Positions 1 through 64,000 of a DNA stretch of 64,000 nt are shown piece after piece. The number at the start of each line of letters is the position of its first letter. Positions within the stretch are counted from its first letter, which is position 1. The notes under the pieces are model-generated. The model was given only the letters and a program-made list of their open reading frames with translations. It searched no databases and had not been told where the DNA came from. A program made the translations under genes and the position numbers. Source of the DNA: Methylomonas fluvii (GTDB lineage Bacteria; Pseudomonadota; Gammaproteobacteria; Methylococcales; Methylomonadaceae); contig NZ_JACXST010000001.1 in the NCBI RefSeq assembly GCF_014850975.1, forward strand, positions 930,001-994,000, in the 5' to 3' direction.

Positions 1-1201
1 CACTGACGCCGCGTTGCCGAAATATCGCCAGAAATACCGGATGCGTAGCCGGCCAGGCCAGCATTAAGTGGCCTGCCAAGGGGTGGCCGTCAACAGTCGA
101 AACCGTGCCGGTTTTTGCTAGAACTTGAAGTTGGCGCAACAATTTTTTATCGATTTCGCTTTGCCCCGCCAAGGTGGAATTGGGCAGGATGCCGTTTTGA
201 CTCAGGCCGCGAAAATATTCCGGCTTGGATAGCAAGGCTGCCCGCATTGTTAGTGCCAGTTCGGGCAAGTTGGCCTGTAAAGCAAAATCGCCGTCGGCGT
301 TACGTTCGCCCAGATAAGATCGCCAAGCTTGTAGATCCGATGGCGCAGTTTGCGCCGGAAGCTTTTGGTCTTTGATAGACGACAATAACAGACGATAGCG
401 CTCGCCTTGAAATTGTTCGCGGCGCAGCAAAAGCTTTTCGGTATCGCTCGCCGCCAGTTCTGGACCCAGCAAAACCGGATCTGCTTGCGCTAATGCTGCG
501 GCATAAGGAGTTTTCAACAACGAACCCGGGGGTAAGCGGCTGATTTGGTCGCCACCGCTTGCTAATATCCGCCCGGATAGCAGGCTCATCAACAGAAAAG
601 AGCTATCCCCCGCATCGTCGAACGCCACACCGAGCATTTCATTTAATTTTGCCGACACGGCACACGGTTCGCTAGGCCAGCCGGCGTTAACCAACATTCG
701 GGCCAATACCGCGCGGTCATTGCTATCAAATTCGGCGCCTTGTCTGACCCGGTTTTTGATGCGTTGCAATTCAAGCGAACTGGGCTTGTCTCCAGGCGCT
801 AGACTCGCCAATTCGCCACTAAAATACATCGCCCCCGCTTCTTCAGCCCAAGCCGGTAAACGGCCGCCGCAGCTGCGATGACTGGCTTCGTGAAATAGTT
901 CGTGACGCAGATATACCGCCTCGCTCAGCCCTCCTTGCGGTTGTTGCCGCAGATAAATACTGCCAGGCCGCCAGCCGCCGGCATGACCGCCGCTGAACGC
1001 TCCACTGGTCAACGCGGGAAACACCCGCACCGGATCGTCCTCGCTAGGTATCTTGTAGCCCTGCGCAGCTAGTTCACTAACGGCAATAGTCGCGGCTTGT
1101 CGTAATTCAGCTTGCTGGGTTAGCGCCCCGAAAAACAAAATCGCCGCACCAACATCAAACAAATATTGCCGCCTGATGCATCGTTTTAATGGAGCATTCA
1201 T
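1..1201 (-). CDS. DUF2300/YfaQ-like protein with HExxH and SxxK/KTG motifs (partial, 3' end missing)
   Basis: An uninterrupted frame of 400 codons runs leftward from ATG at 1201 and leaves the window, so the C-terminus is missing. An in-frame stop lies three codons upstream of the ATG, which fixes the start region. The N-terminus has a basic stretch and a hydrophobic segment (about residues 13-28) that may be a signal or anchor. Residues 100-104 read HELFH, followed by WAEEAGAMYFSG (118-129), which looks like a gluzincin zinc-peptidase site with its third Glu ligand. Further on are SLLK (227-230) and KTGT (363-366), the SxxK and KTG motifs of penicillin-binding and beta-lactamase folds. From memory this combination resembles E. 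coli YfaQ (DUF2300), whose role is unknown. Motifs are seen; enzymatic activity is inference. Confidence 0.6.
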   Translation of the reverse strand, partial: MNAPLKRCIRRQYLFDVGAAILFFGALTQQAELRQAATIAVSELAAQGYKIPSEDDPVRVFPALTSGAFSGGHAGGWRPGSIYLRQQPQGGLSEAVYLRHELFHEASHRSCGGRLPAWAEEAGAMYFSGELASLAPGDKPSSLELQRIKNRVRQGAEFDSNDRAVLARMLVNAGWPSEPCAVSAKLNEMLGVAFDDAGDSSFLLMSLLSGRILASGGDQISRLPPGSLLKTPYAAALAQADPVLLGPELAASDTEKLLLRREQFQGERYRLLLSSIKDQKLPAQTAPSDLQAWRSYLGERNADGDFALQANLPELALTMRAALLSKPEYFRGLSQNGILPNSTLAGQSEIDKKLLRQLQVLAKTGTVSTVDGHPLAGHLMLAWPATHPVFLAIFRQRGVS

Positions 1202-1301
1202 TGGTAGTTAAAGGTTTATGCTGAGCATGGGTAATCCCGCAAATTGCCGAATAGCGAAGATAGACTCGGAAGTGTCTAAATACTGGATTTTACGATTTAA
1301 A

Positions 1302-1329
1302 TTGACAATCAGTCGAATCAGCCTAGAAT
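1302..1329 (+). promoter_or_regulatory. Sigma-70-type promoter for the cold-shock gene
   Basis: TTGACA (1302-1307) and TAGAAT (1324-1329) are separated by 16 bp, near consensus. Transcription would begin near 1336, leaving a leader of about 150 nt before the cold-shock ATG at 1488. Long structured leaders are typical of cspA-type mRNAs. Confidence 0.6.
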
Positions 1330-1487
1330 GCAAGCCAGCTAGAAAATACGATTTACCCTTTGTTTACCAGCTCGATGTCTCTTCAGTAGTCCTTCGTCCT
1401 AGTTTTTCATTAAGTAATTTCCACATTTACCAGCGTTACCCGCCTTACTTTAGCTAAGGCTTTATCTAAATTTTTATAGGACTTATT

Positions 1488-1703
1488 ATGTCTACAATGA
1501 CAACTGGCGTCGTAAAATGGTTTAACGCAGACAAAGGCTTCGGCTTTATCGAACAAAAACAAGGCCCTGACGTTTTCGTACATTTCAAAAACATTCTGAA
1601 CCCAAACAACAGCTACAGAACGCTGGACGAAGGTCAGCACGTACAGTTCAAATTGGGCCGCGGCCCTAAAGGCCCACAAGCCGAAGAAGTAACCATCGTT
1701 TAA
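1488..1703 (+). CDS. Cold-shock domain protein (CspA family)
   Basis: A 71-residue single cold-shock domain that spans almost the whole protein. It has the RNA-binding motifs RNP1 (KGFGFIEQ, about residues 16-23) and RNP2 (VFVHF, about 29-33) and the typical start [13 protein letters not shown]. Such proteins bind single-stranded RNA or DNA in the cytoplasm and loosen mRNA structure at low temperature or during growth transitions. It stands alone, with its own promoter at 1302-1329, a leader of about 150 nt and a rho-independent terminator just downstream. The family is certain. Whether this copy is cold-induced cannot be told from the protein, though the long leader is suggestive. Confidence 0.95.
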
Positions 1704-1708
1704 AGATT

Positions 1709-1745
1709 AAGCCGTAGTTGCCAACTGGTACCTACGGCTTTTTTG
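1709..1745 (+). terminator. Rho-independent terminator of the cold-shock gene
   Basis: AAGCCGTAG (1709-1717) pairs with CTACGGCTT (1732-1740) and is followed by a run of T, six nucleotides after the stop codon of the cold-shock gene. Confidence 0.85.
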
Positions 1746-1916
1746 TTAGATAGAGTGGAAATCAAACGCGGTTTCCACTTTCGTTCTCCCGCCTTTCATT
1801 CCTGCACACTGGATTGCTTTTAAAAGCTTCTAGCGAAGCATTCAGTAGACTAAACTTTAATTGTCCGCGATAGTCCAACGGCTATTACAAATTTCAATCA
1901 AGCAAAGAGGTGGGTC

Positions 1917-2183
1917 ATGTCGCTAAAAAACGAATTTGAAAGTTTGCTCGTTAGTCTGGATTCGGTTCGCGAAGAGCTGCAACTGAAGCTGCATCTGGCT
2001 TCAATGGATGCCAAGGATGAATTTGCAGAAGCCGAAAAACAGTGGTTGCAGATTAAAAGTAAAGCCGCTGAAATTGCCGACGAATCGATAGAGACTTCCG
2101 AAGAGTACATCGCCAAGGCAAAAATTGTTGGAGAGGAGTTGAAGGACGCTTATCAGCGAGTAGCCAAGCGCCTTTCCGAGTGA
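1917..2183 (+). CDS. Small charged helical protein of unknown function
   Basis: An 88-residue soluble protein with a good ribosome-binding site (AGAGGTGG) ahead of ATG at 1917. The sequence is rich in Glu, Lys, Ala and Leu with heptad-like spacing through most of its length, so it is probably one long helix or coiled coil. There is no signal peptide, membrane segment or cysteine. It stands alone between the cold-shock gene and a convergent zinc-ribbon membrane protein. I do not recognise a named family. Codon use and the start site look genuine, so I call it a real hypothetical gene. Confidence 0.7.
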   Translation: MSLKNEFESLLVSLDSVREELQLKLHLASMDAKDEFAEAEKQWLQIKSKAAEIADESIETSEEYIAKAKIVGEELKDAYQRVAKRLSE

Positions 2184-2400
2184 TCTGCCTAAACTCAAAA
2201 GCTGGCAGCTTTAATCAATTTGAGACCAGCCTTGCCGTTAGTGCAGGCTGATTCATAAGGCTATTTCCTTTGGTATGCAAGACCTTGGAACAGGTAGCTT
2301 GCAATTTTGTGGCCACTGCGGTTTGCACTTTATCAAATCAAAGCCGATATTTGCAGTGTGGTTAAGCTATCGAATTAGCATCGCGATTTCAGCTGCAAAT

Positions 2401-3087
2401 CTAGCTTTCCTCAACTGTCGTCTTGCCAAGCTTCGAGCCGCAATTCTGGCAATATTGTTGACCAGCCGAAACAGCGGCTTCGCATGCGGGACATGCATTG
2501 GATGATTGGGTTTTATGTCCGCAGGTATTACAAAAATGAGTATTTGCGGTAATGTCTGCGCCGCATTGCTGACAGATCAGGTTTTGCTGAGGGAGCAGTC
2601 TTGATAACATTTTAACCAGCTTGGCAATGGTATCGATTAGATAAGTCGCATGGCTATACGCTCTGATCACAAACCAAATACTGACGCTTACAATCAGAAT
2701 GATCGCGCTACTATGGTAAATCGTTCTACCCAAGCTATCGACGAACGGCGCCAATAACTCCCAAAACAATGCCTGTACGGTAATCAAAATCAACAGAGCG
2801 GTTAGCGGCTCCGCAATACCTTTGGCAAATGACAACGCACCGCCGCTGTTGGGAATGGCCTCTATGACGTAGCCGGCAAAAAAATAAAATAAGATTAATG
2901 CGGCCAGCCTAGCGAAAAACCAGACTACGGCCGCGGCCTTGAATACGCCAGCCACTTCCAATTCCGTCATTACCGGTACTAATGTAATTAGCTGGCCTAT
3001 TGTCAGGATGCTGGCAATGGTAATGAATAGCTGGGCGGCCCGCAGCCATGCGTTGCTTGATGAGGCAATCAGAGAAAACATAAGCAT
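2401..3087 (-). CDS. Membrane protein with C-terminal double zinc ribbon
   Basis: A 228-residue protein whose first 150 residues hold about four hydrophobic segments (near residues 14-34, 50-75, 93-108 and 125-145). The cytoplasmic tail has two zinc-ribbon units with four CxxC pairs: CQQC/CNTC and CPAC/CQNC. The start ATG at 3087 follows AGGAG at a good distance. Double zinc ribbons attached to membrane domains are common in bacterial proteins of unknown role and usually serve structure or protein contacts. It is a single-gene unit convergent with the small helical protein upstream. No function can be assigned. Confidence 0.8.
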   Translation of the reverse strand: MLMFSLIASSSNAWLRAAQLFITIASILTIGQLITLVPVMTELEVAGVFKAAAVVWFFARLAALILFYFFAGYVIEAIPNSGGALSFAKGIAEPLTALLILITVQALFWELLAPFVDSLGRTIYHSSAIILIVSVSIWFVIRAYSHATYLIDTIAKLVKMLSRLLPQQNLICQQCGADITANTHFCNTCGHKTQSSNACPACEAAVSAGQQYCQNCGSKLGKTTVEES

Positions 3088-3344
3088 TGCAACTCCTGTT
3101 TGTAGGGGACCGAATTTGAATCGATCAGTAGCTCGCTGAGAGGGACATGATTTCTTAAGTAGAGAATATCATACAAAAAAGCGCATACCTTTCCTGGCTA
3201 AACCGCCTGGCACGGTACTCAAACACGGTTTGACTATTTCCGGCGCGGAGACTACAGCCGAAAAACGGTTTTTGCCTTATCTAAATCCTTTACGATACCA
3301 TTGGCTGGCAATGCCTAATTGATTTTTCCCTTCCCCCTAGCGAC

Positions 3345-4412
3345 ATGTTCCCCGAGCAATTCCAACAAAAACTCTTTAATTGGTTTGATAGCCATGGCCG
3401 CAAGGATTTGCCATGGCAACTGGACATTAATCCTTATCGAGTGTGGGTGTCGGAGATTATGTTGCAGCAAACGCAAGTAGTCAGCGTGATTGCATATTTC
3501 AATCGCTTCGTCGCTAGATTTCCGACGGTGCAAAGTCTGGCCAGCGCGGAACTGGACGAAGTTTTACAGCTCTGGTCCGGGCTTGGCTATTATGCGCGGG
3601 CCCGAAACCTGCACAAAACCGCGCAAATCGTTGCCGGCAATGCCGGCGTATTCCCGCACACGGTCGCAGAGTTCAGTGCCTTGCCAGGTATCGGCCGCTC
3701 CACTGCCGGGGCGATACTCAGCATCGCTTGCGGGCAAAGCCAGCCCATATTGGACGGCAACGTCAAGCGCGTGCTGGCGCGGTTTCATGCCGTACATGGC
3801 TGGCCGGGTGACAATAAAGTGGCTGCGCAGTTGTGGCAAATTAGTCAGTGCTATACGCCGATGCAAAGAACTGGCGATTACACACAGGCAATGATGGATT
3901 TAGGCGCCACGCTCTGCACCCGCAGTAAGCCGCTATGCGAAGTCTGCCCTGTTGCTGACGGCTGTCAGGCCAGGCAGTTGGGCTTAGTAAAACAGTTGCC
4001 AGGCGCCAAGCCTCGCAAGGAGGTACCGGTAAAACAACTATATTTCCTGCTGTTACTAGACAAGGAAAATCGGATTTTACTGGAAAGACGGCCGCCGACC
4101 GGCATTTGGGGCGGACTATGGAGCGTGCCGGAATTTGCCGATCCGCAGGCTTTGCAAGACTGGTGTCTGCAACGCAATTACCGAATCCATGCTTCGCAAG
4201 CCTTGCCAGACCAGCGCCACAGTTTCACGCATTATCATCTGGACTACACACCGATCCTGGCAAAATTGGAAAACCCCATAAACAATGTGATGGAAGGCGA
4301 GCGGGCGGTTTGGTATAAAACCGCCGAGATTAATACTTTAGGTCTGCCGGCGCCGATCAAGCGTCTGCTGCAACAACATGTCACAGAGGATCAAAATGAC
4401 GAGAATGATTAA
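3345..4412 (+). CDS. mutY: A/G-specific adenine glycosylase MutY
   Basis: MutY removes adenine mispaired with 8-oxoguanine, part of the GO repair system that limits G:C to T:A mutation. The 355-residue protein has the helix-hairpin-helix at about 114-132 (LPGIGRSTAGAIL), catalytic Glu37 in SEIMLQQTQV and Asp137 in ILDGNV. The [4Fe-4S] cysteines are C191, C198, C201 and C207 with the classic C-x6-C-x2-C-x5-C spacing. The C-terminal third is the Nudix-like domain that recognises 8-oxoG. The length is normal for the family. The gene overlaps yggX by 17 nt, the same order as in E. coli, so the two are probably cotranscribed. Confidence 0.97.
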   Translation: MFPEQFQQKLFNWFDSHGRKDLPWQLDINPYRVWVSEIMLQQTQVVSVIAYFNRFVARFPTVQSLASAELDEVLQLWSGLGYYARARNLHKTAQIVAGNAGVFPHTVAEFSALPGIGRSTAGAILSIACGQSQPILDGNVKRVLARFHAVHGWPGDNKVAAQLWQISQCYTPMQRTGDYTQAMMDLGATLCTRSKPLCEVCPVADGCQARQLGLVKQLPGAKPRKEVPVKQLYFLLLLDKENRILLERRPPTGIWGGLWSVPEFADPQALQDWCLQRNYRIHASQALPDQRHSFTHYHLDYTPILAKLENPINNVMEGERAVWYKTAEINTLGLPAPIKRLLQQHVTEDQNDEND

Positions 4413-4665
4413 ATGCGTAAAACTGGGCGTTGAGGCTGAGGGTTTGGATGCGCCGCCGTTTCCGGGTGCCAACGGCCAACGCATTTTCGAGCATGTATCG
4501 AAACAGGCCTGGAAGGACTGGTTAGCGATGCAAACCATGATAATTAACGAGCAGCGGCTGTCCAGTTTCGATCCGGCGGCGAAAAAAATATTGGAAGCCG
4601 AGCGCGAGAAATTTTTGTTTGCCGGTGGTTTCGAGTTGCCGGAAGGCTATGTGCCGAAAAAATAG
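4396..4665 (+). CDS. yggX: Probable Fe(2+)-trafficking protein YggX
   Basis: A small cytoplasmic protein of 89 residues linked to iron handling and protection of Fe-S clusters under oxidative stress. The start at 4396 is chosen because AGAGGA sits at the right distance and because it places the single conserved Cys at position 7, as in E. coli YggX; an ATG 18 nt upstream is less likely. The family core (PFPGANGQRIFEHVSKQAW, then MIINEQRL) is plain. It overlaps the end of mutY, an Fe-S enzyme, and this pairing is conserved across gammaproteobacteria. Confidence 0.93.
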   Translation: MTRMIKCVKLGVEAEGLDAPPFPGANGQRIFEHVSKQAWKDWLAMQTMIINEQRLSSFDPAAKKILEAEREKFLFAGGFELPEGYVPKK

Positions 4666-4820
4666 TGCCGGTTGGGCTTTAGGCGCGTTGTCGGCGTGGA
4701 AGTATTTGTAAAGTTTCGTGTACAGGCTTTGTATGGTTTTAATGCGGATAAAATGTTGACAAAAACACTGTGTCTGGAAAGCTCAGGATGTATATTAAAA
4801 CTGTCATCCGGAGAAACGTT

Positions 4821-5366
4821 ATGAACGCAACTGTAGCACCTCAGATCTATGCTTTGCGCGCCGCTCTCAGCGACCACGTCATGATCGGTAAAATAGTCGA
4901 TGTGTTTTATGCAAAAATGCTGGACGACTATCGGATTAACCGCTTCTTCTTCACTCGCCCGGCTGCTGAGCAGGCCGATGCGCTAAAAGCCTATTTGAAA
5001 GCTTAATTCAATAGTTTCAATAGTGCCGATGAGAGAGTATTAGAGGCATTGGACGGGTATTTTACGGCAGCGTTTGCCCGCACTAACGCCAAACCGAGTT
5101 TGGTTACCGGTAACGATTTTGCCTTCCTGCTGGATATCGTTGGCGGGCAAGAAATAAGAAGCATCACGTTGTTAACGCCGGCTCATTGTTTTTTGGTCAA
5201 GCTCGGTCCTGAGGATTTCCATTACGACATAGCGATGGAGCATTTGGCCGCCTCTTTAAAACAATTGAATATCGCCGAAGATTTGGCTTATCAAATCTTG
5301 GCTTTGGCGGAGAAAGGTCGAGATGGTTTGTTGGCTAGAGGCGTAGAAGTTAAGAAAGCTGCTTGA
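4821..5366 (+). pseudogene. Truncated hemoglobin (group 1-like), interrupted by one in-frame stop
   Basis: From ATG 4821 (preceded by GGAG) the frame encodes a globin-like N-terminus (VDVFYAKMLDDYRINRFFF) and meets TAA at 5004-5006 after 61 codons. The same frame then stays open to 5366 and encodes the rest of the fold: FAFLLDIVGGQ, the likely haem-ligating His in TPAHCFLVKL, and the C-terminal helix pair ending AEKGRDGLLARG. A 9-bp tandem repeat (TTCAATAGT, 5007-5015 and 5016-5024) follows the stop directly. Truncated globins bind oxygen or NO. A single substitution in the TAA would restore a 181-residue protein. A pseudogene, a sequencing error and readthrough are all possible; the group 1 assignment is by pattern recognition. 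Confidence 0.6.
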
Positions 5367-5391
5367 AGAGCGTTTTAGTCGTTCGGGTTTC

Positions 5392-5418
5392 GCTCGCTTA
5401 GGCATGGCCTAAGCGAGC
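5392..5418. terminator. Hairpin between convergent globin and hypothetical genes
   Basis: GCTCGCTTAGGC (5392-5403) and its exact complement (5407-5418) form a 12-bp stem with loop ATG, just before the 3' end of the convergent gene at 5425. There is no good T-tract on either side, so termination is likely but not certain. Confidence 0.55.
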
Positions 5419-5424
5419 AAATCA

Positions 5425-5871
5425 CTAGCTGTCGTCCTTTATCATTGCAACAAGAAAATCTACGAAGCTCTGAATGGCTAAGCCGGTGCCGACTGCAGTT
5501 GCCATGTTTGCCAGTAATTTGCTGACAACACCTAAAAGTTTTTCAAGCAGTTTGTGGCCGCCGATAATTTCTATTCCGTACAGCAAAAACTCGCCTAGAA
5601 AATGATTGATGACGGCGAGCTTCAGATTTAGCTGGGTTCCCAATAAGCCTTGCGCTAACAGCGTGTGGGTGTCTGCACGTTGCAAACCGTCTTTTAACGC
5701 CGAAAAGTTCGGATTAAGCTCCATCCAGGCTTTCTTATAATCGTCGCGAAATTTCGGCTGAAAATACTCGCCATTATTTATCACCTTCTCTAAAAACTGC
5801 TGCAGAGCATCAACGAAATTCAGCAATCTTTTTCTGTCATCTTCGCCAGCCCCAAAGACAAATTTTTCCAC
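5425..5871 (-). CDS. Hypothetical protein, mostly helical
   Basis: A 148-residue protein of unrecognised family. I take GTG at 5871 as the start because AAGGAA lies six bases upstream. The N-terminal half is hydrophilic and contains FVDALQQFLEKVINNGEYFQPKFRDDYKKAWMELNP-like helical sequence. The C-terminal half has two amphipathic-to-hydrophobic stretches (about residues 80-105 and 110-145) that may insert in or lie on the membrane. It has no cysteines and no signal peptide. It lies downstream of, and in the same orientation as, lpdA's operon start side but is separated from it by 95 bp and is not obviously part of the pyruvate dehydrogenase operon. Confidence 0.65.
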   Translation of the reverse strand: MEKFVFGAGEDDRKRLLNFVDALQQFLEKVINNGEYFQPKFRDDYKKAWMELNPNFSALKDGLQRADTHTLLAQGLLGTQLNLKLAVINHFLGEFLLYGIEIIGGHKLLEKLLGVVSKLLANMATAVGTGLAIQSFVDFLVAMIKDDS

Positions 5872-5966
5872 TCGCTGTTCCTTCTATATGATGTTGGCGT
5901 TCTCACCAAAAAATGGCAAGCTGACGATTAACCCGCTCACGAATTTTGCGCTTAGCAAAATAAGGA

Positions 5967-7382
5967 CTATTTCTTTACATACAGGTCGGTAATCGTCCCT
6001 TCTATCATTTCCGCCGCAAACGCAAAGGTTTCCGATAAAGTTGGATGCGGATGGATGCTGAGGCTAATGTCTGTCGCATCCGCACCCATTTCCAGAGCCA
6101 GCACGGCTTCTGCCACTAATTCTCCGGCACCGGGGCCGGTAAAGCCGGCGCCGAGAATACGGCCGGTGGTTTTGTCGGTCAGGATTTTAGTAATACCTTC
6201 GCTGCGGCCCAGTGCCAAAGATCGGCCACTGGCGGCCCAAGGGAATACGGCTTTGTCGAATTCCACGCCTTGCTGTTGCGCCTGGGTTTCCGTCAAGCCC
6301 ATCCAGGCGACTTCCGGATCGGTATAAGCCACCGATGGAATAGTCAGCGCATCGAAACCGGCTTTGTGGCCGGCAATCACTTCAGCGGCGATTTTGCCTT
6401 CGTGCGTGGCTTTGTGGGCCAGCATCGGATTGCCGACGATGTCGCCGATCGCAAAAATATTGCTGACGTTGGTGCGGCCTTGCTTGTCCACCGGGATGAA
6501 GCCACGCTCATCAACATTGACGCCCGCCTTGTCGGCGTCGATCAGTTTGCCGTTGGGACGGCGGCCGACGGCCACCAATACCGCGTCGAACACTTCGGAT
6601 TCCGGTGCGCCTTTGCCTTCCATCGTGACTTTAATGCCGGTGTCGGTAGCTTCCATCGCCTTAACGCTCGTTTGTAGCCACAGATTCTCATACTGCTTTT
6701 TGATTTTGCGTTGCAGTGGTGTGACCAAGTCTTTATCGCAGCCGGGGATAATCTGATCCATCAATTCCACGACACTGATTTTCGAACCCAGCGCATGGTA
6801 AACAGTCGCCATTTCCAGGCCGATAATCCCGCCGCCGACAATTAATAGTTTTTCCGGCACCGATTTCAGTTCTAGTGCGTCGGTGGAATCCCAAACCCGA
6901 GGGTCGTCATGCGGAAAGCTGGGGATTTTAGTTGGTTGCGAGCCGGCTGCGATGATCGCGTTGTCGAAAGTGACGGTTTGCTCGCCGGCATCGCTAGTCA
7001 CAGTCAAACTATTGGCCGAGGCAAATTTACCCACGCCATGGATTACCGTGACTTTGCGTTGCTTGGCCAGTTTGCCCAAGCCCTGATTCAGGCTTTGGCT
7101 GACGCTTTGTTTCCACGCTCTGATCTGGTCCAGATTGATGTTTGGCTTGCCAAAACTGACGCCGTGTTCGGCCATGGCTTCGGCTTCGTGTATCACTTGC
7201 GCGCTGTGTAGCAAAGCTTTGGAGGGAATGCAGCCGACATTTAAACAAACACCACCCAGAACGGGATAGCGTTCGACTAGTACGACTTGCTTGCCCAAAT
7301 CGGCAGCGCGGAAGGCAGCGGTATAACCGCCGGGGCCGCCGCCCAGAACTAACACTTCGGCATGCGTGACAGAATTGCTCAT
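5967..7382 (-). CDS. lpdA: Dihydrolipoyl dehydrogenase (E3)
   Basis: A flavoenzyme that reoxidises dihydrolipoamide on E2 and passes electrons to NAD. The 471-residue protein shows the FAD-binding GGGPGG (14-19), the redox disulfide CLNVGC (C46 and C51), a second dinucleotide fold (IVGGGIIGLEMA) for NAD, and the catalytic HPHPTLSE near residue 444. It is the third gene of aceE-aceF-lpdA and begins 10 bp after aceF, so it is probably dedicated to pyruvate dehydrogenase, though such E3 subunits may also serve 2-oxoglutarate dehydrogenase or the glycine cleavage system. Confidence 0.97.
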   Translation of the reverse strand: MSNSVTHAEVLVLGGGPGGYTAAFRAADLGKQVVLVERYPVLGGVCLNVGCIPSKALLHSAQVIHEAEAMAEHGVSFGKPNINLDQIRAWKQSVSQSLNQGLGKLAKQRKVTVIHGVGKFASANSLTVTSDAGEQTVTFDNAIIAAGSQPTKIPSFPHDDPRVWDSTDALELKSVPEKLLIVGGGIIGLEMATVYHALGSKISVVELMDQIIPGCDKDLVTPLQRKIKKQYENLWLQTSVKAMEATDTGIKVTMEGKGAPESEVFDAVLVAVGRRPNGKLIDADKAGVNVDERGFIPVDKQGRTNVSNIFAIGDIVGNPMLAHKATHEGKIAAEVIAGHKAGFDALTIPSVAYTDPEVAWMGLTETQAQQQGVEFDKAVFPWAASGRSLALGRSEGITKILTDKTTGRILGAGFTGPGAGELVAEAVLALEMGADATDISLSIHPHPTLSETFAFAAEMIEGTITDLYVKK

Positions 7383-7392
7383 ATCCCTACTC

Positions 7393-8688
7393 CTACAATA
7401 ACAGCCGGCGAATGTCGCCCAGATAAGATTTTAATGCTTCCATAAAACGCGCACCTTCGGCGCCGTCTATGACGCGGTGGTCGTAGGTAATGTCCAATGG
7501 CAGCATCAATTTCGGTTCGAATTCCTTGCCGTTCCACATCGGTTGTACCTTGGAGCGGGTGACGCCCAAAATCGCCACTTCCGGGGCATTGACGATAGGT
7601 GTGAATGCGGTGCCGCCAATCCCGCCCAAGCTGGAGATGGTCATGCAGCCACCCTGCATGTCGGCTGGTTTCAACTTGCCGGTTCTGGCCAGTTCGCTTT
7701 TTTCGGCCAGTTCGGTGGACAGTTGGAAAATGCCTTTTTTATCCACATCGCGAATGACCGGTACGACGAGACCATTTGGGGTATCGACGGCGATGCCGAT
7801 GTGGAAGTATTTTTTGAAATACAGTTTGTCGCCTTCCGGTGATAGCGAGCTGTTGAACGCCGGATATTTCTGCATCGCGGCGACCAAGGCCTTCATGATG
7901 AAGATCAGGCCGGTGACTTTGACGGCATCTTTTGCCAAGCCGGCGTTAACCGACTTGCGGAAGTCTTCCATCGCATCAATGGCCACCTCATCGTGGTAAG
8001 TCACCAATGGCAAATTCAGCCAGACGCGAGTCAGATTTTGCCCGGTCAGACGCTTGATTTTACTGAGTGGTTTTTCCTCGATTTCGCCGAATTGGGTGAA
8101 ATCGACGGCTGGAATGGCCGGTATACCTGCGCCACCGCTGGTCGAACCACCGGAGGCCATGACTTGCTTAACGAAGTTTTTCACATCGTCTTGCAGGATA
8201 CGGCCCTTACGGCCGCTGCCGGTTTGGATTTTGCTCAGATCGACGCCCAATTCGCGGGCAAACAGTCTGACGCTGGGGGTGGCGTGTGCTTTAAACCCTT
8301 CATTACTGCTTGCCATGGGCGCAGTAGGTGCTGCGGCTGGTTGGGCCTGTTCTACTTTTGGGGCTTCCGCAACCGGAGCTGGGCTCGGTTCCACTGAGGC
8401 AGGCGGTGATGCCGGTGCCGGTTCGGCTGGAGCTGTAGCGGCTGCCTCGCCCACTTCAATCGTAGCGATCAGTGTACCCTCGGAGACTTTATCGCCGGGT
8501 TTGATATGCACGGTTTTGATGGTGCCAGCCGCGCTGGACGGTAAGTCCATCGTCGCTTTGTCGGTTTCCATCACCGCCAGGGTTTGCTCCACCGCGACCA
8601 CGTCGCCAGGCTTGATCAGCACCTCGACGATGTCGATTTCAGGGACATTGCCGACGTCGGGCACCTTTATTTCAATTACAGAACTCAT
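7393..8688 (-). CDS. aceF: Dihydrolipoamide acetyltransferase (pyruvate dehydrogenase E2)
   Basis: The core of the pyruvate dehydrogenase complex, transferring acetyl groups from lipoamide to CoA. The 431 residues comprise one lipoyl domain (1-80, with the lipoylated Lys44 in ETDKATMD), an Ala/Pro-rich linker (about 82-130), a peripheral-subunit-binding domain (about 135-172) and the catalytic domain with DHRVIDG near residues 403-409 (His404 and Asp408 catalytic). E. coli AceF has three lipoyl domains; this one has a single one, which is common elsewhere and explains its shorter length. It lies 13 bp behind aceE. Confidence 0.97.
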   Translation of the reverse strand: MSSVIEIKVPDVGNVPEIDIVEVLIKPGDVVAVEQTLAVMETDKATMDLPSSAAGTIKTVHIKPGDKVSEGTLIATIEVGEAAATAPAEPAPASPPASVEPSPAPVAEAPKVEQAQPAAAPTAPMASSNEGFKAHATPSVRLFARELGVDLSKIQTGSGRKGRILQDDVKNFVKQVMASGGSTSGGAGIPAIPAVDFTQFGEIEEKPLSKIKRLTGQNLTRVWLNLPLVTYHDEVAIDAMEDFRKSVNAGLAKDAVKVTGLIFIMKALVAAMQKYPAFNSSLSPEGDKLYFKKYFHIGIAVDTPNGLVVPVIRDVDKKGIFQLSTELAEKSELARTGKLKPADMQGGCMTISSLGGIGGTAFTPIVNAPEVAILGVTRSKVQPMWNGKEFEPKLMLPLDITYDHRVIDGAEGARFMEALKSYLGDIRRLLL

Positions 8689-8701
8689 ATGTTGCTTTCC
8701 G

Positions 8702-11374
8702 TTAGATCAACCAAGGAGCGGTTGCGTCAGGGTTGATGTTGTATTTAGCAATGGCTACCTCGACCTTGGCGGCGTCGAACTCGCCGGCTTGCGCCAAGCT
8801 GTGAAGAGCGGCGACGGTAACGTGGTATCTGTCCACTTCGAAGAAGCTACGCAGCTTGGCGCGGGTGTCCGAGCGGCCGAAACCGTCCGTACCCAGTACC
8901 GCGTAAGAGCGTTTCACCCATGGGCGAATTTGTTCGGCAAATGCGCGCATGTAATCGGTAGCGGCAATGATCGGCCCTTTGCTGTTGTCCAGGCAATGCG
9001 CGATATGGTTGGTGCGCGGCTTTTCGGTAGGGTGCAAGCGATTCCAGCGCTCGCAGGTTTGGCCGTCGCGAGCCAGCTCAGTGAAACTTGGGCAGCTCCA
9101 GATGTCGGCGTCCACCCCCCAATCATCGTGCAGCAGTTTGGCGGCTTCGATGACTTCGATAAAGATGGTGCCGGAACCCAGCAGTTGCACTCGCGGTTTT
9201 TTGCTGTTCGGACCTTTTTTGAACAAATACATGCCTTTCAGAATGTCGGCCTCTGCGCCTTCCGGCATGGCCGGCTGGTCGTAGTTCTCGTTCATCAGGG
9301 TGATGTAATAGAAAATATCTTCCTGTTCGACAAACATCCGGCGCAAGCCGTCCTGAATGATCACCGCCAATTCGCAGGCAAAGGTGGGATCGTAGGAATA
9401 GCAGTTTGGCACGGTTGCCGACATCAGATGGCTGTGGCCGTCTTCGTGCTGCAAACCTTCGCCGTTCAAGGTGGTTCTGCCGGCGGTGCCGCCCAGCAGG
9501 AAACCGCGGGTGCGTTGATCGGCCGCGGCCCAGATCAAATCACCGACCCGTTGGAAGCCAAACATCGAGTAATAGATGAAGAACGGAATCATCGGTACGC
9601 CGTGGGTCGAATAGGCGGTACCCGCCGCAATCCAGTCGCACAGGCCGCCTGCTTCGTTGATACCCTCCTGCAACACCTGGCCGTGCTTGTCTTCCTTGTA
9701 AAACATCAGTTGCTCGGCGTCTTGCGGGGTGTAGAGCTGGCCGACTTGAGACCAGATACCCAGCTGCCGGAACATGCCTTCCATACCAAAAGTGCGCGAT
9801 TCGTCCGGGACAATCGGTACTACGCGCTTGCCGATTTGCTTGTCCTTGACCAGGATATTCAGAATGCGCACAAAGGCCATCGTGGTGGAAATTTCGTGGC
9901 CTTCGCCGGTGCCGTCCAATAGCGCTTTGAAAGCGGATAAGGCCGGTATTTCGAGTGGGTAGGACTTGGCGCGGCGAGCCGGCAGATAACCGCCCAGATC
10001 GACGCGGCGTTGGCGCAGGTAATTCAGTTCCGCAGAGTCTTCCGCAAAACGCAGGTAGGGCAGGTTGATCAATTCTTCGTCGCTGACCGGCAATTGATAG
10101 CGATCGCGGATGTATTTGATCGATTCCATGCTCATCTTCTTTTGCTGATGACTAGTGTTTTGCGCCTGTCCCGAATCGCCCATGCCGTAACCTTTAATGG
10201 TTTTAGCCAGAACCACGGTGGGTTGGCCGGTATGATTGACTGCAGCATTGAAAGCCGCGAAGACTTTGATCGGGTCGTGGCCGCCGCGATTCAATTCCCA
10301 GATGTCGCGGTCGGTGTAATCCTTGACGAGTTCCTGCAGTTCGGGTGTATTGAAGAATTTTTCCCGGACGTAGGCGCCGTCCTTGGATTTGAAGGTTTGG
10401 TAATCGCCATCGACGCATTCCATCATGCGTTTAACCACCAGACCGTCCTTGTCGCGGGACAGGATGGCGTCCCAGCGCCGGCCCCAGATTACTTTGATGA
10501 CATTCCAGTTGGCGCCGCGGAAGTTGGCTTCCAATTCTTGAATAATCTTGCCGTTGCCGCGTACCGGGCCGTCCAGACGTTGCAGGTTGCAGTTGACGAC
10601 GAAAATCAGGTTATCCAGTTTTTCGCGGCCGGCCATGCCGATCGCGCCCAGGGTTTCCGGTTCGTCGGTTTCGCCGTCGCCTAGGAAGGCCCAGACTTTA
10701 CGGCCTTCGGTGTTGGCAAAACCGCGGTTTTGCATATAACGCATGAAGCGTGCTTGGTAGATCGCCATGATCGGGCCCAGACCCATCGATACGGTGGGGA
10801 ATTGCCAGAAGTCCGGCATCAGCCAAGGGTGGGGATAAGACGACAAGCCGTTGCCGCCCACTTCCTGTCTAAAACTATCCATTTGTTCTTCGCTCAAACG
10901 GCCCAGCAAGAAGGCGTGAGCATAGGTACCAGGCGCGGAATGGCCCTGCGAGAAAATCAGGTCGCCACCGTGTTTGTCCGAAGGTGCACTCCAGAAATGA
11001 TTTTGACCGACGTCGTACAAGGTGACCGCGGACGCGAAACTGGCAATATGGCCGCCGACATTGGTGTATTTGTTGGCACGTAACACCATCATCATGGCAT
11101 TCCAGCGCACATAGGAGCGGATGGTGCGTTCGATGTCGGTGTTGCCGGGGAATTTGGGTTGCCGGTCTATCGGGATGGTGTTGATGTAAGGCGTATTGGC
11201 GGAGAACGGAATGTCCATGCCGGCTTGTCTGGCGGTACTGAGCAGGGTTTCGATCAAAAAGCTGGCGCGTTCGCCGCCTTCTTTTTCTATCACCGCTTGC
11301 AGTGCCTCCATCCATTCTAGGGTTTCAGCAGGATCAATATCGTGTTTGGCGGCAATATCGGTATTGTTGGTCAT
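8702..11374 (-). CDS. aceE: Pyruvate dehydrogenase E1 component (homodimeric type)
   Basis: A thiamine-diphosphate enzyme that decarboxylates pyruvate and reductively acetylates the lipoyl group of E2. At 890 residues it is the single-chain homodimeric E1 of gammaproteobacteria. The thiamine-diphosphate motif starts at GDG (232-234) and ends at NCNLQ (261-265). The sequence is strongly conserved throughout (for example GGHIASFASAVTLYDVG and FGRSDTRAKLRSFFEVD). It is the first gene of the operon with aceF and lpdA. A GntR-type palindrome (11477-11495) about 100 bp upstream could be the site of a PdhR-like repressor. Confidence 0.98.
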   Translation of the reverse strand: MTNNTDIAAKHDIDPAETLEWMEALQAVIEKEGGERASFLIETLLSTARQAGMDIPFSANTPYINTIPIDRQPKFPGNTDIERTIRSYVRWNAMMMVLRANKYTNVGGHIASFASAVTLYDVGQNHFWSAPSDKHGGDLIFSQGHSAPGTYAHAFLLGRLSEEQMDSFRQEVGGNGLSSYPHPWLMPDFWQFPTVSMGLGPIMAIYQARFMRYMQNRGFANTEGRKVWAFLGDGETDEPETLGAIGMAGREKLDNLIFVVNCNLQRLDGPVRGNGKIIQELEANFRGANWNVIKVIWGRRWDAILSRDKDGLVVKRMMECVDGDYQTFKSKDGAYVREKFFNTPELQELVKDYTDRDIWELNRGGHDPIKVFAAFNAAVNHTGQPTVVLAKTIKGYGMGDSGQAQNTSHQQKKMSMESIKYIRDRYQLPVSDEELINLPYLRFAEDSAELNYLRQRRVDLGGYLPARRAKSYPLEIPALSAFKALLDGTGEGHEISTTMAFVRILNILVKDKQIGKRVVPIVPDESRTFGMEGMFRQLGIWSQVGQLYTPQDAEQLMFYKEDKHGQVLQEGINEAGGLCDWIAAGTAYSTHGVPMIPFFIYYSMFGFQRVGDLIWAAADQRTRGFLLGGTAGRTTLNGEGLQHEDGHSHLMSATVPNCYSYDPTFACELAVIIQDGLRRMFVEQEDIFYYITLMNENYDQPAMPEGAEADILKGMYLFKKGPNSKKPRVQLLGSGTIFIEVIEAAKLLHDDWGVDADIWSCPSFTELARDGQTCERWNRLHPTEKPRTNHIAHCLDNSKGPIIAATDYMRAFAEQIRPWVKRSYAVLGTDGFGRSDTRAKLRSFFEVDRYHVTVAALHSLAQAGEFDAAKVEVAIAKYNINPDATAPWLI

Positions 11375-11476
11375 TACGGAACCTTGGAAAACGTTGGATT
11401 AGCTTAAAAAGGATACCTGAAATGACTGGTTTGAGCATATTTTTTTAGTAATCCGCTGCCAGCAAATCAGGCTAGA

Positions 11477-11495
11477 ATCCAGGTAAAACCTGGAT
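11477..11495 (-). promoter_or_regulatory. Candidate PdhR/GntR-type operator upstream of aceE
   Basis: ATCCAGGT-AAA-ACCTGGAT is a perfect 8-bp inverted repeat with a 3-nt centre. Its GGTnnnACC core and spacing match the known E. coli PdhR site, ATTGGTnnnACCAAT. On the minus strand it falls between a weak -35 (TTGGCT) and a weak -10 (GATTCT). Repressor identity is inference; no PdhR gene lies in the window. Confidence 0.5.
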
Positions 11496-11596
11496 GTAGC
11501 CAAAAAACGCAGCGGTTTGGTTTTTTCAAACCTGCAAAAGGTTATTGCATGGATAGAATTGCATTGGATTTAATGAGTTTCAGCCCTTAAGTACAG

Positions 11597-11626
11597 TTGG
11601 CTTTGCAATCCGACATAACGTAAAAT
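11597..11626 (+). promoter_or_regulatory. Candidate promoter for the VPLPA-CTERM gene
   Basis: TTGGCT (11597-11602) and TAAAAT (11621-11626) are 18 bp apart, 33 bp ahead of the ATG at 11659. Confidence 0.4.
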
Positions 11627-11658
11627 TTGCGCCAGTACTCATTTTTAAGGAAACCCTG

Positions 11659-12243
11659 ATGTTTAATCGAATATTTAAATCCATGCTTGCTGTGTTTCTT
11701 GCTTCCGCAAGTTTAGAGGCTGGTGCTGCGATATTTACATCTCAAGTATTTCTTAAGGCCCAGGAGAGCGATGGTGAGCTTTTCCGCTTTACGGTCGAAA
11801 ATGCACCGTTTGCCGCCATGGTTGACGGTACCCTGTTGATCCGCGCGCGTGGCGATTACAGTGAAAATTCCAGTGAAAATATTGAGGTGACGGTTGATGA
11901 GGCGCCACTAGGCTTAGTGTCCCCTTCTGACGGCGGTAACATTATCACTAGCTATCACGAGGATCATGTGGAATGGGAGCAAGTACTGGTGTTAAATGCC
12001 GCCGATTTAGTGAATTGGACTAGCGATCATAAGATTGTTATTGGGCTGAATTTGAGCTCGGACGTGGAATATAATCTGGCCGCTGGAAGCTCAACTCTGG
12101 TCGATGCAGACAAACGTCTGCGTTTTGTAGAGGCGACCCTGGTTTACGAAACGTCTGCTGTGCCGTTGCCGGCAGCAGTCTGGGTGTTCCTGAGCGGTTT
12201 AATCGGCATGGTTGGTTACGGCAGGTCGCGCAAAACCATGTGA
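11659..12243 (+). CDS. VPLPA-CTERM sorting domain protein
   Basis: A 194-residue exported protein. The N-terminus is a signal peptide (basic start, hydrophobic core, likely cleavage after EAGA near residue 24). The middle is a beta-rich domain without a recognised family. The C-terminus has the tripartite exosortase-type sorting signal: VPLPAAVWVF, a hydrophobic helix (LSGLIGMVGYG), then a basic tail (RSRK). Proteins of this kind are processed by exosortase-family enzymes and usually end in the envelope or extracellular polysaccharide. No exosortase gene is present in the window. It stands alone, converging on the LapA-like gene with a shared palindromic terminator. Confidence 0.85.
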   Translation: MFNRIFKSMLAVFLASASLEAGAAIFTSQVFLKAQESDGELFRFTVENAPFAAMVDGTLLIRARGDYSENSSENIEVTVDEAPLGLVSPSDGGNIITSYHEDHVEWEQVLVLNAADLVNWTSDHKIVIGLNLSSDVEYNLAAGSSTLVDADKRLRFVEATLVYETSAVPLPAAVWVFLSGLIGMVGYGRSRKTM

Positions 12244-12247
12244 TTCC

Positions 12248-12309
12248 AGCTATCTTGCTCACACAAAAAAACCGGCCCAGGCCGGTTTTTTTGTGTGAGC
12301 AAGATAGCT
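12248..12309. terminator. Bidirectional terminator: perfect palindrome with 30-bp arms
   Basis: The arms 12248-12277 and 12280-12309 are exact complements around a 2-nt CA loop. The centre is ACCGGCC/GGCCGGT flanked by seven A on the left and seven T on the right, so it works as a rho-independent terminator in both directions. The match continues 17 bp beyond the A/T tracts, more than termination requires. It sits 4 bp after one convergent gene and 9 bp before the end of the other. Confidence 0.9.
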
Positions 12310-12318
12310 CTGCTAAGA

Positions 12319-14082
12319 TTAGGAAATAAGGCTATCCGGATGCTGTAAATCTGGCGATATTGGCGCGGTGATATTGTTCAGCAGCGCGTCGGTATCCACG
12401 CTAAAGCTACCTCTAACACTATCGCCGTCGCCGTCAGTCGCCGTAAAGCCAAAGTTTAACGTTAAACTTTGGGCGCTAGGGAGGTTGTATTTTACGCCCC
12501 CTAACTCGAACTTGCCCGCAGTCATTTCGATTTTCAATGTATCGTAGCCGCCGGAGATATTGATCGCCGAGGTAAAGCCGCTGCTGGCGGGTGCGGTAAC
12601 GTTTGCTCTGCTTCCCACTAAGTTGCCGTCTTTAAAGGCAGTCCAGGAAAATCTATCCGGGCCGGATTGATCGATATTGAATTCGTTGAGTTGAACGGCG
12701 TTGACCGCTGTCCCGAATTTAAACGTAATCGTTTCGCCTCTGTCCAAGGTCGCGTCGTTAACGCCAATGTGGTTTTGGCTTAAAGCAAGGTTGTTACCTT
12801 CCACCAGTACGTTACCCACAGAAATCTGTCCCGGCGATAAAATGTTGGCGTTTTCAAAAGTTAGCGTCACAGGGCTTGGGGCAGGCATATCCAATATGTC
12901 GAATAGCGTTAACTTATAAGCGCCATCCGGAGCGCTGTCGATGGTTGGGGACAACGAAAATACCAAGCGATCTTCAATGCCGGGAAAGTTTTCATTTTTT
13001 TCGCCTCTGTCGACAAAAGCATAAAGCTCATCCAAGCCATCATTGTTTGAATCGAATACTGTGATGCTGAGTCTGTCCGATTTCGAGGTTAATCTACCAT
13101 TCAAATTCTCCAACTCGACTTTGCCTAAACCGTCAAACCCTAAGTCGTAATCGATTAATCCGGTCAATGTGGTGCCTGCAACGTCTTTAATGCTGCCATT
13201 GCTATTAGCAACGACGGGGCCGTCGTCGAATACACTGGCTGTGAAGCTAGTATTAGCCGTATTGCCATTCTGATCGCTTAACGTTGCAGAAAATGTAAAA
13301 TCTTTAACAGGCGACTCCTGATTGCCTACGTCCTCGTGGGGCAGTGCTTGCAGCAGGGTGAAAGTATATGTGCCATTTTTAACGGTGACTTGATATGAGC
13401 CGTCGTTGGCGGTCAATGTTTGCGTAGCACTATCCCAAGTTGCTCCGTTGGCCGACAGCACAACGGACGTTGGAGCCTGATCATTAATACGTAATATTCC
13501 AGATTCGGTTGGCAACACATTAGCGCTAGCTTCACTTTCATCCACAAATACATTGCCTGCAGTAGCACCTTGGCTCGGATTCAATATCAAAACTTCGGGC
13601 ACAATCGGCGGAAATGCCACCTCAGGACCCGTGGTATCGAAACCGTTAGTGACAGGTGCTACGGGGTTGAGATATTCGACGGTAACCGGCACATGGCCCT
13701 CGTTACCTGCCCCAGGTGCGCCTCCTGCTCCCGGCGCACCGCCAGCGGCAGTCGCTTCAGCTATTGTGGTTGGATCGGCGCCGGCCAGTAAGGCCGCCTG
13801 AATATCTTCGGCGCTGGGCCCGGCGGGTGTCGGGTTCTCTGCGCTCTGAGCGGGCTCACCTTGCTCCTGCAGCGCTGCAGCAAGCTGCATGCTGTCGTTG
13901 CCGCCCATATCAACAAAAGAGCCATTGGCAAGCTGTATCATCACCGTGCTGCCATCGGCAGTGGTCAAAAGATCGGTTGGGTAAACGCGGTCGCCCACCT
14001 GCAAAATACGTTTACTGCCGTCGGCGGCAATGGCGGTAACGGTGCCAGTTGCGATTTTAACGATGCCGATTTCTTTGGCCAT
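12319..14082 (-). CDS. Short LapA-like protein with N-terminal retention module
   Basis: A 587-residue protein with no classical signal peptide. Residues 1-68 match the retention module of LapA-type adhesins (ATGTVTAIAADGSKRILQVGD, then GSFVDMGGNDSMQL). An Ala/Gly-rich linker holds TAAG at 111-114, the type of site cut by LapG in Pseudomonas fluorescens LapA, at nearly the same position. Ig-like/T1SS-143-type domains follow (about 165-300 and 300-575). LapA proteins are normally several thousand residues long and end with RTX repeats and a type I secretion signal; here I see no RTX nonapeptides and the chain ends soon after ATDGDGDSVRGSF. The start at 14082 follows CCGGAGC. No LapBCE, LapD or LapG lies nearby. 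It could be a remnant or a small adhesin. Confidence 0.75.
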   Translation of the reverse strand: MAKEIGIVKIATGTVTAIAADGSKRILQVGDRVYPTDLLTTADGSTVMIQLANGSFVDMGGNDSMQLAAALQEQGEPAQSAENPTPAGPSAEDIQAALLAGADPTTIAEATAAGGAPGAGGAPGAGNEGHVPVTVEYLNPVAPVTNGFDTTGPEVAFPPIVPEVLILNPSQGATAGNVFVDESEASANVLPTESGILRINDQAPTSVVLSANGATWDSATQTLTANDGSYQVTVKNGTYTFTLLQALPHEDVGNQESPVKDFTFSATLSDQNGNTANTSFTASVFDDGPVVANSNGSIKDVAGTTLTGLIDYDLGFDGLGKVELENLNGRLTSKSDRLSITVFDSNNDGLDELYAFVDRGEKNENFPGIEDRLVFSLSPTIDSAPDGAYKLTLFDILDMPAPSPVTLTFENANILSPGQISVGNVLVEGNNLALSQNHIGVNDATLDRGETITFKFGTAVNAVQLNEFNIDQSGPDRFSWTAFKDGNLVGSRANVTAPASSGFTSAINISGGYDTLKIEMTAGKFELGGVKYNLPSAQSLTLNFGFTATDGDGDSVRGSFSVDTDALLNNITAPISPDLQHPDSLIS

Positions 14083-14194
14083 GCTTTGCTCCGGAGTTTA
14101 TTCCAAATAAATAACGTGATTTTGTGGCCGAATAATAAGCTAATTTGAACAAGTTGACATAGTACCTTGGTTCGAAATTTGCCGAGACGAGTTG

Positions 14195-15799
14195 TTAGGA
14201 ACTGCAGGACAGCATGGAACAACCGGCGCGTTGCTTGGCCCAATCGGGCCGCTTAGCGGCAAAACTCTGCTTGTCCGCTTGATCGGCGTAAGGATGGCGC
14301 AGCACTTCAAGCAATTCCTGAACTAAAGAAAAATCACCTTGTTCTGCCTGGTCAATAGCCAATTGCGCTAGGTAATTACGCAATACATATTTCGGATTGA
14401 CTTCATTCATCGCCGAACTGCGCTCCAGCGCTAGCCGGCCATCGCGCTGACTGCGTAGGCAGTAAATGGCGAACCAGCGGGTAGCTTGCTCCATAATATC
14501 GTCGCTTAAGGGCTCGTAGCTGGTGCGTTGCAACAGCGCTAAAAATTGCGCCGGCGAATTGGCTTCCGCGCTGACATCGATATCAGCCAGCTGTCGATAA
14601 AACAAGGTCATATCGGTTTCAGCGGCTTGCATGAGCTGGGTTAAGTCGTTCACCAAGGTCTCGTCTTCGCCGGGTTCGAACATTGTTAAGCCCAATTTGG
14701 CGGCCATCATCGCCTGCCAGCCAGCGTCGAAGGTCTCGGTATAGGCCGATAAAGCTTGTTGCAAACTTTCGGCGCGCATAATCAGCGGATACAAAGCGTT
14801 GGCGAGTTGTACCAAATTCCAATACGCAATTTTCGCCTGATTGCCGAAGCGGTAACGGCGGCCTTGTGCATCAGTGGTGTTGGGGGTCCAGTCCGGATCG
14901 TAATTTTCCAGCCAGCCGTAAGGACCATAATCGATGGTCAAACCCAGGATCGACATATTGTCGGTGTTCATTACCCCGTGCACGAAACCGACCCGCTGCC
15001 AATGCACGATCATCTCGGCGGTTTTGCGGCAGACTTGCTTAAACCAATCCAGATACACAGGAATCGATGGTTCGCCCAACTCCGGAAAATCGGTACGTAT
15101 GGTGTAATCCACCAGTTTTTTCAGCGAGTCGATGTCATCGCGCGCTGTGAATATTTGAAAACTGCCGAAGCGCACGAAAGACGGTGCCACCCGGCATACC
15201 ACCGCGCTAGGTTCCATTTGCGGATTACCGTCGTAAAACATATCTCGCACCACCTGTTTGCCGGTTAGGATCACGCTTAAGGCGCGGGTGGTCGGCACGC
15301 CGAGATGATGCATGGCTTCGCTGCACAAAAACTCACGTATTGACGAACGCAGTACCGCCAAGCCGTCGGCGCTGCGGGAATAGGGCGTCACGCCCGCGCC
15401 TTTCAGTTGTAGGGTGTAGCGTTGTTTACGCTGATTAAGCACCTCGCCCAAATTGATGGCCCGGCCATCGCCGAGCTGGCCGGCCCAATGGCCGAATTGA
15501 TGGCCGCCGTAGCACATTGCATACGCTTCCATGCCTTTTGCGAGTCTGCTGCCGGCGAATACCTGGCAAAAATCATCCGATTCACAGATTTCGGCGGATA
15601 AGCCCAAATCTTCCGCGACTTCTTTGGAATAAGCGACTAGCCTGGGTTGCTGCGCCGGCGTCGGATTTACCCGGGAATAGCAGGCTGCATAAACTTGGCG
15701 CCGAAAATTATCCGGTTCGGGATCACCAGGCAACTCGCGGATAAAACGATTGTCGAAGTTCAGATTATCGAGGGCTGAATTGTGGTTTTCGGTAGGCAT
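14195..15799 (-). CDS. selO: Protein adenylyltransferase SelO (YdiU)
   Basis: SelO is a pseudokinase-fold enzyme that transfers AMP from ATP to Ser, Thr or Tyr of target proteins, with a role in redox homeostasis. The 534-residue protein has the family signatures AYAMCYGGHQFGHWAGQLGDGRA-like sequence near 92-113, the kinase-like QLKGAGVTPYSR region (131-142), and the metal-binding NTDN and DYGPYGW motifs. The C-terminus ends CSMLSCSS; eukaryotic SelO has selenocysteine near this position, here replaced by cysteine. It is a single gene. Confidence 0.95.
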   Translation of the reverse strand: MPTENHNSALDNLNFDNRFIRELPGDPEPDNFRRQVYAACYSRVNPTPAQQPRLVAYSKEVAEDLGLSAEICESDDFCQVFAGSRLAKGMEAYAMCYGGHQFGHWAGQLGDGRAINLGEVLNQRKQRYTLQLKGAGVTPYSRSADGLAVLRSSIREFLCSEAMHHLGVPTTRALSVILTGKQVVRDMFYDGNPQMEPSAVVCRVAPSFVRFGSFQIFTARDDIDSLKKLVDYTIRTDFPELGEPSIPVYLDWFKQVCRKTAEMIVHWQRVGFVHGVMNTDNMSILGLTIDYGPYGWLENYDPDWTPNTTDAQGRRYRFGNQAKIAYWNLVQLANALYPLIMRAESLQQALSAYTETFDAGWQAMMAAKLGLTMFEPGEDETLVNDLTQLMQAAETDMTLFYRQLADIDVSAEANSPAQFLALLQRTSYEPLSDDIMEQATRWFAIYCLRSQRDGRLALERSSAMNEVNPKYVLRNYLAQLAIDQAEQGDFSLVQELLEVLRHPYADQADKQSFAAKRPDWAKQRAGCSMLSCSS

Positions 15800-15909
15800 G
15801 ATGACATCTTATCGGTGGCTAAAAAATTTTCGAATCGCGGCTGGAACCGGCTAAGATAAGCCACTAACAGCTAGTTTATATCAATCAACTTTTCAATCAG
15901 GGAATACCA

Positions 15910-16254
15910 ATGAACAATTTTCTTGCAAAACGCGGACCACGCGCTTTTGGCTTTAGTTCACTTCTATTAGTCGCCAGCCTTGCGACGACGCAATTGACCG
16001 GTTGCTTTACTGTCGGCCAAGAGTTTTCCCCCGTCAGAGTTCCGGAAATTAAGGTCGGCCAAACCCGTAAGCAAGATATTACCGAAATGTTCGGCACGCC
16101 TTGGCGCACCGGTATGGAAGATGGTAAGCCTACCTGGACTTACGGGATCTACAAATATGCCTTGTTCGGCGGTAACGATTCCCAGGATTTGCTGATTCGC
16201 TTCGACGCGCAAGGCGTGGTGCGCTCTTACACCTTTAGTTCGACCCGCAAATAA
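15910..16254 (+). CDS. Outer-membrane lipoprotein, SmpA/BamE-like fold
   Basis: A 114-residue protein with a lipoprotein signal: basic N-terminus, hydrophobic stretch, and lipobox LTGC with the acylated Cys near residue 32. The mature part (VGQTRKQDITEMFGTPWRTGMEDGKPTWTYG) resembles the compact SmpA/OmlA (BamE) fold, in which a short helix follows the xxGxTxxxVxxxFGxP motif. It is probably not BamE itself, since the rest of that sequence is not matched. It is followed closely by the M23 peptidase gene (12 nt gap), so the two envelope proteins may be cotranscribed. Confidence 0.8.
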   Translation: MNNFLAKRGPRAFGFSSLLLVASLATTQLTGCFTVGQEFSPVRVPEIKVGQTRKQDITEMFGTPWRTGMEDGKPTWTYGIYKYALFGGNDSQDLLIRFDAQGVVRSYTFSSTRK

Positions 16255-16266
16255 TCGTGGTGGCCG

Positions 16267-17208
16267 GTGTTTGCTCGCGGCATTTTAGCTATCTCGCTGT
16301 TACTGGCGTCCAGTAGCGGCGTAGCTAAAAAGCTTTATAAATATCAGGACGTTGAGGGTAATTGGTATTTTACCGATCAGGCCCCCGCATCGAATCAGCC
16401 GGTAGAAGTCAGACAGTTAAAAACCGCCAATCCTAAGCGCGTTTGGCTGGAAAAAACGGCCGATGATTTGCAACCGAGTTTTTTTGCGCTGAACGCCTAT
16501 CCGGGGCCTATCGAACTGGCAGTCGATTGGCGAGAGCGGGAAAATGTCAGCGCCAATCCGGATTTGCCGCGCCGCTTTGTCGTTGAATCCGGACGGTCCG
16601 GCAGCTTGTTTTCGCTTATTCCCAAGCAAAGCGCCGGATTTTGTAGTGTCAATCTGCAATATAGCTACGTGGTTGGGCGGCCTTTACCCGGCTATGTGAG
16701 TCAAACGCTTTATAAACCACCCTTGCCTGCCGGTACGCAGTTTCAAATTACCCAGGCTTTTAATGGACCATACAGCCATAACGATGAACAGAATCGTTAT
16801 GCGGTAGACATCATGATGCCGGTTGATACTCCGATTTACGCCGCCCGAGGCGGTATCGTGCTGGAAGTGGAAAATGACTATACCAGTCATGGCACTAGCC
16901 AGTCTTACGCCAGCAAAGCCAACAGTATCAGGATCTTGCATGAAGACGGCTCCATGGCTGTGTACGCGCATCTGGCTTTGGAAAAAGCCCAAGTCACGCC
17001 AGGAATGCGGGTGACAACCGGGCAGTTGATAGGTTACTCCGGCAATACCGGCTTGACGACCGGGCCGCATTTGCATTTTGCGGTGCAGATCAATCGCGGT
17101 ATGGAGCTGATTTCCGTACCGTTTCAATTTACCGACTTGAACGGTCTGGCGGTGGAGCCAAGGCTTGGCCTGTGGTTGTCCGGGCCGGCGGCTGCCGCCG
17201 GCAATTAG
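16267..17208 (+). CDS. M23-family metallopeptidase with N-terminal DUF4124
   Basis: A 313-residue exported protein beginning at GTG 16267. A signal peptide (to about residue 20) is followed by a DUF4124-type segment (KKLYKYQDVEGNWYFTDQAP), a linker, then a LytM/M23 domain in the C-terminal half. That domain has RYAVDIMMPVDTPIYAARGG, YAHL, and the catalytic GPHLHF. The His normally four residues before the zinc-binding Asp is Arg here; a His further upstream (YSHND) may replace it, as in related sequences. M23 enzymes cut peptidoglycan crosslinks or act as regulators of amidases. It lies just after a lipoprotein gene and converges on a diguanylate cyclase. Confidence 0.88.
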   Translation: MFARGILAISLLLASSSGVAKKLYKYQDVEGNWYFTDQAPASNQPVEVRQLKTANPKRVWLEKTADDLQPSFFALNAYPGPIELAVDWRERENVSANPDLPRRFVVESGRSGSLFSLIPKQSAGFCSVNLQYSYVVGRPLPGYVSQTLYKPPLPAGTQFQITQAFNGPYSHNDEQNRYAVDIMMPVDTPIYAARGGIVLEVENDYTSHGTSQSYASKANSIRILHEDGSMAVYAHLALEKAQVTPGMRVTTGQLIGYSGNTGLTTGPHLHFAVQINRGMELISVPFQFTDLNGLAVEPRLGLWLSGPAAAAGN

Positions 17209-17210
17209 CC

Positions 17211-19451
17211 TTAGGCTTCGGAGCTGAAAAACCGAAAGCAGTCACGCCCCGCGCATTTGGCTTGGTACATCGCATTGTCGGCGTTTTTCATCAGGCTATT
17301 TGCCTCCAGGCCGTCATCGGGATAAACGGCAATCCCTATGCTGGAAGAAATATCCAGCGTGTGTTGTTGAATCACAAACGGCTGATTCAGACTGGTCAAG
17401 ATGTTTTCGGCGACCAGCCCGGCCGCTGAGTGTCGGTCCAATTGGCTGAGTAAAATCACAAACTCATCGCCGCCCAAACGCGACACGGTATCCGTTTCCC
17501 GCTTGACGCACGCTTCCAGGCGATTCGCCACCTCTTTCAGCAATAAGTCGCCGACATCGTGACCGAAGCTGTCGTTGACCGGCTTGAACTTGTCCAGATC
17601 CAAATAGAGCAAGGCCAGCAAACTGTGCTCGCGTCTGGCCTGAGCGATAGCCTGATGCAAGCGGTCGATCAGTAAGGTGCGATTGGGCAGGTCGGTCAGT
17701 GCGTCGAAGTGGGCCAGATGATGAATGTGTTGCTCTATGGCTTTACGCGCCGTTATGTCCATCATCGTGCCGACATAATGGGTAATTTTGCCATCCGGGT
17801 TTTTCACGGCGCTGATGGTGAGCCATTCCGGAAATATATTGCCGTTCTTACGCCGATTCCAGATTTCACCTTGCCAGACGCCTTCGCTATCAATGGATTG
17901 CCACATTTCGGCAAAAAACAGCGCATCGTGAATGCCGGAATTGAGGATGTTCATTTTTTGACCGATGGCTTCTTCGCTGGAGTAGCCGGTAATCGCGGTA
18001 AAGGATTTATTCACCTTTAAAATGACGGCATCGGCATCGGCATCGGTAATCATCATGCCCTCCTGCGATTCGAAAGCCGTCGCGGCAATCCGCAGTTCGG
18101 TGTCCAGGCGTTTGCGTTCGCAAATGTTTTGCGCGAAGGTAAAACTCAGTTCCAAGCCATTGTGAGCGATGTAGTGGCAGGTGAGCTCGACAGGGAATAC
18201 TGTGCCATCTTTACGCCGATGAAGGCTTTCGTGGCTGACAATTTCGCAGTCGCGCAAACGCTGCCAAATGGCTGGCCAGGCACTGGCCGCAAAGTCCGGA
18301 TCGAATTCCCAAGGGGCCATGCCCACCAATTCGTCCCGCGAATAGCCCAAAGATTGACACGCGTAATCATTGACGTACGTCACCATGCCCTTGGGATTAA
18401 GACAGAAGAAAGCGGTCTTGCTTTTATCGACCATGGTTTTGGCCAGCCACAACTCGTTTTCAATCTTCTTTAGCTCGGTGATGTCATCGTATACCCCCAA
18501 TATTCCGATGGTTTCGCCCAGACTATTGCGCAGTGGCGCTTTAGAGGTTCGCAGCAGAATCTCTTTGCCCTCGGGAGTGGTTTGCGGCTCTTCGTAAGCC
18601 AGCTTAGGCATGTTCGATTGCATGACCTGGCGGTCATCGGCGCGGTAGAGCAAGGCCTGGTTTCGCCAGGACAGTTGCTGATCGACTTTACCGAGGAGGT
18701 CTTCGGCTCTAGTGAAACCGCCATCTCGAGCGAACTGCGAGTTGCAGCCGAGATAGCGCGATTGCAGGTCTTTCCAAAATACCCGCATAGGTATGGTTTC
18801 TATGACCGATTGCAGCAAGCTGCGTGACTCGGCGAGCGCGTTCATCGCATTGATGCGTTTGGAAATATCGTAGAGTAATACCAGTTGCATTTTCTGATCG
18901 GCTCCGCCTATACGCGTGGCGGTGGCCATGACGTGTTTGTTCAGGTCGTTTTTGCAACGAACTTTGATTTCCAGGGGCTGAAATTCTTGGTCGTCATTTT
19001 CGAAGCGCTTTTGCCATTCCGCGCCAATCGTTTCACGGTAAACGGGATCGGGGAAGGCCTGTAATTGCCAATCGGATAGGTTGGGAATATCCCGGAGCTG
19101 GTACCCGAAGACCTTGGTAAATTCCGGGTTCAGCATTTGCAGATTGCGCTTGTCGTCGAATAGCGCCAGAGGAATGGGCAGTGCGGTGACAATAGTGCTT
19201 AACTGGATATTGTCGTCGTGCAAACTGCTCAGATGGTCTAAAAAAACAATGATCATGGCGCAGATCAACGAGGCGACCAGCAGTGAAGCGACCAAGCCGG
19301 TAAGTAGATAATCAAAGCTGATTTCGCCTTTCAGCAGCAAATCTATTATCGCCACAATAGATTCCGTAAGCACTGTCGCCAGAACAACCGAAATCAGCCA
19401 AAGCTGGTATTTATTGATACGTGGTAAACGGCTGAGAAGGATGTATTTCAA
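17211..19451 (-). CDS. Membrane diguanylate cyclase with four PAS domains
   Basis: A 746-residue signalling protein that should make cyclic-di-GMP. Two membrane helices (about 17-40 and 50-72) are followed by four PAS-type domains (about 84-200, 210-335, 337-455 and 456-575) and a C-terminal GGDEF domain with an intact RLGGDEF active site. An RETD sequence lies exactly five residues before GGDEF, matching the RxxD inhibitory site for product feedback. There is no EAL domain. The PAS domains may sense redox, ligand or light; no cofactor can be assigned from sequence alone. It is a single gene convergent with the M23 peptidase, separated by only two bases. Confidence 0.92.
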   Translation of the reverse strand: MKYILLSRLPRINKYQLWLISVVLATVLTESIVAIIDLLLKGEISFDYLLTGLVASLLVASLICAMIIVFLDHLSSLHDDNIQLSTIVTALPIPLALFDDKRNLQMLNPEFTKVFGYQLRDIPNLSDWQLQAFPDPVYRETIGAEWQKRFENDDQEFQPLEIKVRCKNDLNKHVMATATRIGGADQKMQLVLLYDISKRINAMNALAESRSLLQSVIETIPMRVFWKDLQSRYLGCNSQFARDGGFTRAEDLLGKVDQQLSWRNQALLYRADDRQVMQSNMPKLAYEEPQTTPEGKEILLRTSKAPLRNSLGETIGILGVYDDITELKKIENELWLAKTMVDKSKTAFFCLNPKGMVTYVNDYACQSLGYSRDELVGMAPWEFDPDFAASAWPAIWQRLRDCEIVSHESLHRRKDGTVFPVELTCHYIAHNGLELSFTFAQNICERKRLDTELRIAATAFESQEGMMITDADADAVILKVNKSFTAITGYSSEEAIGQKMNILNSGIHDALFFAEMWQSIDSEGVWQGEIWNRRKNGNIFPEWLTISAVKNPDGKITHYVGTMMDITARKAIEQHIHHLAHFDALTDLPNRTLLIDRLHQAIAQARREHSLLALLYLDLDKFKPVNDSFGHDVGDLLLKEVANRLEACVKRETDTVSRLGGDEFVILLSQLDRHSAAGLVAENILTSLNQPFVIQQHTLDISSSIGIAVYPDDGLEANSLMKNADNAMYQAKCAGRDCFRFFSSEA

Positions 19452-19594
19452 ACTAGGCTTTAAGTACTTATTCGGCTGAAACGCTCAGTCGTTGATGAGA
19501 TTTTTTGTACGCTAAAGCTTACATCTTTGTAGGCCTATTTCAAAATTTATCGGGAGTTTTTCCTTTTTTAGTCTACGGTTGCGCCAATAAACGC

Positions 19595-20794
19595 TCAATG
19601 AGCCGCTTTAAACTGGCGACGAGCGATGAGGATGCATAAGGCAATTAAACAAAATCCGGCACCCGCATAAAACGTAAACTCGGCGCCGTAACAATCCCAC
19701 AGCATACCCGCCATGACGCTAGCCAACAGCATGGCGATGCCGCCGACCAGATTGAAAAATCCGTAAGCGGTGCCGCGCAGGTCGGCGGGTGAAGTGTCCG
19801 CGACCATTTTTGCCAGCAAGCCTTGGGTCATGCCCATGTGCACCCCCCAAAGCCCTACGCCGGCCAGCACCACCCGCCAATCGGCGCTGCTGGCCAGTAC
19901 CAGGTCGGCGGCGATCAGTACGATCAGTCCCCAAGCCAGCAGTTTTCGATGCGATATGCTGTCGGAAAGCCTGCCGAACGGGTAAGCTGTAGCCGAATAA
20001 ACGACGTTCATCGCCACCATTGCCAAAGGTAACAGCGCAATTGGAATGCCGCTTTGTTGGGCGCGCAGCACCAAAAAGGCCTCGCTGAATCGCGCCAGCG
20101 TGAACACCGCGCCGATCATCACGACCCGCCAATAATCGGCATGCAAGCGTTGCAGATTAGCGCGTTTGATGGGATTGCCGTGTTGCGAACGCTGTATATG
20201 CTTGGGTTCCCGCACCCCAAACAGCAACATCAGCACCGACAACCCGCCGGGGATCACCGCCACCCAAAAGACCGCCCGAAAATCGTTGGTCCACAGCAGC
20301 ATCAGCGCCACCGCCAGCAATGGTCCCAGAAAAGAGCCGACCGTATCCAGTGATTGCCTGAGGCCAAAGGCCGCACCGCGAATTTCCGGCGGGGTGATGT
20401 CGGCGACGAGCGCGTCGCGCGGTGCGCCGCGTATGCCCTTGCCGACCCGGTCCAGCAGGCGGGCGGTTAAGACCATGCCGCTGCTGCCGGCAATCGCAAA
20501 CAAGGGTTTGGTCAGGGCTCCCAGGCTATAACCTATCAAGGCCAGGCTTTTCCGCTTGCCCAGATAATCGCTGAGCACGCCGGAAAACACCTTGACGATC
20601 AAGGCGGTAGCCTCGGCGGCGCCTTCAATCAAGCCGATACTTAAGCCGCTGGCATGCAAGGTGGTGAGCATGAATACAGGCAGCAGGCTGTGGATCATTT
20701 CCGAGGAAATATCCATCAACATACTGACAAAGCCCAATGCCCAAACACTTTTCGGGATTTGTCGCCAGATAGGTTTTGCGCCGGAGTGCGTCAT
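19595..20794 (-). CDS. MFS transporter
   Basis: A 399-residue inner-membrane protein with about 11-12 hydrophobic helices, of the major facilitator superfamily. The loop between helices 2 and 3 (GVLSDYLGKRKSLALIGY) is the conserved MFS motif A, and a similar motif occurs in the second half (GRLSDSISHRKLLAWG). The substrate cannot be told; related proteins are often annotated as multidrug or metabolite exporters. Start ATG at 20794 gives MTHSGAKPIWRQIPKSVWALGF. It is a single gene divergent from the dienelactone hydrolase. Confidence 0.88.
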   Translation of the reverse strand: MTHSGAKPIWRQIPKSVWALGFVSMLMDISSEMIHSLLPVFMLTTLHASGLSIGLIEGAAEATALIVKVFSGVLSDYLGKRKSLALIGYSLGALTKPLFAIAGSSGMVLTARLLDRVGKGIRGAPRDALVADITPPEIRGAAFGLRQSLDTVGSFLGPLLAVALMLLWTNDFRAVFWVAVIPGGLSVLMLLFGVREPKHIQRSQHGNPIKRANLQRLHADYWRVVMIGAVFTLARFSEAFLVLRAQQSGIPIALLPLAMVAMNVVYSATAYPFGRLSDSISHRKLLAWGLIVLIAADLVLASSADWRVVLAGVGLWGVHMGMTQGLLAKMVADTSPADLRGTAYGFFNLVGGIAMLLASVMAGMLWDCYGAEFTFYAGAGFCLIALCILIARRQFKAAH

Positions 20795-20956
20795 GGAGTC
20801 TATTTTGCAGTTCGTTTAAAGCAAATCACTAGCGTCTAGTTTGCTGTAAAACCCGCCGCCACGGTGAAATTTTATTGTCGCAAGGCCCTAGAGATTGACA
20901 AGGCCCGTTAGCGGTGTAAACGTAAGCCCATTTTTCTCAACGGGAGGTTTTTTATA

Positions 20957-21739
20957 ATGCGCAGTTTATTCTTTTTGGCCTTATTGTTCAGCTCGAGTTT
21001 GCAAGCGGCATTGCAGGAACAAACCGTCAGTTACACCGCCGGCGATACCACGCTAAAAGGTTATCTGGTGTGGGACGATACGAAAGGCGACAAGCAGCCC
21101 GGCGTGCTGGTGGTCCACGAATGGTGGGGCTTGAACGACTATGCCCGGCAGCGGGCGAAGATGTTGGCGGAACTGGGCTATACCGCGCTGGCGGTTGATA
21201 TGTACGGCGACGGCAAATCCAGCGAGCATGCCACCGAAGCCTCAACCTTCATGAATAGCGTCGTGGAGCGGGCCGGCGTTTCGCAATTGCGTTTTACGGC
21301 GGCTTTAGCCTTTTTACAAAAACAAGCCAGTGTTGATAAGGGCAAGATTGCGGCGATAGGTTATTGTTTCGGCGGTGCGACAGTCTTGAATATGGCGCGC
21401 TTGGGTACCGATCTGGCGGCGGTGGTGAGCTTTCACGGTAATCTTGCCACGCAAACCCCGGCGCGGGCCGGGCAGGTCAAGTCGCGGGTATTGGTGTTAA
21501 ACGGTGCAGCCGACGAGTTCGTCAGCGCCGACAGTATTGCGGCTTTTGAAAAAGAAATGACCCAGGCCGGTGTGGACTATCGTTTGGTTAACTATCCCGG
21601 CGCGCGGCACGGATTCACCAACCCCGACGCGGATAGGTTGGGCAAAGCCAATAATTTGCCTATTGCTTATGATGCCGAGGCGGATAAACAATCCTGGGAA
21701 GCCATGCAACAGTTGTTTCGTGAACTGTTCAAGCAATAG
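20957..21739 (+). CDS. Exported dienelactone hydrolase family protein
   Basis: A 260-residue alpha/beta hydrolase with a signal peptide (MRSLFFLALLFSSSLQA). The family catalytic triad is visible: Cys137 in GYCFGG, Asp186 in NGAADEFV and His218 in ARHGF. The conserved VVHEWWGLNDYARQRA segment (53-67) is typical of this group. Dienelactone hydrolases open lactones in chloroaromatic breakdown, but exported paralogues like this are common in bacteria without such pathways, and the true substrate is unknown. It is convergent with the TetR gene, with no gap between the two stop codons. Confidence 0.92.
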   Translation: MRSLFFLALLFSSSLQAALQEQTVSYTAGDTTLKGYLVWDDTKGDKQPGVLVVHEWWGLNDYARQRAKMLAELGYTALAVDMYGDGKSSEHATEASTFMNSVVERAGVSQLRFTAALAFLQKQASVDKGKIAAIGYCFGGATVLNMARLGTDLAAVVSFHGNLATQTPARAGQVKSRVLVLNGAADEFVSADSIAAFEKEMTQAGVDYRLVNYPGARHGFTNPDADRLGKANNLPIAYDAEADKQSWEAMQQLFRELFKQ

Positions 21740-22435
21740 CTAATCGTGAGTCAAATCGCTGGCAGTCGGCGCATAGGCCCTGATAAACGCGCTGACGGCG
21801 CGCTCGACTGTCGCTTTAACTTGTTTGGGTTTCAATTCCCGGCGGGCGTTGAACAAGCCCGACTCGTACACTTCAGATTCCAGCAGGCCGCGAAAATGCG
21901 CGGCCACCACATGTGGATCGGCGCGCCGCAACTGGCCGGCATTCATCGCTTGTGCGAAAAATTGCGCGGTAATTTGCATGCCCTTGGCGGGGCCGTTTTC
22001 GAAAAACAGGCGGCCGGCTTCCGGCTGAGTCGCGGCTGCTGCGATCAACATGCGTCGGGCCGCCAAACTTTTCAAGGACAGAAAGTTACTCATCACGCCT
22101 TCGCCGAAACGTTGCAAAGTGGCCGGCAAGTCGTCGGAAGGTTGTAACAGTGTCAGGACTTGGTTGATCTGGTCTGGCAGTGTATCGAGAGATGCGTTGC
22201 CGTAGTCCTGCATCAGCAAGGAAAATAATTGCTCGCTGTGGCGATCGGCGGAACGGCGCGCCAATTCCAGGAATAACTGTTCCTTGGAGCTGAAATAGTT
22301 GTACAACGTGGCCTTGGAGTGGCCGGCGGTAGCGGCGATTTCTGCCATCGTCGCTTGCTCGAAACCGACTTTTTCAAACATGATTTTTGCCGCATCCAGA
22401 ATGGATTGGCAACGTTCTCCACTTTTCTTTCTCAT
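21740..22435 (-). CDS. TetR-family transcriptional regulator
   Basis: A 231-residue repressor-type protein. The N-terminal helix-turn-helix reads ATMAEIAATAGHSKATLYNYFSSKEQLF (about 28-55), typical of TetR/AcrR. The C-terminal ligand domain resembles the TetR_C group often linked to efflux. I choose ATG at 22435 because GGAAGG sits five bases upstream; a TTG six codons earlier is less likely. It is divergent from the RND efflux pair that begins at 22572, so it probably represses that operon and its own gene from the 136-bp intergenic region. The ligand is unknown. Confidence 0.93.
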   Translation of the reverse strand: MRKKSGERCQSILDAAKIMFEKVGFEQATMAEIAATAGHSKATLYNYFSSKEQLFLELARRSADRHSEQLFSLLMQDYGNASLDTLPDQINQVLTLLQPSDDLPATLQRFGEGVMSNFLSLKSLAARRMLIAAAATQPEAGRLFFENGPAKGMQITAQFFAQAMNAGQLRRADPHVVAAHFRGLLESEVYESGLFNARRELKPKQVKATVERAVSAFIRAYAPTASDLTHD

Positions 22436-22571
22436 GGAACCTTCCTTATTCAAACGTGTCGGCTGAGTTTCGAGTAATAGGCCGCTGTTTGGCTTATTCT
22501 AGACCCGATGGTTCAGTTTTAAATTGTCGTATAGACTTGGAGCTGAGTAATGTTTGCCGAGATTTTTCGTC

Positions 22572-23744
22572 ATGATGACACACCTAACGCGTCCTATAAG
22601 CTTTTATACCTTTTATTCCCAGCGTGGATTGGCACGCGGTTCGTTGCTTATCGGGATTTTTACCGTACTGGCATGCTGTGCGGTATTTTTTATAGTTTGG
22701 TTGTTAAACCGGGAAAGTCCAGGCGCTGCCGCTCCGGGAAAAACGGTGCCGGCGCTGACTGTGACACGGGCAGTGCCGCAATGGCGTCAGTGGCCGACCA
22801 CCCTGGAAGCGTCGGGGGCGATTGCGGCCTGGCAAGAAGCCGTCATCGGCGCCCAGCAGGTCGGATTACGGTTAATCGAAGTCAATGTCAATGTCGGCGA
22901 TCAGGTAAAACGCGGTCAACTACTGGCCCGTTTCGATGCTGATATGCTGCGCGCCGATCTGGCGCAATTGCAGGCCAATCTGGCACAGGCACGGGCCACC
23001 GCCGCGCAAGCCGAAATCAACAAACAGCGGGTGTTAAAACTGAAAAACGCAGCGACGCTAAGTCAACAGGAGTTGTTGCGTTACGAAACCGAAGCGGAAA
23101 CCTCCCGCATCCAGGTCGATGCCATCAAGGCCCAGTTGGCAGCTAAGCAGTTGCAACTAAGCTATGCCGAGGTGCGGGCGCCGGACGACGGCGCGATTAG
23201 CGCGCGAATGGCAACCCTGGGCGCAGTGGCCGGCAGCGGGCAGGAATTGTTTCGGTTAATTCGGCAAAATCGCTTGGAATGGCGCGGTGAATTGACTGCC
23301 GGGCAAATCGCGCAAATCCAGACAGGGCAAGCGATTCAACTCAGTTTGCCGGACGGCAGCGTTGCCCAAGCCAAGGTGCGGCAACTGGCGCCAGCCTTGG
23401 ACGAGCAGTCGCGGTTGGGCGTTATGTACGCCGATATCCTGCCCGGTAGCCAGGCGCGGGCCGGTATGTATGCCAATGGCCGAATCGAGTTAAGTCAACG
23501 TCCGGCGCTAGTGGTGCCGGCCGCCGGCGTGGTGATCCGCGACGGACGCAGTTATGTGTTGAAGCTGCACAGCGATGCCGATACCTCGCCGGTTAGTTTA
23601 CAGTCAGTCGCTACCGGCCGGCGGCAGGGCGTGGAAATCGAAATTGTCCAAGGCTTGAACGAAACGGATCGGGTGGTGGTAGAGGGCGCCGGTTTTCTCA
23701 ACGATGGCGATCTCGTACACATCGCGCCGGCGAGGGTGGATTGA
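22572..23744 (+). CDS. RND efflux periplasmic adaptor (membrane fusion protein)
   Basis: A 390-residue adaptor that links an inner-membrane RND pump to an outer-membrane channel. After an N-terminal membrane helix (about 22-45) come the biotinyl-lipoyl-like half motifs, a coiled-coil hairpin (LAQLQANLAQARATAAQAEINKQRVLKLKNA), the second lipoyl half (VRAPDDGAISAR) and a beta-barrel domain. The start is uncertain: ATG 22572, ATG 22575 or TTG 22554 are in frame, and the visible Shine-Dalgarno is weak. The stop overlaps the pump start (TGATG). The divergent TetR gene probably controls it. Confidence 0.93.
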   Translation: MMTHLTRPISFYTFYSQRGLARGSLLIGIFTVLACCAVFFIVWLLNRESPGAAAPGKTVPALTVTRAVPQWRQWPTTLEASGAIAAWQEAVIGAQQVGLRLIEVNVNVGDQVKRGQLLARFDADMLRADLAQLQANLAQARATAAQAEINKQRVLKLKNAATLSQQELLRYETEAETSRIQVDAIKAQLAAKQLQLSYAEVRAPDDGAISARMATLGAVAGSGQELFRLIRQNRLEWRGELTAGQIAQIQTGQAIQLSLPDGSVAQAKVRQLAPALDEQSRLGVMYADILPGSQARAGMYANGRIELSQRPALVVPAAGVVIRDGRSYVLKLHSDADTSPVSLQSVATGRRQGVEIEIVQGLNETDRVVVEGAGFLNDGDLVHIAPARVD

Positions 23745-26700
23745 TGAGTTTTGCCTCTTGGTCGATTCGCAACCCCATTCCATCGATTTTACTGTTTATC
23801 TTACTGTCATTAGCTGGACTGCGCGGCTTGCAGCAATTGTCGATACAGAGCTTGCCGGATCTGGATTTACCCAGCGTTATCGTCAAACTTAATCAACCGG
23901 GCGCGGCGCCGGCACAGTTGGAAACTGAAGTGGCGCGCAAAGTCGAGGATTCGATTGCCACGCTGTCCGGGCTGAAGCATATCCGCACCTCGATTACCGA
24001 TGGCTTGGTGCAAATCAATGTCGAATTTATCCTAGAAAAAAAGCTTTCAGATGCCTTGATAGAAACCAAGGACGCCGTGGACCGGGTGCGCTCGGATTTA
24101 CCTAGCAGTGTGCTGCAACCCAGTATTAGTGCGGTGACAGTGGGCGGTGCGCCGATTTTGACCTATGCGATCGCCTCGACCAAACTGGACGAGGAGGCCT
24201 TGTCCTGGCAGGTGGACGATAACGTCAGCAAGGTCATGTTGGGCGTGGCCGGCGTCGGTCGCTTCGAGCGGTTGGGCGGTGTGCAGCGGGAAATACACTT
24301 GGAAGTCGATCCGGTGCGGTTGGCGTCTCTGGGTATCACCGCGACTGATGTGTCGCGAGCCTTGAAACAGGCGCAGCAGGAGTCTTCCGGCGGTCGGGGT
24401 AATGTGGGCTTGGCGGAGCAATCCTTACGCACGCTGGCCACGGTGCGGCAGGCCAGCGAACTGGCGGCCTTGCCGGTGGCGATAGCCAACGGCCGCGAGG
24501 TGCGCTTGGACCAAATCGCCACGGTCCGCGATACCGTCGCTGAGCGCACGCAATTGGCTGCGTTGGACGGCAAGCCGTTGATCGGATTCAACATCTACAG
24601 GGCCAAGGGTTTTGATGAAACCCGTATCGCCAGTGATGTGGAGCAGGCCTTAGCGCGGATGCGGGAAGCCGATCCCGCCTTGAGTTTTACCTTGATTTCC
24701 GGTTCGGTGGCCTATTCGCAAGAGCAATATGAAGGCTCGATGATGATGCTCTACGAAGGCGCGCTGTTGGCGGTCTTGGTGGTGTGGTGGTTCTTGCGCG
24801 ATTGGCGGGCAACTTTGGTATCGGCGTCGGCCCTGCCTTTGTCGATTCTGCCGACATTCGCGGTGATGCATTGGCTGGGGTTTTCCATGAACATGCTGAC
24901 CATGCTGGCCTTGGCCATCGTGGTTGGGATTTTGGTGGACGATGCGATTGTGGAAATCGAAAACATCGCCCGGCACGTGCGGATGGGCAAAAGCATCCGC
25001 CAGGCCGCCGCCGAAGCTGTCGACGAAATCGCACTGGCGGTCATCGCCACTACCTTGACGCTGGTGGTGGTGTTCATGCCTACCGCGCTGATGAGCGGGG
25101 TATCGGGATTGTTTTTTCGGCAGTTCGGTTGGACCGCTGTGGTGGCGGTGCTGGCGTCCTTGCTGGTGGCGCGCTTGCTGACGCCGATGCTGGCAGCTTA
25201 TTTGCTCACCGAAGGTCATCATCCGGCCAGTGTCGATGGCAGATTAATGCCCATTTACCTGCAAGCCGTGCAGTGGACCTTGCGCCATCGCCAGGCGACG
25301 ATGCTGTTATCCACGCTGTTTTTTATCGGCGCGTGCTTATTGCTGCCCTTGATTCCTGCGGGTTTCGTGCCGCCCGCTGATCGCGGCTACACCACGGTGC
25401 AACTCGAATTGCCGCCGGGCAGTTCGATAAACGATGCCGGTCGAGTCGCTGAAGCCGCAAGAGCTGTTCTGCAACCGCTGGCAGGTGTTGAACACATTTT
25501 TACCGCAGTCGGCAGTAGTCAAATAGTCGGTGGCGGCGTGACCAGGCCGGGCGAACAACGCAAAGGGGCGCTGACCTTAACCTTGAGCGAGCGGGGACAG
25601 CGGCCGCATCAAGCGCAGATTGAACAGGCGGTGCGGGCAGTATTACGCGAAGTGCCCGGTGCTCGTTTTTCCATTGGCATCGGTGGTCCGGGCGAGAAGA
25701 TGTCTTTGATACTGTCCAGCGATAATGCGGCGGCTTTAAAGGCCAGTGCGCAGGCCTTAGAGCGCGATTTGCGTAATATGGGTAGTTTGAGCAGCATCAG
25801 CTCCACGGCCAGCCTGGAGCGGCCGGAAATCGCCATTCGACCGGACTGGCAGCGCGCTGCCGAACTGGGCGTGACGGCCGAGCTAATCGGAGAAACGGTC
25901 AGAATTGCCACCAGCGGCGATTTTGATGCCCAGCTGGCCAAGTTGAATCTGGATAACCGCCAGCTCGCGATTCGAGTAAGGATAGCCGATGCCGCGCGGC
26001 AGGATTTGCAGGTCTTAGCCAATCTACGAGTGAGGGCGGGGGATAGGATGGTACCTCTGTCCAGTGTGGCCGAGCTATCTTTAGCCAGCGGTTCGGCGCA
26101 GGTGGATCGGTATGATCGCCGCCGCTATGTCATGGTCAATGCCGAACTGGGCGGCATGTCCCTGGGTGATGCGCTGGCCGCCGCCAAAACTTTGCCGGCA
26201 GTGGTCAATATGCCGTCCAGCGTTAAATTGATTCGTACCGGCGATGCGGAAATTATGGCCGAATTGGCCAGCAGTTTTTGTATGGCGATGCTGACCGGAT
26301 TGCTGTGTGTGTTTTGCGTATTGGTGTTGCTATTCAAGGATTTTTTTCAACCCTTGACCATCCTGTCGGCGATACCGCTATCGATGGGCGGTGCGTTTGT
26401 CGCACTGTTGCTGACTGGCGGCGAGTTGAATATTCCGTCGATGATAGGCTTGATCATGTTGATGGGCATCGTCACCAAAAATTCGATCCTCCTGGTGGAA
26501 TATGCGTTGTTAGCGATGCGCGAACACAACTTAAGTCGGCACGAGGCGTTGTTGGATGCTTGCCATAAGCGCGCCAGGCCGATTGTCATGACCACGGTGG
26601 CCATGATTGCCGGCATGTTGCCGATTGCGTTGGGATGGGGTGCCGACGCCAGTTTTCGTCAGCCGATGGCGGTGGCGGTGATAGGCGGCTTGATCAGCTC

Positions 26701-26806
26701 TACTTTGTTGAGTCTGCTGGTGGTGCCGGTGGTGTTCACCTATATCGATGGTGCTCGGCAAAGCTTGGTAAGGCCGTTTTTTGGTAGTGTCTCAAAGGGC
26801 GAATGA
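23744..26806 (+). CDS. RND efflux pump, HAE1-type inner-membrane transporter
   Basis: A 1020-residue proton-driven exporter with two repeats of about six membrane helices and two large periplasmic loops. The proton relay acidic pair is present near residue 399 (VGILVDDAIVEIENIARH), and the partner Lys in the second half lies in MGIVTKNSILLVEYA. These mark the hydrophobe/amphiphile efflux-1 (AcrB-like) family rather than heavy-metal pumps. The length is normal. It overlaps the adaptor gene by one base; no outer-membrane channel gene follows, so a TolC-type protein is presumably encoded elsewhere. The substrate is unknown. Confidence 0.95.
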   Translation: MSFASWSIRNPIPSILLFILLSLAGLRGLQQLSIQSLPDLDLPSVIVKLNQPGAAPAQLETEVARKVEDSIATLSGLKHIRTSITDGLVQINVEFILEKKLSDALIETKDAVDRVRSDLPSSVLQPSISAVTVGGAPILTYAIASTKLDEEALSWQVDDNVSKVMLGVAGVGRFERLGGVQREIHLEVDPVRLASLGITATDVSRALKQAQQESSGGRGNVGLAEQSLRTLATVRQASELAALPVAIANGREVRLDQIATVRDTVAERTQLAALDGKPLIGFNIYRAKGFDETRIASDVEQALARMREADPALSFTLISGSVAYSQEQYEGSMMMLYEGALLAVLVVWWFLRDWRATLVSASALPLSILPTFAVMHWLGFSMNMLTMLALAIVVGILVDDAIVEIENIARHVRMGKSIRQAAAEAVDEIALAVIATTLTLVVVFMPTALMSGVSGLFFRQFGWTAVVAVLASLLVARLLTPMLAAYLLTEGHHPASVDGRLMPIYLQAVQWTLRHRQATMLLSTLFFIGACLLLPLIPAGFVPPADRGYTTVQLELPPGSSINDAGRVAEAARAVLQPLAGVEHIFTAVGSSQIVGGGVTRPGEQRKGALTLTLSERGQRPHQAQIEQAVRAVLREVPGARFSIGIGGPGEKMSLILSSDNAAALKASAQALERDLRNMGSLSSISSTASLERPEIAIRPDWQRAAELGVTAELIGETVRIATSGDFDAQLAKLNLDNRQLAIRVRIADAARQDLQVLANLRVRAGDRMVPLSSVAELSLASGSAQVDRYDRRRYVMVNAELGGMSLGDALAAAKTLPAVVNMPSSVKLIRTGDAEIMAELASSFCMAMLTGLLCVFCVLVLLFKDFFQPLTILSAIPLSMGGAFVALLLTGGELNIPSMIGLIMLMGIVTKNSILLVEYALLAMREHNLSRHEALLDACHKRARPIVMTTVAMIAGMLPIALGWGADASFRQPMAVAVIGGLISSTLLSLLVVPVVFTYIDGARQSLVRPFFGSVSKGE

Positions 26807-26825
26807 ATTCGCCCTTCACTCGGGG

Positions 26826-27479
26826 TTAACGCGTGCCGAATACCACGATGGTTTTACCGTGCGCGGTGATCAGGCCCTTGTCTTCCAGCTCTTTCAATAC
26901 GCGTCCGGCCATCTCGCGGGAACAACCGACGATGCGGCCGATTTCCTGGCGGGTGATATGTAACTGCATGCCGTCTGGATGGGTAATCGCGTCCGGTTCT
27001 TTGGCCAGATCCAACAGGGTGCGGGCGATACGGCCTTCCACGTCCATAAACGCCAGGTCGCGGTATTTGCGGCTGGTGATCAGCAAACGCGTGGACAGCT
27101 GTTCACCGAGTACCGTCAAAATCTCCACCGCCTGATCGCGCAACTCGGCGTTTAACAGCATTTTGAAGCGTTCATAACCGATTTCCGCCATCTGGCATTT
27201 GGTGCGGGTTTTCACCAATACGCTACGCGTCTCGGCGTTTTTGAACACCCCGATCTCACCGACGAAATCGTGTTTGTTCAAATACGCCAAAATCAACTCG
27301 CGGCCTTCCTCGTCTTCGACGCTGACGCTGACCGAGCCATCGACCACAAACAACAGTTTGTCTCCTATATCGCCAGGGCGGACAATGGTGATTTTGGCTG
27401 GATAGCTCCTAACATGGCAGAAGCGTAAAAAGGCGTCCAGGGCAGAGGGTGAAATCTTGTTTTGTTTAACAAAGCTCAT
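26826..27479 (-). CDS. crp: cAMP-responsive regulator Crp (Vfr-like)
   Basis: A 217-residue global regulator. The N-terminal cyclic-nucleotide domain has the phosphate-binding cassette GEIGVFKNAETRSVLV (near 73-88), the C-helix, and a C-terminal helix-turn-helix ITRQEIGRIVGCSREMAGRVLKELE that is nearly identical to E. coli CRP in the DNA-contact residues (RQEIG, GCSRE). It therefore probably binds TGTGA-type sites. Its neighbour on the other strand is an OsmC-family gene, the same pairing as crp-yhfA in E. coli. No adenylate cyclase is in the window. Confidence 0.95.
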   Translation of the reverse strand: MSFVKQNKISPSALDAFLRFCHVRSYPAKITIVRPGDIGDKLLFVVDGSVSVSVEDEEGRELILAYLNKHDFVGEIGVFKNAETRSVLVKTRTKCQMAEIGYERFKMLLNAELRDQAVEILTVLGEQLSTRLLITSRKYRDLAFMDVEGRIARTLLDLAKEPDAITHPDGMQLHITRQEIGRIVGCSREMAGRVLKELEDKGLITAHGKTIVVFGTR

Positions 27480-27607
27480 AATTTGTAATAATTCTGTGAA
27501 CTAGATTGGTTACCCTATCAAGGTGCAGTAGTTTTACAAAAAAATCAAGACATTTGACGGGTTCGTTGTAAAATTCGCGACAATTTTGAATTTGGTTGGG
27601 GTTTAGC

Positions 27608-28027
27608 ATGCAGGCAACGATTAAATGGGTCGACGGCAGATTATTCGTCGGCGAGTCCGGCAGCGGGCACACGGTAGTGATGGACGGTCCGCCGGATCAC
27701 GGCGGCCGCAACCTCGGGGTGCGCCCCATGGAGATGCTGTTGTTGGGCGTGGGCGGCTGTTCGTCGTTCGACGTCGTGGATATTCTGCAAAAAGGCCGCC
27801 ACGAGATTGTACATTGCACTGCTGAGCTGACTGCGGAACGGGTGGACACAGTGCCGGCCGTATTCAGCAAAATTCATTTGCACTTCAAGGTTACGGGTAA
27901 AAATCTGCCGGTTGCCGCAGTGGAACGGGCGGTGAAGTTATCCGCCGAAAAATATTGCTCGGCTTCCATTATGTTGGGCAAAGCGGGCGTGGAAATAAGT
28001 CATGATTTTGAAGTTATAGAGGGTTGA
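27608..28027 (+). CDS. OsmC family protein (YhfA-like)
   Basis: A 139-residue OsmC/Ohr-fold protein starting at ATG 27608 (a TTG four codons upstream is in frame but unlikely). Family features are [29 protein letters not shown], with the first redox Cys in GGCS, and a second Cys in KYCSASIML. OsmC proteins act as thiol peroxidases on organic hydroperoxides, but the YhfA subgroup has no defined substrate. It lies divergent from crp and four nucleotides upstream of speD, so osmC and speD are probably one transcription unit. Confidence 0.9.
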
Positions 28028-28031
28028 TCGG

Positions 28032-28811
28032 TTGAGCAAATTACAGTTACACGGGTTTAATAACCTGACCAAATCGTTGAGTTTTAATATTTACGACGTT
28101 TGCTATGCACCCAAAGAGCAGGAAAAAGCCTACATCGAATATATCGACGAAGCGTATAACGCCAAGCGGTTGACGCAGATTTTAAAAGACGTAGCCAATA
28201 TAATCGGCGCGCAAATTTTGAATATCGCCCATCAGGATTACGATCCGCAAGGTGCCAGTGTGACGATGCTGATTTCCGAAGGTGCAGTGATTCCGGCCGG
28301 CATGAATTCCGAGTCACCCGGTCCGTTGCCGGAAACGGTTCTGGCGCATTTGGATAAAAGCCATATCACCGTACACACTTATCCGGAAAGCCATCCGGAT
28401 ACCGATATTTGTACGTTCCGGGCCGACATCGACGTGTCAACCTGTGGGCAAATTTCACCGCTGAAAGCCTTGAATTATCTGATTCACAGTTTCGAGTCCG
28501 ACATCGTCATCATGGACTACCGGGTGCGCGGCTTTACCCGCGACGTATCCGGGCAAAAACATTACATCGATCATAAAATCAATTCCATCCAGAATTACAT
28601 CGCGGAAAGCACCAAAGAGCTGTACCAGATGATCGACGTCAACGTGTATCAGGAAAATATCTTCCACACCAAGATGATGTTGAAAGAAACCGAACTGGAA
28701 AATTACTTGTTCGAGAAAGAAAGTAATTTCAGCGACGAGGATCAGGAAGAAATCCAAGGCATGCTGCAGGAAGAAATGGCCGAGATTTTTTACGGCCGAA
28801 ATTTCTCTTAA
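28032..28811 (+). CDS. speD: S-adenosylmethionine decarboxylase proenzyme SpeD
   Basis: SpeD supplies decarboxylated AdoMet for spermidine synthesis. It is a 259-residue E. coli-type (large) proenzyme. The conserved [20 protein letters not shown] start shows that translation begins at the rare codon TTG 28032, since no ATG lies near it. Self-cleavage should occur at Lys109-Ser110 in [15 protein letters not shown], giving the pyruvoyl group. The central [13 protein letters not shown] and C-terminal [10 protein letters not shown] and YGRN signatures are intact. It follows osmC by four nucleotides, with translational coupling likely. A strong terminator follows. SpeE is not in the window. Confidence 0.96.
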
Positions 28812-28832
28812 AAAATACGCGGGCTCAAACAA

Positions 28833-28868
28833 CGGCCTCAGCAGTCACAGCGACTGCTGAGGCCGTTT
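28833..28868. terminator. Terminator after speD, shared with the convergent gene
   Basis: CGGCCTCAGCAGTC (28833-28846) pairs exactly with 28852-28865, loop of five, followed by TTT. It lies between speD and the 3' end of the convergent Spy-like gene. Confidence 0.85.
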
Positions 28869-28871
28869 GGT

Positions 28872-29192
28872 TTATGGGGCCGGTTTACGAGATGCTTGCT
28901 CGCGCATCTGTTCCTGGTGCTGTTTACGCAAATCGTCCATTTTCTGCATTTGTTCAGGGCTTAACACCTCTTTCATCCGGCTGTGCGACTCTTCGTGGAT
29001 GGCGCGGAATTTTTCGTGCTGCTCTTTAAAAATCGCTTCCAGTTTGGTTTTTTGCTCCGGGCTGAGTTGCAGCAGTTTGTTCAAGCTTTCTAGCTTGTGA
29101 TCCACCGGTTGGCCATAGTCGTTTTCACTAGGGTAAGCGAAGGCGGTTAACGGCAAGGCCAGGATGACGGCAAGGAACAGGTTTTTTCGCAT
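28872..29192 (-). CDS. Periplasmic Spy/CpxP-like (LTxxQ) protein
   Basis: A 106-residue exported protein. A signal peptide (MRKNLFLAVILALPLTAFA) precedes a Gln/Glu/Lys-rich helical domain with two family repeats, LQLSPEQKTKLEAIFKEQ and VLSPEQMQKMDDLRKQ. Spy and CpxP are ATP-independent periplasmic chaperones or stress sensors. This protein is shorter than Spy and could have only one helical hairpin; it might also be one of the metal-resistance CnrR/CzcE-like helical proteins. It is a single gene facing the speD terminator. Confidence 0.8.
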   Translation of the reverse strand: MRKNLFLAVILALPLTAFAYPSENDYGQPVDHKLESLNKLLQLSPEQKTKLEAIFKEQHEKFRAIHEESHSRMKEVLSPEQMQKMDDLRKQHQEQMREQASRKPAP

Positions 29193-29267
29193 GGTCTAAT
29201 CTCGAGTTAAGTTGGTGTGGTGCTTGATGTGCGAGCAAATTGATGTCGGAGCGTCGGCAAAAGTTCA

Positions 29268-30101
29268 CTAATCTGAAAAAGCCTTGGGATTATGCGAGGC
29301 CGCGCAGTCGATGCTGAAGCGTCTGGGTTGTTCGGACAGTTCCAGCGCCGTCAATTGTCCGCCCCACAAGCAGCCGGTGTCTATTGAGTAACAGTTATAG
29401 CCGGCGAAATAGCCCAGCGTGGACCAATGGCCGAAGATGATGCGCATATCGATACTTTTGCGGCCCGGCACTTCAAACCAGGGCATCAAGTGCTCGGGCT
29501 GGCTGCCGGGCGCGCCTTTTGGTCCGAAATCCATCACGCCGTCCAGGGTGCAATAGCGCAGCCGGCTGAAACAATTGATTGCAAAGCGCAGCTTTTCGGT
29601 TTTCAATAAATCGTCGCGCCAGACCACGGGCTTGTTACCGTACATGGAGCGGAAAAAGCGTTCGTGATCCGGGCTTTGCATGGCTTGCTCGGTTTCACGT
29701 GCCATGCGCACCGTGGTTTCAAAATCCCACTGCGGCGGCAGGCCTGCGTGCAGCATGCAAAAATCGTCGTTGTGATGGAATAGCTTTTGATGGCGTAGCC
29801 ACGTTATCAGCTCTTCGCAATCCTCGGCCCTTAAAACGTCGCTCAGCGTGTCTTTTTTGCCGGCCTTGCCCAGTGATACTACGGTTGCAATCAAATGCAG
29901 ATCGTGATTGCCCAGCACTGTAACGGCAGCAGACCCCAAGCCTTTCACAAAGCGCAGCGTTTCCAATGATTTTGGGCCACGATTAACCAAATCGCCGGCC
30001 AACCAGAGTTGATCCTGATTCGGATCGAAGCTTATATGGTCCAGTAAGCGACGGAACTCGTCGTAGCAGCCCTGAATGTCACCAATTGCATAAATCGCCA
30101 T
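29268..30101 (-). CDS. apaH: Bis(5'-nucleosyl)-tetraphosphatase, symmetrical (ApaH)
   Basis: ApaH splits Ap4A into two ADP and, in E. coli, also removes Np4 caps from RNA. The 277-residue metallophosphatase has the metal motifs GDIQGCYDEF (7-16, with Gln where many relatives have His), GDLVNRGP and GNHD, all near the N-terminus, and His residues in HAGLPP. Length and order are typical of proteobacterial ApaH. Its start overlaps the stop of apaG (TAATG), so translation is coupled. The pair is conserved in proteobacteria. Confidence 0.95.
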   Translation of the reverse strand: MAIYAIGDIQGCYDEFRRLLDHISFDPNQDQLWLAGDLVNRGPKSLETLRFVKGLGSAAVTVLGNHDLHLIATVVSLGKAGKKDTLSDVLRAEDCEELITWLRHQKLFHHNDDFCMLHAGLPPQWDFETTVRMARETEQAMQSPDHERFFRSMYGNKPVVWRDDLLKTEKLRFAINCFSRLRYCTLDGVMDFGPKGAPGSQPEHLMPWFEVPGRKSIDMRIIFGHWSTLGYFAGYNCYSIDTGCLWGGQLTALELSEQPRRFSIDCAASHNPKAFSD

Positions 30102-30478
30102 TAGTGCAGGGTTCTAGGTATCGATAAAGTGAATTTGGGAATGGCTGCGTTAAAATTTTCGCCGGCGTCCGACTGCATCTGATATTTGCCCTGCATCACC
30201 CCGACCGGAGTTTCTATCATCGCCGCGCTAGTATAGCGGAACGAGTCGCCGGGGCTAAGATGCGGGTTTTCTCCCACCACGCCCTCGCCGTTGACTTCCT
30301 GCACCTTTCCGTTGGCATCAGTGATCAGCCAGTGCCTGGTCAGCAATTTTGCCGGTGTCGAGCCGACGTTGGTGATGGTGATGGTATAGGCGAACACATA
30401 GCGGTTCTGTTCGGGGGACGATTGGGCCTCTATGTAGTAGGGTTGGGCTTCAACTAAAACTTTGTTTTTTTCGCTCAT
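30101..30478 (-). CDS. apaG: ApaG (Co2+/Mg2+ efflux-associated protein)
   Basis: A 125-residue all-beta protein (FN3-like fold) with the family core YVFAYTITITNVGSTPAKLLTRHWLITDANGKVQEVNGEGVVGENPHLSPGDSFRYTS-like region spanning about residues 27-85. The GxGVVGExP motif is intact. ApaG is linked genetically to cobalt and magnesium tolerance in Salmonella; its biochemical role is not settled. It is the first gene of apaG-apaH and is divergent from the ankyrin gene. Confidence 0.95.
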   Translation of the reverse strand: MSEKNKVLVEAQPYYIEAQSSPEQNRYVFAYTITITNVGSTPAKLLTRHWLITDANGKVQEVNGEGVVGENPHLSPGDSFRYTSAAMIETPVGVMQGKYQMQSDAGENFNAAIPKFTLSIPRTLH

Positions 30479-30549
30479 TGATAGATGATGTAAATCAGTA
30501 TTTGCCTTATTTCAACCCAACTCATACCCAAACGCAAGCAAGCAATCCG

Positions 30550-31071
30550 ATGAATATCCGCAGAATTCTGAGCGCCGGGCTAATCGTCTGGTCCTTGCAG
30601 GCGCTTGCCGAAGATACTAAAGATTTATTTGCCGCCGCGGCCACTGGGAAGTTGGACCGCGTCGAGGCGCTATTGGCGCAAGGCTTGGACGTCAATGGCA
30701 AACTGGAGACCGACCGTACCGCGCTGATGGCAGCCAGTTTTAACGGCAATTTAAGGATTGTCAAGGCGCTGCTGGCTTATGGTGCCGACGTTAATTTGGC
30801 CGATAAACTCGGCTCCACCGCGCTAACGGATGCGGTAATGTTCGGCAGTGCCGAGATTGTTGGCGTGTTAATCGCCGCCGGCGCCAACGTCAATGCCACC
30901 GATAGCCAGAGTGTGAAAATACTCGATAAGGCTAAAAAGCTTGGTCGTGAAAACATCGTAAAGCTGTTAGAAGCGGCCGGTGCCAAGGGATCGGAAGCCA
31001 AAGTCGAAGAAAAGATCGAAGGCGAACCCAAGCCTGAGGAAGAAAAAAAGCCGGAAGAACCGAAAAAATGA
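30550..31071 (+). CDS. Exported ankyrin-repeat protein
   Basis: A 173-residue protein starting at ATG 30550, which gives a good signal peptide (MNIRRILSAGLIVWSLQALA). An in-frame start 72 nt upstream would spoil it. The mature part has about three ankyrin repeats, for example ALMAASFNGNLRIVKALLAYGADVN and ALTDAVMFGSAEIVGVLIAAGANVN. The C-terminal 35 residues are a Lys/Glu/Pro tail. Ankyrin repeats mediate protein contacts; a periplasmic partner, sometimes a catalase or inhibitor target, is unknown here. It is followed by mpl with a 63-bp gap. Confidence 0.82.
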   Translation: MNIRRILSAGLIVWSLQALAEDTKDLFAAAATGKLDRVEALLAQGLDVNGKLETDRTALMAASFNGNLRIVKALLAYGADVNLADKLGSTALTDAVMFGSAEIVGVLIAAGANVNATDSQSVKILDKAKKLGRENIVKLLEAAGAKGSEAKVEEKIEGEPKPEEEKKPEEPKK

Positions 31072-31134
31072 TCCAATTCGCTGCCGACCGAATTTCCGGA
31101 TTTGCATCTAATTAACACCGCTAAAATTATCAGA

Positions 31135-32505
31135 ATGACAGAATTACAAAAGCCATTACACATTCACATCCTCGGCATTTGCGGCACCTTCATGGGCGGC
31201 TTGGCCTTAATCGCCCGCGAATTGGGCTACACCGTCAGCGGCTCGGACCAGAACGTCTATCCACCGATGAGCACGCAGTTGGAAGAGCAAGGCATCCGGT
31301 TGATGAACGGCTACAAAGCCGAAAACCTGGACTGCAAACCCGATTTGGTCGTGGTGGGTAATGCGATGTCGCGCGGCAATCCGGAAGTGGAAGCGGTATT
31401 GAACTTAGGCTTGCCGTATATCTCCGGCCCGCAATGGTTGGCCGAGCATGTGTTGCAGCATAAATGGGTACTGGCTGTGGCCGGGACTCACGGCAAGACC
31501 ACCACCAGCAGCATGTTGGCTTGGGTCTTGGAATATAACGGTTTCAAACCGGGCTTTCTGATCGGCGGCATCCCGCTGAATTTCGGCATTTCCGCGCGCT
31601 TGGGCGAGTCGGATTTTTTTGTCATCGAAGCCGACGAATACGACTGCGCCTTTTTCGATAAACGCTCCAAATTCGTCCATTACCGCCCTCGCACCGCGAT
31701 CTTGAACAACCTGGAATACGATCACGCCGACATCTTCGAAAACCTGGACGCCATTAAAAAACAGTTTCACCATCTGGTGCGCACCATACCCAGCGAAGGT
31801 CTGATCATCGCACCGGCTTGCGAACAACACGTCACCGAGGTGCTGGAAACAGGCTGTTGGACGCCGGTCGTGAAAACCGCCATCGACGATGAAGGTGATT
31901 GGCAGGCGCACTTGTTAAAAGCTGGCGGCAGTAGCTTCAGCGTCAGTTTTGCCGGTGAAGAACAAGGAGTAGTCGAGTGGACTTTAACCGGCCGTCATAG
32001 CGTTTACAACGCCCTGTCTGCCGTCGCCGCCGCCCGGCATATTGGCATTCTGGCAAAAGATGCGATAGCGGCTTTGCAGCAGTTTCAAAACGTGAAACGG
32101 CGCATGGAAGTCATCGTCAAAAGCGCCGGCGTTACCGTTTACGACGACTTTGCTCACCATCCCACCGCGATAAAAACCACGCTGGACGGCTTGCGCCAAC
32201 AAGTCGGTAACGAAAAAATCCTGGCCATCGTCGAACCGCGTTCCAACACCATGCGATTGGGCGTGCATACGCAATCGTTGGCCGAATCATTGGGCCAGGC
32301 CGACCGGGCCATCGTTTATCAGCCCGACAATCTGGGCTGGGACTTAAGCCAACTGCTGAAATACGCCGGCAACATCGAGATTTGCAATGACCTGGAAACC
32401 ATCATTTCCACCATCAAAGCCGAAACCGGCGGCGTATGTCATGTGTTGCTGATGAGTAACGGCAGTTTCGGCGGCATATACAAACGCCTGCGGGACGAGT
32501 TGTAA
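31135..32505 (+). CDS. mpl: UDP-N-acetylmuramate:L-alanyl-gamma-D-glutamyl-meso-diaminopimelate ligase
   Basis: Mpl recycles murein tripeptide by joining it to UDP-MurNAc. The 456-residue protein is a Mur ligase: N-terminal UMP-binding fold (HILGICGTFMGGLALIA), central ATPase with AVAGTHGKTTTSSML, the EADEYDCAFFDKRSKF Mg-binding region, and a C-terminal domain with DDFAHHPTAI. The GICGTFMG motif at the start separates Mpl from MurC (GIGG). The ATG at 31135 is chosen over one 33 nt upstream because it begins at the family start. A SelW-like gene follows after three bases. Confidence 0.95.
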   Translation: MTELQKPLHIHILGICGTFMGGLALIARELGYTVSGSDQNVYPPMSTQLEEQGIRLMNGYKAENLDCKPDLVVVGNAMSRGNPEVEAVLNLGLPYISGPQWLAEHVLQHKWVLAVAGTHGKTTTSSMLAWVLEYNGFKPGFLIGGIPLNFGISARLGESDFFVIEADEYDCAFFDKRSKFVHYRPRTAILNNLEYDHADIFENLDAIKKQFHHLVRTIPSEGLIIAPACEQHVTEVLETGCWTPVVKTAIDDEGDWQAHLLKAGGSSFSVSFAGEEQGVVEWTLTGRHSVYNALSAVAAARHIGILAKDAIAALQQFQNVKRRMEVIVKSAGVTVYDDFAHHPTAIKTTLDGLRQQVGNEKILAIVEPRSNTMRLGVHTQSLAESLGQADRAIVYQPDNLGWDLSQLLKYAGNIEICNDLETIISTIKAETGGVCHVLLMSNGSFGGIYKRLRDEL

Positions 32506-32508
32506 GCG

Positions 32509-32796
32509 ATGAATCGCGTCGAAATCCGCTATTGCACGCAATGCCGCTGGCTACTGCGCGCGGCCTGGATGGCTCAGGAATTGTTAAGCACTTTTGAACA
32601 GGAACTGGACGAACTGGTGCTGCAGCCCGACACCGGCGGCATTTTCGAGGTGCGCGCCAACGGCGAATTAGTTTGGTCCCGCAAGCAGCAAGGCCGCTTT
32701 CCGGAGATTACCGAGTTAAAGCAATTGGTGCACGACTACATTGCCCCGGAGCGCGACCTGGGGCACGCCGACCGCAAGCCCGCGCCGAAGTCTTGA
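32509..32796 (+). CDS. SelT/SelW/SelH family thioredoxin-like protein
   Basis: A 95-residue protein of the Rdx family. The CTQC redox motif (residues 9-12) is followed by RWLLRAAWMAQELLSTF, then the beta-hairpin GGIFEVRANGELVWSRKQQGRFPE, which is the family's second hallmark. In eukaryotes and some bacteria the second position is selenocysteine; here both are cysteine. The fold is thioredoxin-like, and the substrate is unknown. It starts three bases after mpl stops, so it is part of the same operon. The kinase downstream begins 40 bp later. Confidence 0.88.
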   Translation: MNRVEIRYCTQCRWLLRAAWMAQELLSTFEQELDELVLQPDTGGIFEVRANGELVWSRKQQGRFPEITELKQLVHDYIAPERDLGHADRKPAPKS

Positions 32797-32836
32797 TTTT
32801 TCTGCACTGACATACAATACGGCCAAGCTGTCTGAG

Positions 32837-34810
32837 ATGATGCTCCCGGAAGACGACGCCACCCTCATTAAACCCAAAGACGACGATCTGACCCGGATCA
32901 AGCCTCGCCCCTACCCACAGGTGTTGAACGACAGCCCTGGGCAGGACGGTAAATTCAACGATGATTATTCCTTGCGCGGCGCAGTGGGGGTGGGTGGTGG
33001 CGGTCAGGTGTTGCTGGGTTTTGACGAGCGCATCGGCCGCGAAGTGGCAATTAAAGAATTACTGGATCAGGCTGCGAATGATGATGTCGAGCTGAGCGCA
33101 CGTTTTCTGCGCGAAGCCCGCATCACCGGCCGCCTGGAACATCCGGGGATAGTGCCGGTTTACGATCTGGGGACGAAGCAAAGCGGAGCGCCCTATTATG
33201 TGATGCGCTTGGTGCGTGGCGATACGCTGGCCAAAGCCCTAAAAGCCTGTAATGACGAGGTGCTGGCCGAGCATGCCCTGTCGCGGCGCCTGAGCTTGTT
33301 GGACAGATTAATCGACGTTTGCGAAGCGGTGGCTTATGCCCACTCCAAAGGCGTGATTCACCGTGACATCAAACCCGGCAATATCGTACTGGGCCCGTTC
33401 GGTGAAACGATTGTGCTGGATTGGGGTTTGGCCAAGGTGGAAAACGAAGCCGATCTGGCGCCACCAATATCTGCCGTACCAAAACAGGTAGCCGACGATG
33501 CGGATCTGACCCGGATCGGCGACATTCTCGGCACCCCGGCCTATATGGCGCCTGAACAAGCCAATCCTGATTTCGGCGCGGTAGATACCCGCTCCGACGT
33601 ATTTGCCCTCGGTTGCATTCTCTATTATCTGCTGGCCGGCCATCCGCCGCTGCGCGGCAGTGCCGATGAGATATTGGCGCAACTCAGTTCGCTGGCTCCT
33701 ATGCCCACGGCGCGCGATCCGAAACTGCCAATGCCGCCGGAATTGATCGCCATCTGCGATAAGGCGTTGTCCAAGGATAAATCCCTACGGTTTCCGAATG
33801 CGGCTGCGTTAGCCGACGAGTTGCGGGCCTATCGCGACGGCCGCTTGGTGAGTGCCTATGCCTATTCGCGGGGCGAACTGCTCCGACGCTTCATCGCCCG
33901 TAACAAAGTCGTGCTGGCGGCTAGCCTGGCAGTATTGCTGGCGATTTTGATCGGCGCCGGGCTGGCCTTCAAATTTGGCGTGGAGGCGCATAAAGCGCGA
34001 AATTTGGTGGTGGCTGAAGGCGAAATCGTCAAGCAGGAAAAGCAGCAGGTGGAGCGTGCGCTGGCCGATGTCACCCGTATTTCCAACCAGAACCTGACGG
34101 CTGCCAACCAAATGGCGGCCAGCATACTTGGTAATATCAATGAAATACGCATGGGCATGCAGCAAACTGCAGAGTCCTTACACCGCAACGCCGATTTAGC
34201 CGCATCCAGCGGCTTACTGGAGAGCTTGCTGCAACATTATCCGCGCGGTGAAAGTTTTGCCACGACCCGTGCGCCCGGCACCATCGTTGCGGTGGCTCCG
34301 GGCAAATATCGCCAAGCGCTGGGCGCGGATACCTCGCAACTTGAGCACAACCGAATGACTTTGGAACGGGGCGTGCCGATTCTGAGCCGGATTTATCAAG
34401 CCCCGGAAGGCTTTCCCGCCGTCACGTTAGTGGTGCCGATCAAACAAGGTAAAACCATCCTGGGCTTTATTTCCATGCGCATCAAGCCGGTCGATTTTCT
34501 CGGTGGCTTGCTGGCCGAGAATACTCAGCCCCAAAAACGCACCGTGTGGGTCGTGCAAGATGACGGCCTGCTGCTTTACGATAGCGATCCTCAGGAGATT
34601 GGCCTTAATTTGTTCCGTGAGGAACGCTTTAATCAGATACCGGAATTGCGCCAGCTCGCGGCTGAAATCGCCGATCAAGACGCCGGAGTGGGCTATTACC
34701 AAAACCAGTCAGCCGGTCAATCCGCGCCGTCAAGGCAAATCGCAGCCTGGGTAAGTTTGCGGCCGGCGGAGAATCGGGTCTGGAAAGTGGTCGTTTTAGA
34801 AGCTTGGTGA
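32837..34810 (+). CDS. Membrane Ser/Thr protein kinase with C-terminal extracytoplasmic sensor
   Basis: A 657-residue Hanks-type kinase with start at ATG 32837 (a second ATG follows at once). The kinase domain (about 45-320) has a glycine loop (GVGGGGQV), Lys73 in VAIK, HRDIKPGN (175-182), DWG in place of DFG (195-197) and GTPAYMAPEQ. A membrane helix (about 350-372) leads to a C-terminal region of about 285 residues with a helical stalk and a Cache-like alpha/beta fold (VTLVVPIKQGKTILGFISMRI, VVQDDGLLLYDSD). It would therefore sense something outside the cytoplasm. D-x-DLTRI occurs twice, at 15-21 and in the activation segment at 221-227. Substrates are unknown. Confidence 0.9.
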   Translation: MMLPEDDATLIKPKDDDLTRIKPRPYPQVLNDSPGQDGKFNDDYSLRGAVGVGGGGQVLLGFDERIGREVAIKELLDQAANDDVELSARFLREARITGRLEHPGIVPVYDLGTKQSGAPYYVMRLVRGDTLAKALKACNDEVLAEHALSRRLSLLDRLIDVCEAVAYAHSKGVIHRDIKPGNIVLGPFGETIVLDWGLAKVENEADLAPPISAVPKQVADDADLTRIGDILGTPAYMAPEQANPDFGAVDTRSDVFALGCILYYLLAGHPPLRGSADEILAQLSSLAPMPTARDPKLPMPPELIAICDKALSKDKSLRFPNAAALADELRAYRDGRLVSAYAYSRGELLRRFIARNKVVLAASLAVLLAILIGAGLAFKFGVEAHKARNLVVAEGEIVKQEKQQVERALADVTRISNQNLTAANQMAASILGNINEIRMGMQQTAESLHRNADLAASSGLLESLLQHYPRGESFATTRAPGTIVAVAPGKYRQALGADTSQLEHNRMTLERGVPILSRIYQAPEGFPAVTLVVPIKQGKTILGFISMRIKPVDFLGGLLAENTQPQKRTVWVVQDDGLLLYDSDPQEIGLNLFREERFNQIPELRQLAAEIADQDAGVGYYQNQSAGQSAPSRQIAAWVSLRPAENRVWKVVVLEAW

Positions 34811-34931
34811 CGCGGTATTATTGCAAAGTATCGTCCATGGAGTTTGTAAAAGGCCCGGCGAAAGCATTGAGTTGAAGCGTTCGGTGAGTAGCCGGTTAGA
34901 GAAAGCCTAGACGGTCATTGCACGTGATAAA

Positions 34932-34956
34932 GCCCCCGGTTCAGCCGGGGGCATTT
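34932..34956. terminator. Bidirectional terminator between kinase and large membrane protein genes
   Basis: GCCCCCGG (34932-34939) pairs with CCGGGGGC (34945-34952) with a 5-nt loop. T-rich sequence follows on the minus strand (TTTATC); the plus side is weaker. It lies between two convergent gene ends. Confidence 0.75.
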
Positions 34957-34962
34957 GCTATG

Positions 34963-37900
34963 TCAATCGTCTGATTTCGGCAGGCCCACTTGAGGCTGCG
35001 ATTTTTTCCAAAGCCCACCGCCGGCAAAACAGTTCCAGCCCCAGCGCAGCCAATTCAACAACGCTACGGCCATCCACAAAGACCAAGCCAACATCAGAAT
35101 CCGGTAGGCCAGCAAAGGCAGGCTTACTACTGTGGCAACGGCTAGCTGCGGGCCATTGCGATCCTGATACCAGTTCAGCAAAGTTGCAGAGGATTGATTT
35201 CCGGCAATTTGCATATCCGGATTTCCCAACAAACCTTGTTCGACGGCAATCGCTATTAACAATAATGAAAATAGCGTCAAACCGGCCAAGCCGATTTGCG
35301 CCAGATTGAACCAGCGCGGCCGTTCCGGCGCATGATGGGCGCGGAATCCCAACGCAAACAGCCAGCCCACCACTAAAAATGCGGCAGCAATATGCAGTTG
35401 GCTCAGGCCGATCAACAATAAAAACCACTGCCAATGCCGCAACGGCGTGATGCTCAGCTTACCCAAGCCGAATGCCAATAAGGCCAGTACGATCAGCAAG
35501 CCCCAAATCAACACGGCCGGACCAAATTTTGGGCCGAAGGTCCACAGCAACCAACGCTGTTGCGGCATCAGCAATTGAATACGGCTGTTGACGCTGGCAA
35601 CACCAAGATCGACCAGCGGCGTGTGCAACAGCACCCCCGGTTCTTTAGCCGCTTGCCAATTGAGCACGATTTGCTGGGTGCCGGGATGTATCGGCAAGCC
35701 GACCGTCGCGCCTTGCTGGCGAATCGGTTGACTGACGCCGTCTATCGTCACGCTTTGCAGCTCCGCCAGTTCCGGCAGCTTTACGGGGTGTTGTCCGCCT
35801 TTGGAGCTGCGGATGCTCAAAATCAGTTCGACTGTTTCGCTGCGTTGCCCAGGCTTGACCGCCAATTCGCTTCTATCGATAGTCAAGGTTGAGCCGGCCA
35901 CTGCTTGCGGTCGGCTGATAGTCAGATTGACCTTTTCGCCAGGCCAGGGCCGCCATTCCGGTAGCCACTGGCCCTGCCCGTCCTGGTGATGCACCACCGC
36001 AATGCCATCGGCTTGTAAATGCCAGATCGGGCTGACATCGGCGCGCCACACCTCGGTCCATTGCGGCGTATCGGCGGCTTGCAATGCCAATTGCTCGGTT
36101 TTCGCCAGTGCAGACTCCCATTCCAAAGTAGCTTGACCCGCAGCCATGTTCACCAAGACTTTGCCGTCCTTCACCCGCACCTGCGGACTGGTAACCGCTT
36201 CGCCCGGCAACAACGGTAGCTCCAGTAACACCGGGCTGAGTGCGCCGGCCAATTGCTCGACGCGGGTGGTCACCCGCCAGTCCAAGCCCAAATGCAGAGT
36301 TCTTTCCACTCGCACGAATGCCGGCAAGGCGGTTTGCTGTAATTTATTTTTCAGCCCGCTATCGAGTTGCAGCCTGCTGAACTCCAGTTGTGGACCCACC
36401 TTGCCGTCTTCGTATAAACCATCCACCCGCCAGCCGTCGGCAGTGACGCCGGCATGTTGCGGCGGCAATGGCAGCGGCAAACTAAATTTATCCTGCGCGG
36501 TATAGCGGCCTTGCATCGTCACTTTGTGTACGCCTGACGACACGGCTAACCACAAGCTGCCGTCCTCCTGTCTGATCAAAGCTTGCGCCTCGCCGCCGTC
36601 GACGCTGACCTGCTCCGGAAACCATTGCTCAAGCTGGGCTGGCAAAGGTACCGCCAAATCTTGCTGGGCGTGCAATTGCAGTTCGATACGCAGCACTTCC
36701 GGCTTGACCAGTAATTGCATGTCGGCAATCTGCGCGCAAATGGGTAGGCATTGCGGCGCTTGTAGCAAGCGGGTTTTCAATTGCTCCAGCATTGGCGCGT
36801 CGGGCAGATCGGCATAGGCCTTTTCGTTTGGCGCCATCAACAGCGGCAACAGCAACAGGCAAGTGAAACTCGGCAAGGACAAGCGCCAGTTGGCGGCGAT
36901 GGCTCCCAGCATTTTCAACACCAACACCGCCACCAACAGGGCCTGGGCAAAATGCAGCAACATCAGCATAAATGGCGACAAATACCACAGCCGGATTTGC
37001 TGACCACTATCGACCGCGCCATTCCAGCTTAACTCCACGCGCTGCCAGCCCCAGTGCGGCAAACCGGGACCGGTTTGCAGATTGGCGTCCGGATCGATGC
37101 GCTGCAAACTGGCAGCGCTGCCTCCATAAGCTCTCGACATCTTGGGTTTAGCTGAATACTCGGGCTCCGTTTTAGCAAGTTCACTTATTTCCGGCTCCAT
37201 CGCCGAATCCGCCATCTGTTCTACTTGCATCGCCATCGGTGCGGCAGCACTCACCATCGAATGCAAACGTTGAATGGACTGTCCGGGCAGTTCCAGCTGT
37301 GGGTAAATGCCGATACGAATCTGCGCTATCATGAATGGAATCGTCAGCATCAACAGCGCCAGCCAGCTGGCGTTGCGATACCATCTCAACCATTGCCAAA
37401 CGCTAGCTACCGGCAATACCCGCAGCAACGCCAACACCGCCAGCACATTCAGCCAAATCAAGCGCGGCGCATCGGTCTCATGCCAAATCAGCGCCAAACT
37501 GAGCAAGGCAAACCCGCCCCATTGCGGCGACCAGAGTCGGCCCACGGCTAATGCGGCAATCAAGACCAAAAACAAGTCCAGCAAAGTCCAGCGGTTTAAC
37601 CAGCTATTCGGCACATTATCCACACCGCTGATCGCCAGCAGACGCCAGCCCGGCGGGATATTTAGTTCGGCCTGCACCTGTTGAAAACGCTGTTGCCAGC
37701 CGCTGGCACTTAAGCTACCCAAATCGGCTTCGATCCGGCTGTCGGCATTCAGGTGGATGGCACCGCGCCGCACTTCCACGCCCTGGCTGCCGTCCGCCAG
37801 TTGTGTAATCAATTGGCTCTGACCATCCAGTTGTACTTGTCCCAAGCCCAGCGCAGGCAAGGCGTTCAAGCGCCAGTCGCGGCTCATGCTACCGGTGATG

Positions 37901-39000
37901 TTATCGCTGACCGTGTAGCCGCCGCCCTCGAAATCCAGCCACAGCGTGCGCTGCAGCTTGAGTTGATTCGGCTCGGGCTCCGGGTCGCCGCGGCGCACGA
38001 CCTTAAACTTCATGCTCTCGCCTTGCTGGAGCTGATAGGTAGGTAAATGCTGCCATTCGGCGGGCAGATTGGTTTGGCTGCCGTCTATCGCGGTCAAATT
38101 CTCGATCTCGACCAAACGCAAAGCGGGCATGGCCTGGAAAGCCCACAACTCGTCCGCCGGCCAGTTCGGGTCTGTTACGGCCAAATCCAGATGCGTCAAG
38201 GCTTGCGGATGGCGGGCATGAATGTCGATACTCCAGCGTCCCGGCCGTACTTGCACCAAGAGCCGCCCGTTACCGTCCAGACGAGCCGGCAGCGGGCTAT
38301 TCAAAGCCACCGGGATAAAGTTAGGCAGTAAAGCATAAGGAAACTCGATCTCGCGCGCCTTGCCGGAGACTTCCAAATCCAGACGTGTAATGACTTGCAG
38401 CGGCACCTCGTCCTGCACTTGCCGGAATACTTGCAGGTCCAGCCTATCCTGCTCCCGGTCGACAGTGTCGGCGTTCTCGGTATTGAGCCACAAGGCACCT
38501 TGTTTGATGGGTGGATAAGCCACCGGCTTATCGTTGACGCTGAGCTGAATCAAGCCGCTGGCTTCGGGTAAGGCCAGTTGCTCCGGCAAACTTTCCCAGA
38601 AAAATTCGCCGCTGATCTGGTAGCGGCCGGCCGGTAAGTGCAGGGCCGGCTTACCGTCTTTTTCCACGACCGGCTGGGTTTGTTTGTTGATGGTGACCGC
38701 CTGCGGCCAATGTTGCGTGTCGCCCGGCAAGCTAATCCAATCCTGGCGATATATGGTCCATTCGGCAACGAAGCTGCCGTGCTTAGCTTGTAAATTAAGG
38801 TGCAGGGCGCCCGGCCAAGCGCAGTGTTTTTGTTGAAAATCGTCGAAGAAAAACGGGCAACGATACTGAGTTTCATCCGCCAAAACCCAGTTGACCCAGG
38901 GCTTTAACGGTTCCGGAACGTCTTGCATGTCCAACGCCCTTGCCGTTGGCAACGGCGCCAGCCCAAGCAGTAGCCACAGCATAAAAACCAGTCGTCCCAT
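34963..39000 (-). CDS. Large inner-membrane protein with two related periplasmic domains, function unknown
   Basis: A 1345-residue protein with a strong ribosome site (GGGAGGA) before ATG 39000. A signal peptide (1-22) is followed by a periplasmic beta-rich region (23-470), four membrane helices (about 472-490, 495-507, 515-533 and 545-565), a Met/Glu/Ser-rich loop, two more helices (about 677-701 and 710-723), a second beta-rich region (730-1120) and about five helices to the end. The two soluble regions look related: Cys pairs 48/60 and 751/755; a V(T/S)(I/V)-x5-20-DG-x-L-x-L/P pattern at 101-135, 797-832 and again near 1083-1116; RTL-x-L at 351 and 900. I do not recognise a family. It is a single gene, convergent with the kinase. 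Confidence 0.8.
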   Translation of the reverse strand: MGRLVFMLWLLLGLAPLPTARALDMQDVPEPLKPWVNWVLADETQYRCPFFFDDFQQKHCAWPGALHLNLQAKHGSFVAEWTIYRQDWISLPGDTQHWPQAVTINKQTQPVVEKDGKPALHLPAGRYQISGEFFWESLPEQLALPEASGLIQLSVNDKPVAYPPIKQGALWLNTENADTVDREQDRLDLQVFRQVQDEVPLQVITRLDLEVSGKAREIEFPYALLPNFIPVALNSPLPARLDGNGRLLVQVRPGRWSIDIHARHPQALTHLDLAVTDPNWPADELWAFQAMPALRLVEIENLTAIDGSQTNLPAEWQHLPTYQLQQGESMKFKVVRRGDPEPEPNQLKLQRTLWLDFEGGGYTVSDNITGSMSRDWRLNALPALGLGQVQLDGQSQLITQLADGSQGVEVRRGAIHLNADSRIEADLGSLSASGWQQRFQQVQAELNIPPGWRLLAISGVDNVPNSWLNRWTLLDLFLVLIAALAVGRLWSPQWGGFALLSLALIWHETDAPRLIWLNVLAVLALLRVLPVASVWQWLRWYRNASWLALLMLTIPFMIAQIRIGIYPQLELPGQSIQRLHSMVSAAAPMAMQVEQMADSAMEPEISELAKTEPEYSAKPKMSRAYGGSAASLQRIDPDANLQTGPGLPHWGWQRVELSWNGAVDSGQQIRLWYLSPFMLMLLHFAQALLVAVLVLKMLGAIAANWRLSLPSFTCLLLLPLLMAPNEKAYADLPDAPMLEQLKTRLLQAPQCLPICAQIADMQLLVKPEVLRIELQLHAQQDLAVPLPAQLEQWFPEQVSVDGGEAQALIRQEDGSLWLAVSSGVHKVTMQGRYTAQDKFSLPLPLPPQHAGVTADGWRVDGLYEDGKVGPQLEFSRLQLDSGLKNKLQQTALPAFVRVERTLHLGLDWRVTTRVEQLAGALSPVLLELPLLPGEAVTSPQVRVKDGKVLVNMAAGQATLEWESALAKTEQLALQAADTPQWTEVWRADVSPIWHLQADGIAVVHHQDGQGQWLPEWRPWPGEKVNLTISRPQAVAGSTLTIDRSELAVKPGQRSETVELILSIRSSKGGQHPVKLPELAELQSVTIDGVSQPIRQQGATVGLPIHPGTQQIVLNWQAAKEPGVLLHTPLVDLGVASVNSRIQLLMPQQRWLLWTFGPKFGPAVLIWGLLIVLALLAFGLGKLSITPLRHWQWFLLLIGLSQLHIAAAFLVVGWLFALGFRAHHAPERPRWFNLAQIGLAGLTLFSLLLIAIAVEQGLLGNPDMQIAGNQSSATLLNWYQDRNGPQLAVATVVSLPLLAYRILMLAWSLWMAVALLNWLRWGWNCFAGGGLWKKSQPQVGLPKSDD

Positions 39001-39291
39001 ATTATCCTCCCGCCCTCATCCCATTTAAGGGACTTGATAAACATCATAGAAAACTCTCTCCCTCCGCACCCAGGGCATAAAGGGATTTATGTATCTTAGC
39101 ATTCGTCATGCTTATCTAGCGTGGGAGCGATTTGTCCGTAGCCGGGCTAAAGCTCGTCAAATCGGCCAAGCTCGGGTTTTTGCTTTTGATGCTGGCTAAG
39201 GCACTGCGCCGTCTGCCTCTTGTACTAGACAAGTCGCTGGTTGCCTTGCTATTGGTTTGATGGTGCCATGGAAATCTTTTTCAGCGGCGGA

Positions 39292-39678
39292 TCAACGGAT
39301 TAATGACCCTAAGTAGCTGAGCTCTGATAGCATGACTACTGCCCAGATCAGAATGCTAATGCCAGCAGCGGCTGCGGCAATATCCTTGATAACACGGATT
39401 TTTTCGTTTTGCCGAGTTTCCACGAAATCGCAGAGCGCCTCTATGGTGGTGTTAAACATTTCGCATATCAGCATCAGCCCGGTGGCGGTAAGTACCGAGA
39501 TGAAATCCACCCATTGGCGAAAATAAAAGCACACGGCCAAAATCAACACGGAAAGTACGAGTTTGTAGGCCACACTGAAATCATACACAACCGCGTAGCG
39601 TAGACCTGACAAACAGACCTTCAATTTTCTTAAAGGGTGATAACCGCTCTGTCCGGTATTAAGAAATTTGTTTCGCAT
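39292..39678 (-). CDS. dgkA: Diacylglycerol kinase (DgkA family)
   Basis: A 128-residue integral membrane enzyme that phosphorylates diacylglycerol to phosphatidic acid, recycling DAG formed during membrane-derived glucan or lipid A modification. It has three hydrophobic helices and the family motif EMFNTTIEALCDFVETRQNEK-IRVIKD-AAAA, equivalent to the active-site region EILNSAIEA...KD of E. coli DgkA. It lies 3 bp downstream of a PAP2 phosphatase gene in the same direction, so the two are almost certainly cotranscribed. Some DgkA relatives phosphorylate undecaprenol instead; this cannot be excluded here. Confidence 0.9.
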   Translation of the reverse strand: MRNKFLNTGQSGYHPLRKLKVCLSGLRYAVVYDFSVAYKLVLSVLILAVCFYFRQWVDFISVLTATGLMLICEMFNTTIEALCDFVETRQNEKIRVIKDIAAAAAGISILIWAVVMLSELSYLGSLIR

Positions 39679-39681
39679 GAC

Positions 39682-40317
39682 TCACCTGATGAAGATGCCG
39701 CCGTTTTGCAGCAGATTAACTAAACCCAGCACCCACAATAATCCCAGTAAGGCGCCACCGACTACATCCGAGGGGAAATGAACTTGCAGATAGACGCGAG
39801 AGACGGCAACCAGGGATACCATCAATAGCGCAAACCCCGTCAACGCGTAAAAGTTAAGCCCCAGTTTGTCGGGTTTGCATATCCAACATAAGGCCACAGC
39901 AAAGGCAACGATTTGCGCGGTGTGGGCGCTTGGGAAGGAGGCGTCCAAGGGGATTTCACCCACAACGGGGAAAAAGTCCGGCCGCGGGCGAGCGAACCAA
40001 AGCTTGGCGAGACGGCTGAACAGGGCAACACCGGCTAGGCTCAAAACCATCAGCCCAGCCTCTTTGGTTCGGCTGTTTCTGACCAGAACACCGCTTAGCA
40101 CTGCGGTTACCGGGGCCAGAATGAACAGCGAACCAGCCCAGGTGATGGCTGCAAAAAAACGATCCAGCAAGATATTTCTAATGCCGTGGGCGGTACTCAG
40201 CAGAAAGCGATCCCACTGGTACCAGTGTGCACTGATGCGCTCGATAAAAACCAGCAATGCGATTGCTGCTAACCAACAACCAAACGTCGGGAGATATTTC
40301 AAACCTAACATTTTCAC
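39682..40317 (-). CDS. PAP2-family phosphatase
   Basis: A 211-residue membrane phosphatase with about six helices. All three PAP2 signature blocks are present: KLWFARPRPD, PSAHT, and RVYLQVHFPSDVVGG with the catalytic His. The start is GTG 40317, supported by GGAGG seven bases upstream; an ATG two codons later is possible. Such enzymes remove phosphate from phosphatidic acid, phosphatidylglycerophosphate, or undecaprenyl diphosphate. Being cotranscribed with dgkA, it may form a phosphatidate-diacylglycerol cycle, or serve undecaprenyl phosphate recycling. Substrate choice is inference. Confidence 0.9.
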   Translation of the reverse strand: MKMLGLKYLPTFGCWLAAIALLVFIERISAHWYQWDRFLLSTAHGIRNILLDRFFAAITWAGSLFILAPVTAVLSGVLVRNSRTKEAGLMVLSLAGVALFSRLAKLWFARPRPDFFPVVGEIPLDASFPSAHTAQIVAFAVALCWICKPDKLGLNFYALTGFALLMVSLVAVSRVYLQVHFPSDVVGGALLGLLWVLGLVNLLQNGGIFIR

Positions 40318-40404
40318 TGTTTTGCCTCCGTGTTAGTCAACCACTAATCCGACCGTTAAATCTCGCTGCTTCCGGGCAGTCGAGAGTTTTATTGATACCA
40401 TGGA

Positions 40405-40422
40405 TTCCGGCTTTCGCCGGAA
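40405..40422. repeat. Short palindrome (TTCCGGC-TTTC-GCCGGAA) in a gene-free stretch
   Basis: TTCCGGC (40405-40411) and GCCGGAA (40416-40422) with a TTTC loop. This ATTCCGGCTTTCGCCGGAA-type hairpin is a common dispersed repeat in many proteobacterial genomes. It lies in the 346 bp between the PAP2 gene and the small gene at 40664. The rest of that stretch is AT-rich (40518-40580) and I see nothing else firm in it. Confidence 0.6.
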
Positions 40423-40663
40423 ACATCTGCCGCTACACCGCGGCTTTTGGTCTCGCCTATCATGCGTCTTGGCGTATTAACGACAAAATGTTAGGAAAGC
40501 GGCAGGGTTTTAGTCGGTAAAAAATTATTTTTCATTATATAACAATGCTTTATGAGCTTTAATTGATGGCATTTTAATTGCTGAGCAAGAGTCGCCGACA
40601 CAGGCCTCGTTGACTTGGCAACCTGGCTTGGCCGGTATTCTTTATTAGTCATGAGGTGTTGAT

Positions 40664-40969
40664 ATGTTCGAAGCCATTGTATTGTTCATACTGAGTGGCC
40701 TAGTCGCTGCGTGCGCATACTCGTCTCAGGGTTGCGGACTTTCCTTTTTCGGCAAATTTTTCCGTTCCGCTAAAGGCCAAACGCCAGCGACTTTGACCAG
40801 CCAGTCTCTCGTTACTGACAGCACGGAGCCAAGCTCCAGTTTTCTGGAACAGCTGCAAAGTGAAATTGAAGCCACCTTATTTCCGCGTCCTACCGACTCG
40901 GTATTGCGGCGTCATTACGATGCCTTGGTTGCTGTGGAAGTGAAAAACCGGTTGAGCTTTTTTAGCTGA
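40664..40969 (+). CDS. Small single-pass membrane protein, unknown
   Basis: A 101-residue protein beginning at ATG 40664 with AGGTG upstream. The N-terminus has one hydrophobic segment (about 4-22, ending in ACAYSSQGCG). A Ser/Thr-rich middle is followed by a soluble C-terminus (FLEQLQSEIEATLFPRPTDSVLRRHYDALVAVEVKNRLSFF) that looks helical. Two cysteines lie near residues 17 and 24, but no clean lipobox is present. I do not recognise a family. It is a single gene flanked on both sides by hairpins. Confidence 0.65.
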   Translation: MFEAIVLFILSGLVAACAYSSQGCGLSFFGKFFRSAKGQTPATLTSQSLVTDSTEPSSSFLEQLQSEIEATLFPRPTDSVLRRHYDALVAVEVKNRLSFFS

Positions 40970-40980
40970 GAGCCGAGGAT

Positions 40981-41012
40981 TCTATATGCAGCCCAGCCGG
41001 GTTGCATATAGA
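40981..41012. terminator. Hairpin after the small membrane protein gene
   Basis: TCTATATGCA (40981-40990) pairs with TGCATATAGA (41003-41012) and the pairing continues inward with GCCC/GGGT. It starts 11 bases after the stop codon at 40969. A second stem (GGGGG...CCCCC, 41034-41064) follows before the end of the convergent DUF2490 gene. Neither has a strong T-run. Confidence 0.55.
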
Positions 41013-41090
41013 GTCAGTCCAAAGCTCGGTCTTGGGGGCTCGCTGGTGTTAGCGAAAAACCCCCATCAAAAATCCCCGCATTCTTCTGGC

Positions 41091-41795
41091 TTAGAAATTG
41101 ACATTGATATTGGTTAGCCAGACGTGATTGGTGACATCAGGCGAGCCATAGTTATGGATGTATTGCAATTGATAGCCGGTATCGACATTCAAATTTTTGG
41201 TCACTTTGTAACCCACCCCGACATAGCTACGATTCTGGTTGATACCGGTCTGCACGGATCGCGCCAGCCGGCCCTCGTCTATCGAGTTGAAATACACAAA
41301 CAACTCATCAAGCGCGATCAGATAAGCTTGGCTGTCCGGTATCGAATAGACTAAACGGAATCGGTGCCGCATGCGGTGGCCGACGTCGCCTTCGTGGGCG
41401 AAGAAGCGTTGCTCGAGACGAAACCGGTATTGAAAATTCAGTTGTTGGGTCCAGTTGTCTATCCACTGCACCTGCTGCATCGCATCGTTAGTGGCCATTT
41501 CAAAGTCGGTTTGTTCGCTGTATTCGCCTTGCCAAGTATAACCTAACCAGAGTTGCAATTTATTAGTTAGCTTATAGCCGAGCAGCGGACGGACAATAAT
41601 TTGATTAAACAAGGTATTGTCGGTTTTGGTGCGCGGCGCCAACTCCAGAAAAGCTAAATAGGGGCTGCCGCCGAAATCAGTTTGATAGGTATTGCTGATC
41701 CAGGTGCTGAAATCGTCTTGCACGGGGCCGGCCTCGGCCGCGAGCGATGTCAGCGTAAGGCCGGTAAACAGCAGGGCTAAGTGAGTTTTTTGCAT
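41091..41795 (-). CDS. DUF2490 outer-membrane-like protein
   Basis: A 234-residue protein with a signal peptide (MQKTHLALLFTGLTLTSLAAEA). The mature part matches DUF2490: WISNTYQTDFGGSPYLAFLELAPRTK near the N-terminus, alternating amphipathic strands with aromatic ends (LQLWLGYTWQGEYS, LNFQYRFRLEQRFF, MRHRFRLVYSIP) and a terminal Phe (LTNINVNF). This looks like a small beta-barrel of the outer membrane. The family has no assigned function. It is a single gene; a cluster of TTATCT/AGATAA inverted repeats sits 77-102 bp upstream of its start. Confidence 0.85.
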   Translation of the reverse strand: MQKTHLALLFTGLTLTSLAAEAGPVQDDFSTWISNTYQTDFGGSPYLAFLELAPRTKTDNTLFNQIIVRPLLGYKLTNKLQLWLGYTWQGEYSEQTDFEMATNDAMQQVQWIDNWTQQLNFQYRFRLEQRFFAHEGDVGHRMRHRFRLVYSIPDSQAYLIALDELFVYFNSIDEGRLARSVQTGINQNRSYVGVGYKVTKNLNVDTGYQLQYIHNYGSPDVTNHVWLTNINVNF

Positions 41796-41871
41796 ATTTT
41801 TATACCGAAGAACTTGATTTTAAACGAACGGCGTCACGTTCAGCGAGGTTTTGCGTGTGAGGGGGTACGGT

Positions 41872-41897
41872 TTATCTGCTGGAGATAAGCTTATCTC
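41872..41897. promoter_or_regulatory. Overlapping inverted repeats upstream of the DUF2490 gene
   Basis: TTATCT (41872-41877), AGATAA (41883-41888) and TTATCT (41891-41896) alternate, so the middle copy can pair with either neighbour. The right pair lies within a perfect 16-bp palindrome (41882-41897). It may be an operator for a dimeric regulator. The rest of the 382-bp gap between 41796 and 42177 shows only the terminator at 42134. Confidence 0.4.
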
Positions 41898-42133
41898 AAT
41901 TCTTGATAAATGTGCTTATTCAGGGTGGTTATTCTATGTGCTGCGCAGCGGGGTAGGTTTTTAAGTTTGTTACTTCAGGGCGTCGAGCGTAAGCCCTCTG
42001 CTTGCCGCCGTGCGGCCTTGTAGGAGCGGGAAAACCAGGCCTGTATTACATCGTACACAAGCCGCTTGCCAAAGATGTCTGCAGCAGAAAAAGTTATTAA
42101 ACGGTGACGTGATTCAGAGCTGTTTTAGACAAA

Positions 42134-42156
42134 CCCTCCGGTAGCCGGAGGGGATG
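42134..42156 (-). terminator. Rho-independent terminator for the small exported protein at 42178
   Basis: CCCTCCGG (42134-42141) pairs with CCGGAGGG (42145-42152), loop TAG. Read on the minus strand the stem is followed by TTTGTCT. Confidence 0.75.
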
Positions 42157-42177
42157 TGCCCGCGAGATGACTGCGGC

Positions 42178-42612
42178 TTAATCGGTCAATCCGCTTACAC
42201 CTTCGACGGACCAATTTTCGAAATCGCTGACGCCGGAGGTGTCGTCGCCTTTACTGTATTGAATCCGGCAAGCGTAGTGGCGCATCACGTTGGGGCTATC
42301 TTTGCCGCTGATTTCCACGTCGGCATTGACAATATATTCGTAGTTGCCGAGAGTCCAGGCGTTGGTCGGTTGGCTGGCAAATGACAGACTTTGATCTTCG
42401 TCGGCTTCGTTTTTGATGTAGGTGTTGCAGTGCGCGAAAGCCAGTGCGGTCATGTCGGTATTAATGGACATAGGATTGGCCGCGTCCTTGCTTTCCACCA
42501 AAAATAAATCAGAAGCGGCGATGTCGTACATAAACGGCAGGAAAAACTTAATCTGAATGGCTAGCAGGCCTGCCAGACAGACGGCAAATATTATAATTTT
42601 CTTTTTATTCAT
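42178..42612 (-). CDS. Small membrane-anchored or exported protein, unknown
   Basis: A 144-residue protein with an N-terminal hydrophobic segment (MNKKKIIIFAVCLAGLLAIQIKFFLPF), either an uncleaved anchor or a signal peptide. The rest is soluble: TDMTALAFAHCNTYIKNEAD-like region followed by beta strands (YEYIVNADVEISG, MRHYACRIQYSKG). Two cysteines, one in AHCNTY and one in HYACRIQY, could form a disulfide outside the cytoplasm. I do not recognise a family. It has its own terminator and no operon partner. Confidence 0.7.
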   Translation of the reverse strand: MNKKKIIIFAVCLAGLLAIQIKFFLPFMYDIAASDLFLVESKDAANPMSINTDMTALAFAHCNTYIKNEADEDQSLSFASQPTNAWTLGNYEYIVNADVEISGKDSPNVMRHYACRIQYSKGDDTSGVSDFENWSVEGVSGLTD

Positions 42613-42785
42613 GGCTCAAATGGTGGTTTTTATTGGTTTAATTATCTAGCGATCACCCGCGATTCTAACAAAGATCGCGGACGGTAGGAAATGCCAACCC
42701 TCGCCGGCTAATTTACCGTGAATTTAATATTGTCCAAGCGCGCGGTTTTACTGCGTCGTTTTCGGCAATGCCGGTCTAGCTTGGT

Positions 42786-44348
42786 TTATCCCATTGTTCG
42801 CGCTAGCGCGCGCCAAGCTGCTTGTTGATCGATTCCATCCAGGCCATCGCTATCGTTGGTCAATACTAAGTTATGTGGCAGCTCCTCGGTTTGCAATGCT
42901 TCGGCGCCGGCCTTGGCTTTGTCCGACACGCTCAAGTCGGCTTCCGACGCGTCGCCGCCTTGTTCTTGTCTACGCTGTATACGTTGCCGCAACACCTTAT
43001 CCTTGGCCTGTATCGAAAGAATGACGAAAGGAATTCCCAGGCTTTGTGCCAGTAACTGGAACGGGCGGCGTTGGGTGTGTTTCAAAAATGCGGCGTCGAC
43101 AATAATCGGGAACCCATTATTAAGTAGGGCTTGTGTCAGGCTTAACAAATGTTGGTAGGTTTTTTGGCTGGCTTGTGGATGGTATATACCGTTATCGATT
43201 GCCGAACCGCTTTTTTGCAGGGCGTCTAAACCAAACAACCGTTTTCTCTCGACATCCGAACGCAAGCGGATCAGCTGATGTTTTTCAATTAGTATTTGCG
43301 ATACCGTGCTTTTACCGCAACCAGGCAGACCGTGGGTCAGAATCAATGCCGGTTTGCGCGGGCTTAAACTGCTGTCGGCCAAACTTAAATAACTTAGGCA
43401 TTCTTGTCTAGCCGATTCTGCGCCGGTTTGCGCGAACCTAATGCCGGCAATTTTCGCGCGCACCGCAGCCCGGTAACTTAGATAAAAACGCATCACGCCG
43501 AGGCCGGCGTAATCCCCGCTGATTTGCAAATAGCCATTCAAAAACCGGTATGCCAGATCGGCGCGCCCGCGATGGAGCAAGTCCATGATCAGGAATGCCG
43601 CATCGCTAATCGTGTCTATCCAGCGCAATTCCGGCGAAAACTCGATACCGTCGAATGCGACCGGCCGACCTCTTAACAACACGATATTGCCCAGATGTAG
43701 GTCGCCATGACATTCACGAATAAAACCGGCTTGTTGCCGCTGCATAAACATGTTTTCGGCCGCTAAAAATGCTTGCCGACAGTTATCTTGCATTGGCTTG
43801 ATCAATGCGGCATCTTCGGGTTTCATCAGCTCAAGCAATTGCTGAAAATTTTGCCGGGCCGGCGCTTCAATAGTGGCCGGAGAGCCGTAGTTCGAGTCCG
43901 GACTCGCCGGTGCCAAGCCCATATGAAACCGGGCGATGGTGTCGGCCAGGCTGTCAATATGCGCTGGCGTAATTTCCTGATGGGTCAGTAAAGTATCCAA
44001 CAGCTTACCGGCAGCAAAGCGGCGCATTTTTACCGCATATTCAAACGCCGGCTCCACGTTGATTCGGGGTTGCTTGGGGCTTCCGCCAATGGCCTCCACC
44101 TGCAAATAAATACTGGGTGCCAGACGCCGATTCAAGCGAATTTCTTCCTGGCAGTAAAAGTGGCGCTGGCTAAGTTGGCTGAAATCCAGAAAGCCCAGAT
44201 CGACCGGTTTTTTAATCTTGTAAGCGTAGCGGCCGGCCAGTAACACCCAGGAAATATGGGTTTCCAGCACGGTGACCCGTTTGACCGGATGCGGGAAACA
44301 GGCCGGATCGCAAAGAGCGGTTATCAGCGGTGGGTATGCATTTACCAT
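42786..44348 (-). CDS. Aminoglycoside phosphotransferase-like kinase fused to a P-loop ATPase/kinase
   Basis: A 520-residue two-domain protein. I place the start at ATG 44348 (AAGGTG upstream), since the 31 codons before it look non-coding. The N-terminal domain (about 1-320) has the APH/kinase-fold active site: ECHGDLHLGNIVLL and AFDGIEFSPELRWIDTISD. The C-terminal domain has a Walker A (GLPGCGKST, about 340-348) with downstream features of the zeta-toxin/gluconate kinase-like AAA_33 family (IVDAAFLKHTQRRPF). This fusion occurs widely in proteobacteria under names such as bifunctional aminoglycoside phosphotransferase/ATP-binding protein; the substrate is unknown, and it need not confer drug resistance. 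Confidence 0.85.
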   Translation of the reverse strand: MVNAYPPLITALCDPACFPHPVKRVTVLETHISWVLLAGRYAYKIKKPVDLGFLDFSQLSQRHFYCQEEIRLNRRLAPSIYLQVEAIGGSPKQPRINVEPAFEYAVKMRRFAAGKLLDTLLTHQEITPAHIDSLADTIARFHMGLAPASPDSNYGSPATIEAPARQNFQQLLELMKPEDAALIKPMQDNCRQAFLAAENMFMQRQQAGFIRECHGDLHLGNIVLLRGRPVAFDGIEFSPELRWIDTISDAAFLIMDLLHRGRADLAYRFLNGYLQISGDYAGLGVMRFYLSYRAAVRAKIAGIRFAQTGAESARQECLSYLSLADSSLSPRKPALILTHGLPGCGKSTVSQILIEKHQLIRLRSDVERKRLFGLDALQKSGSAIDNGIYHPQASQKTYQHLLSLTQALLNNGFPIIVDAAFLKHTQRRPFQLLAQSLGIPFVILSIQAKDKVLRQRIQRRQEQGGDASEADLSVSDKAKAGAEALQTEELPHNLVLTNDSDGLDGIDQQAAWRALARTMG

Positions 44349-44663
44349 GATTAAACACCTTCGCAGAGTGAGCGCGACTGACTGCGTAATGGCAGTTTCA
44401 GCGTTACCGGCGATTCTGGCAGATCGGCAAGTGCTATGCAAAGCACGCCTTAACCTAAATTGCTGCCAGGCATGTCTGTCATAAATACCAGGATTTGCCG
44501 TGCCTTACAGGGTAAAGTTACGTAATGGTTGAGATTTCGACTATAATCCCGCCCCGCTTATATGGCTTTTTCATAGGCTTACCAAATTCGACTGGTTTAC
44601 ATCAACTTCATCGACATGCTGATTTCGACCCTGGTACCTGACTGGTACGGAGCCTGATAAAAA

Positions 44664-45491
44664 ATGGACATTACCCTCATCATTAAATCCCTGATACTCG
44701 GCGTAGTTGAAGGATTAACCGAATTTCTCCCTATTTCCAGCACTGGCCACTTAATTCTAGCCGGCGATTTGCTGAATTTTAACGACGACAAGGCCAAGCT
44801 GTTTACCATCGTCATTCAGGTCGGCGCGATCCTGGCGATTTGCTGGGAATACCGGGCCAAGATCGGCTCGGTATTGAGTGGCTTGACCAGCGACAGGCAG
44901 GCGCAAAAATTTGTGTTGAATCTGGCGATTGCGTTTATGCCGCTGGCGACGCTGGGCTTGTTGTTTGGCAAACATATCAAGGCCGCGCTGTTCAAGCCTG
45001 TGCCGGTAGCCTTGGCGTTTATCATCGGTGCGTTCGTGATTATCTGGGCGGAAAAGCGCGAGCACAAAATCCGGGTCGATAATGTTGACGATCTCAGCCC
45101 GCTGGATGCCTTGAAATTGGGTATTGCCCAAGCTTTTGCCTTGATCCCCGGCACGTCCCGTTCCGGCGCGACCATTATCGGCGGCTTGTTGTTCGGTTTG
45201 TCGCGTAAGGCGTCTACCGAGTTTTCTTTCTTTTTGGCGATTCCCACCTTGGTAGTCGCCAGTCTGTACGACTTATACAAGCACCGCGACTTACTGCATA
45301 TCGAAAGCGATGCGCTGTCGTTCGCGGTCGGTTTAGTCGCGGCTTTTATCAGTGCCTTGCTGGCGGTTAAAGGTTTGCTGCGTTACATCAGCCATCACGA
45401 TTTCATCATTTTTGCTTGGTATCGAATTGTGTTTGGCGTGGTGGTGATTGCCAGTGCTTACAGCGGTCTGGTGCAGTGGACGGTGGATTAG
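44664..45491 (+). CDS. uppP: Undecaprenyl-diphosphatase UppP
   Basis: UppP (BacA) removes one phosphate from undecaprenyl diphosphate so that the lipid carrier can be reused in peptidoglycan, O-antigen and other glycan assembly. The 275-residue protein has eight or so membrane helices and the two hallmark motifs, [16 protein letters not shown] (about 16-31) and [11 protein letters not shown] (about 162-172). Length is normal. An upstream -10-like TATAAT (44542-44547) lacks a good -35. It is followed after 61 bp by the antiporter gene. Confidence 0.96.
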
Positions 45492-45552
45492 CATTCGGCG
45501 TCACGTAGGGCAGTATTTCGGTTTTTTGATCTTTAAAATTTAAGGGTAGGTT

Positions 45553-46536
45553 ATGGCTTTGCCACTATTGATGATAGTCATCGGTCTGATTGTGTTGGTT
45601 TGGAGTGCCGATATTTTTGTCGAAGGAGCTGCGGCGATAGCGCGTTTTCTGGGCATGTCGCCGTTGTTAATTGGGATGGTGGTGATCGGTTTCGGCACGT
45701 CTGCGCCGGAATTGACGGTGTCCGCCTTGTCTGCCTGGCAAGGTAATCCGGGGATAGCGCTGGGTAATGCCTACGGGTCTAATATCACCAATATCGCCTT
45801 GATTCTCGGTGCCGTGGCGCTGATTAGTCCCATCGTAGTGCATTCGCAAATCATCAAAAAAGAGCTGCCCGTGTTGTTTGGGGTGACGATATTTGCACTC
45901 GGCCAAGTATATGACGGTGATCTGTCAAGGGTGGACGCAGTTTTGGAACTGGCGGTGTTCGTTGGGGTGATGACCTGGATGATCCGCCAAGGCTTAAGCA
46001 AAACGGCCGAGACAACTGATGTATTAGGCGCGGAGATGGCCGAAGAGTTGGAGGAGCAGTCTATGTCTTTCGCTCAATCAGTGATTTGGCTGATCAGCGG
46101 ATTGCTGTTGTTGGTGATCAGTTCCAGATTGTTGGTGTGGGGTGCGGTAACCATTGCCAAGGACTTGGGCGTCAGCGATTTGGTGATCGGCTTAACCATC
46201 GTCGCCATCGGTACCTCCTTGCCTGAGTTGGCATCGTCGATTGCCGCCGCCCGCAAAGGCGAGCACGATCTGGCCTTGGGCAATATCATCGGCTCCAATT
46301 TATTCAACACGCTGGCTGTAGTCGGTTTGGCTGGGGTCATTCACCCGATGTCGATTCCATTGGAAATCGTTAATCGCGATTGGCCGTTGATGGCCTTGTT
46401 AACGGTGTCGCTGTTCTTTTTGGGATACGCCAGGAAGGGTGAGCAAGGCCGGATCAATCGGGTCGAAGGCGGTATTTTATTGGCGGTATATGCCAGTTAC
46501 ACCGTGTACTTGATTAACACCGTCGTGAGCGCTTAA
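45553..46536 (+). CDS. Calcium/sodium antiporter (YrbG family)
   Basis: A 327-residue inner-membrane exchanger with ten helices in two inverted halves. Each half carries the alpha-repeat: GTSAPELTVSALSAWQGNPGIALGNAYGSN in the first and GTSLPELASSIAAARKGEHDLALGNIIGSN in the second, with the conserved ion-binding Glu and Asn. E. coli YrbG is the nearest well-known relative; potassium dependence cannot be judged. It lies two nucleotides upstream of hpnN, so the two are probably one operon. Confidence 0.93.
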   Translation: MALPLLMIVIGLIVLVWSADIFVEGAAAIARFLGMSPLLIGMVVIGFGTSAPELTVSALSAWQGNPGIALGNAYGSNITNIALILGAVALISPIVVHSQIIKKELPVLFGVTIFALGQVYDGDLSRVDAVLELAVFVGVMTWMIRQGLSKTAETTDVLGAEMAEELEEQSMSFAQSVIWLISGLLLLVISSRLLVWGAVTIAKDLGVSDLVIGLTIVAIGTSLPELASSIAAARKGEHDLALGNIIGSNLFNTLAVVGLAGVIHPMSIPLEIVNRDWPLMALLTVSLFFLGYARKGEQGRINRVEGGILLAVYASYTVYLINTVVSA

Positions 46537-46538
46537 GC

Positions 46539-49205
46539 ATGTCCTTGGAAAAACGTTTGGGAAATATCGCCTTTCGTTGGGGCAACTGGCTGCTGTATTC
46601 GCCGGGATTAGTGTTACTTGCCTCGATAATCTTGGCTTATCTTGCGGTTCAGTACACCGGCAATCATCTGACCGTCAACACCGATACGGCGGAACTGATC
46701 GCGCCGGAAGCACCGTTTCAGCAAAACCGCCGCAAATTCGAGCAGCAGTTCGGCCAGGAAGTCCATACCTTGCTGCTGGTGATAGAGTCTTCCAGTCCGG
46801 AATTGACCAAGGCCGCCGCCCAGCGCTTAAGCCGGGAACTCAGAGCCGATACCGAACATTTCACCAAGGTCTATCGGCCGGATGAAAATGCGTTTTTCCA
46901 GCGCAACGGTCTGCTGTATCTGGATACCGATAAGTTGCAGGATTTTTCGGTGACACTGGCGCAAGCCCAGCCGTTTATCGGCCGAATCTCCCAAGATCCC
47001 AGCTTGAACGGTTTTTTCTCGATTTTCGAAGACGCGCTGAATGCGGAAACCAAAACCGAAGAAGTACCCATCGATCTGATGTCGCTGATCGACAAGGTCA
47101 GCAACTCGCTGCATAAGACGCTGAACGGCGAAACCGACCTGCTGTCCTGGCAAAAACTGATTGCCGAAAACAAGATCAGCGAAGAGCAATCGGACAAAGC
47201 GTTTATATTCGTCACGCCGAAATTTGATTACACGCAGATTTTGCCGGTAGAGCCGGCTATCAATGTCATCCGTCACGCCGCCGACAAAATTCAAGATCCC
47301 AACCTGCCGGCCGTCAAAGTCTGGGTGACCGGCGAAGTCGGTTTGGAACACGATGAAATGGCTGGCATGAGTGAGGGTACCTTTACCGCCAGCATTTTTT
47401 CCATCGTGTTGGTTTGCGGCATTTTGTTGGTGGCTTACCGTTCCTGGCTGTTGATGCTGGCTACCTTGCTGACATTGGCTTTGGGCATGGTGTTTTGCGG
47501 TTTGTTTGCCTCCGTGGCGGTTAAACAGCTGAATCTGATTTCGGTGGCCTTCGCGGTGTCCAATATCGGTTTGGGCGTAGAGTATGCGATCCATTTTTGC
47601 CTGCGTTATCGCGACAATTTGGATCTCTACGGCAGCGACAAGGGCAAGGCGATTCGTTCGGCCCTATTGGCGACCAGTCCGTCTTTAATTCTGTGCGCCG
47701 GTACCACCTCCATCGGTTTGTATGCCTTTATTCCCACCGATTACCAAGGTATTTCCGAGTTGGGTTTGCTGGCCGGTACCAGCTTGTTCATTTGCCTATT
47801 CATTACGTTGACCGTGCTGCCGGTGCTGCTTAAGGTGTTGCCGAATCCGCCCGTGCATCAATTGCATGGTGAACAACCCGGCGAATCGAAGTTTACCCAC
47901 GTGCTGGCGCACTTTACCTTGCACTATGCCAAACCGATTTCCTTGTTGACTTTGCTTGGCGCGGTCGTTGCCGTGTACTTTGTGTTTCAGGTGCAAACCG
48001 ATTTCAACCCGTTAAATCTGCGCGATCCGCATACCGAGTCGGTGATTGCCTTCAAGGACTTGATGAAGGAGCGCGAAACTTCGCCGATGACTTTGACTGT
48101 GTTGGTGAAAAACGAAGACGAAGCCAGAGCTGCGCAGAAAAAGCTGGAGAGTCTGAAAACCGTGGATAAAACCGTCAGCTTGTTCGACTTTGTGCCTGAC
48201 GATCAAGAAAGCAAATTGGGTATCATCGACGATATGGTGCTGACGCTGGGTCCGCAGAGCCAGTTTTTCCCGCAATTGAAAACCGGTACTGATCCGTTGC
48301 CGGCCATCAAGCGGATGATCGCCGCGATAGACAACAATCTGCCGAAAAAAACCAATCCGGCGGACATCAAATCCCTGCAAACCTTTAAACAGCAGTTGCA
48401 AGACGTGATGGTGGAATTGGAAGCCAGATTCCAGCCTGACCGTGGCGTATTTATCGAAAAAATTCAAACCTCGCTGCTCGGCACTTTGCCTACTGTCATG
48501 AACCAGCTTCTGATCGGTTTCCATGCCGAGGAAATTGTACCGACCAGTATCCCGGCGGAAATCAAGGAACGCTGGTTGAGTAAAGACGGTTTATACCGTA
48601 TTCAGATTTTTCCCAAGGAAGATTTGAACGATCTCGGTAATTTGCAGACTTTTATCACCGATGTGCAGGCGGTCGCGCCAAACGCCACCGATTTGCCGGT
48701 GATGTATTGGGAATCCATGAAAGCGGTGATTGGCGCCTTCCAGGAAGCCATCATCATTGCATTAGTGGCGATAGCCTTGCTGTTGATGTTCATACGCCGC
48801 AGTATCGTCGATACGCTGTTGGTGATGACGCCGCTGGTATTGGCCGGCTTGTTCACGATGGCGACCACCGTGTTTACCGGCACGCCGATCAACTTTGCTA
48901 ATATTATTGCCCTGCCTTTATTAATGGGGCTGGGTGTCGATAACGGTATCCATATGGTTGAAAAACTGCATCATTCGCTGTCGGAGGATCAGAATATTTA
49001 TCAATCCAGTACCGCGCGCGGCATGTTCTACGGCGCGTTGACCACCATCTCCAGCTTTGTTGGTTTGGCATTTTCCCCGCATCAGGGCATCTCCAGCATG
49101 GGCTTGGTCATCACTATCGGCATTTTCTGGATCATGACTTGTACTTTTGTGGTGCTGCCGGCTATCAGCAAGCTGGTTTTAAAAAAAACTGAACATTTAG
49201 CCTGA
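46539..49205 (+). CDS. hpnN: Hopanoid-associated RND transporter-like protein HpnN
   Basis: An 888-residue MMPL/RND protein that, in Rhodopseudomonas, moves hopanoids from the inner to the outer membrane. The N-terminus (about 26-46) and two clusters of five to six helices (about 275-430 and 720-885) flank two large periplasmic domains, the usual HpnN layout; sequences such as LGVEYAIHFCLRYRD and GLGVDNGIHMVEKLHH are the acidic helix-4-type motifs of this branch. The match is by length, topology and the TDTAELI start. It lies behind a Ca/Na antiporter, away from any hopanoid biosynthesis gene in this window. Confidence 0.85.
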   Translation: MSLEKRLGNIAFRWGNWLLYSPGLVLLASIILAYLAVQYTGNHLTVNTDTAELIAPEAPFQQNRRKFEQQFGQEVHTLLLVIESSSPELTKAAAQRLSRELRADTEHFTKVYRPDENAFFQRNGLLYLDTDKLQDFSVTLAQAQPFIGRISQDPSLNGFFSIFEDALNAETKTEEVPIDLMSLIDKVSNSLHKTLNGETDLLSWQKLIAENKISEEQSDKAFIFVTPKFDYTQILPVEPAINVIRHAADKIQDPNLPAVKVWVTGEVGLEHDEMAGMSEGTFTASIFSIVLVCGILLVAYRSWLLMLATLLTLALGMVFCGLFASVAVKQLNLISVAFAVSNIGLGVEYAIHFCLRYRDNLDLYGSDKGKAIRSALLATSPSLILCAGTTSIGLYAFIPTDYQGISELGLLAGTSLFICLFITLTVLPVLLKVLPNPPVHQLHGEQPGESKFTHVLAHFTLHYAKPISLLTLLGAVVAVYFVFQVQTDFNPLNLRDPHTESVIAFKDLMKERETSPMTLTVLVKNEDEARAAQKKLESLKTVDKTVSLFDFVPDDQESKLGIIDDMVLTLGPQSQFFPQLKTGTDPLPAIKRMIAAIDNNLPKKTNPADIKSLQTFKQQLQDVMVELEARFQPDRGVFIEKIQTSLLGTLPTVMNQLLIGFHAEEIVPTSIPAEIKERWLSKDGLYRIQIFPKEDLNDLGNLQTFITDVQAVAPNATDLPVMYWESMKAVIGAFQEAIIIALVAIALLLMFIRRSIVDTLLVMTPLVLAGLFTMATTVFTGTPINFANIIALPLLMGLGVDNGIHMVEKLHHSLSEDQNIYQSSTARGMFYGALTTISSFVGLAFSPHQGISSMGLVITIGIFWIMTCTFVVLPAISKLVLKKTEHLA

Positions 49206-49320
49206 GAGTTTGAAAACCATAGCCTAGACTTATCCGGCAACTTACATGGCGGCCGGTAAAACGAGTGAATCCAGGGTAAGTTTGGAATTTATAATTAACT
49301 TTTAGTTTTTAGAGGCAACC

Positions 49321-50169
49321 ATGTTTGTAATCATTGGTTATGTGATCATTTTGGGCTGCGTATTGGGTGGCTTCATGATGGCCGGTGGCCACTTGGGCGT
49401 ACTTTGGCAACCGGTGGAGGTGCTGATCATCGTCGGTGCCGCCTTTGGTTCCTTTTTAGCTAGTAACTCCTTAGCCAACAGCAAGGCTGCCATGGCTGGC
49501 GGTACTGCCACATTGAAAGGCAGCACTTACACCAAGGAATACTATATGGAACTGCTGATGAGCTTTAACGCGCTCAGTCAGAAGGCCCGCAAGGAAGGTT
49601 TATTATCCCTGGAAAAAGTGGTGGATGATCCGGAAGGCAGCTCGATTTTCGGTGAAAAAATCGTCCACGATCACCATCTGATGGAATTCATTTGCGACAA
49701 ACTCAGGCTGATCCTGACGGGTGTCGATGTTAACCAGCTTGAAGACATCATGGACGCGGAAATCGAAGTGCACCATGCCGAAGGCAATGAGCCAATCAAG
49801 GCCGTGCAAAAAGTTGGTGACGGCATGCCGGCTTTCGGTATCGTCGCGGCGGTAATGGGGGTGGTACATACGATGGAATCGGTGGGGATTCCGCCGGCGG
49901 AGTTGGGCAAACTGATCGCGGCGGCGCTGGTCGGTACCTTCCTGGGTATTTTGGTGTCTTACGGCTTTATCGGCCCCGTGGCGTCGGTGATGGAAGCGCG
50001 CCTGGAAGAAGAAAGTAATGCTTACAAATGCACCCAAAAAGGCCTGCTGAACTGCGCGAAAGGCACGTCGCCGGCAATGACGGTGGAATTCATGCGTACC
50101 GCCATTCCGCATAATGCCAGACCGACCTTTACCGAGTTGGAAGAACAATTGAAAGCCGGCAAAGGATAA
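49321..50169 (+). CDS. motA: Flagellar motor stator protein MotA
   Basis: MotA with MotB forms the ion-driven stator that turns the flagellum. The 282-residue protein has four helices; the two key blocks are GMPAFGIVAAVMGVVHTME (about 170-190, with the conserved Pro) and GTFLGILVSYGFIGPVAS with Pro (about 200-225). The cytoplasmic loop holds charged residues (KARKEG, EDIMDAEIEVHH) that contact FliG. AGAGG precedes the ATG. motB follows after six bases. No other flagellar gene lies in the window, so the pair is detached from the main flagellar cluster. Confidence 0.96.
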   Translation: MFVIIGYVIILGCVLGGFMMAGGHLGVLWQPVEVLIIVGAAFGSFLASNSLANSKAAMAGGTATLKGSTYTKEYYMELLMSFNALSQKARKEGLLSLEKVVDDPEGSSIFGEKIVHDHHLMEFICDKLRLILTGVDVNQLEDIMDAEIEVHHAEGNEPIKAVQKVGDGMPAFGIVAAVMGVVHTMESVGIPPAELGKLIAAALVGTFLGILVSYGFIGPVASVMEARLEEESNAYKCTQKGLLNCAKGTSPAMTVEFMRTAIPHNARPTFTELEEQLKAGKG

Positions 50170-50175
50170 GCAGAG

Positions 50176-51147
50176 ATGGCCGAACAACCCATAATCATCA
50201 AAAAAATCAAGAAAGGCGGTCACGGCGGCCACCACGGTGGGGCTTGGAAAATCGCCTATGCCGACTTCGTGACGGCGATGATGGCCTTCTTTTTGTTGAT
50301 GTGGCTGCTCGGTTCCACCGATGAAAAAACTAAAAAAGGCATTTCAGAATATTTCCAGAACCCCTTCGGCGTCGCGATTACCAATAGTAGCGGCGAAGGG
50401 ACCGGCGACCGCACCAGCATCATTCAGGCCGGCGGTCAGGATTTGAAGTCGCAAGAGGAGGGCCAAGTGCATCAGGGGGAAAATACCCCGGCCGAACCAA
50501 CCCCCGAGGATATCGAAAAACTGGCGGAAGAGCAGGAAAAGCTCAAGCTGGAAAAGTTGCAGGAAAAAATCGAGGACATGCTGAAAGCCAACGACAAGTT
50601 GGCGGAATATAAAGATCAGATCAAGCTGGAAACCACGCCGGAAGGTTTGAAAATCCAGATTATCGATGCGCAAAACCGGCCTATGTTCAAGCTGGCGAGT
50701 TCCGGTATCGAAACCTATGCGCAAGCCATCCTGCGCGAATTGGCGCCGGTGATCAACGAATTACCGAATAAAGTCACCATCAACGGCCATACCGACGCAT
50801 TGCCGTTTCCCAGCAATCGCACCGGCTATTCTAACTGGGAGTTATCCAGCGACCGGGCCAATGTGGCTCGCCGCGAATTAAACCAAGGTGGACTCAGCGA
50901 AGACAAGGTGCTGCGCGTGGTCGGCTTGGCATCGAGTATTCCGTACAAGGGCGACGTGCCTAACGATCCAATGAATCGGCGGATTTCCATCGTGGTAATG
51001 AATAAAAAAACCGAAAATCAGGTGCTGCACGATGGCGCCGAAGATAAGCCCGGCAGCAGCGATAGCTCTGTTCCCGGTCTGCCGGCCATGTCGCCAACGA
51101 TTCAGCAAAATACCAAAATCAGCGGGGCGGACGGCGCGGCCCATTAG
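50176..51147 (+). CDS. motB: Flagellar motor protein MotB
   Basis: A 323-residue stator partner of MotA. The short Lys-rich and Gly/His-rich cytoplasmic tail is followed by one helix with the ion-binding Asp30 in IAYADFVTAMMAFFLLMWLL, a plug and a linker, and an OmpA-like peptidoglycan-binding domain (ITINGHTDALPF, NWELSSDRANVARREL). An acidic, Glu/Lys-rich linker (about 95-145) is longer than in many MotB proteins. The last 35 residues after the OmpA domain are a Ser/Pro-rich tail. The sequence around Asp30 fits a proton-type stator. Confidence 0.95.
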   Translation: MAEQPIIIKKIKKGGHGGHHGGAWKIAYADFVTAMMAFFLLMWLLGSTDEKTKKGISEYFQNPFGVAITNSSGEGTGDRTSIIQAGGQDLKSQEEGQVHQGENTPAEPTPEDIEKLAEEQEKLKLEKLQEKIEDMLKANDKLAEYKDQIKLETTPEGLKIQIIDAQNRPMFKLASSGIETYAQAILRELAPVINELPNKVTINGHTDALPFPSNRTGYSNWELSSDRANVARRELNQGGLSEDKVLRVVGLASSIPYKGDVPNDPMNRRISIVVMNKKTENQVLHDGAEDKPGSSDSSVPGLPAMSPTIQQNTKISGADGAAH

Positions 51148-51191
51148 CTTGGCGCGGTTAACAGTCGGCTGACAAACCCGGTAAGGATCTG

Positions 51192-51926
51192 ATGCAGATA
51201 TTCAAGGCGCTGCTCAGCCAGCTACTAGCCTGCGTCGCAGTGCTGGGACTACGCACCACATTCTTCCTCTCGATTAGCGTTTGGCAAACTGTCGCCATTC
51301 AGGCCTGCTTGGCCGCACTGTTCTCTCGCGGTTTTCACCAGCCTTATTGGTGGCTACCGATTCATTTGCTATTTTTGCCTACCGTATTACTCGGTCTGAG
51401 CTGGCAAGTACCTGCTTGGTTGTATCTGCTGATATTGCTGCTGCTAACTTTGTTATTTTGGGGGACGGTGAAAGGCGATGTGCCGTTGTTCTTATCGTCT
51501 TCCGCCGTCAGCCAGGCGCTGATCGAAATAGTAAGCCGCGAACAGGCGAAATCGTTCGTCGATATTGGCGCCGGTCTGGCCACGGTTGTGGTGCCGCTTG
51601 CAAAAGCCCGGCAGGATATGGCTGTAGTGGCCTTGGAGCGGGCGCCGCTGCCCTGGCTGCTGGCGACATGGCGTTGCCGCAATCTGGCTAATGTCCGGGT
51701 CGGCAGATCCAGTTTTTGGGAGCAGGATTTACGCGAGTTCGATGTGGTATTCGCCTTCTTGTCGCCACTGGTGATGGCAAAAATAGGTGAAAAAATTCGG
51801 CGGGAAATGCGTTGCGGTTGCTTGTTTGTCTCGTCCTCTTTTCCGATACCGAACAGCCAGCCCGAGTCGGTACTTGAACTGAACGATAGCCGGAAAACTA
51901 AGCTGTATTGCTATCGGATAGACTAG
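51192..51926 (+). CDS. Membrane-anchored SAM-dependent methyltransferase-like protein
   Basis: A 244-residue protein with three to four N-terminal helices (within residues 10-92) followed by a Rossmann-like methyltransferase core. Motif I is FVDIGAGLATVVVPLAK (about 120-136), followed by ALERAPLPWLLATWRCR and FDVVFAFLSPLVMAKIGEKIRREM, which resemble motifs II-IV. Small class I methyltransferases of this length with membrane helices occur in several proteobacteria with no defined substrate. It begins 44 bp after motB, so possible cotranscription, and converges on the polysaccharide gene cluster. Confidence 0.75.
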   Translation: MQIFKALLSQLLACVAVLGLRTTFFLSISVWQTVAIQACLAALFSRGFHQPYWWLPIHLLFLPTVLLGLSWQVPAWLYLLILLLLTLLFWGTVKGDVPLFLSSSAVSQALIEIVSREQAKSFVDIGAGLATVVVPLAKARQDMAVVALERAPLPWLLATWRCRNLANVRVGRSSFWEQDLREFDVVFAFLSPLVMAKIGEKIRREMRCGCLFVSSSFPIPNSQPESVLELNDSRKTKLYCYRID

Positions 51927-51928
51927 TT

Positions 51929-53773
51929 TTAGGCGTGCGTATTATTAAACTCGGGGACCAACTGCTTTAAACCGGCCAACAGCTGTTGGTTATCGTAGCT
52001 CCGGCATACCTTCTGCAGGCCTTCAATTTGTTTAGCCCATTCCACGGAGTCGTAGAGTCGGGCTTTGGCCAGGCGCAATTTCACATGGCTGGTGGCCATT
52101 AATTGTTCCTGATCGTGGAATAATTCTTCGTAGAGTTTTTCGCCGGGCCGCAAGCCGACAATCTTGATCTCTATGTCCTTATTCGGGACCTTGCCGCTCA
52201 GCCGGATCATCTGTTCGGCCAGATAAGTAATTTTGACTGGTTCGCCCATATCCAGCACAAACACTTCGCCGCCCTGGCCTATGGTTTCCGCTTGCATGAT
52301 GAGCTGGCAGGCTTCCGGAATCGTCATGAAGTAGCGGGTAATATCCGGATGCGTCACCGTGATAGGGCCGCCGGCCTTGATTTGCTCTCTGAACAGCGGC
52401 ACCACACTGCCGGCCGAATCGAGCACGTTGCCGAAACGTACGGTGGTGAAGCGGGTGTTGCCGGTCTGATTCAGGTTTTGGCACAGGATTTCCGCTGCCC
52501 GCTTGGTCGCACCCATCACGTTGGTGGGGTTGACGGCTTTATCGGTGGAAATTAACACAAAACGGGCCACGCCGGCGGCAATAGCCGCTTCCGCCAGTAT
52601 CTTGGTGCCAATCAGGTTGTTATGCACCGCTTCGCGGATCTGATTTTCCAGCAAGGGCACATGTTTATAAGCGGCGGCGTGAAACACGATTTCCGGTTTT
52701 TGCCCGGCAATTAATTGCTGCACCGCAACGGGATCGGCGACATCGCCCAGTACGGCTTGGTGCGATAACTCCGGAAACAGCCGATTCAAGTCGGCATTGA
52801 TTTTGTACAAATTAAATTCGCATTGGTCGAACACGATCAGCTTGCGCGGCTGGGCTCTGGCCAATTGCTTGCAAAGCTCGGAACCTATCGAACCACCGCC
52901 GCCTGTCACCAAAATGACTTTGTCGTGCAGATGGTTTTTTATGCCGGGCCAATCCAGCTTCACCGGCGTGCGACCCAGAATATCTTCGATCGACACGCTG
53001 CGTAGATTGGCGGTGGTGACCGCGCCGCTCAGCAGTTCTTTAACCGACGGCAGGGTCTGAAAATCCACCGAGCAATTTTCGCAGATTTCCACGATCCGGC
53101 GCATTTGCTGGTCGCTGGCCGACGGCACGGCAATCAGCACCGTTTCGATATTCCAGCGTTCGATTAACTCGGGAATTTGCTCGACCGTGCCGGCGACGCG
53201 GATGCCGCGAATTTCGCGTTTGTATTTGCCATGGTTGTCGTCGACGAACACTATGGGCACATAATCGCTATCGACATTGGTCAATAAATCTCTCACCAGC
53301 ATTTCGCCAGCGGAACCGGCGCCGACGATCAACGCGCGCTTACCGACGCGCTCCGCAAACGTCTGTTCCTTCCAAAAGCGATAAACTAGGCGCGGTATGC
53401 TGAGCAAGGAAAACAGGATCAGCACATACAACGGCACGACCGAACGCGGCACACCGTGCAGGCGGTCGTATAAAAACAAGGCGGAGGCAATAAAAAAAAT
53501 CCCGGTCAACACGGCTTTGCCGATGCGGATCAGGTCGGGCAGTGAGGAAAACCGCCAAACGCCGCGGTACAAACCATACACCCAGAATAAACTGACCTGG
53601 ATGGCTATGACCCAAGGCAGGAACAATAAGGCCGAATAAAAAAATTCGTCCGGGATGTTTTGCAGATTAAAGCGTAGCCAGTAAGCGCCGAACCAAGCCA
53701 ACGGGATCATTGCCAGATCGTGCAAAAAAATGGTGGTGCGGGAGCGGAATCTTAAAGTCACGAAATAACCCAC
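51929..53773 (-). CDS. Nucleoside-diphosphate-sugar 4,6-dehydratase, membrane type (WbpM/CapD-like)
   Basis: A 614-residue enzyme of the WbpM/PglF/FlaA1-related group that turns UDP-GlcNAc into UDP-4-keto-6-deoxy-sugar, the precursor of FucNAc, QuiNAc or bacillosamine. The first 135 residues hold four membrane helices. A Rossmann fold follows (GAGSAGE, 151-157), then the catalytic SDR domain (TGGGGSIG, 290-297) with LISTDKAVNPTNVMGATKRAAE, where Met stands in place of the usual catalytic Tyr as in this subgroup. It is the last gene of a three-gene unit and overlaps the upstream glycosyltransferase by 16 nt. This order matches P. aeruginosa wbpV-wbpL-wbpM. Confidence 0.9.
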   Translation of the reverse strand: MGYFVTLRFRSRTTIFLHDLAMIPLAWFGAYWLRFNLQNIPDEFFYSALLFLPWVIAIQVSLFWVYGLYRGVWRFSSLPDLIRIGKAVLTGIFFIASALFLYDRLHGVPRSVVPLYVLILFSLLSIPRLVYRFWKEQTFAERVGKRALIVGAGSAGEMLVRDLLTNVDSDYVPIVFVDDNHGKYKREIRGIRVAGTVEQIPELIERWNIETVLIAVPSASDQQMRRIVEICENCSVDFQTLPSVKELLSGAVTTANLRSVSIEDILGRTPVKLDWPGIKNHLHDKVILVTGGGGSIGSELCKQLARAQPRKLIVFDQCEFNLYKINADLNRLFPELSHQAVLGDVADPVAVQQLIAGQKPEIVFHAAAYKHVPLLENQIREAVHNNLIGTKILAEAAIAAGVARFVLISTDKAVNPTNVMGATKRAAEILCQNLNQTGNTRFTTVRFGNVLDSAGSVVPLFREQIKAGGPITVTHPDITRYFMTIPEACQLIMQAETIGQGGEVFVLDMGEPVKITYLAEQMIRLSGKVPNKDIEIKIVGLRPGEKLYEELFHDQEQLMATSHVKLRLAKARLYDSVEWAKQIEGLQKVCRSYDNQQLLAGLKQLVPEFNNTHA

Positions 53774-54789
53774 TCGGATTGGCCGGCCTTAAACCGGTAA
53801 GCCAGATAGATTAGCGGCAGATAAGCCAAGGCAATGCCGGCCAGCGCATGGCTGGGATGCTTGAATATCCATAAAGAGATAGGCAACAGCCAACCGCAAT
53901 TAATTGCCCAGGTTGCCAATAACACCGGCAAATGCCCGTAACGCTTGGCTGCACGCTGATAAGTATGCGAGCAATGCGCCGCGTACCATTTTTGTCCGCT
54001 AAACATTCTAACCGCCAAGGTATAGCTGGCATCCACGATAAACGCACCGAATAAAATCAGCCCGCAATACAGCAGTACGGCGACCTGTTGTGCGGCCAGT
54101 AAAATCAATAAACCCAGTAATAGACCGATAAAGCCGCTGCCGACATCGCCCATGAAGATTTTCGCTTTCGGCCAATTCCACAGCAAAAAGCCGCCACAAG
54201 CCGCCGCCAAACTCAAGGCAACCGCGCACAGGCTTTGGTCGATAAAAAACAGATAACCGGCCAATGCCGAAGAGACGAACAGTGCCTCTGACGCGGCAAT
54301 GCCGTCGGTACCGTCCATGAAATTGAACAGGTTTAAGACCCACACCAAAAACAGCGCACCTAAGGGATAGCCCAACCAGCCTGGATTGATGCTTAAGCGC
54401 CCGAAGAGGGCGTCGAATGGGGCGGGGATCAATAAAACCGGGAGATTGCTCATTAATTCCAGAGCGATGATCGCCGCCAATAAATGCGTCAAAAATCGCC
54501 AGCGCGCGGCCACTTCGCCGTGATCGTCGCAAAAGCCGATCACCGCTACCAATAGTGTGGCGCTCAGTAAGGCCAAGAAACTACCGGTTAATTGACCAGT
54601 AAACAATAGCCAGAGAACGGCCGCAAAAAATGCCAGCACGATAGCCAAGCCGCCGCCCCGCGGGGTTGGCACGCTGTGTGAACTGCGTTGGTTGGGAATG
54701 TCCAGCACCTTGTAAGTTAAGGCGTAACGGCGAATCAGGCCGGTCAATACGGCGGCGAGCAGCAAGGTAACAGTAAAAAGCAATAGCAC
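53758..54789 (-). CDS. Glycosyl-1-phosphate transferase, MraY/WecA family (WbpL-like)
   Basis: A 343-residue polytopic membrane enzyme that attaches a sugar-1-phosphate to undecaprenyl phosphate. About ten helices are present. The family motifs are NLFNFMDGTDGIAASE (near 155-170) and KIFMGDVGSGFIG (near 205-217), with the catalytic Asp residues. An early SVPTPRGGG motif marks the WecA/WbpL side of the family. By analogy with its neighbours it may start O-antigen or capsule synthesis with FucNAc or QuiNAc. It overlaps the dehydratase gene downstream and lies 7 bp after the epimerase gene. Confidence 0.92.
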   Translation of the reverse strand: MLLLFTVTLLLAAVLTGLIRRYALTYKVLDIPNQRSSHSVPTPRGGGLAIVLAFFAAVLWLLFTGQLTGSFLALLSATLLVAVIGFCDDHGEVAARWRFLTHLLAAIIALELMSNLPVLLIPAPFDALFGRLSINPGWLGYPLGALFLVWVLNLFNFMDGTDGIAASEALFVSSALAGYLFFIDQSLCAVALSLAAACGGFLLWNWPKAKIFMGDVGSGFIGLLLGLLILLAAQQVAVLLYCGLILFGAFIVDASYTLAVRMFSGQKWYAAHCSHTYQRAAKRYGHLPVLLATWAINCGWLLPISLWIFKHPSHALAGIALAYLPLIYLAYRFKAGQSEWVIS

Positions 54790-54796
54790 GCTGGAT

Positions 54797-55750
54797 TTAA
54801 CTTAGATGGCGAATAATATCGGGCAGGGCTTTCCAGAGAGTTTGGCGAGGTTGAAAACCCAATTCGCGGCCGATTTTAGCAGACGAATACCACGCCGAAC
54901 CGGTTAATTTTTCCAGACTATCGCTGTCGATAGGAAAGCGTCGCCCCGTCAGCCGGCCAAAGCTATCGCCTAATTTGGCCAAGCTGGTTAACAACGGCAT
55001 CGGTATCGACCAGGCAACAGGCTGCTTGCCGAAAGCGGCTCTGATCGCGTCGTAAATCTGCCGGGTGGAATAACTTTGTTGATCCGTGACGATATAAACC
55101 TGCCCGGCTGCTGCGGGATTGTCGGCCGCCAGCAATGCCGCGGCAACCATATCCGTTACATGCACCATGGAGCGTTGGTTACCGGACTCTGACAATGGTG
55201 GAAATATTCCACTCCGGACGGCTTTGATCATCCTCGGCAAGTTACCTTTCTCGGAAGCGCCGTAGACCATGCTGGGTCGTAACACCACCGGATGTGGAAC
55301 ATAACCGCCGTTTAATACCAGTTGCTCTGCTTCGTATTTGGACAAACCGTAGGGATCTGAGGCCGGGTCGTTAACCACTTCATCCATCGGTTGTTGGCTA
55401 GCCTGGCTGACGGCTTTGACGCTGCTGAAGAACACAAAGGCTTTCACTCCAGCCTGTTGTGCGGCTTCCAGTAGTTTGCGCGTGCCTTCGGTGTTGATTT
55501 GCCGGTATTCGGCTGCATCCTGCCGATTTTCCGCCAAGGCGTGGGCTTTGCCGGCCAGATGAAATATTACGTCTATGCCGGCGCACAGCTCAGCGGGGTA
55601 CGCTCCCGGTTCAGCCAAATCCAAGGCGATGTTGTCCTCACCATATCCGGCGCGACTACACGTTCTGACTGCATAACCCTGATTTACCAAGGCCTGGCAT
55701 AGGTGCGCGCCGATAAAACCGCTGGCACCGGTGACGAGGGCCTTGGTCAT
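54797..55750 (-). CDS. NAD-dependent sugar epimerase/reductase, extended SDR (WbpV-like)
   Basis: A 317-residue extended short-chain dehydrogenase. The NAD motif is GASGFIGAHLC (8-18) and the catalytic Tyr-Lys lies in YGLSKYEAE (about 133-141) after FFSSVKAVSQ. It fits the group of UDP-4-keto-sugar reductases or 4-epimerases that precede a WbpL-type transferase in O-antigen gene sets. The operon order (this gene, WbpL-like, WbpM-like) suggests that it makes the UDP-sugar used by the transferase. The exact product, UDP-QuiNAc or UDP-FucNAc, is inference. Confidence 0.88.
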   Translation of the reverse strand: MTKALVTGASGFIGAHLCQALVNQGYAVRTCSRAGYGEDNIALDLAEPGAYPAELCAGIDVIFHLAGKAHALAENRQDAAEYRQINTEGTRKLLEAAQQAGVKAFVFFSSVKAVSQASQQPMDEVVNDPASDPYGLSKYEAEQLVLNGGYVPHPVVLRPSMVYGASEKGNLPRMIKAVRSGIFPPLSESGNQRSMVHVTDMVAAALLAADNPAAAGQVYIVTDQQSYSTRQIYDAIRAAFGKQPVAWSIPMPLLTSLAKLGDSFGRLTGRRFPIDSDSLEKLTGSAWYSSAKIGRELGFQPRQTLWKALPDIIRHLS

Positions 55751-55821
55751 GCTATAAGTTGCCGAAAAGACATAATGGTTGGCAGCTATTTAAACAGACG
55801 GCTGAGATTACGTAAGCGGAG

Positions 55822-56280
55822 CTATTGCTTGCTGCCATGCTCTGCAAACACTTCATACTTACCTTCTTTATCGAAGGACACCACTTTATACGCATCTTGT
55901 TGCCCGCCCATTTCCATGCCGGGGCTGCCCATCGGCATGCCCGGCGCGGCGATGCCGGCGATGTCGGATTTGCTTTGCAAGAGTGTCTGAATGTCGGCAG
56001 CAGGCACATGGCCTTCGATAACGTGGCTGTCCACGATAGCGGTGTGGCAGGACGCCAGCTTCTCAGGTACGCCGAAACGGGCTTTGATAGTTTCCATGTC
56101 GTCGCTAACCACGTCGTTGATTTTAAAACCGTTTTGTTTGGCATGTTCCAGCCATTTGCCGCAACAGCCGCAAGTGGGGCTGCGATAGACTGTCATTTCC
56201 AGCGGCTTGCCGGCTTCTTCCGCGGACAGGCTTTGGCTGCAAGCCGCCAGTAATAAAACGATTAGTTTTGCTGCTCTCAT
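55822..56280 (-). CDS. DUF411 metal-binding lipoprotein
   Basis: A 152-residue exported protein of the DUF411 group often found near copper-handling genes. Signal sequence with a lipobox LAAC (acylated Cys14) predicts a lipoprotein. The core has SPTCGCCGKWLEHA (CxCC metal-binding motif) and CHTAIVDSHVIEGHVPAADI. A Met/Gly-rich stretch PGMPMGSPGMEMGGQQ (about 113-128) would suit Cu(I). It is a single gene 10 bp upstream of, and opposed in role to, the yjbQ gene; no copper operon lies next to it. Confidence 0.88.
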   Translation of the reverse strand: MRAAKLIVLLLAACSQSLSAEEAGKPLEMTVYRSPTCGCCGKWLEHAKQNGFKINDVVSDDMETIKARFGVPEKLASCHTAIVDSHVIEGHVPAADIQTLLQSKSDIAGIAAPGMPMGSPGMEMGGQQDAYKVVSFDKEGKYEVFAEHGSKQ

Positions 56281-56290
56281 AAATACCTCT

Positions 56291-56710
56291 TTATTCGCCG
56301 TGTAGCGTTACGATGATAGTGCGATTGCCGGCATGATTGCGATGCTCGCATAAATAAATGCCTTGCCAAATCCCCAAGGCCAATTGGCCGTCGCTGATCG
56401 GAATACTTAGCGAGCTGCCCAATATAACGGTCTTGATATGGGCGGGCATATCGTCCGGCCCTTCGAGTGTATGCCGGTAGTATGGTTCATTTTCCGCTAC
56501 CGCCCGGGAGAAATAACTTTCCAGGTCCCGGCGCACATCCGCATCCGCATTTTCGTTGATGGCCAGCGATGCCGAGGTGTGTTGCAAAAACACGTGGGCC
56601 AGGCCAATTTCAATTTTATCCAGTTCGGTTAGCTGACCGACGATTTCGCGCGTGATCAAATGAAAGCCACGCGGCTTGGTGGGCAGTTGGATGCGCTTTT
56701 GGACCCACAT
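56291..56710 (-). CDS. yjbQ: YjbQ family protein (UPF0047)
   Basis: A 139-residue protein of the YjbQ/UPF0047 family. The conserved motifs are HVFLQHTSASLAINENADADVRRDLE (about 38-63) and GTWQGIYLCEHR-like LGIWQGIYLCEHRNHAGNR near the C-terminus. The family forms trimers, and some members have been reported to have weak thiamin-phosphate synthase activity; the physiological role is unsettled. It lies between hemE and the DUF411 gene on the same strand, 8 bp after hemE, so it may be in that transcription unit. Confidence 0.9.
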   Translation of the reverse strand: MWVQKRIQLPTKPRGFHLITREIVGQLTELDKIEIGLAHVFLQHTSASLAINENADADVRRDLESYFSRAVAENEPYYRHTLEGPDDMPAHIKTVILGSSLSIPISDGQLALGIWQGIYLCEHRNHAGNRTIIVTLHGE

Positions 56711-56718
56711 CGTGCTGG

Positions 56719-57783
56719 CTATCGATGATATTGCGGACTCAATTCCCGCACGGCATCAACCATCGCCTTGACGTGGTCTGGATTAATGTCGGGCAAAATG
56801 CCGTGTCCCAGATTGAATACATGCCCCGAGCCATTACCAAAGCCTTCCAGCACTTTTCCTACTTTCTCGCGAATGACTTCCGGTTGGGCGTACAAAGTAA
56901 TCGGGTCCATATTGCCCTGCAAAGCGACCCGGTCGCCTACGCGGGCGCGGGCCTGACCAATGTCGGTTTGCCAGTCCAGGCCCAGCGCGTCATAGCCGGT
57001 ATCCGCCATCGTTTCCAGCCATAGGCCGCCGCCCTTGGTAAACAAAATGGTGGGGATTTGCTGGCCGTCGCGACGAGTATTTAAAAGTTCGCGCACTTGC
57101 TGTGCATAGCGCAACGAAAACTCCAGGTAATCGTCGTGGCTGAGCATGCCGCCCCAGGTATCGAACACCATCACCGCATCAGCGCCGGCGGCAATTTGCG
57201 CATTCAAATAAGTGGCTACCGACTGAGCCAGCTTATCCAGCATTTGATGCATCAGTTGCGGTTGTTCGAACATCAGGCTTTTCACTTTTTGAAAACTTTT
57301 GCTGCTTTTGCCTTCCACCATATAAGTCGCCAGCGTCCAGGGACTGCCGGAAAAGCCGATCAAGGGCACCCGGCCGTGCAGATTGGTTTTGATCAAGCGC
57401 ACGGCGTCGATCACATAACGCAATTCGGTTTCCGGATCGGGAATTGGCAGTTTGGCAATATCGGCGGCGGTTCTGACCGGGTTGGCGAATTGCGGGCCTT
57501 CGCCTTCGGCAAACGAGAGACCTAAGCCCATGGCGTCGGGGATAGTCAAAATATCGGAAAACAAGATGGCCGCGTCGAAGTTAAAACGCTCCAGCGGTTG
57601 CAGCGTCACTTCGCAGGCCAATTCCGGGTTGGTACAAAGTTGCATGAAGCTGCCGGCCTTGGTGCGTACTTCCCGGTACTCGGGTAAATAACGTCCGGCT
57701 TGGCGCATCATCCAGACGGGGGTGCGGTCGACGGGCTGTCTTAACAGGGCTTTTAAGAATAAATCGTTTTGTAAGTTGGTCAT
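56719..57783 (-). CDS. hemE: Uroporphyrinogen decarboxylase
   Basis: HemE converts uroporphyrinogen III to coproporphyrinogen III in haem synthesis by removing four carboxyl groups. The 354-residue TIM-barrel enzyme has [17 protein letters not shown] (about 22-38), containing the conserved Arg and Tyr, then [16 protein letters not shown], and FDTWGGMLS. The C-terminus has [15 protein letters not shown] with the catalytic-pocket His. It is downstream of the damX-aroB-aroK unit with a 22-bp gap, in an arrangement also seen in other gammaproteobacteria. Confidence 0.97.
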
Positions 57784-57805
57784 TCGTTTCGATTGGGGGT
57801 GAGAA

Positions 57806-59467
57806 TCAGCGGCGGCTTTCTTTTTGTACGGCCCGGAAGCGTTTTTCCATGGCCTGCTTAAACTCGCCGGGCATCATGGCTTTAAGCTGTATCGCTTCGG
57901 CAGCTGTTTGAAAAGAGCCGTAAATTACCACGTATTTTTCCAGCTCGCCTTGTTTGATCGGGTAAAACTTCAGGCCGTCGCGGTAATCGGCGTATTTTTT
58001 TTGAAAACGCAGTGCCGCATCTTTAGTGGACAGCACCATGACTTGCAGCGTGAAATTACCGGCCGGTTGCGCCATGATCCAGTCCTGATCGCTGCCTTCG
58101 AAGGCGGGTTTGGCGGGTTTGTGTTCGACGGGTTTAGTCGGGGTTGGTACAGCAACGGGCGCTATCTGTTCGGCCGGCACTGAGTTGGCTGGCGACGGTG
58201 TTTCAGCTTGCTGCTCGGGCTTGGCTTGCCCAGGGCTTGGAGCTGTTGCGAGCGCCGTCTGTTTGTCGGTAGCGATGATCTGGGTTGTTGGCTGCGTATT
58301 TATGGCCTCAGACGACGGTTTGCTCGGTGATTTCGGGCTCGGTGTTGTTGAATTATTTATCGATTCGGCTTCGGTTGAGCGGAGCTGAGCTTGGTCGGTC
58401 GCTTCGACTTCGATCAGCGAACGCTTTGATTCGATCGGCGCACGGCTTGATTCCACTGTATTGTTCGCCGGGCTGAGGGCGGTAGACACGATTGTCGGCG
58501 ACGGTTCCGGCGCTTTGGGTTCGGTTGGCGGCGCAATCTGCGGCGGTGCCAGGACGGTTTCGACTACCGGTGTGGGTGTTGGCTGCGGAGCGGTTGTGTT
58601 TACGGTGCCAGCTTTGCCGATACTTTCGCTTGGAACGGCTATAGGCAGTTTGCCGGCGATTTGCCCGGTGACAAGATCCGGCGGTAATAAAGATTTCAGC
58701 GCGTAGCCGGCACCGGCCAGCACACCGGCGATGGCCAGCCATAAGCCCAGTTTGCTGCGTTTATGGCTTTGGGAATGAGCGAATTTAGGCAATTGCGCGA
58801 GTATTTTACCGGGGATGCCGTTACTGGCGCGGTATAAATCTTCGATCAGGCTGTCGCTGATGGCGTTAAACGAGACCATCGCGCCCGGTTGCGCCGACAG
58901 GTTTTGCAAATATTCGCCACATTGTTTTTTGCTGAGTGGCGGCAGTTCGATGAAATGGCATTCCTCCACCAATTTGTCGGTACCGCTTTTGATGTGGAAT
59001 TGATCGTGATTCATCGCCAACACCAAGCGCAAGCCCGGTAGCGAATCGGCAAATTCGATCAGCATCGTCATCAGGCCGGGCACCAAATTGCCGGCGTCGT
59101 CGATCAGCAGCACTACTTTTTGCCTGGCGCATTTGTCGCGCAGTGCGCTCAGATCGAAAGCTGAGGCTTTGGCGATATTCAGGCCGCGCAACAAATCGTT
59201 GATCAGGCTTTCGAAGCTGGAGTCTGGTGAAGCCGAAAGTAACACGACCTCCCACATATCCTTGCGATTTTGCCGGACAGTTTCCAATAAGGTGGTTTTA
59301 CCGATGCCTTCCGGGCCGCAGACAATCAGCGATTGCTGCAAATTAGCCAGCAAATGCAGCAGCAAATCCAGTTTCTGCGAGCGCTCCAGCGTAATCAAGG
59401 TCCGTTCGGCGTTGTTGACCACCGAGCGCTTTTGGTAACTATAGGTCAGGTCGTCGTTATCCAGCAT
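57806..59467 (-). CDS. damX: AAA ATPase/SPOR-domain protein (DamX-like)
   Basis: A 553-residue cell-division-associated protein. The N-terminal AAA-type domain has Walker A GPEGIGKT (51-58) and Walker B VLLIDDAG (119-126). One helix spans about 240-260, followed by a long Pro/Thr/Glu/Ala-rich linker (about 270-460) and a C-terminal SPOR domain that binds denuded septal peptidoglycan. E. coli DamX has the membrane helix and SPOR domain but a shorter cytoplasmic part without an active ATPase; the ATPase-bearing form is found in other gammaproteobacteria. It overlaps the end of aroB by 11 nt, so translation is coupled. Gene order aroK-aroB-damX is conserved. Confidence 0.9.
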
Positions 59468-60539
59468 AGCCGTTCAAAGTTGCCTGCAATTGCGCCAGAT
59501 CGACGTTGACGGGGAGAGAGGCTTTGCCGACCGCTTCCAGCAAAATGACCCGAATTTTGCCGTCGATATTTTTTTTATCGACCGCCATCAAATCCACATA
59601 CTGCTCGGTTGTCATATCCTTGGGAGGGGTGACGGGCAAGCTGGCGGCTTTGAATACCGCAACGATGCGTTCGAAGTCGGCATCGTTAAGCCAGCCCAGC
59701 CGCCGCGATAAATCGGCGGCAAAGCAGGTACCGATTGCCACGGCCTCACCGTGCAGGTAGTGGCCGTAGCCGCTGCCGGTTTCGATGGCATGTCCAAAGG
59801 TGTGGCCCAAGTTTAAAGTGGCGCGTATACCGGATTCAAACTCGTCTTCACCAACCACTTCGGCTTTATTGAGGCAGGAACGCTCGATGGCATAAGCCAA
59901 GGCGTCTTTGTCGCGCGCCAGTAATTTCGGCATATTCGCTTCCAGCCATTGCAAAAAGGCCAGGTCGCGAATCAGACCGTATTTGATGACTTCTGCCAAA
60001 CCGGCCGACAGCTGTCTGTCGTCCAGGGTATCGAGCACATCGGCGTCGGCAATCACGCATTGGGGCTGGTAAAACGCGCCGATCATGTTTTTGCCCAGCG
60101 GATGGTTCACGCCGGTTTTGCCGCCGACGGAGGAATCGACTTGGGCCAATAATGTGGTGGGAATCTGGATGAAGGTAATGCCGCGTTGGTAACAGGCTGC
60201 CGCAAAGCCGCCCATATCGCCGATCACGCCGCCGCCCAAGGCAATCAAGGTGGCATTGCGGCTAAATTTTTTGGCAAGCAATTGATCGAAGACTTTTTCC
60301 AAATATTGGAGCGTTTTGTATTGCTCACCGTCCGGCAAGATCACGGTTTCGACTTGATAATCGCCTAGTGCCTTCTGCAATTGGACTAGATAAAGCGGGG
60401 CGATAGTCTCGTTAGTGACGATCAATACCTGCTTGGAGCGAATATGTTTGGTCAACAATTCCGTTTGCGCCAACAAGCCGGCGCCAATGTAAATCGGGTA
60501 ACTTCTGTCGTTATTTAGTGCAACTTGCAATTCTTTCAT
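59457..60539 (-). CDS. aroB: 3-dehydroquinate synthase
   Basis: AroB makes 3-dehydroquinate from DAHP in the shikimate pathway. The 360-residue NAD-dependent enzyme has [10 protein letters not shown] (about 70-79), [19 protein letters not shown] (about 102-120), the [20 protein letters not shown] region (about 126-146) and Zn-binding His residues in [11 protein letters not shown]. The length is typical. It overlaps the 3' end of aroK by 29 nt and the 5' end of damX by 11 nt, so the three genes form one translationally coupled unit. Confidence 0.97.
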
Positions 60540-61065
60540 GATCTTCTAAAGCAGCCTGATATTGCTGCAAAATGGTTTTAACCACGGTTTTAGTGGGTAG
60601 TACGCCGGAGTCGATTTTAAAATCGGCACATTCCGTATACAGAGGGTCGCGTTGCGCCAACAAGGTTTGCAGGCGTTGTCTGGGGTTGTCGGTACGCAAC
60701 AGTGGGCGTTGGGTATCGTGTTTGGTGCGATGCAGGATTTTGTCGATAGAGCAATGCAAATAGACGACGAAGCCGTTTTCCTTGATTGCCGCCCGATTCT
60801 CCGGCATTAGCACTGCACCGCCGCCGGTGGCCATCACTATGCCTTGCAATGCCGATAAATGCCTAATTACGGTTTGCTCGCGCATCCGGAAGCCGTCTTC
60901 ACCCTCGTAGGAAAATATAGTGGGAATATCGACACCCGTGCATTCCTCAATGACTCTATCGCTATCGTAGAACGGCCATTGCAAAGCTTTAGCAAGCTGT
61001 TTGCCTATGGTGGTTTTACCCACGCCCATTAGGCCGATCAAATAGATGTTTGCCGCTGGTTTCAT
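60511..61065 (-). CDS. aroK: Shikimate kinase
   Basis: AroK phosphorylates shikimate in the aromatic amino-acid pathway. The 184-residue NMP-kinase-fold protein has Walker [13 protein letters not shown] (11-22), the [18 protein letters not shown] shikimate-binding segment (about 34-51), GGGAVL near residue 81 and the LID Arg in [12 protein letters not shown]. The first gene of aroK-aroB-damX(-hemE), with the conserved order of E. coli. Upstream lies a 611-bp region of palindromic repeats without a gene on this strand. Confidence 0.96.
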
Positions 61066-61190
61066 TGCATTGGCTGGTTGCGCGCATTAAAAACCGGAGC
61101 ATTATGCCCACTTTTTGCAGGGAGTTAAATTTTAGATGCCGAACACCCGCTTTTGGGCGGCTCAACAAATACCCACTTCCTCCGAGGGAG

Positions 61191-61684
61191 GGCCTGCAGT
61201 TAATTGATTTTATTCTCCTCACCCCAACCCTCTCCAGCAGGAGAGGGGGGCATTCCCTTTACTTACGGGGTAAGGTTAGGATGCAGCGTCATTAAGTTTA
61301 GGGAAACATTCCCTTCCCCAGCAGGAGAAGGTTAGCGGGAATAAATACGGCAAAAGATTTATTTGATACCCTCATCCCAATCTTCTCCCGGAGGGAGAAG
61401 GGGTTGGCCGTTTTTAACTTAATGGTATTGGGTTTGGGTGAAGGGCGGCAGTTAATTGATTTTTTCTTCTCACCGCAACCCTCGGCAATTACTCCCAGCG
61501 TTGCCCTATCTCCTGCATCCATGCAGTCGTCCAGCAGGAGAGGGGGTGAATTGACTTTATTACTTCTCCAGGCCAAAGCGAGTAAGTTTGGAGCATCCCC
61601 TCTCCCTCCGGGAGAGGGCTAGGGTGAGGGGATCAACTATTTTAATTCCCTGATCCCAGTCTTCTTTAAGAGGGGGCTAGGTTT
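61191..61684. repeat. Field of REP-like palindromic repeats, left of DUF559 gene
   Basis: At least six degenerate CCCTC-ACCCC-AACCCTCTCC/GGAGAGGG units lie near 61214-61282, 61307-61340, 61367-61407, 61464-61554, 61593-61631 and 61644-61684; each can fold on itself. A 16-bp direct repeat GCAGTTAATTGATTTT occurs at 61196-61211 and 61448-61463, followed by similar sequence, so two units share a common left border. The stretch from 61066 to 61190 shows no gene. Confidence 0.8.
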
Positions 61685-62024
61685 TTACAGGTTCTCTTAA
61701 CTCAATCACAGCCAGACGAATTACTTCCATTACGGCAAGCCTGTTTTGTAAAACCTCATGATTCCAAAATCGCAGCACCCGATACCCCAGCCGCTGTAAA
61801 TAATGGCTTCTGTTTTGATCGTATTCTTGTTGCTCGGCATGCTGCCCGCCATCAACTTCAATTACCAACTTGGGTTCCAGGCAAACAAAATCAACGATGA
61901 ATGGGCCGATAACCTGCTGTCTACGAAATTTACAGCCCAACAATTGCCGATTCCTCAGCTGTTGCCAAATCACTCGTTCTGCGTCGGTTTGATTTTTGCG
62001 TAATGAACGGGCCAAATCTTTCAT
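61677..62024 (-). CDS. DUF559 endonuclease-like protein
   Basis: A 115-residue protein of the DUF559 group, related to very-short-patch-repair and restriction-type nucleases. The core VIWQQLRNRQLLGCKFRRQQVIGPFIVDFVC-LEPKLVIEVDGGQH (about 19-62) carries the Asp and the Glu-x-Asp residues expected for a PD-(D/E)XK catalytic site; the C-terminal half (LGYRVLRFWNHEV) completes the fold. The function is unknown. It is a single gene embedded in a field of palindromic repeats on both sides, whose edge (61684) overlaps its 3' end. Confidence 0.85.
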   Translation of the reverse strand: MKDLARSLRKNQTDAERVIWQQLRNRQLLGCKFRRQQVIGPFIVDFVCLEPKLVIEVDGGQHAEQQEYDQNRSHYLQRLGYRVLRFWNHEVLQNRLAVMEVIRLAVIELREPVKT

Positions 62025-62039
62025 TGCAAAAGCCTTTTT

Positions 62040-62184
62040 TGGATTCCCTCACCCCTGCCCTCTCCCGGGGGGAGAGGGAGTTATATTTCCGAGCTAGATG
62101 AGGCGATCCTAATTTAGTCTAGCTAACAAAAATACCGGTATTCCCCCTCTCCCCTTGGGAGAGGGCTGGGGTGAGGGGAGTTAA
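62040..62184. repeat. REP-like palindromic repeats, right of DUF559 gene
   Basis: Two further units with the same CCCTCACCCC...TCTCCC-GGGAGAGGG pattern: 62048-62083 and 62142-62179. The second is nearly the mirror image of the unit at 61593-61631, with the CTCTCCC...GGGAGAGGGC palindrome and a flanking GGGGTGAGGGGA. Confidence 0.75.
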
Positions 62185-62263
62185 AAGCCCCGGCAAATTT
62201 AATTTTTTGCCCTTCAAGCAAAAATACCGAGAATAAAATTCCAGAAAGCTTTAGCGCAAATAC

Positions 62264-62989
62264 TCAACCAAACTGCGCTGCAATCTGTGCCTGAATTTTT
62301 TCCGCCATGGCTTTACGGTCAGCCGCGTCGCGGATAGGCCTGCCCACTACTATGTAATCCGCGCCGTTTTGAATCGCTTGCTCGACACTGACCGCGCGTT
62401 TTTGATCATCGTCTTCGCGGTTATCCACCGGCCGGATGCCGGGAGTAATCACCAACAACTTTTCGCCCAACTGCTCCCGAATCATGGCCACTTCCATGCC
62501 CGATGAAACAATGCCGTCGCAACCGATTTGTAAGGCTCTTTTAGCGCGGGACAACACCAGCTCGCGCACATCGCATTGAAAGCCCAAGTCGTCCAAGTCT
62601 CCGCGATCCAGGCTGGTTAATGCGGTGACTGCCAGCACTTTTAAGTCGCCTTTCGCAGCTGCCGCTGCTTCCATAATGGAGTCGTTGCCGTGGATAGTGG
62701 CCAGATCCACGCCTTTGTTACTCAGCGCTTTAATTGCCCTGTCCACCGTGGCTGGAATGTCGAAGAATTTAAGATCGACAAACACTTTTTTGTCGCGGGC
62801 CTTCAGCCATTCGATAAATCCGAAATAATCACCCGACATGAATAGCTCCATGCCCACTTTGTAAAAAATCACCGCTTCACCCAGTTCTTCGACCAAAGCT
62901 TGCGCTTCTGCAATGCTGGAAACATCCAGCGCCATGATCAGGCGTTCGCGGACGGGAATGGCTTTATTTGATATGAAAGATTCTGTCAT
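62264..62989 (-). CDS. pyrF: Orotidine 5'-phosphate decarboxylase
   Basis: PyrF makes UMP from OMP in pyrimidine synthesis. The 241-residue TIM-barrel enzyme has the catalytic DLKFFDIPATV (about 72-82, with the Asp-Lys-x-x-Asp pattern), MALDV near residue 19 for the phosphate end, and PGIRPVDNREDDDQKRAVS near 188. The length is normal for the short bacterial type. It is a single gene on this strand, upstream of the repeat field and the DUF559 gene, and divergent from the undecaprenyl-phosphate sugar transferase. Confidence 0.96.
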   Translation of the reverse strand: MTESFISNKAIPVRERLIMALDVSSIAEAQALVEELGEAVIFYKVGMELFMSGDYFGFIEWLKARDKKVFVDLKFFDIPATVDRAIKALSNKGVDLATIHGNDSIMEAAAAAKGDLKVLAVTALTSLDRGDLDDLGFQCDVRELVLSRAKRALQIGCDGIVSSGMEVAMIREQLGEKLLVITPGIRPVDNREDDDQKRAVSVEQAIQNGADYIVVGRPIRDAADRKAMAEKIQAQIAAQFG

Positions 62990-63189
62990 AAGGATTATGA
63001 AATAGTCTGTTTACTGGGTTAAGGGTAGCGTTTTTATTGGTGAGCTTGGCAAGACCTGCTAAAGTGGTTTACAAGCAACGTTGATTTTTCAGTTGGTGTT
63101 TAAGTAACAATTGTTGCGCCTGCGATGACGCTAAGAAGCGGCATGCATGAAAAACTTGTAGGCACCGGACGGTTTACATGCCGCCGGGG

Positions 63190-63241
63190 TTTCATTAAGC
63201 TTTCATTAAGCTGAAATAATTTTGGCTTAAAGTCCTATAAT
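63190..63241 (+). promoter_or_regulatory. Candidate promoter with Pho-box-like direct repeats
   Basis: Two tandem 11-bp copies of TTCATTAAGCT (63191-63201, 63202-63212) read as (G/C)TTTCAT-TAAG, close to the CTGTCAT plus 4-bp AT-rich unit of a PhoB box. A -10 TATAAT follows at 63236-63241 without a good -35, which fits activator-dependent transcription. A third copy, CTCATTAAGCT, lies at 63261-63271 in the likely leader. Confidence 0.45.
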
Positions 63242-63287
63242 CAGGCAGGCAAATGATGTACTCATTAAGCTAACCAGTATATTTGAT

Positions 63288-64000
63288 ATGAATCAGTTTC
63301 GCCCAAAAGGATTTATCAGGCCGCTACAGCCCGAATTGCAAAGCATTAAACGGGCAATGGATACCGCGTTGATTTTTATCACGCTATATATCTCTCTGCA
63401 TATTTACGGCGAGACGTTTGATCGTGAATACCTAGGCTTATTCATTGTTTGCACGGTGTTGTTCGGTATATTTGCCGAGCACCAGGAAATCTATCACGGC
63501 TGGCGCGGCGACCCCCTGTTTGACGATGCCGTGCGGATATTGTTGTCGTGGATAGTGGCCTTTGCGCTGATTGCCAGCAGTTTTTTCGTGTTCGATTTTG
63601 GGTTTGAATACTCGCGGCAAGTATTGGAGCTTTGGCTGCCGCTGGCACCGCTCAGCATCATCATGCTGCACTCACTGCGCCGTTCGACATTGTCTTATTT
63701 GCGGATGCACGGGCTTAATACCCGAAACTACGCGATCTTGGGCGGCAATTCGCTCGGCAAACGCCTAAACGCCGCGTTGACTGAAATGCCGTGGCTGGGA
63801 TACAGCTTTGTGGGGTTTTTCGACGACCGCATCGAGAACAAGCAGCGCAGGCAGGATGAAGACATGGTCGACGTCATCGTCGGCGACTTCAAAGAGCTGC
63901 TGGAAAGAGCGCAGCGCGGAGAAATCGATCATATCTACATCACCTTGCCCTTGCGTGCGGAAAAGCGAATTAACCAATTGATTCGAGAACTGGCTGACAG
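63288..64000 (+). CDS. Undecaprenyl-phosphate sugar phosphotransferase (WcaJ/PssY-type), partial
   Basis: The frame is open from ATG 63288 to the window edge, 237 codons, so the catalytic C-terminal half is missing. What is present fits the N-terminal half of an undecaprenyl-phosphate glucose phosphotransferase of the WcaJ type: several membrane helices (about 24-140) followed by a Rossmann-like CoA-binding domain (NYAILGGNSLGKRLNAAL, about 146-163, then GYSFVGFFDDR). These enzymes start exopolysaccharide synthesis by attaching a sugar-1-phosphate to the lipid carrier. The upstream region has a -10 and Pho-box-like repeats. Confidence 0.85.
   Translation, partial: MNQFRPKGFIRPLQPELQSIKRAMDTALIFITLYISLHIYGETFDREYLGLFIVCTVLFGIFAEHQEIYHGWRGDPLFDDAVRILLSWIVAFALIASSFFVFDFGFEYSRQVLELWLPLAPLSIIMLHSLRRSTLSYLRMHGLNTRNYAILGGNSLGKRLNAALTEMPWLGYSFVGFFDDRIENKQRRQDEDMVDVIVGDFKELLERAQRGEIDHIYITLPLRAEKRINQLIRELAD

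Follow-up and report, generated by a model that had tools for sequence, protein, structure and literature searches.

The minus-strand open reading frame at 34963-39000 of the window (the 64,000-nucleotide stretch of Methylomonas fluvii DNA that was analysed) opens with ATG and encodes a protein of 1345 residues plus stop, internally duplicated and fused, whose two halves are significantly and collinearly similar. None of the family libraries searched has a name for the family it belongs to. The protein, which occurs in methanotrophs and related bacteria, is predicted to be polytopic in the inner membrane. The similarity patterns described below point, in our judgement probably, to the following explanation: one complete ancestral gene would have been duplicated in tandem and fused in frame, giving a protein in which two beta units stand over two sets of five helices, forming one assembly without a fixed partner gene and perhaps binding an envelope ligand in the manner of a clamp or receptor.

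Relatives and internal duplication

Near-full-length relatives were found at 27-94% identity, and the frame is therefore not a chance one; the preliminary description had its coordinates right and lacked only the strand. Relatives occur in 55 of the 369 genomes sampled from the class (15%; 46 of them nearly full length on one contig), in 28 of the 37 sampled genomes of the genus Methylomonas, and in 29/398 genomes (7%) of a second sample, drawn from the phylum and overlapping the first. The length of the family is about 1,300-1,500 residues, and the copy in Methylomonas sp. LW13 shows 92% identity to the window protein. Open reading frames of 1300-1500 aa were obtained from 42 of 45 loci with the gene (three were dropped, for N-terminal run-on or split frames), and 40 of these 42 formed the main alignment, two near-identical ones being left out; mean column identity over this whole alignment is 42%. 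A wider set of 63 sequences added 23 of the 24 loci of the 398-genome sample, the remaining one having no frame above 1250 aa.

When the family alignments of the two halves were compared with hhalign (residues 20-470 against 725-1150), residues 57-448 aligned with 752-1143 (probability 97.4%, E 9.4e-12, score 95.4, 369 columns), far above the controls, in which 59 column shuffles reached at most 23.6, 40 block shuffles at most 38.7 and the reversed alignment 19.6. The alignment of 57-568 with 752-1260 is collinear over 478 columns, and inclusion of the membrane parts raised the score from 95.4 to 117.6. Because the membrane blocks taken alone gave no significant alignment between the halves, the duplication of the helices is argued from collinearity and matching predicted topology. 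When the N half was compared by BLASTP with the C half of the same protein, 17 of the 40 relatives reached E<=0.01 (lowest value 5e-6) versus 0/40 with the C half reversed; at E<=0.1 the counts were 24 and 6. Some of these best matches are out of collinear register, and for the window protein the comparison gave only E 0.16. C48, C60, C751 and C755 are the only invariant cysteines, two per half at corresponding places.

The preliminary description had suggested an ancient duplication of a periplasmic unit with shared cysteine pairs. The duplication and the cysteine pairs both hold, and the duplication is larger than described: the repeated unit is not periplasmic alone, and appears to include the signal peptide as well as five membrane helices. 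Of the correspondences proposed there, residues 40-150 do match 745-850; the pairing of 345-430 with 895-970 has to be replaced by two others (345-430 with about 1037-1127, and 895-970 with about 187-270), and the partner of the invariant R900 in the 'VERTL' motif is the invariant R193 instead of R351, which the 'RTL' anchors had implied.

That no known family was recognised agrees with our searches. The window protein had no significant match in Pfam (best E 0.045, below the cut-off), none in NCBIfam or PADLOC, and none among PDB sequences (best E 0.56 with the single protein and 0.43 with the 40-row profile). Pfam searches with subregions of 25 relatives returned scattered weak matches; the best, BiPBP_C (PF06832, E 2.5e-4), was rejected as a family-wide beta-sandwich, being matched within 725-1010 by two of the 25 relatives and not by the window protein. 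The earlier term 'undescribed system' is nevertheless too strong: what has been shown is a family that these libraries do not name.

Layout of the halves and the split in one genome

Each half starts with an export signal, continues with a beta-rich periplasmic unit whose one invariant cysteine pair lies early in the unit, and then has five predicted helices (Table 1). Membrane topology and disulphides are predictions for both halves: K+R exceeds D+E in 6/6 predicted cytoplasmic loops and in 0/4 predicted periplasmic loops. The region 1259-1322, made up of a loop and helix e', is the best conserved of 14 regions compared (mean column conservation 0.68). The two AlphaFold2 models were built from 7 and 6 mostly close sequences and, at mean pLDDT 39.9 and 37.9, could not be used; Foldseek and VIA lists of the poor C model contained nothing interpretable, and no such list entered the verdict.

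Table 1 Features of the gene and of its 3' flank in the window.
Feature	Residues	Position	Strand	Basis or remark
Whole gene	1-1345	34963..39000	-	1345 aa; N half about residues 1-700, C half about 701-1345
Signal-peptide-like N-terminal segment	1-22	38935..39000	-	Sequence
N periplasmic beta-rich unit (predicted)	23-465	37606..38934	-	Aligns with C unit
Invariant cysteine pair of N unit, C48...C60	48-60	38821..38859	-	40/40
Predicted helices a-d	466-570	37291..37605	-	Hydropathy, loop charges; collinear with a'-d'
Variable extracytoplasmic loop d-e (predicted)	571-672	36985..37290	-	Conserved QTGPGLPxWxW near loop end
Predicted helix e	673-700	36901..36984	-	Hydropathy, loop charges; N-half gene of genome G032 stops just after
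Internal signal-peptide-like segment	701-730	36811..36900	-	Ends AYA/D (slash, candidate cut)
C periplasmic beta-rich unit (predicted)	731-1150	35551..36810	-	Aligns with N unit
Invariant cysteine pair of C unit, C751xxxC755	751-755	36736..36750	-	40/40
Predicted helices a'-d'	1151-1258	35227..35550	-	Hydropathy, collinearity, loop charges
Loop GLLGxPDMQIxGN...LxWYQDR and predicted helix e'	1259-1322	35035..35226	-	
GC-rich inverted repeat		34932..34952	.	Between convergent ends of gene and kinase; terminator-like, weak evidence

The internal segment, which opens the C half, has a 15-residue core resembling that of the N-terminal signal. Core conservation is 0.30 in the internal segment and 0.33 in the N-terminal signal, compared with 0.45-0.72 in the ten helices, these two being the least conserved hydrophobic segments of the protein. 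P733, which follows the internal segment, is conserved in 40/40 sequences of the main alignment and in 59/63 of the wider set.

In one genome only, G032 (a 360-contig assembly), the two halves are separate complete genes lying inside two contigs and split at the point of the internal signal: the N-half gene encodes 713 aa and the C-half gene 685 aa, the latter starting with its own signal-like N terminus. As these half-length matches are not at contig ends, the split is a true one. Trees place both halves among fused relatives with support of 0.98-1.0, and the split is therefore secondary. Half-length matches in eight other genomes (in one of them, on one of its two contigs) stop at or near a contig end, and the further short matches inspected within the taxonomic order proved to be fragments or broken gene copies. 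Searches of 124 genomes of the class with each of two profiles, residues 20-330 and 1000-1335, found no half without the other in the same genome, apart from weak matches at E 0.003 or worse.

Weighing the explanations

The probable explanation, a duplicated and fused complete gene whose product works as one assembly, draws its support from the half-half similarity far above controls, its collinearity, the invariant cysteine pairs, the loop charges, the signal-like internal segment, the split in G032 and the lack of a recurrent neighbour. With export re-started at the internal signal, the beta units of both halves would lie on the periplasmic side, over 2 x 5 helices bundled in pseudo-twofold symmetry. 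Together the halves would make up one assembly, a pseudo-dimer that does not depend on the covalent link between them. Its beta units might, as a clamp or a receptor, bind an envelope ligand (glycan, lipid or protein) and couple this to the membrane bundle.

Since the halves are separate genes in G032, the fused protein, too, may be cleaved into its halves. We regard the chances as evenly balanced that signal peptidase I cuts after A730 (AYA/D), yielding two paralogous membrane subunits in a fixed 1:1 ratio that pair as a heterodimer. Besides the separate proteins of G032, with a C half that carries its own N-terminal signal, this is favoured by a core as variable as that of a signal peptide, by the positive stretch preceding it (mean K+R 2.35, D+E 0.53) and by a small-x-small site directly after it in 61/63 relatives (strict AxA in 38/63), the same count for the N-terminal signals being 45/62 and 22/62. 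The site count alone is, however, not decisive: helix b' shows small-x-small in 60/61 (strict AxA in 9), alanine-rich helix positions reach AxA in 18-30 of 40, and with the site fixed near P733 the numbers are 52/59 and 31/59. Three of the 40 sequences of the main alignment fail near P733, one of these having a candidate site further upstream; the proposed cleavage is read from sequence. The fuller version falls a little short of an even chance: a widespread bacterial polyprotein, made by duplicating and fusing a whole membrane-protein gene including its signal peptide, whose retained internal signal would remain a substrate of signal peptidase I. The two paralogous membrane subunits with beta domains would then form an obligate heterodimer serving a new function at the envelope, and in the G032 lineage two genes would encode these subunits.

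An uncleaved single chain of 2 x (1 + periplasmic unit + 5) helices, that is, a pseudo-symmetric transporter of RND type without detectable homology, is unlikely. RND proteins comprise two repeats of one helix, a periplasmic domain and five helices, and the number and order of helices and periplasmic unit predicted here for each half from hydropathy and loop charges are the same. The would-be first and seventh helices are, however, the two least conserved hydrophobic segments, and the 'one helix' of each repeat resembles a signal peptide; the halves can also be encoded separately; and the periplasmic units look all-beta, unlike RND porter domains. Hhalign against 14 of 30 fetched MMPL loci gave a best E of 0.27, with all four scores below the shuffled maximum.

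Gene neighbourhood does not account for the protein, as the preliminary description had also found: no family recurred in more than 6 of the 45 loci (mechanical open reading frames, many loci being cut by contig ends). Close same-strand neighbours were present at 8/42 loci upstream and 8/44 downstream; apart from two genomes of a single genus, no shared family was seen among them, and at two of the loci dropped from the main alignment they were pieces of the gene itself. A sensor or effector acting with the neighbouring Ser/Thr kinase, which carries a dCache-like domain, is therefore very improbable: the kinase is adjacent and convergent in the window, but it adjoins the gene in only 5 of 26 loci (25 from Methylomonas and one from the same family), no neighbour family exceeds the count given above in the wider loci, and the kinase is not a conserved partner. 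The inverted repeat between the two genes (Table 1) is one of 13 terminator-like sites found in the region, where shuffling led us to expect 8.7. Participation in the PEP-CTERM/exosortase surface-protein pathway was considered on account of the patchy distribution of that pathway, and is the least credible of these explanations, exosortase (TIGR02602) being found in 22/40 genomes with the gene versus 21/40 without it.

The duplicated and fused gene is a clean case in which a complete gene for an exported membrane protein, with its second export signal retained, is accompanied by a natural split back into two genes. It raises the question of whether bacteria apply signal peptidase to internal signals, splitting the product of a fused gene into matched subunits, and it points to a candidate function at the envelope of methanotrophs that would be missed from gene neighbourhood alone.

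Comparison with known membrane proteins

Sequence profiles indicated no homology to CreD, YidC, MMPL or M1 N-domains. The N and C units were compared as arbitrary pieces (N1-N3 and C1-C3), and the M1_N, MMPL and YidC sets, each split in two as a positive control, gave a probability of 100; 2 of the 12 hhalign comparisons with these three sets were just above the control maximum and none was significant. CreD, an inner-membrane protein of the CreBC regulon, has an N-terminal hydrophobic segment, a beta-rich periplasmic part and several helices, a layout shared by one half of our protein, and a short stretch is alike by eye (TPLxxxxWLLLGxGLS and LHPMQYLLVGLAL); CreD proteins have 432-487 aa, about half the size of this protein or less. 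CreD (PF06123) was rejected: Pfam gave no match at E<=10 (cut-off 23 bits), and hhalign against 7 CreD proteins gave E 0.13 or worse in a set of clean rows, shuffled controls having scored as high on an earlier set with two wrong rows.

YidC with its periplasmic domain has the arrangement of one helix, a beta periplasmic domain and five helices, as in each half. It was likewise discarded, with no match to PF14849 or PF02096 at E<=10 and hhalign E values of 0.06 or worse against 20 of 24 fetched YidC proteins; the best score (23.6, N half, E 0.096, control maximum 22.9) was not counted. For the M1 aminopeptidase N-domain (PF17900), Foldseek and VIA gave weak matches: VIA placed on it the one better modelled piece (about 62-141, block pLDDT 51-80) with its poorly modelled surroundings at Z up to 5.0, a range common for the tool and obtained from a poor model. 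Sequence comparison gave no significant match here either: there was no Pfam match at E<=10, hhalign against 16 of 22 fetched loci gave E 0.013 or worse, and N1, the sole one of four M1_N comparisons above control (20.9, control maximum 18.6, E 0.025), was not counted. RND/MMPL proteins share the internal duplication, each half having one segment, a periplasmic unit and five helices, and no match to PF03176 or another Pfam RND profile was obtained at E<=10.

For the possible cleavage at the internal signal, the closest likeness is with the cytochrome b/c1 polyprotein (fbcH) of Bradyrhizobium, in which one gene with an internal signal sequence is translated into a product that signal peptidase cuts into two membrane subunits; the likeness lies in the single gene with its internal signal, and the difference in the products, which in fbcH are not paralogues of each other and here would be.

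Duplication of the two halves

The two beta-rich periplasmic units of the protein (N unit, residues 20-470; C unit, residues 725-1150), compared with hhalign over 369 columns of the 40-sequence family alignment, matched each other with a probability of 97.4%, an E-value of 9.4e-12 and a score of 95.4, and the controls reached at most 23.6 (59 column shuffles), 38.7 (40 shuffles of 15-column blocks) and 19.6 (reversed). With the whole halves (1-705 against 700-1340) the score rose to 117.6 (E 2.4e-13; control maximum 34.5 in 30 block shuffles), and their alignment continued through helices a-d, the first four of the five predicted in each half (57-568 against 752-1260). These scores bear out, and extend, the ancient internal duplication proposed in the preliminary description. 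Inside single proteins, BLASTP of the N against the C half gave E ≤ 0.01 in 17/40 sequences and in 0/40 when the C half was reversed (24/40 versus 6/40 at E ≤ 0.1), part of the best matches being out of register; the window protein is outside these 17, its own halves matching at E 0.16. Between arbitrary pieces of the units (N1-N3 and C1-C3), N1-C1 was the strongest pair (probability 95.8%); N1-C3 (75.7%) and C1-C3 (85.2%) were also alike, the shuffle controls covering whole units only. Consequently, each periplasmic unit may contain repeated beta modules, which would explain the VTI..DG..PG pattern previously noted three times.

The similarity of the membrane blocks compared alone was not significant; a common origin of the membrane parts is supported by collinearity, by the equal number and orientation of the predicted helices, and by the loop charges (on average K+R is above D+E in each of the six loops predicted as cytoplasmic, and in no loop of the four predicted as periplasmic). 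The cysteine pairs described earlier as common to both halves are the four invariant cysteines C48/C60 and C751/C755, at corresponding positions, presumably forming disulphides; a further cysteine column (1324) is kept in 29/40.

Distribution and neighbourhood of the gene

The copy of Methylomonas sp. LW13 is 92% identical to the window protein. The gene was found in 28/37 Methylomonas genomes of the genus search (identity 94 to 51%) and in 43/91 genomes of the order sample, spanning 21/29 genera; among these 43, G800, G808 and G834 have fragments only and G783 is truncated at a contig end. Decayed fragments of the gene were observed in G800, G834 and G831 (L187, L188 and L183), the last with an intact copy around 3 kb away. 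In the order sample the gene is absent from the small-genome groups f3, f260 and f259 (one fragment in f259 excepted); 4/5 genomes of genus g484 also lack it although they are large, and therefore genome size is not the whole story. The class sample gave matches in 55/369 genomes, 46 of them nearly whole on a single contig (counted from the listing), among which the frame is broken in G028 and G232 and G248 has one stop; the others were the two separate genes of genome G032, six matches truncated at contig ends, and the short G179 and G211, the latter perhaps due to chance. In the phylum sample, which shares genomes with the class sample, 29/398 genomes match, fragments included. One of 72,556 plasmids, in Azoarcus sp. 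KH32C, carries a copy (38% identity), and IMG/VR holds a partial copy at the end of one contig.

Features of the window, of genome G032 and of the host genome (G000)
Feature	Position	Strand	Remarks
ORF of the doubled protein, 1345 aa	34963-39000	minus	ATG to stop; no strand named in the preliminary description
Internal signal-like segment	residues 701-730		preceded by N-half helix e, followed by the C unit
Convergent neighbour: Ser/Thr kinase, C-terminal sensor domain	32741-34810	+	PF00069 E 2e-35; PF22309 E 1e-12
GC-rich inverted repeat	34932-34952		between the ends of gene and kinase
ORF, 888 aa	46539-49205	+	ordinary RND candidate; overlaps MMPL match G000:C1:976707-977840 (E 2.1e-21)
G032 half matches	15493-17571 of 20147 nt; 5906-7726 of 15293 nt
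Host CreD gene (L134, L137)	G000:C3:611614-612920		appears broken: two overlapping matches, the larger with three internal stops

As had been stated, no neighbour explains the protein: the commonest neighbour family was present in 6 of 45 loci, at six different positions, and the flanks vary also among 26 loci, 25 of these from Methylomonas. A link to the adjacent kinase was not supported, the kinase adjoining the gene in 5/26 loci only (the window, L031, L109, L110 and L111); the kinase also has a PF02743 dCache match below its cut-off. Elsewhere a citrate synthase-looking or chemoreceptor-like gene (judged by eye) is often adjacent, mostly on the opposite strand. Considering the inverted repeat, the varying flanks and the 291 bases separating the same-strand upstream gene from the start, the gene looks monocistronic in the window and lacks a constant neighbour. 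Its occurrence is not followed by that of exosortase (22/40 genomes with the gene, 21/40 without, hand-picked from the class, genus and order searches and not random).

Internal signal-like segment and separate half genes

In the internal signal-like segment, a short positive stretch is followed by a hydrophobic core, a small-x-small site and P733, which is present in 40/40 sequences of the family alignment and 59/63 of the wider set. The median core length is 15, as in the N-terminal signal and helices a, c and d (25.5 in e; 24 in e'). Small-x-small was found past the internal core in 61/63 relatives (AxA in 38/63), past the N-terminal signals in 45/62 (AxA 22/62), and past helices b, d and d' in 28/63, 13/63 and 18/62 (AxA 11, 2 and 3). 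Helix b' reached 60/61 (AxA 9), and therefore this count alone is no proof of a cleavage site; strict AxA near P733 occurs in 20/40 of the family alignment, several alanine-rich helix positions giving 18-30/40. Core conservation is more telling: 0.30 in the internal segment, 0.33 in the N-terminal signal, and 0.45 to 0.72 in the ten helices. If the segment were a structural helix in the bundle, one would hardly expect it to vary more than every other hydrophobic stretch.

In G032, one genome of 360 contigs, the halves are separate genes (L243, L244) on two contigs, each well inside its contig. With the start codons that we chose, the N-half gene encodes 713 aa and stops directly past helix e. 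The product of the C-half gene (685 aa) has a signal-like N terminus, basic and hydrophobic, whose last residues are LTYA ahead of ES; an insert comes next, and then the C unit, which carries the CLPHC pair. An insert at this place is also found in the fused relative L066. The trees of either half (midpoint rooting) placed G032 with fused L066 and L064, within the family (support 0.98 to 1.0), and consequently the split is secondary, not ancestral.

As predicted from its genes, G032 shows that the halves can occur as separate polypeptides, broken at the internal signal, which raises the polyprotein and doubled-architecture readings and lowers that of an uncleaved, RND-like single chain, now improbable. 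A polyprotein whose internal signal is cut, giving two subunits, has an even chance, considering the G032 split and an internal core as variable as the N-terminal signal on one side and the indecisive site count on the other; fbcH, the cytochrome b/c1 polyprotein of Bradyrhizobium, is a precedent for a polyprotein with an internal signal. The fuller case, in which signal peptidase I would cut to give an obligate heterodimer with a candidate new envelope function, falls slightly short of that. The best explanation, mainly as regards architecture, is probably a duplicated pseudo-dimeric membrane protein. We propose, in deliberately general terms, that this pseudo-dimer may serve in the periplasm as a clamp or receptor and be coupled to the membrane; this putative function is a guess, and rather unlikely to be right.

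Comparison with known families and systems

In agreement with the preliminary description, which recognised no family, the window protein had no significant match in Pfam, NCBIfam, PADLOC-DB or PDB sequences, nor did the family profile against PDB sequences; subregions of 25 relatives gave scattered weak Pfam matches only. The two nearest hints, a BiPBP_C match in 2/25 relatives (best E 2.5e-4) and a weak VIA match (Z up to 5.0) between the first beta piece and M1 aminopeptidase N-domains, are what a generic beta-sandwich would produce. Among the titles listed for polyproteins of bacteria, internally duplicated proteins and signal peptides at internal positions, none pointed to a comparable protein, which is weak evidence in a library short of most subscription journals. 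CreD of Stenotrophomonas is the subject of PMC4689548.

Profile comparisons with fetched CreD, YidC and MMPL proteins gave no significant similarity, and the YidC, MMPL and M1_N sets, split in two as positive controls, reached a probability of 100; the names CreD, YidC and RND were therefore rejected for the doubled protein. In its predicted layout each half resembles CreD and YidC, and both halves together resemble RND transporters. By analogy, the protein could be a pseudo-symmetric transporter of the RND kind, a clamp similar to an insertase or chaperone, or a receptor.
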